Shown one piece after another: positions 1-24,281 of a stretch of 24,281 nt of DNA; position 1 is the first letter of the stretch, and every line of letters starts with the position of its first letter. Source of the DNA: Pigoraptor vietnamica. Lineage: Eukaryota > Opisthokonta > Filasterea. The notes beneath the pieces are model-generated. The model did no database searches, was not told where the DNA came from, and saw only the letters and a list, made by a program, of their open reading frames with translations. Position numbers and translations under genes: made by a program. The DNA lies in assembly GCA_943704525.1 (NCBI GenBank), contig CALSCQ010003122.1, forward strand, positions 1 through 24,281. The letters run 5' to 3'.

Positions 1-146
1 GGGGGGGGGAGGGGGCTAATTTGCAGGCAGTGTGACTGTTTCACCTGTGCGTGTGTGTGTGTGTGTGGCAGTGGAGGTGGAATTGTTGCGGCTTGTTGCA
101 AACTCGCACGGCCCCAATTGTAACGTTGCGCTGAAATGTTACGCAG
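1..146 (+). other. Intron (or short exon plus intron) upstream of the first recognisable glycosyltransferase exon
   Basis: The window opens with a G-rich run (nine G, A, five G), then a possible acceptor (ctaatttgcag, ending at 26) and a short (GT)n tract at about 49-67. It closes with a clear acceptor (acgcag) at 141-146. A tiny exon at 27-50 is possible because an acceptor-like and a donor-like sequence bracket it, but nothing in it is recognisable. I treat the whole stretch as intron of the gene that continues at 147. Confidence 0.5.
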
Positions 147-805
147 GTGGCGCAGTTCAGCACGGCGTTCAACCTGCGCTTTTTCCCAAAGAAAATCGAG
201 TACGTCACGATGATCGATGACGACACAATTGTGCCGCAGTCGTGGTCGGAAGAGCTCGTCATCGCGCGCTTCGAGAGGGACCCAAGCGTCGCGTGCCTCG
301 GCTATCCCCTCTTTGCACTCAACCGCGCGGACGATGGGCTGCCGTGTCTGCAGGTGTGTGGCTGTGTGCGTATCCGTTATGTCAGTACGCTTGCGCACAT
401 GCAATAACGAAAATGCATAACATCAACGAACGCTCACGTTCGGAGACACACACGCTGTGCTGCACGCCAACTCTGCCTTGCATTATGTCACTTATTCTCG
501 CGCAATACGTTCGCGCTTCCCTGTTTTGCCTCACACGATGCCAAATGCCTCGTGTCACGTGTCGCAGGACATTGAGTACCGCATGGCGGGCTTCATGAAG
601 TTTGCGCAGTCCCGCGTGCTTGGGACGGCGCTCTTCGCTAGCGGGGCGTTTAACACGTGGCGATTGGAGGTCATCATCGACATTCTCTTTCGCCACGACA
701 CGATGCACCACGGCGACGATTTGCAGCAGGTGCGTGCACAGGCACTCGATTCAGCGCCCCATTGCGTGGACTTGCTGTCGCCTGTTGCGTCCTCCGTGCA
801 CATAT

Positions 806-841
<36 letters not shown>

Positions 842-3072
842 TTGTGCTGCATGCCAGTCTTCGCCTTTGGCGTGGAACGATCGACGCGCGATGTTGTCGT
901 GTAATTTTCTCATGTGCAAACTGCGTGCGCATGCCCCCGCAGGGCCTTCTCCTCCACTCACTCGCCGGTCGCAAGTGGGTGCTAGAGCCATCGCGTCGCC
1001 ACCCCCTCACCGGCTACTCTGTCGAGTACCTGGGTGAAGTTCTCGTCGGCACGGACGTCCCCTTCTGTTGGGTCCACGTGCGCGACGTTGTCCCGTGGTT
1101 TGCCGTGAAGCACTTCCCAAAGCGGTGCGCCTGCGGCGAGCCGTCGCTGTTCCTCCAACGCGGAAAGGGGTGGGACGTCAGCCGACAGCGCTTTCTTCGC
1201 AAGTACCTCCGCATGATAACACTGTGGCAGCGGCCACGGTCGTGGCCTGCGTTCTGGGCCCGCGTCATTGCGACGAACGACGTGGTCCTCATCATCAACG
1301 ACTGGGCTGCGATTATCTACGGGGCGATCGTACTCGCCATATCGGCGAACCGCCTCTTTTTCGCGCAGGGACTACTCGTCGCATTCGCCTTTCAGGCCGT
1401 GACCGCGTTCGTGTTCAACGCGCTCGTGCTCCGGCGCAACGGAATGCCCGCGCCGCCCGAGGCCCTCGTCCTCTTCACTGTCGCGTACAAGCTCCCTCTG
1501 CTGCTGTGGGTGCGCGTGTTTGGCATCGTCTACAACGCACTGTACTACACGCCGTGCGTGCGCAACAAGGCGCGCATCGTGAATCGCTACAGCGACCAGC
1601 AGCCGTTCAAGCAGATGGTCACCGCCGCCTACGATCGTCCCCCTACGCCCAGCGAGGCTCACGCGGACGGCGACGGCGGCGTGTACGTCGACGTGGACGC
1701 CGTGTTGCGGCTCGTGGAGAAGAAGGCGGCGGGAGAGGACGTCACCCTGTCCAGACACCTAGACTTCCTGCACCGAAAGGCCACGCGTCTCGACCGCGAG
1801 CTGCGCGAGGCTGCGTATGTCTACTACGCCCTCAGCCGCATGAAGATGGGGCGGGATGTGCGCCCCGTCGACGTCGTCGTGCCCGCCGACGCAGCCCCGG
1901 ATGGCGCGCACAGTGATGTGTCCGCCCCGGAACGGACCGTTACTATGACTGCGGACGTGCCTGTCCTCGCGTCTCCCGCTGTTGGCAGCCACGGGGACGT
2001 GGCATCGCATGCGCCTGTCGAAGACGTCCACGGCGAACCCGCTGCGCTCGACCATGACATTGCCCCGGGCCACGAGCGCTTCTCTGCGGCTGCGCGCGCG
2101 AGACTGCGCATGTCGGCCCGCGTGTCAGCGCCCCCTGCGCAAGCATTACCCCATTGGGCGGCCGGCTTGAGTGGGAGTGCGCCTTATTCGCCGCGCCCAC
2201 GCCCTAGGAGCGAGGGTGTTGCTGCATCCCCGCGCGAAGTGACGCCGCGCCCCGTTTATTTCGAAGGCGACGACGACGTGGCGGAGGGTGCGCTGAGTGA
2301 CCAGGCCGCGCTGGACGCCATCGAGCGACTGCTGGAAGAGAGCGAGCGCGTTATGGATGCGGAGGCGAGGAAGGACCTTGGGAAAGCGGCGACCGAAACG
2401 GAGCGGGCGCTGGTGCTCGACAGCCTTGCGCAGAAGAAGGCCGAGCTTGCGCGCGCGGCGACGAGCGGGCGCGAGGCCATTCGTCGCGGGGACGTGCGAC
2501 GGCGGAGGGCGTTTTCGGTGGACTACGGGGGCAGTCGAAGCACAGCGCCCGTTGGCACGAGCGGCGCTCATATGCGTGATCTGGGTGCTCCTAGGACGAC
2601 CCCCACAACTACCGTTCCCACTCTCAATCTCTCGGCTGCGTCTCTCGCCGCGCGTCGCCGGCACAGCGCTCCTACCATGTCCGCCGTGGACGTGGAGAGG
2701 CGTAACCGCGCCTCCGAATCGGACGGGTCAATGACCGATAGGACTAACCTAACATTGGGACGGAGTCTCACGCCGACGGGGACAACTGGCACCGCGAGTG
2801 TTGCGACGTTGGGGCTTCCGTCGATATTGTCGAACGCACAGCCGGCGGGTGCGGGCGGCGAGGGTTCCGCGAATGCCGACACTTCTCGCAACTTCGCCGC
2901 GCAATCAGAGGAATCTACTGGTGGCGCTGACGTGCCGGCACCGCCTGCGTCGCTGCGCGTGCGGTCGGGGCTGTTGCCGCAGCTGCGCCTGTCGGTCATT
3001 CGGGAGGGCTCCGAGTGCGTGGACGAGGGCGAGGGAGGGCTTCTCGCGCTCGCCGCTGCGACAGAAGAGTAG
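147..3072 (+). CDS. Membrane glycosyltransferase family 2 (chitin/hyaluronan-synthase-like), 5'-partial, with long disordered C-terminal tail
   Basis: Exons at 147-353, 568-729 and 943-3072, all phase 0, give 832 visible residues ending at TAG 3070-3072. Exon 1 holds the metal/UDP-binding motif MIDDDT, preceded by IEYVT. Exon 2 ends in HHGDDLQQ. Exon 3 has a GTDVP segment at the place of the usual TED motif, and QRGKGW at the place of the processive-GT2 QxxRW motif. Hydrophobic segments follow at about 1285-1340, 1363-1440 and 1465-1530, suggesting several transmembrane helices after the catalytic domain. After about position 1620 there are some 480 residues of low-complexity charged sequence with a helical stretch near 2300-2480 and many Ser/Thr/Pro. 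The family builds beta-linked polysaccharide at a membrane from a UDP-sugar; the sugar cannot be told from sequence. The N-terminus lies upstream of the window. A Cps1-type polysaccharide synthase is an alternative label. Confidence 0.75.
811..840 (+). repeat. Poly(T) run of 30 in the second glycosyltransferase intron
   Basis: Thirty consecutive T residues lie inside the intron 730-942. That intron is 213 nt, divisible by three, and has no stop in the coding frame, so retention would keep the reading frame open and insert a run of about ten phenylalanines. The exon-exon junction is still preferred because donor (gtgcgtgc) and acceptor (cccgcag) are good and the poly-Phe insert would break the GT2 fold. 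Confidence 0.9.
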
Positions 3073-3330
3073 AGCGTTTGAAACGCCCTTTTTTTTTGCA
3101 TGGGGCTGATTTAAGCAGTTATACTGTCCCACGATGGCATGTGACATTGCATCGCTGTGTGTGATGTGAGCGGAAAAGGGTTCCTAGTAAACGCTGTTGG
3201 ACGCATGTTGTGCATCACTACTGCGTGCCCAGCGACCACACGCGCGCATTACTTGAGTTTGAGTGCAGCGGATGTTTACAATTATTTTCTTAATTTAATG
3301 TGCGGCGTGCGCCTCTCTTCACTGCAAGCG
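3073..3330. other. Convergent 3' intergenic region
   Basis: Spacer between the glycosyltransferase stop and the DCDC1-like stop. Just after the TAG there is a short dyad (GCGTTT-G-AAACGC, 3074-3086) followed by nine T at 3089-3097. The half nearer the minus-strand gene is AT-rich. No gene was seen. Confidence 0.7.
3294..3299 (-). promoter_or_regulatory. Candidate poly(A) signal ATTAAA for the DCDC1-like gene
   Basis: Read on the minus strand, ATTAAA lies about 32 nt beyond the TGA at 3333-3331, inside an AT-rich stretch that stands out from the GC-rich surroundings. This is the common variant of the poly(A) hexamer. Support is by motif and position only. Confidence 0.35.
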
Positions 3331-6300
3331 TCACTCTGTCGCGAGCGTCTTTCGCGCGCTGACCCACACCACCGAGTCCTTAGACAGTTCCTGGAGGTCG
3401 GCGAAGGTGCGGAGGCGGTATCCCTCCGGGGTGTAGATGGAGCGAACGGCACTGCCCATGTTGAGCCGTCGAGCGGCGTCGTCCATAAACTGGGAGAGGA
3501 GGGCACAGCAGGTCACGTGTTACGGAGGCCAGGAGGGATGAGGGCGGAAGTTGCGTGCAACACAGAGCAGGCACAATTGGTTGCGGTCCGTGAGTGCCGC
3601 AGTATGGGTAACGGAAGAATGGGATGAAGTTGCGCGTCACACAGAGAAACAACAACCGAGTTCCACTCACCGCATTAATGGACTTTGCCGCAATGACCGT
3701 CGATGCATCCGGCTTTTCCACGTCGCGCACGACGAGACGAACAACCGCCGGTGGGGCTGCGTACAGCGCAACAGAGAGAGTCAGTCCGGACGAACAGAAC
3801 AGCACTGACAATAACACCCGACCACTACGAACGGCACAGCCTGAAATAAACTCTTTGTAACGTGCCGCAACAAACCTTCTTGGAGGGCTGCGGCGGCGCC
3901 CGCGGAAATGCGCCGTCCGCTCAGCGGGTGCACGCCACCCCTCGACGGCGGCCGCTTCGTCTTTACTGTGAGCTCCTCGAGGCGGTCCTTCAGCTCGCTC
4001 AAGCTCTGCTCCGCCGCATCGCGCTCCTTCTTCGCAGCCTCGGAGAGGTCGCGCGAGTCGCCGTCGTCCGACTGGCGGAGGCGCGCACTTTCGCGGTCAA
4101 TCTCCGCCTTCAGCCGCTTGATTTCGTCGATGTCTGCACACAAGCCCAAGGCGAAAGGCAGTCAGAGAACCCGCACACAACGTGGCATGCCCACACAGTG
4201 ACACCGTGGGATGAAGAGCGCACAACGCACCGCGCGGGTCGCAGAAGCGCTCGCCGCAGCTTGCGAATGCGTTGGGCGTGTCGCGGCCGTCGCCGGTGGG
4301 CGCTAGTGCGCGCAGGTCGGTGATCTCCGCACCGTCCTCCGCATAGAGCTTGCGAACGGCCGAAGGAAGTCCGAGCCGCTTCGTGGCATCGTCCATGAGC
4401 TGTTGGGGATCGAACAGGGAAGAAAAGTGTGAGACTGTTGTGAGCAAAACTGACAGCAGCAAGAACTGGACGCGAAGCAACTGATGATATGAGCAGTGGA
4501 CGATTGCAGTGTAGGGCGCGCAACATGCCTCCTCGAGGGTCCGCGCGGTGACCACGTGCGAGTCCTTCGGATCGCCACGGCCGTCGTTCCTGAACACCCG
4601 CACGCGCACGTTGCTCGGGGCGTACGCGCGGTACAGCCGAGCGGTCGCTTGCTCCGGCGTCTCCGGTGGGTTCAGCACCGCCGCCATGACCTCCTTGTCC
4701 GGCGACCCACGCACGCGATCCGCGCGCCGCTGCAGCGACTCGATGAGGCTGTCCCTGTTCTCGACGAGGACCTTGAACTCCTCCTCTCCAAGACACAGGC
4801 ACCGGCGACGGCTGCCGCGCGACCGCACGCACTCGCAGGTGAACCGGCGAGCCTTCGGGAGGCGGCGGAGCTTGTGCCCGTTGTGGCATGCACGCGCGCA
4901 CGAGTCGCACATCACGGGCTCCGTGAAGCCCTCGTCCCCGCTCCCGTAGCTGCTGCCGCTGTCTCCAGGCACGGCCTCCTCCTCCTCTTCGTCGCTGTCG
5001 TCGGAGGACGAGTCGTCCGAGCTGCTGCTTCCGCCGCGCTTTCGTTCCTTCTTCAGCTTGCCCTTCCCAGTCGCCCCGCGTGTCGTGTCCAGCTTGTGGA
5101 GCGTGCGCACCTTTCTCCTGCGAGAGCGGCGTTGCCGCCTGTCTTCGGCGCACGTCTCGCACACATAGGCTGCCTGCTTGTGCCCCGTGCCCTCGCGGTC
5201 GATGGCGACTGTGCAGAGACCCGCCTTGAGCGCGGCCGCAAACTCTGTGCATTGAAAGAACCGCGAGTGCGACACGTCAACAACATGCGTGAAACACGTC
5301 CGACAACAGTCGCCCCACGCCACAACAGCACTCTCACGCATGCAGACAGCGCCCACCCACCCTTTTGCCACAGCGTGCCCGCATAACCCGTCAGCGCGCC
5401 AGACGACGGGTCCAGCGACCACAGCTGCGCAGGCGACGGCGGCTCAGCGAGTACGTCCAGACACACCGACGCTGCTTTGTCGCCCTTTGGTGGCGTGACT
5501 GTCAGGGCCAGCAGCGGATTCGCCGTGCACACGAGGCGGCTGTTGTCCCACGTCCACGCGCCGTCGGTGGCATTCGCAGGCTTGCACAGCGCCACCGTCG
5601 CCCCGCTCTTCGGCCGAGCACCCGTCGCACACAGCACGAGCCCGGGGGCGTCCCGACACACGATGCGGTCGCCGTCAAACGACCACCGCTGTGCGTCCGA
5701 TCGCACTTGCGCGTGGCGACTGTCCCGCCGCGAGTAGTCCGAGTACGCATTCTCGCCGCTCACGACGGTCACGTGGCCGCCCGGACTCCCCTCGAGGCAC
5801 ACGGTGCCGTTGAGCTCGTCTAGCGCGTCAAAGTAACGCCGCACAAGGTCCGCCTCTGTCTTTCGGCGCGCAAACGCGTGGCTTTTCGTGGGCCGCGGGC
5901 GAACGGCACGCACGAGCGCGGGATCGCCCGACGTGGACACGACGACGTGCATGTTGCGCGTCAGCTGGGAGAGGGACGTCACCTCCTCTCCATTCGGCAG
6001 GAAGAGCTTGCGGGCGGCGCTCGGGAGGCTCAGCCCGCGCGTGCACGCATCGAGAAACTGCCGCGCAGAAGGGACAAATTTCAGTACGCTGAACGAGCAA
6101 TGGAATAGCAAGACGTGCACGGGTCATAAAGTCATAGACAGCTGACCATCGAGGCCACCAACGCACACGAGGAAATGGGGCTTCAACATGACATGAGCTG
6201 AGGGGCAGACGCACCGCGTTCATCGCCGCCTTGGATCGCGCCGCTGCGCCAGGGCTTTCCGGTTTCGCCTGGCCGTGTTCACGCGTGGCCTGCCTGTAGC

Positions 6301-9300
6301 TGAACCCATAGTCACTGCTGTCATCGCTGTCCGACGAGTCGTCGTCCTCACCGTCGGCGTCGGCGTCCTGTTGCAAGTATTAACGGCACGCTTATCAATA
6401 GCCCCATCCGAGCAGACCCATCCATTGCGAGATAGAATCGCAAACAAAGGCAAGCGGCACACGCACGTCCTTGAAGCAGCTCAGTGAAAAGCGAACAGAA
6501 ACCGCACGGCACGCAGACTCGGAACCAAAAGACCATGGCACGGGCATTGCAGCATAATGAAACGCCAATTAAAACACGACACGCACCTTCGTCACAGGCA
6601 GGCGCGCGATGACCGTCACGCCCTTTGAGGCCGGGTCGCCCGGTCGCGTGACGAGCACGGGTATGCCCGTGGGCGCCGCCATTGCCGAAGTGGGTCTGGA
6701 CGTGGATGCTTCTCCGCCCTTCGCGAGCATGACGGGCGCGTTTGCCACGAGCGTGCCAACAATGTCGAACCCCGCGTTGCAGATGGGGTCGCCGCAAGGG
6801 TGTCGCGGCCACACGAAGCCCTGCTTCTCCCACTGCGGCGACGGGCGCACGTTCACAATGTAGTCGTCCGAATCGAACGGCCCGCGCGACCGCTCCCGTG
6901 CGCGCTTGGACGCGGCTAGCAGGTTGGCCGAAATGTCGGGGTCGTCCGGCTTAATCGCCCAGCGCTGGCGAGGGTCGTTCGGGCGCGGCGCCTCTATCGT
7001 CAGGGGGACGTCACCCGCAAATTGCGCGCCAAAGTCGTCACCGCCGGTCTCTCCGATTGTGAGCACGACCGTCTCGTCTTGTCGCACGAGGCGCAGCGTG
7101 CTGTCGGGCGTGAACTCCCACTGCCACGTCATGTCGGGGTTCGACAGGCGGAGGAGTTCGTTGCGGTGAATTGCCACGGGGACGTACGCCTTCGGGCCCT
7201 GCTTGTCCGGACGCCAACGATGCAAAATGTGAGTGCGCGCGACGCTTATAATTACACCAGGAGATTCAGAAAACCCTAATAATAATAACGATAGTAAAGC
7301 ATGAAAAGAGCAAGGGCGTCTTCGCACAACCAACGCACCTTTCGGAAGCCGCACAGGAAGACGTTCGGGTCGGGGGTGCTCGCAATGGCGCCGTCCTGCC
7401 TGAAGAGCCACCGCTGCTTCTCGTTCCCGCGCTCGCCCTCGCGCCGCTGTCCGGTCCCTATGTAGCACACCGAGGGCGCACCGCCGCTCTCACGTGACGC
7501 GTTCGAGGACGCCGTCTGGCCCTTGCGCGGCGGCGGCGGCGGTTTCGAGGGGAAGGGCACTTCGACCGTCGTGTAGTTCGAAATGCCCACCACGCGTACT
7601 GCGCGAAGGGACGCACGTGTAAGCAGTGGGTAAAGTCAACGCAAGCCATACTAAGGGTCCGTTACGTCGCCCGTTAATAAAAGGAGTCAGTGAATACCCT
7701 ACACGATGTGAGCCGATCCGACAAACCACGCATGCCAGCAGCCCACCCTGCACCGTCTTGAGCGCCTCCCCCGTCGACACCACAACTTCCATGTCGTTTC
7801 GTAGCTCATTCCACGCGTCCTTAATCTCCGCAGACGACTGGCCGTCGAATATCCGCTTCGCACGACCGCCCAGGCTCAGTGCGCGATCGCACGCGTCCAC
7901 CACCTGCGACAAACGGCCACGCGAATCAGCACCGACCTTACCACGCGCGCACACAAAGGCAACCAGATACGCCAATCCAGAACCGGAGTTTTCACCGCAT
8001 AAACGCCTTACATTCTGACGCCCCTGCCTTCCAGCCACACAGAGACACACAAAAGACACACACGGACACATGCAACAGCAGAGCCCCACCGTGCGCAGCA
8101 GGTTCTTTCGGTGCGACTCGATGCCGGCCAGAATCGCCTGCCGCGGGCGCTCGTCGTTGTCCCTCTCCGTCGGTCCCTGCGACAGTTCCACCATCACGGG
8201 GGTGCCGCGCGGGCGGGGTGGCGCCTGCTTCACCACGCCACCGCTCCCGTCCACGACATCACCGCCGATAGCCTTCTTCGCTGCCTTCGACTTCTGCGCG
8301 TCCTTCGCCGTCGGCGTTTTGGGCCGCGTCTGCTCGCTCGGCGGCTTCACTGGCGTGCTGTCGCCGTCCCTTCGCACGTAGAGGCGCACCGTCCGCTTGC
8401 TGCTGAGCACGCGGCTGTTGGCGGGAATCTCAGGGATCATTTCGGCGGGCTCGATGGCACGTGACTTTGGAATGCGCGCGAACAGCGCCTCGAGGGCTTC
8501 AAGCGCCTTGTCGATTTCCGCGAGCGATTGTTCGATTGTGTCGGCGTCGTCCTCGTCGTCGGCCGCGGTGGCGCTGACCTGCAGCACCGACCGCCGCTCC
8601 TTGAGGCTCATGATGGCGCTGCGGAGGAGCCCTGCGAGTGCAGCGCACGCACGCGTCAGTCCGTCATTCATGCCCGTTGGGATGGAAAATAGACAAAAGA
8701 AAGAAAAAGAAACGAGAAAAAAAACGCACCATGTGCATCGAAGTGGAAATCGAACTAGCAGTGCCAGGCAACATTTAGGGCAACAACAAGGCGGTCTCCA
8801 AAACGCACCGCGCGGGCCGGCCGGATCGAAGGGCTCGCCGCACGACACCCAGAGCGGGCGGCCGCCAATAATGCCCGTCCAGACATCCTCCTCGGCGGGG
8901 CAGGGGTCGCTCGGGTCCTCCACCTCGATGCCGTCGAATGCGAACAGCCACCGCGCGGGCTTCGAGAGACCGAGCTTGTCCGTACACTCGGAAAGGAACT
9001 GCACGCAGAGGGCGAATGTGCGCAATCAGTGTGCGTAAAGCGGTCAACAGCGCAAATAGTCCGCTCCTTTCCATCGACGCAGACATGGTGCTTCTGTACG
9101 GGCCTAACTACTGCCTGCGTACCTGCTCCACGCCGTGCCGCGCAACGGTCAGTCGGCTCTCGTCCGAGCGCCCGTTCGGCAACACGATAATGCGCGGCCG
9201 CTTTCGATTCGCCAGTCGCCGCACGACGCTCGTCACCTCCTTCGTCAGCGGCATGCGACGACGGCGGGTGTGGGGGCGTGACCCGCTCTTGCGCCCGACG

Positions 9301-10614
9301 CCCGTCACTACGACATGAACCAACGAATGAGAGAGAGCACAAGAGAGTTTGTAACTGTGTGAACCAACACTGCCGAGAAAGAGAGAGAGGTCAGAGAGAC
9401 AGAGTGCACTCATGCCGACGCTTCCAAATAATATCGCGGCACACACCCGACTCGACCACGATGGACGTCGGCCCGTGAAAGTCCTCGCCGAGGGATATGA
9501 GCACCTCGGTGTCCGTGCGCAGCTTGCACACGTTGCCCACTTCGCGCCCGTCGAGAAGAAAGACGCGCCGCACATCCGCGTTCGTCTCAAAGCGAAGGCG
9601 CGCTTCCTCGAGAAACTGCGTAACAAACGCAGGGCGATTGTGAGCCCGATGTGGCTGCATCAAACAGTACACGCGACCCGTCCTTACATCAAGGCATTCG
9701 CACAATTGCGCACGCAGTGAAGAAGAAACGTACACATAAACGCGCACGTAAACGCATTCACACACACACACAGCGGCACATGCGCGCACACACACGCCGA
9801 CCGCGCACGTGCACTTGCCACCACGCACCTCCTTGTGCGACTTTGCCGTGATCGCAATGCCCCCTTGGTCCGCAGCGCCGTTCCGAAAGGCGTACAAGCG
9901 CACTCCACGCACTTCGTCACGAAAAGTCGGCGACCGCGAACGCCGCGCGCTCCCCCCTCGCGGAAGGCGGTCGTGCGACAAGTGCCCCGTCGCATCACGC
10001 ACTGTCCGCAACACGTTCGAGAGTTTCTGATCCACGTCGGCACTCTCCTCGTCGTCAGAGAACCGCGTGCGACGGTCTCCCTTCCGCCGGACGGTCGGTG
10101 ACGCCGCAGCGATGGCCCTCGCGTGCGTGCGCTCGGCGTCGCTCTCCGAATCCGATTGCGACTCTCTGCCGCTGTGCGACCGCGCACGAGATGCCGGCCG
10201 CGAGTCCAAGTGAACGGCGCCACCTTCGTTCTGCGTGGGCGACTTCGACGCCTTCGCCTTTGCGGATGTCGGTCGCTTCGGGGAACCGCCACGCGACTCG
10301 TGCGAACCGCGTGATCCCGCGCTCGACGGGCGATTGTGCGCACCCTTCGCGTCCGATTTGTCCCCCGCTTGTGACGGATGGCGAAAAAAGTCGTCGTCGA
10401 AGAGGCCCGCGAACAGCGCGTCGATCTCCTCTCCCTTCTTCTTTGACCCACTCGCACCCTTTCCGCGAGAGGGTGACCGGCCGCGCGGCGACGGCGCGCG
10501 CCGTCGTGCGGGGGGGCTCTGCGCCTCCTGCACTGCCTTCCACTCAGCGTGCTCCTGGCGGCGGCGTGCGTGCTCGAGCAGATACCGCGGCACGCGCGGC
10601 GATCGTGGACCCAT
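3331..10614 (-). CDS. DCDC1-like microtubule-associated protein: six doublecortin domains, two ricin-type beta-trefoils, one UBR box
   Basis: Fifteen exons (minus strand): 10614-9829, 9615-9447, 9307-9123, 8998-8809, 8631-8090, 7903-7747, 7598-7339, 7198-6587, 6367-6215, 6057-5361, 5244-4529, 4399-4231, 4133-3876, 3756-3671, 3489-3331. They total 5139 nt (1712 aa) with every phase matching. The ATG at 10614 follows an in-frame TGA 15 nt upstream. Domains by residue: Ser/Arg-rich N-terminus 1-230; DCX1 about 235-310; DCX2 354-440; DCX3 585-675; trefoil A 690-870 (QRW at two sites, WQW); DCX4 943-1065, split by an acidic Asp/Ser insert; trefoil B 1085-1250 (AQRW, AWTW, AQLW); UBR box 1261-1401; DCX5 1462-1545; coiled coil 1546-1604; DCX6 1633-1712. 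DCX folds bind tubulin. Repeated DCX plus ricin-type trefoils is the architecture known for animal DCDC1, of similar length. The UBR box is the odd element. Exon 8 could start at 7201 instead of 7198. Confidence 0.88.
4793..5215 (-). other. UBR-box zinc finger encoded in exon 11, with a long charged insert
   Basis: Residues 1261-1401 of the DCDC1-like protein show the UBR-box cysteine/histidine order: an initial CT, then YVCETC, then MCDSCARACHNGHK, FTCEC and finally CLC. UBR boxes in N-recognins bind N-terminal degrons through three zinc ions. Between ETC and MCDSC, where the family usually has about ten residues, there are about 80. They form a Lys/Arg-rich part followed by a Ser/Asp/Glu-rich part (about 4925-5143). 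The flanking metal ligands all look present, so the finger may still fold with the insert looped out. No RING or other E3 module was seen in this protein, so a degradation role is not implied. Confidence 0.8.
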
Positions 10615-11163
10615 TGTTTGAGTTTGTGCTCAAAATCGCACTCACACGACTACGGAGCGCACATTGTGTCGGACCCGCTTCCGCCGTCCGTGGAAGTGCG
10701 ACGCATGCGCTCAGCCCGTTCAAAGATGACCAGTTGTGTGTGGGGAAGAATAGCAGGGCGGTAGAGGGAACAGTGGGATGCCTTCGTCGTGTGTGAAGGT
10801 TCAAAGTTTGAGCGGCAAAGGCGTAACGGGCCCGTTGCTAGGCTCTCTCACGTGACTGGGAGGTATGATGCTACATTTAGCGATTGCTCCCAGTGCGTCA
10901 CCTCGCTCTCACCCCGGATGATTTAATCCGAACACGGAAAGCGCGAGTGCGGCCGTAACCAAATGAGGCAACGCGGGAGAGTCCCCGTGCGATCGAGCTT
11001 GTGTGCACGAACGCGTGAAGACTGTAACAGACAAACGCACTCCCACAGACCCACGCGCGCGCCACGGTGGCATCGACAGCATCGCCTTCGTGATGTGTGG
11101 CAGTTGCGCTTGTCCGCCGGCAGAGATGCCATTCTCCGACTGCGCCTGCAAACCGAGTGCGTA
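10615..11163. promoter_or_regulatory. Divergent promoter region shared by the DCDC1-like and kinesin genes
   Basis: These 549 bp separate two start codons on opposite strands and must hold both 5' UTRs and both promoters. A perfect 12-bp palindrome AACGGGCCCGTT at 10825-10836 has TAACGG on the plus strand and CAACGG on the minus strand, both fitting the MYB-type YAACKG core. I did not find a convincing RFX X-box or TATA box. A reading frame runs upstream of the kinesin ATG from 10963 but has no domain-like content. Confidence 0.55.
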
Positions 11164-14100
11164 ATGACCTTGCAAATGGACGCTGGAGGCTCTTCCGCTG
11201 GGGGCGATGCGCCCGGCGGGGAGAATTTCATTGTTGCCGTGCGACTTCGGCCGACCTCCGAGCCCGAGAATGCTGTCGTGCGCGTGGACAGTCGCACGGC
11301 GCTCTCTATCACCGTCGCGGAGAGGGGCAGCGAGGCAGCGACGCACTCGTTTCTGTTTGACCAAGTGTACGACGGGGACGCGGAGCAGGCGTCGGTGTTC
11401 CAGCGCACAGCACAGCGCGCAGTGCTGTCGGCCATGGACGGCGTGAATGCCACCGTGTTCGCGTACGGACAGACGGGGACGGGCAAGACGTTCACGATGG
11501 AGGGAACACGGGAGCAACCAGGCGTGATTCCGCGCGCTTTTGACCTTATCTTCGCACGCGCCGCCGAGGAGAAGAGTGCGGGCGCCAGTTTTTTGCTTCG
11601 CGCGTCCTTTTGCCAGATCTACAACGAGACGGTGGTGGACCTCCTTGCGCAGAGTGCCGCCGACCAACGGCCGCTCAAAATTCGCGAAGATGCGAAGGGC
11701 GGCGTGTACGTGCAGAACCTCTCGCAATGGGTCGTGCGGGAACGCTCCGACTGCGGGCGCCTTCTCACGCGTGGCAACGAACTCAGGGCCGTTGCGGCGA
11801 CGCGCATGAACGCGCAGAGCAGCCGCAGCCACGCCGTGTTCACGCTGGTGGTCGAGCAGAGCGGCACGAAGACGGGCGCCGGTCGCGTGCGTGTTGCGAG
11901 GCTCAATCTCGTTGATCTTGCGGGCTCGGAGAGGGTGCGTGACACGGGCGCGGACGGGAAGCGATTGGACGAGGCGCGCAGCATCAACCAGTCGCTCGCG
12001 GCGTTTGGCAACGTCATCTCGGCGCTTGCGCAGCGTGCGAAGGGACAGGGGGCGGCTACTCACGTGCCCTACAGGGATTCGAAGCTCACGCGCATGCTGC
12101 AGGTGCGTATATTGTGTTCGCACACATATATAGGCGCATGTTTGACGCGCACGATTGAACTCACACAGAGTGTATGACACAACGTCCTCGCCTGTGTGTG
12201 CAGACAAGTCTCGGTGGCAACTGCCGCACGGCCCTCATCGCGACCATCAGTGCCGACTACCGCGCTGCGCAAGAGTCCCTCTCGACGCTCCGATTTGCCG
12301 CCCGCGCGCGCAATGTGCGGGCGCGCATCACCGTCAACGAGGAGGCCAGTGGCGGCACCGTCCTCGCGAGGTATGTAACGTGCATGTACGTGTGTGCCAA
12401 TGCATTGTCTTCCGTGCGCCATACACGTCGTCCTGTTTCTTTGTTTGTTTACGTGCGCTCACGTGCTGCAGGTACGAGAACGAGATCAAGGCCCTTAAAG
12501 CGCAGCTCGCCACACACACAGACCAGTTGCGCCACTTTATGGACGCGGAAATGCAGCGCACGCAGTTTGCGCAGCGCCTCGCCGCGACGACCGAAGATCT
12601 CGAGCGCGAGCGGCGCGAACGCGAGGACGTCGAAAAGCGCTTGCAGCACCTCCAGTCGCAGTTGATTGGTGCCGGGAGTGCGTCGACGTCGGGGGCGGTG
12701 GCGGCCGCGCCCATCGGCCGTAGTGACACCATGGGCGGCGTAGTGATTGTTTACGACGCCGACCAGAACGGCGGCGCGGGCGAGCGTTCGGATGAAGAGG
12801 GCGAGGACGACGTTGTGGTGGGGTCAGCGGGGCCGCAGCCGTCATCGTCCAAGTCGGCGTCGCTCGCAGAGGCCATGCAAAAGTTGGACGAAATGGCGGC
12901 GTCCTTGGAGATGGAGCGCGTCGAGCGGAAGCGGCTGCAGCGCGAGGCCGAGGAATTGCGTCGGAAGGCGAGCGCGTTCGAGTCATCGCTGCAGAAGAAA
13001 CAGGACGACACGCAGCGCAAACAGGCCGACGTGCGCGCGGGGACGATTACACTGACGATGTCGTTTGGTGAAGCGGCGCGGTGGATGTTGCACGGCCTGG
13101 GTGCGGAGGGCGGAATGGCCTCCTTCACGGGCAAGGACCTCGTCGAGTGGACGATGCGCAACGGCGGCGTTGCACCGGACACGGCACGGGAGGTGGCCCA
13201 GCACCTCATGGACGCGGGACACCTGCGTCGCGTGGACGGGCGTTCTCGTTTCTCGCTGCGTCAACAAATGACATTCCACGGCGTAGCTCTGCACGAGGCG
13301 GCGATGGCGGGTGACGTTGAGAAGCTCCGTCGGCTGATCGGGTCGTCCGGGTCCAAACTCATCGACACGCGGGATGCCGACGGCCGAACGGCGCTCATGT
13401 ATGCGATATCGACTGGACGCGAGGACTGTGCGCGCCTCCTGCTGGACAGTGGCGCATCGCTGACGGCGCGGGATAAGGACAAGCACACGGCGCTGCTGTG
13501 GGCGGTGCACACGTCGCAGCCGAAATTCGTGCGCATGCTCATGGCGAAAGGGGCCGACTGGCGGCACTTGGACGCGCGCGCACGCACGGCGCTGCACTGG
13601 TGCGCACGCAACGCCGACGCCGGCTGCCTCCGCGCGATTGTCGAGTCGTTGCCGCAGGGCGACGTTGTCCGGCCGACCGATCTGAACGCGGGCGATGACG
13701 AGGGTCTGACGCCACTGCACTGGGCGGCGATGTATGGCGGGCGGGAGCAGGCCAAGCAGCTTATTGCGCTGGGTGCGAACGTGCGCGCGACGGACATTGA
13801 GCTGAAGACGGCGCTCCACTTTGCGGCGGCGGGCAACGCGGGCGAAATTGTGCGTGTGCTGCTTGCGGCGGACGACAAGAACCCGTCGGCGTGTGACCTT
13901 CGCGCGATCACGGGACACACGCCCCTCCACCTTGCGTGCGGTGCCGGCGCGGAGTCGGCCCTCGTCCATCTCCTCGCCCAAAAGCCCCGCGCAAATCTCG
14001 GCCTTGCTGACGACCAGGGCCGCACTGTGCTGCACTACTCTGCCGCCCGCGGGGACGTCGCATGCGTCAACAGGCTCATCGGGGCGGGCGCGGATCCGTG

Positions 14101-14578
14101 GGTCGTCGACAGCCACGGACGCACCCCGCGCGACTACACCGAGTTTTTTGGCGCGAGCCACGGCGACGCGTCGTCGTTTGAAAAGTGCGCCCGACGCCTC
14201 GAGGACGCCGAGCGCGAGTGGTCTCGCCGCGGCAAGGGCGTGCGGTGGCGCGCGACACCGTTCGTTCCGACCGAATCGGAGTACTCGCGCGCGGCGGCGT
14301 CAGCGTCGAAGCGCCCGCAGTCGCTCGCGGATTCGTTCAGCGCGTCGTTTGTGTCGGACGGCGGGGACGGGGGCTCGTTCTACGGCCGCAACCAGACGGC
14401 GTCCCCCCTGCCTGCGGCGCTTGCCACGGGCAGTGGCATGTCCGTGGGCGGTGCTGTGGGCCCGGCGGTCAAGGGCGGCGCGTGCCCTACATGCGGTCGT
14501 CGTGCCTTCATGACACCGGCGACGCCGAACTTGCGCGCCGTGGGCTTGGTGGCGCCTGACATGACCGTCCCGGAGTGA
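11164..14578 (+). CDS. N-terminal-motor kinesin with coiled coils, DEP domain and ankyrin repeats
   Basis: Exons 11164-12102, 12204-12370 and 12472-14578 give 3213 nt (1070 aa). The motor, residues about 22-365, has FIVAVRLRP, the P-loop GQTGTGKT (102-109), switch I NAQSSRSH (216-223), switch II LVDLAGSER (249-257) and the HVPYRDSKLTRML helix. All ATPase motifs are intact. Coiled coils follow at about 370-435 and 500-558. Residues 560-630 match a DEP domain (FTGKDLVEW, then AQHLMDAGHLRRVD). Residues 635-935 hold eight or nine ankyrin repeats (for example DGRTALMYA, GLTPLHWAA, GHTPLHLAC). A CPTC pair at 1039-1042 sits near the C-terminus. DEP and ankyrin modules suggest cargo or membrane binding. 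I chose ATG 11164; the frame is open upstream to 10963, but that part looks noncoding. The family assignment among kinesins is open. Confidence 0.9.
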
Positions 14579-14719
14579 TTTGTGGGGATGTTGCTGTGCT
14601 TTTGCGTGCGTGCGTTAAGTCTGCTTCGATTGCGTCTGTGTTTTTCGTTGCGTGCGCTCTCAATACATTCTCTAGAGATTTCTACTGTGACTTCGCGCGC
14701 GCGTTTACTCTGCTCAGCC
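14579..14719. other. Convergent 3' region between kinesin and PEBP genes
   Basis: Only 141 bp separate the two facing stop codons (TGA 14576-14578; TAG 14722-14720 on the minus strand). Both 3' UTRs must be short or overlap. I see a T-rich half and no canonical AATAAA. Confidence 0.7.
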
Positions 14720-15994
<1,275 letters not shown>

Positions 15995-16509
15995 GGACAA
16001 CGCACAAGTATGGAGTTCGACAAGCAGGTTCGAGTGCATCACTTACGCATACCGACTACTTTTTTCGAGTTCAGTACGCCTGTATTGCGCGCAAGGAGGG
16101 GCATAGCACCGCGTGAGTGGGCGACAATGCCCTCAACAGTGCCGTCATTGTGTTCTGGTGTGTGGACACGCCGAGCGTTCCCGGAAGTCCGGACATCAGC
16201 GGTTACCTAAGCCGTTCTGATTGACCATATTTGGTTTCGTGTGCTATGTATAGTACATATCAACCGGGCCGTCACTCTGACAACGCTTAGGTACTCGCAT
16301 TCACCCCGTAAATCACGGCGAGAAAAGCGACCGACAAACGAACGATAAGTCCCCTCGCTGCAGTTCCACGCAAAAAGCACTCGCATGCTGCATGGGGATA
16401 TTGCGCTGGAGTCGCCCGTGGCACGGCCATCGCCTGGCCACTGCTGAAACTGCGACGTGCAAGCGCTAGCTGTCCTCGCAACCCACGCGCCCGTGCATGA
16501 GACGTCGCC
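15995..16509. promoter_or_regulatory. Divergent intergenic region between PEBP and EF-hand/WD40 genes
   Basis: These 515 bp lie between the two opposed start codons. It is less GC-rich around 16215-16265, where ctatgtatagtacatat could serve as a TATA-like element for the rightward gene. No open frame in it looks coding. Promoter function is inferred from gene orientation. Confidence 0.45.
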
Positions 16510-16777
16510 ATGGCGGCTTCAGCGTCAAGCGCCACGACGGCCGCGGTTCGGCGGCAGATGTCGAAGCGACACAGTGGGCGATTCAGCCTCTCTGTGCTGG
16601 TTGGTTTCATGTGCGACTACCTCAGAGTGTTGCTTACACCTGGCTGAGCGATAATCAACTGATCGTGCGCTCGTGTTGTTGCAGGAGAAGGACTCCCGGC
16701 CAACAATTCAACGAATATCCATGGGTGCGTTTCGTGCGACTGCAGTTTATGCCATTTTGTGTGTGTGTGCGTGTGTG

Positions 16778-16809
<32 letters not shown>

Positions 16810-19800
16810 CGTGTGTGTGTGTGTGTGTGTGCGTGTGTGTGTGTGTGCGCGTGTGTGTGTGTGTGTGTGTGCGTGTGTGTGTGTATGTGGGTGTGTGCGT
16901 GAGTGCGTGTATTGGCTGGTCTGTGCACAGCTGAGGGAAAGTGGACAGAAGGAGTTTTGTACGTGCGCGTGTGTGTACGCACATGCGTATATTGCGTGAG
17001 CGCGATGAGAGCGTGTTTGTGCGCACATGGATAATATGCTGATCGCCATTGGGCTAATGTGGGCACTGTGCGTGGCAGAGGAGGGCCTTGCGATGGAAAT
17101 CATGAAGCACTTTGACAAGGAACACATACGACGTCTAAAGCACGATTTCAACGAAATGGGCGGCGGCGACGGCGTGTCATTGGACCAGGCACGTGCTGAC
17201 TCATTCCTCCCGAGTGTGCCAGTGTGTTGCGTGTGCCCATGGTTCGCGCCTGTACTTTGTTTGAGCCACGGTCGCAGTTCTCTATGGCGGACTGATGCGC
17301 CTGCCTGCATGTGCCCGTGCTTGTCAGTTTGTGCCACGTGAGCAACTTCACCAGTCCTATATAGCGTGCCGATGCGTCCGCTCCTGCTTGCGTATGCCGT
17401 GGTTGTCTGCGGCTTATTATAGCAAGGGCCCCAGTCTTCTGATTCGTCTGTGGCTTGCGTCGCGCGCAGTTTGTGTGCATCATGCAGGCGCACCTTCCCA
17501 AGGGGCAGACGGAGGAGGAGCGGCGCGCCATCGTGGGCAACCTGTGCGAGTTCTTCGACGAAATGGACATTAACGGCGACCAGAGTCTCGAGTGGGATGA
17601 GTTTGTCGAGTTCGTCGTGGCCACGGGAACGTCCAAGACGTCCGGCATCACCGCAGACGACGCGAACGAAGAGGTGGGAGGAAAGGGGGTCTCTGCGTGT
17701 CACCTGCTGTGAATGCCGCTCAGTCTTGTGTATTAAGGGCTGCATGCACTCTGTTGTCGCCCGTGGGCTCGTGTGGCCAACTGATCTTCGACTTGCTCCG
17801 TCCAGTTCCGCCCGAGTTCGATTACGGACCTCTCCAGCCACAAGCACAGCATCGAGCGCGTGGAATACTTTTCGAAAATGGACAAGCTTGTCGCGCTTGA
17901 GCGAGGGAACGTCGTCAAGATATACGAGCCCGAGGTGCGTGCTGCTCTGCGTGCTTTATCTGCGGATGAGCTGGTTCGATTCCCTGTACCTTTTTTTGGT
18001 TCATCACGTAAGTAGCTGTTCTGCTCTATGTTCGGTTAATGGGCCTGTGTATCAACTAATCTTACCGCCTGTGCCATTGAATGAGTTTATGTATAGCCCG
18101 CAATTGCCCCTCTCACATCCCCACGCGTGCAGAACTGCCGCCTTGAGGCTGAATTGACAGCGCACAAGGGCTCTGTCGTGTGTTGCGGTGCGTAGTTGAT
18201 CTCATCGGCCGACTGCTAGCGTGTAACTCACTAGACGTGGTCGCGTGGTATTCGTTTCTGCTTGTCGTCCAACGCGGCACTCGGCATAATCCATAGGACT
18301 CGTGCGCACTATCGGAGCGCGCGCCATTTGCCTCACTTCTGTCTCATCCAACGCACTCTTCGTCCACAGAGTACATACAGTCCCACCGAACACTCGCGAC
18401 AGCGTCGATGGATTTGTCTGTGAATTTTTGGGACGCCAATTACAACCTCACGCGGCGGCTGCGCACGAGCCATACGCAGTATGCGCTGCGGTGGGCCGAC
18501 TCGAGCGACATTCTCTACAGCGGAGATGCGACGGGCGCCATCCACGCATGGAACTACGACACGGTGCGTGCGCGCCTGCACGCTGTGCCTCTCGTAATGA
18601 CAGGACCTTGTTGCTTGCGAAATAATTCTGCACCGTATGTTTCGCTGTTATCCATATTGGCGATTGGACCATTCGCTCACACGCTGCGCTCCCTCTCCGC
18701 ACAGCTGCAAGCGCGCGCGCACCTCCACCGCCACGACAAGGCAGTCATGGACCTCTGTTCGGTGCCCTCGCTCGGGATTCTCGTCAGTGCGTCGCTTGAC
18801 CGCGCCATTTGCGTGTGGGACGTGGTCACGTGGGACATTCGCAACGAACTCGAGGGTCACACGAAGGTACGATTGGCGCACAATGTGACGTCTTGCTGTC
18901 TGTCTCTTTGATCTCGTGTTGTATGAATGAGTGTTGCGAGCGGCGAGCCCCGCCAGTACGCACGCTGACTCACTTATTTCGTCACCGCAGGGCGTGACGT
19001 CACTTGCGTACATGGCGGACTACCATCTGCTGTTCAGTGCGGGCTTCGAACACGAGATCTCCGGATGGAACCCCTTCATCCGCAGCTCTATTGCCCGGTT
19101 GCGGGGCCACCCATGTTCCCTCGTCGCCCTCCGCGCAGTGCCCAATTCGCCGCAACTCATCTCGGCGGACAAGGAGGGCACGATCAAAGTCTGGGACGTG
19201 TGAGTGTGCGCGTGTGTGCGTGCATGCGTGCGTGCGTATCCCATGTGCCCGTGTATGCGCACGACGCATTTGTCATTACTGCGCTTAATCAGTGTGACTG
19301 CTTTCATTGACTCCGGCGTTGCGCAGGCGCACTTACGGGTGCATGCAGACGTTCACGGGTCCCCATGGCCTCCAGGGACTGTCGTCGGTGTGCGTTGTGG
19401 ACGCCCCGAACAAGGACCACATGGTCGTCGCAGCCACGCACAAGCTCACCTTCTTTGAGTATCCGCTCTATGTCCGGATAGATTGTTGAACCCCGACATT
19501 TCCGACGTGGCGTTTCGTGTTAGTAGTCTGCTTAGCGACTGTGGCCTCGAGTTCGATCGCCGTTGTCTGCGCAGCTTTCTTCCTTGACTTGCACCGTTTT
19601 CCGTTTGCGCGTTCAGCCACGGCGACCCTCCGAATCCGAGCGTGACGGACGCACTGCCGGTGACCGCTTGCCTGTACAACTCGATCATGAACATCTTTCT
19701 CACTGTCGCCGGCAAGAGCGCAAAGGTGCGTCTCTCTTACTATGTACCTTATAACGTCCAGCCGCACCCCGAGGTAGGCACCATTTGCGTGCGCTTCCGT

Positions 19801-22301
19801 CATTCATGCTTTTTGTGTACGCGTCGCAGATGTGGGACGGCCGCACGGGCAAGCTGATGCGATTGTACTGCGACCTCACGTCCGCGGACATCTCTGCCGT
19901 ATGTCTGGACGACCGTAAGCGGAAATTCATCGTGGGCGACCAGAGCGGCGAGATCAAGGTACGGCGACTGACTCACGTGACATTTGCATCGCACTGTTGC
20001 GATTGCTGCTGCACTGAGGAGGTGCGCTCTTGTAGCCCTTCTACTGCGCGCTTGCTAGTGTAGCACAACATGGCGCGTATCCGTTTTTTTGTGCTTGGCG
20101 GCTCAGCTCCCTGTGTGTTGACGCGCGCAGGTGTTCAACTTTTCGAACGGCGCGTACATGAAGTCGATGGACGGCCACACGAGCGAAATCACGGCGCTCG
20201 TCTACATGGACGACTGCAAGTGCGTCGTCAGCACAAGCATCGGCGGTGACGTCATCGTGCACAGCGAGCTCGAGTCTGAGCGCGGCATTCTCCTAAAGCG
20301 GTACCAGACGCGCCCAATGCCGGACGGCACCAGGTGAGTGTGTGTGGGCACGTGACCACCGGTTCGCGCGCACCTCTTTGACATATTGCACACTATTGCG
20401 GGTGCTCTCTGTCTCTCTCCTCTCTTTTGCCGTTCCCTTTCTTCCAGCGTCTCCTCGGCCTATCTCGCTTGTGATGTTGCTGACACACGCCGTCGGACGC
20501 GCAGGGCGCACTCTGGCGTCGCGCGCATCAACATGGCGCAGGGACGTTACCAGGCGTCGACGAACGGCCACACGCTGTGCTGGCCCGTGACGTCCGTATC
20601 GTACAGCGGCGACATTGGCCGCGTCGTGTTCTCGTGTCTGGACGGCTTTGTGCGGCTGTGGGACTACGAGCGCAATATTCTTGACTGCGAAGTGGGCGGA
20701 CACACCGGCGAAATCACGTGCGTGCAATTCCTCGCTGACCACCCCGCGTTTGTGACGGCGGACTCGACAGGCTGCCTGCGCGTGTGGGCGACGCAGCCGA
20801 GCCCTGCCAAGTACACGTGCGCACTCGCGTGGGGCAACGGGCCGGGCGGCGTGTCGACGTGTTCGGTCACGTCCGTCGCGTTCCAGGGTGGCACATCGCT
20901 GCTCGCGTGCGGCGACGACCGCGGGGATGTCCGCATTTGGAACCTCGAGAAGCTGCTTGTGAAGGCGGGCCTCGAGTCGGTCGCCTATCTGAAGCTGCAG
21001 ACGAAGACTAAGTTCATCGCGCCCGCCCTCATGAACCGGAAGCGCGCGCAGTCGGCGCACTCGCTCGCCGCGATCCTCTCCGGAACGGCCAAGACGTCGT
21101 TCGCGGACGTCGCGCTCGTCGGCCACTGGATTGCGCACGACGACGTTGTGCTGCGGATGAGCTTTGTCGAGGACCCGCAGAGCCTGATCACGTGTTCTCT
21201 AGACCTCACCGTCAGCATCTGGTCGCTCGATGGGACGAAGCTCGGCACGCTCGAGCAGGGCAACACGACGCGCCTGACCACCTCTGTGCTCCTGGACGGC
21301 GTGCGCTTTGAAAAGTGGGCGTTCCTCTTTGACGAATCGCAGCGGCGTCGCGCCGAGGAAGACCGCATTTCCGACGTGCTGAAGCAGGCGGAGGCCATTC
21401 GCGAGGGGCAGAAGCATCCGCAGGAGCCGCAACCGACGTCACGCGCCTCGTTGCTTGGGCCGGACGGCACCGAGGGGGCACTCGAGAGCGCCCTCGACGC
21501 GATACAGGAGCGCGCGCGCGCTAGCACACAGGGAAGCAGCCTCGAGTCGTCCGGACCTGGTACGCCGTCCACGCGGCGGCGGGAGGGAGACCCGCCGGAA
21601 CAGCCGGCCGGAATTTTGAAGCTGCCGCAGCTGGCGCCGGCGGGTGCTGCGCCGTCGAGCACTCCGTCGATATCGGCGCTCAACGATTCGATGTCTGAGA
21701 TTGACATTGCGGCCATCATGAAGGAGCCGTCCCGAGGAATCAACGAGTGGGTGCAGCGCTGTAATATGTTGCTTTCGCCAAATTCACTATGTGCGCACCT
21801 TGTCTCGCGCATTTTAGTGCTAGCCATTAGTCCCTAATTCTCATACTATTTCTTGCTCAGGGCCACAAGGCGTGTACTGACCACTTGCTCGTCGCCTTTC
21901 GCAGTTTTGACGTTGCAATCGAAAACGCGTCCATCGAGACGTTCTTTGACCGGCGCTCGCGCGAATTTGCGCCGTTCTTCTCCCGGAACGTCTCCAAGGG
22001 ACGCGGGCAGTCCGGACATACCGGCCGCCCGAGCGTGCCGAGTGTGGGTGGCAGTGGTGCAGGACAGCGTGAGCTGCGGTTTGCGCCGAACCTTCCAACC
22101 AACCTGATGAAGGCGATAGAAAAGGCGCGAACCGTGCACGGCCCCAATGCCGGGCGGATCACCGACGTGGACCGCAAGCGGGCGATGGGGAAGCTGGAGA
22201 AGATGTACGGGCAGATACTGCCTGACATGGACATCCGCGGGCGGCGCGGCGGTGGAGCCGGGCGAGGAAAGGGCACCGTCGCGGTGGGCGAAGACGATTA
22301 G
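16510..22301 (+). CDS. EF-hand plus 14-blade WD40 protein, WDR49/EFCAB8 (CFAP337-like) type
   Basis: Exons: 16510-16599, 16685-16724, 17079-17188, 17470-17673, 17806-17934, 18133-18187, 18370-18563, 18705-18866, 18991-19199, 19327-19458, 19617-19725, 19830-19958, 20131-20333, 20448-21750, 21861-22301; 3510 nt, 1169 aa, all phases agreeing. A degenerate EF-hand ([11 protein letters not shown]) is followed by a canonical calcium loop at residues 113-124 ([12 protein letters not shown]). From about 150 to 850 there are 14 blade-ending motifs (such as [49 protein letters not shown]), enough for two seven-bladed propellers. A low-complexity tail follows. Relatives are axonemal, so a calcium-responsive ciliary scaffold is likely. 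Least certain: the first exon end (donor at 16600 chosen; ATG has a strong GCCATGG context), the start of exon 14 (20448 or 20505), and the exon 14/15 join. Confidence 0.85.
16759..16912 (+). repeat. (TG)n microsatellite with CG interruptions in intron 2 of the WD40 gene
   Basis: About 150 bp of alternating purine-pyrimidine TG repeats, broken at intervals by single C-for-T changes (gcgtgtg), occupy much of the 354-bp intron 16725-17078. All six reading frames through it look open only because the repeat lacks stops. Such sequence can adopt Z-DNA and is length-variable. Confidence 0.95.
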
Positions 22302-22445
22302 GCAGAGCGCCTGTTGTTTTCGCTCTATGGAGTGCGCCCGTGACCGCGAAGTTCGATTGCGTAATTGCTCGTTTGCGCTGCGTTTTGGTCTGCCGTTGCA
22401 TATAATTGCTTTGCGTAGCATCATTCGATTGCGTTGTCCGATGTA

Positions 22446-22451
22446 ATTAAA
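22446..22451 (+). promoter_or_regulatory. Candidate poly(A) signal ATTAAA for the WD40 gene
   Basis: ATTAAA lies about 145 nt beyond the TAG at 22299-22301. Motif and position only. Confidence 0.3.
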
Positions 22452-22789
22452 GCATGCTTGTTGTGACTCGACGTTCAAGAAGCATTTTCTCCTAAGGCTG
22501 AAGCGAGGTTCTTTTAGTTACGGTCGGGACATGCAAGACCGTTTTTACAGTTCGGATTCCCCATCCAACCGTGAGGAGATTGACCAGCCGATTTCGATGG
22601 CCTGCGAACTCTCGTCCCACGCACGCAGGATATCAGCCCTCGGCACACAGTTGCGTCTTGTCGCAACATCCAGCGAGGATCAGAGCTGCGCGTGAGTGTC
22701 GGTGAACACAGACTATGGAGCATTTCAAGGGGTCTTAGCCCCCGTGGAGCATTCTGATTCCATCGCAACAAAAGGCACCGCGTCTCTAT

Positions 22790-22795
22790 TTTATT
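22790..22795 (-). promoter_or_regulatory. Candidate poly(A) signal AATAAA for ENOPH1
   Basis: On the minus strand the canonical AATAAA falls about 53 nt past the TGA (22850-22848), within an AT-rich patch. Confidence 0.45.
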
Positions 22796-22847
22796 TACAA
22801 TAGAAAGGGCTCAAAAGCAGACTGAGGAGACCCTGCCGCAAGCGAGT

Positions 22848-23923
22848 TCATTCGTCAACAACGACAAGCTGGTCGAGTGACTCGATGCAGACGTGACGGA
22901 GCGCAACATCCGGGGCGAGCGGGTTATTCTTCGGGCGCACGACCACTGCCGCGCGCATCCCTGCTGCCACGGCGGCGTCGCACTCCCCCGGATGGTCGGA
23001 CAGGAAGAGTGCGCGCGACGGAGACGAAAGCCCTACGGCGCTTGCGATGGCGGTGTAGCTGGAAGCCTCGAGTTTTGGGCCTGCCACGTACCATGTCAGT
23101 CGGTGGAAGATGAAAAACTCAGTTTTCTTCAACACCTACTTAATGTTATTACGGTTAACCGTTCACAACCCGAATTTAAAGTGGAAAAAAATTAACAGAA
23201 AAAAGAAAGAAAATATCGCCACCCACCCGTGGTCGTGTCAAAATGGCCGGAGAACATGGGCAGCAAATCGCCAAAAGTGCTGTGGCCGAACAGGAGCCGC
23301 TGTGCCTGTAGAGGGGTATTGCAGTCAAGTCAGCTTCTTTAGCCATCAAGCGGTTGAGTGGGCTGGGCTACACTCGATTCAGCTGCTTCACGACAAAGGC
23401 CCATTGACACACAAGCCTCCACAACTGACGACAAAAACCGCACGCGTGCAAATGAAAAGCAAGACTGGTGTGTGTACGGCCAGTGACTGAGCAACTTGCC
23501 TCGATGGAGCCCGACGAGTATACGTACACGGGCACACCCGCGCGCTTCAGTCGCTCAAGTGCAGGTGGGACATCGTCAAACACCTGCCGCGTGACGTGGT
23601 AAATTGTCACACTGGCAATAGGATCGAGCAACAGCGCAGCATTATTTCCTCGTGCGTGGGTATGTGGGGAACTGTAACATAGCCGGGATATCCAAAAGCA
23701 CTGACATCCACCGATGCTCAGCCGGGCGTCGGAACAGTCCACTGACCTCTCCCTTAAGCTCACCCGCGGCGTACCCTTCGCGCCACACGAGCCCCTGGAG
23801 ATGCTTCAGCGCGCCTATCTTACGGTCACGATCCATGTTCCACAATACGTACGCAACCGCCGCAGCAACCACGCCCTCTGTGTCAGCGGAGACTTCGGGT
23901 ATGCACGGCGGATCAAGGCCTGC
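22848..23923 (-). CDS. ENOPH1: Enolase-phosphatase E1 (methionine salvage), 5'-partial
   Basis: Exons (minus): about 23923-23747, 23583-23500, 23305-23227, 23080-22848, phases 0, 0, 1. They encode roughly the last 190 residues of a HAD-superfamily enzyme that enolises and dephosphorylates diketo-methylthiopentyl phosphate to the acireductone in the methionine salvage pathway. The match to animal ENOPH1 is close: DRKIGALKHLQG, then [23 protein letters not shown], the lysine-bearing PKLEASSY, and FLSDHPGE (HAD motif IV region), then AVVVRPKNNPL. The N-terminal exon(s) with the nucleophilic aspartates are not in the window; they should lie upstream past the (TG)n tract. Exon 4 could begin a little higher (acceptor giving 23937). 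The intron 23499-23306 uses a GC donor, supported by the E-AQ junction. Confidence 0.87.
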
Positions 23924-24187
23924 CTGCACATCGAGACTGCGAAGACCGATTCGAATGATATTTAGGGGCGATGTTTGATACGGAGCGACAGTGTACACAA
24001 GTGCGTGTGCGTGTGCGTATGACAGTGCGTGTGTGCGTGCGCGTGTGTGAGTGAGTAGACAAGTGTGTGTGTGTGCTTGTGCGTGTGTGTGAGTGAGGAT
24101 GAGTGTATGCGTGTGTGTGTATGTGCGTGTACGGCGTGTGCGTGACTGTGCGTCAGCGTGCGTGATCGTGCGTGCGTGCGTGCGTGC

Positions 24188-24281
<94 letters not shown>
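23924..24281. repeat. ENOPH1 upstream intron with (TG)n/(TGCG)n microsatellite to the window end
   Basis: From about 24001 the sequence is imperfect TG repeat with gcgt, gagt and gtatg interruptions. A (TGCG)n block at about 24165-24191 comes next, then an essentially pure (GT)n run of about 90 bp reaching 24281. On the sense strand of ENOPH1 this reads (CA)n. No coding sequence was seen here. Confidence 0.85.

Follow-up and report, generated by a model that had tools for sequence, protein, structure and literature searches.

The window, i.e., the whole stretch of 24,281 nucleotides that was analyzed, is the entire contig C1291 of the genome of Pigoraptor vietnamica (32.5 Mb over 1395 contigs), and its forward strand carries a complete gene model at 11164..14578, here termed KDA1, which consists of three exons with GT-AG introns and codes for a predicted protein of 1070 residues without internal stop. 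Exon 1 (11164..12102) contains the start codon and most of a kinesin motor, exon 2 (12204..12370) the end of the motor (Pfam Kinesin 288-327) and the start of the neck, and exon 3 (12472..14578) encodes coiled coils, a DEP domain, an ankyrin array, and a C-terminal tail. Both introns are 101 nt long (12103..12203, in which the exon 1 reading frame stops, and 12371..12471). The joined exons comprise 3213 nt, or 1071 codons, with a single terminal stop. The start codon is uncertain, since another ATG lies in frame at 10963, and translation from there would lengthen the N-terminus by 67 residues relative to the proposed start at 11164. The length of the open frame is weak evidence, because a 438-residue antisense frame also spans exon 3, and the case for the fusion rests on homology and on a paralog on contig C280 rather than on open frame length.

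In a Pfam search with the whole protein, the kinesin motor scored 362.4 bits (residues 33-351, profile positions 7-327), and the P-loop GQTGTGKT (residues 102-109; 11467..11490, identified by motif reading), switch I, switch II, and the YRDSKLT motif are all present. The predicted protein is a member of the kinesin superfamily with a complete motor domain. A first coiled coil that represents the neck (residues 366-436; 12360..12673) is split by intron 2 and shows heptad periodicity (shuffle p 0.032) with weak coiled-coil Pfam matches, and a second one (residues 494-556; 12845..13033) shows heptad periodicity with a shuffle p of 0.0055. The DEP domain (residues 565-630; 13058..13255) is followed by ankyrin repeats 1-8 (residues 640-919; 13283..14122), which were recognized by Pfam and which, according to offset tests, are in register with repeats 1-8 of an inversin-like gene on contig C55, and, by sequence reading, a degenerate ninth unit or C-cap (residues 920-949; 14123..14212). 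Pfam Ank_2 scored 186.5 bits on the whole protein in five stretches, with ankyrin stretches from residue 642. The preliminary description had already given the 2107 nt of exon 3, an in-frame junction of coiled coil, DEP domain, and ankyrins with a complete N-terminal motor, and eight or nine ankyrin repeats; the length is correct, the spliced frame is stop-free and its order is repeated on C280, and counting by eye yields eight full repeats plus the degenerate ninth cap (residues 640-949).

The low-complexity Ser/Gly/Ala tail (14243..14575, sequence reading) gave no match in a Pfam search. It contains a CPTCGRR motif (14483-14503) that is reminiscent of half a zinc knuckle and that did not appear in our reading of the C280 tail. 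On the reverse strand, frames with DCX and DCX2_DCDC1 matches (window 4100-10629, DCDC1-like) lie head to head with KDA1, and about 0.5 kb separates the end of the nearest open frame from the KDA1 start downstream of it; a promoter shared by these two microtubule-related genes is possible. A TG-rich dinucleotide tract of about 150 nt is found at window positions 16758-16910.

A paralog with the same domain order and the phylogeny of the motor

The genome contains 137 kinesin exon matches, which manual grouping assigned to 39 loci, the window among them, and a DEP search gave eight matches over five contigs. With exon 3 of KDA1 as query, at least 74 matches were obtained (64 of 157 candidates were scored), and the best of the scored matches were on C280 (170.2 bits) and then on C55 (157.6 bits). 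Among the 39 loci and the scored matches, kinesin, DEP, and ankyrin sequences follow each other in line on one strand only on C1291 and C280, and the kinesin and ankyrin matches of C55 and C53 are apart and on opposite strands. Contig C132 has four DEP matches, one of them strong (86 bits), and no kinesin match. On viral contigs, six stretches matched a pattern, none of them a relative. The order of the C280 gene, KDA2, was read from the in-line motor, DEP, and ankyrin matches, and GT-AG introns identified by eye cover the joints from coil exon to coil exon and from DEP exon to ankyrin exon. KDA2 thus has an intron between DEP domain and ankyrins that is absent from KDA1. The predicted KDA1 and KDA2 proteins are paralogs that share the order of motor, DEP domain, and ankyrins.

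Since C280 repeats this order, separate transcripts for the motor and the DEP/ankyrin part are unlikely. The view that two genes or transcripts have been merged by the gene model could draw on the ambiguous start codon, but it would have to account for a neck coil that continues in frame across intron 2, for a spliced frame that is stop-free from the motor to the DEP domain, and for the identical order in the paralog, and we regard it as highly improbable. An artefact of assembly or gene modeling was likewise considered, and it is ruled out by the C280 paralog. At the sequence level, it is confirmed that the motor, the DEP domain, and the ankyrin array are parts of one gene.

The PDB sequences closest to the KDA1 motor are KIF3B (278 bits) and OSM-3 (270 bits). 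For phylogenetic analyses, motors were pieced together from 21 of the 38 other kinesin loci of the genome. A first tree of 29 rows comprised the two KDA motors, nine references (KIF11 as a provisional sequence; kinesin-4, -6, -7, -10, and -13 not represented), and 18 rows of the genome itself, without the divergent or partial L024 and L031 and with L037 replaced by the hand-joined C280 motor. The motor-domain tree that the preliminary description had suggested places KDA1 and KDA2 in a starred clade of their own (99/98), and the pair was kept (96/90) with 31 rows, when the mechanically assembled L037 as well as L024 and L031 were included; the KDA1 row had an unusual composition in both trees. 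The pair was outside the five-row kinesin-2 clade in the free trees, and a one-clade AU test for grouping with kinesin-2 gave a p-AU of 0.091. For kinesin-12 (KIF15), the p-AU was 0.553 with a likelihood slightly above that of the free tree, and in the free trees the KDA pair and KIF15 formed separate starred clades. The corresponding values were 0.076 for kinesin-1, 0.35 for kinesin-8, and 0.15 for kinesin-9. The preliminary description knew of no standard kinesin family with this domain order and thought it might be lineage-specific; the two motors do have their own clade, but membership of the pair in kinesin-1, -2, -8, -9, or -12 is not rejected by these tests, and its assignment is ambiguous among the families sampled. 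Kinesin-3 was the sole family rejected among the six tested, with a p-AU of 0.036 for grouping with KIF1A (one of six tests, uncorrected) and no FHA match in KDA1.

A divergent DEP domain

The preliminary description had postulated a DEP fold at residues 560-630, and a Pfam DEP match was indeed found, at residues 586-630 (PF00610, profile positions 17-63 of 72), albeit in a divergent form whose score depends on context: with a Pfam cut-off of 32.7 bits, it reached 34.9 bits on a 75-residue excerpt and 33.7 bits in the genome search, and it fell below the cut-off on a 198-residue excerpt (32.2 bits) and on the whole protein (29.1 bits). The DEP domain of KDA2 is full length (46.4 bits, profile positions 1-72), and the two domains share 25% identity over 93 columns of a MAFFT alignment. 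A two-row profile built from both detected Dishevelled-2 (E 2.9e-6) and DEPTOR (E 2e-5) among PDB sequences, and no chain without a DEP domain ranked above these. Of the 25 PDB sequences listed, 24 are DEP-bearing proteins, as assigned by name or by what is known of the family, and one is not (PliG, E 0.44). When the KDA1 DEP excerpt alone was used for a phmmer search of the PDB, the two proteins matched (E values of 0.095 and 0.21) were not DEP proteins. AlphaFold models that contained the KDA1 DEP domain, either with the ankyrins or alone, were poor (mean pLDDT 60 and 54), and they disagreed on the secondary structure of the domain; this and the score below the cut-off on the whole protein count against our preferred reading of KDA1, which is given further below. 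The 50 Foldseek matches listed were mainly ankyrin and DARPin chains and uninformative for the DEP domain.

In Dishevelled, the N-terminal part of the DEP domain bears the finger loop. As the KDA1 match begins at profile position 17 of 72, the N-terminal part of its DEP domain is missing or unrecognizable, and the stretch before the match is Gly-rich, with a six-residue gap relative to KDA2. This bears on the idea of the preliminary description that KDA1 is a membrane-adaptor kinesin, whose DEP domain contacts a membrane or receptor while the ankyrins bind cargo. That the domain is recognizable at all and that KDA2 has it in full length speaks for this idea, but the KDA1 match lacks profile positions 1-16, and the DEP domain as a membrane adaptor was not supported; we consider such a kinesin quite improbable. 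The ankyrin protein diversin and the DEP protein Dishevelled are said to interact (PMC3175158), and the pairing of DEP domain and ankyrins in KDA1 may therefore be called suggestive, not more.

The ankyrin array and inversin-type genes

Among the loci compared, both KDA tails have their best non-kinesin relative in a C55 open frame (160 bits with KDA1 and 209 bits with KDA2), and the KDA1 and KDA2 tails matched each other with 179 and 181 bits. In score, the KDA2 array is thus closer to C55 (209 bits) than to KDA1 (181 bits), which counts against our preferred reading. Like human inversin, for which only a provisional sequence was used (as for human ANKRD6), the C55 gene and a gene on C406 have 16 ankyrin repeats and, behind them, IQ motifs, as seen by eye and in the case of C55 only IQ-like. 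In KDA1, no IQ motif was found by Pfam or by pattern.

To compare the arrays, they were split by repeat, the mean repeat-to-repeat score was determined at every offset, and the value at the best offset was compared with those obtained after permuting the order of the partner's repeats (5000 permutations). The KDA1 and KDA2 arrays are in register (57.3 versus 28.0 ± 5.9 at other offsets). With C55, which had been picked for being the best non-kinesin hit—a choice that counts against the weight of the test—KDA1 reached 54.5 at offset 0 (others 27.1 ± 5.2; 3 of 5000 permutations) and KDA2 65.1 (others 33.6 ± 3.6; 0 of 5000), and the identity to C55 over repeats 1-8 is 38% for KDA1 and 40% for KDA2. 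C55 itself matched the provisional human inversin sequence with 61.2 at offset 0 (0 of 5000), and the match of the KDA arrays to this sequence was weaker (102 of 5000 for KDA1 and 109 of 5000 for KDA2). In nine further ankyrin loci of the genome (L041-L049), five arrays could be resolved; L045 and L046 yielded none, and L043 and L049 overlap L042. The control arrays L042, L044, L047, and the provisional human ANKRD6 gave values between 1209 and 3508 of 5000 permutations (24 to 70%), and for L048, with six repeats, the offset comparison with the KDA arrays gave z values of 1.7 and 2.1. C55 preferred offset 0 with L047 when the latter was split into seven repeats (39.6 versus 30.0 ± 2.7), and with a 21-repeat split the best offset was 13. 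L041, the C406 gene, was ruled out as a negative control, since its 16 repeats and IQ motifs show it to be of the inversin type. Without its first repeat, it gave 102 of 5000 permutations with KDA2 and 2279 of 5000 with KDA1; with this repeat, offset 0 was best and not significant (KDA1 2751 of 5000, KDA2 524 of 5000), which again weighs against an inversin origin. A five-row tree of the arrays grouped KDA1 with KDA2 (92/89; 91/89 in another tree) and placed them weakly with C55 (78/80).

Inversin had been mentioned in the preliminary description as an analogy, and the register with C55 suggests that the relationship is probably one of homology. The KDA array probably stems from an inversin-type array that was taken up before KDA1 and KDA2 split. 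The main competitor is an orphan cargo kinesin that works in the cytoplasm and whose array binds unrelated partners, with the likeness to inversin reflecting only the general ankyrin consensus. Ankyrin arrays do resemble one another, as is apparent from the large number of genome matches to exon 3, the register with C406 lacks significance, and the survey by Wickstead and co-workers describes 105 kinesin architectures, most of them found in one organism each (PMC2867816). Against this stands that both paralogs lock to C55 at offset 0, whereas L042, L044, L047, and the provisional ANKRD6 show no such lock. An orphan cargo kinesin appears to us possible, if doubtful.

Possible function and origin of the fusion

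A cilium is likely present in this organism, because IFT81 exons score over the cut-off in the genome, five motors of this genome fall into ciliary kinesin clades of the motor tree (three into kinesin-2 and two into kinesin-9), and NPHP3_hel exceeds the cut-off four times, in one case only when neighboring matches are included. A search for IFT57 gave one match, which was under the cut-off. RCC1 repeats are common in the genome (80 matches).

Our preferred reading, which we put forward tentatively and short of calling it probable, is that KDA1 combines a microtubule motor with the client-binding half of inversin, and that it carries or holds cargo of the inversin complex at or in the cilium. 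The coiled coils would form a dimer, and the N-terminal motor would walk toward microtubule plus ends. For animals, one publication suggests an interaction of NEK8 and NPHP3 with the N-terminal ankyrin region of inversin and ascribes ciliary targeting to the inversin C-terminus (PMC11974183). The KDA array may bind clients of the NEK8 and NPHP3 type, like those of the N-terminal inversin repeats in animals, and motor and neck would replace the cilium-targeting C-terminal half. The DEP domain of KDA1 might provide an additional contact with a protein rather than bind membranes strongly. A more far-reaching version of this reading, a motorized inversin, seems rather unlikely to us: the client-binding half would have been fused to a kinesin ahead of the divergence of KDA1 and KDA2, and this lineage would thereby actively move NEK8/NPHP3-type proteins along microtubules, with the DEP domain as a second adaptor.

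At L050 (C55:41000-48500), a KIF15-type kinesin on the reverse strand lies head to head with the inversin-like gene on the forward strand; this pair consists of a kinesin motor and an inversin array, the two parts that are fused in KDA1. It is suggested as a possible source of the KDA fusion, and a KIF15 affinity of the KDA motor is not rejected by the AU test.

Among the titles listed in our literature searches, none describes a kinesin with DEP domain and ankyrins, and the architecture list of Wickstead and co-workers may contain it. According to the same survey, 1300 of 1624 kinesins have no recognized domain beside the motor (PMC2867816), and KDA1 provides a detailed example of how a member of this superfamily gains domains. 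The molecular basis of inversin localization is said to await detailed study (PMC11974183). A motor with an inversin-type array in its tail would be a direct system for this question, as it names a motor, a client-binding part, and a paralog pair for comparison. If our reading is true, a motor may transport proteins for which inversin is a known anchor.

KDA1 can be compared with four known systems. It shares with the kinesin-2 proteins KIF3B and OSM-3/KIF17, which include its best PDB matches, an N-terminal motor that is followed by a coiled coil, and it differs from them by its DEP/ankyrin tail and its position outside the kinesin-2 clade. For kinesin-12, a tree that unites the KDA pair with KIF15 does not fall behind the free tree in likelihood; KIF15 is not known to have a DEP domain or ankyrins. 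The relation to the DEP domains of Dishevelled and DEPTOR is based on the two-row profile matches, and the difference is that the match of KDA1 lacks the first 16 profile positions. Inversin (INVS/NPHP2), finally, has 16 repeats and IQ motifs and no motor, whereas KDA1 has eight repeats plus a cap and no IQ motif; these eight repeats match the inversin-like gene of C55 in order and register.
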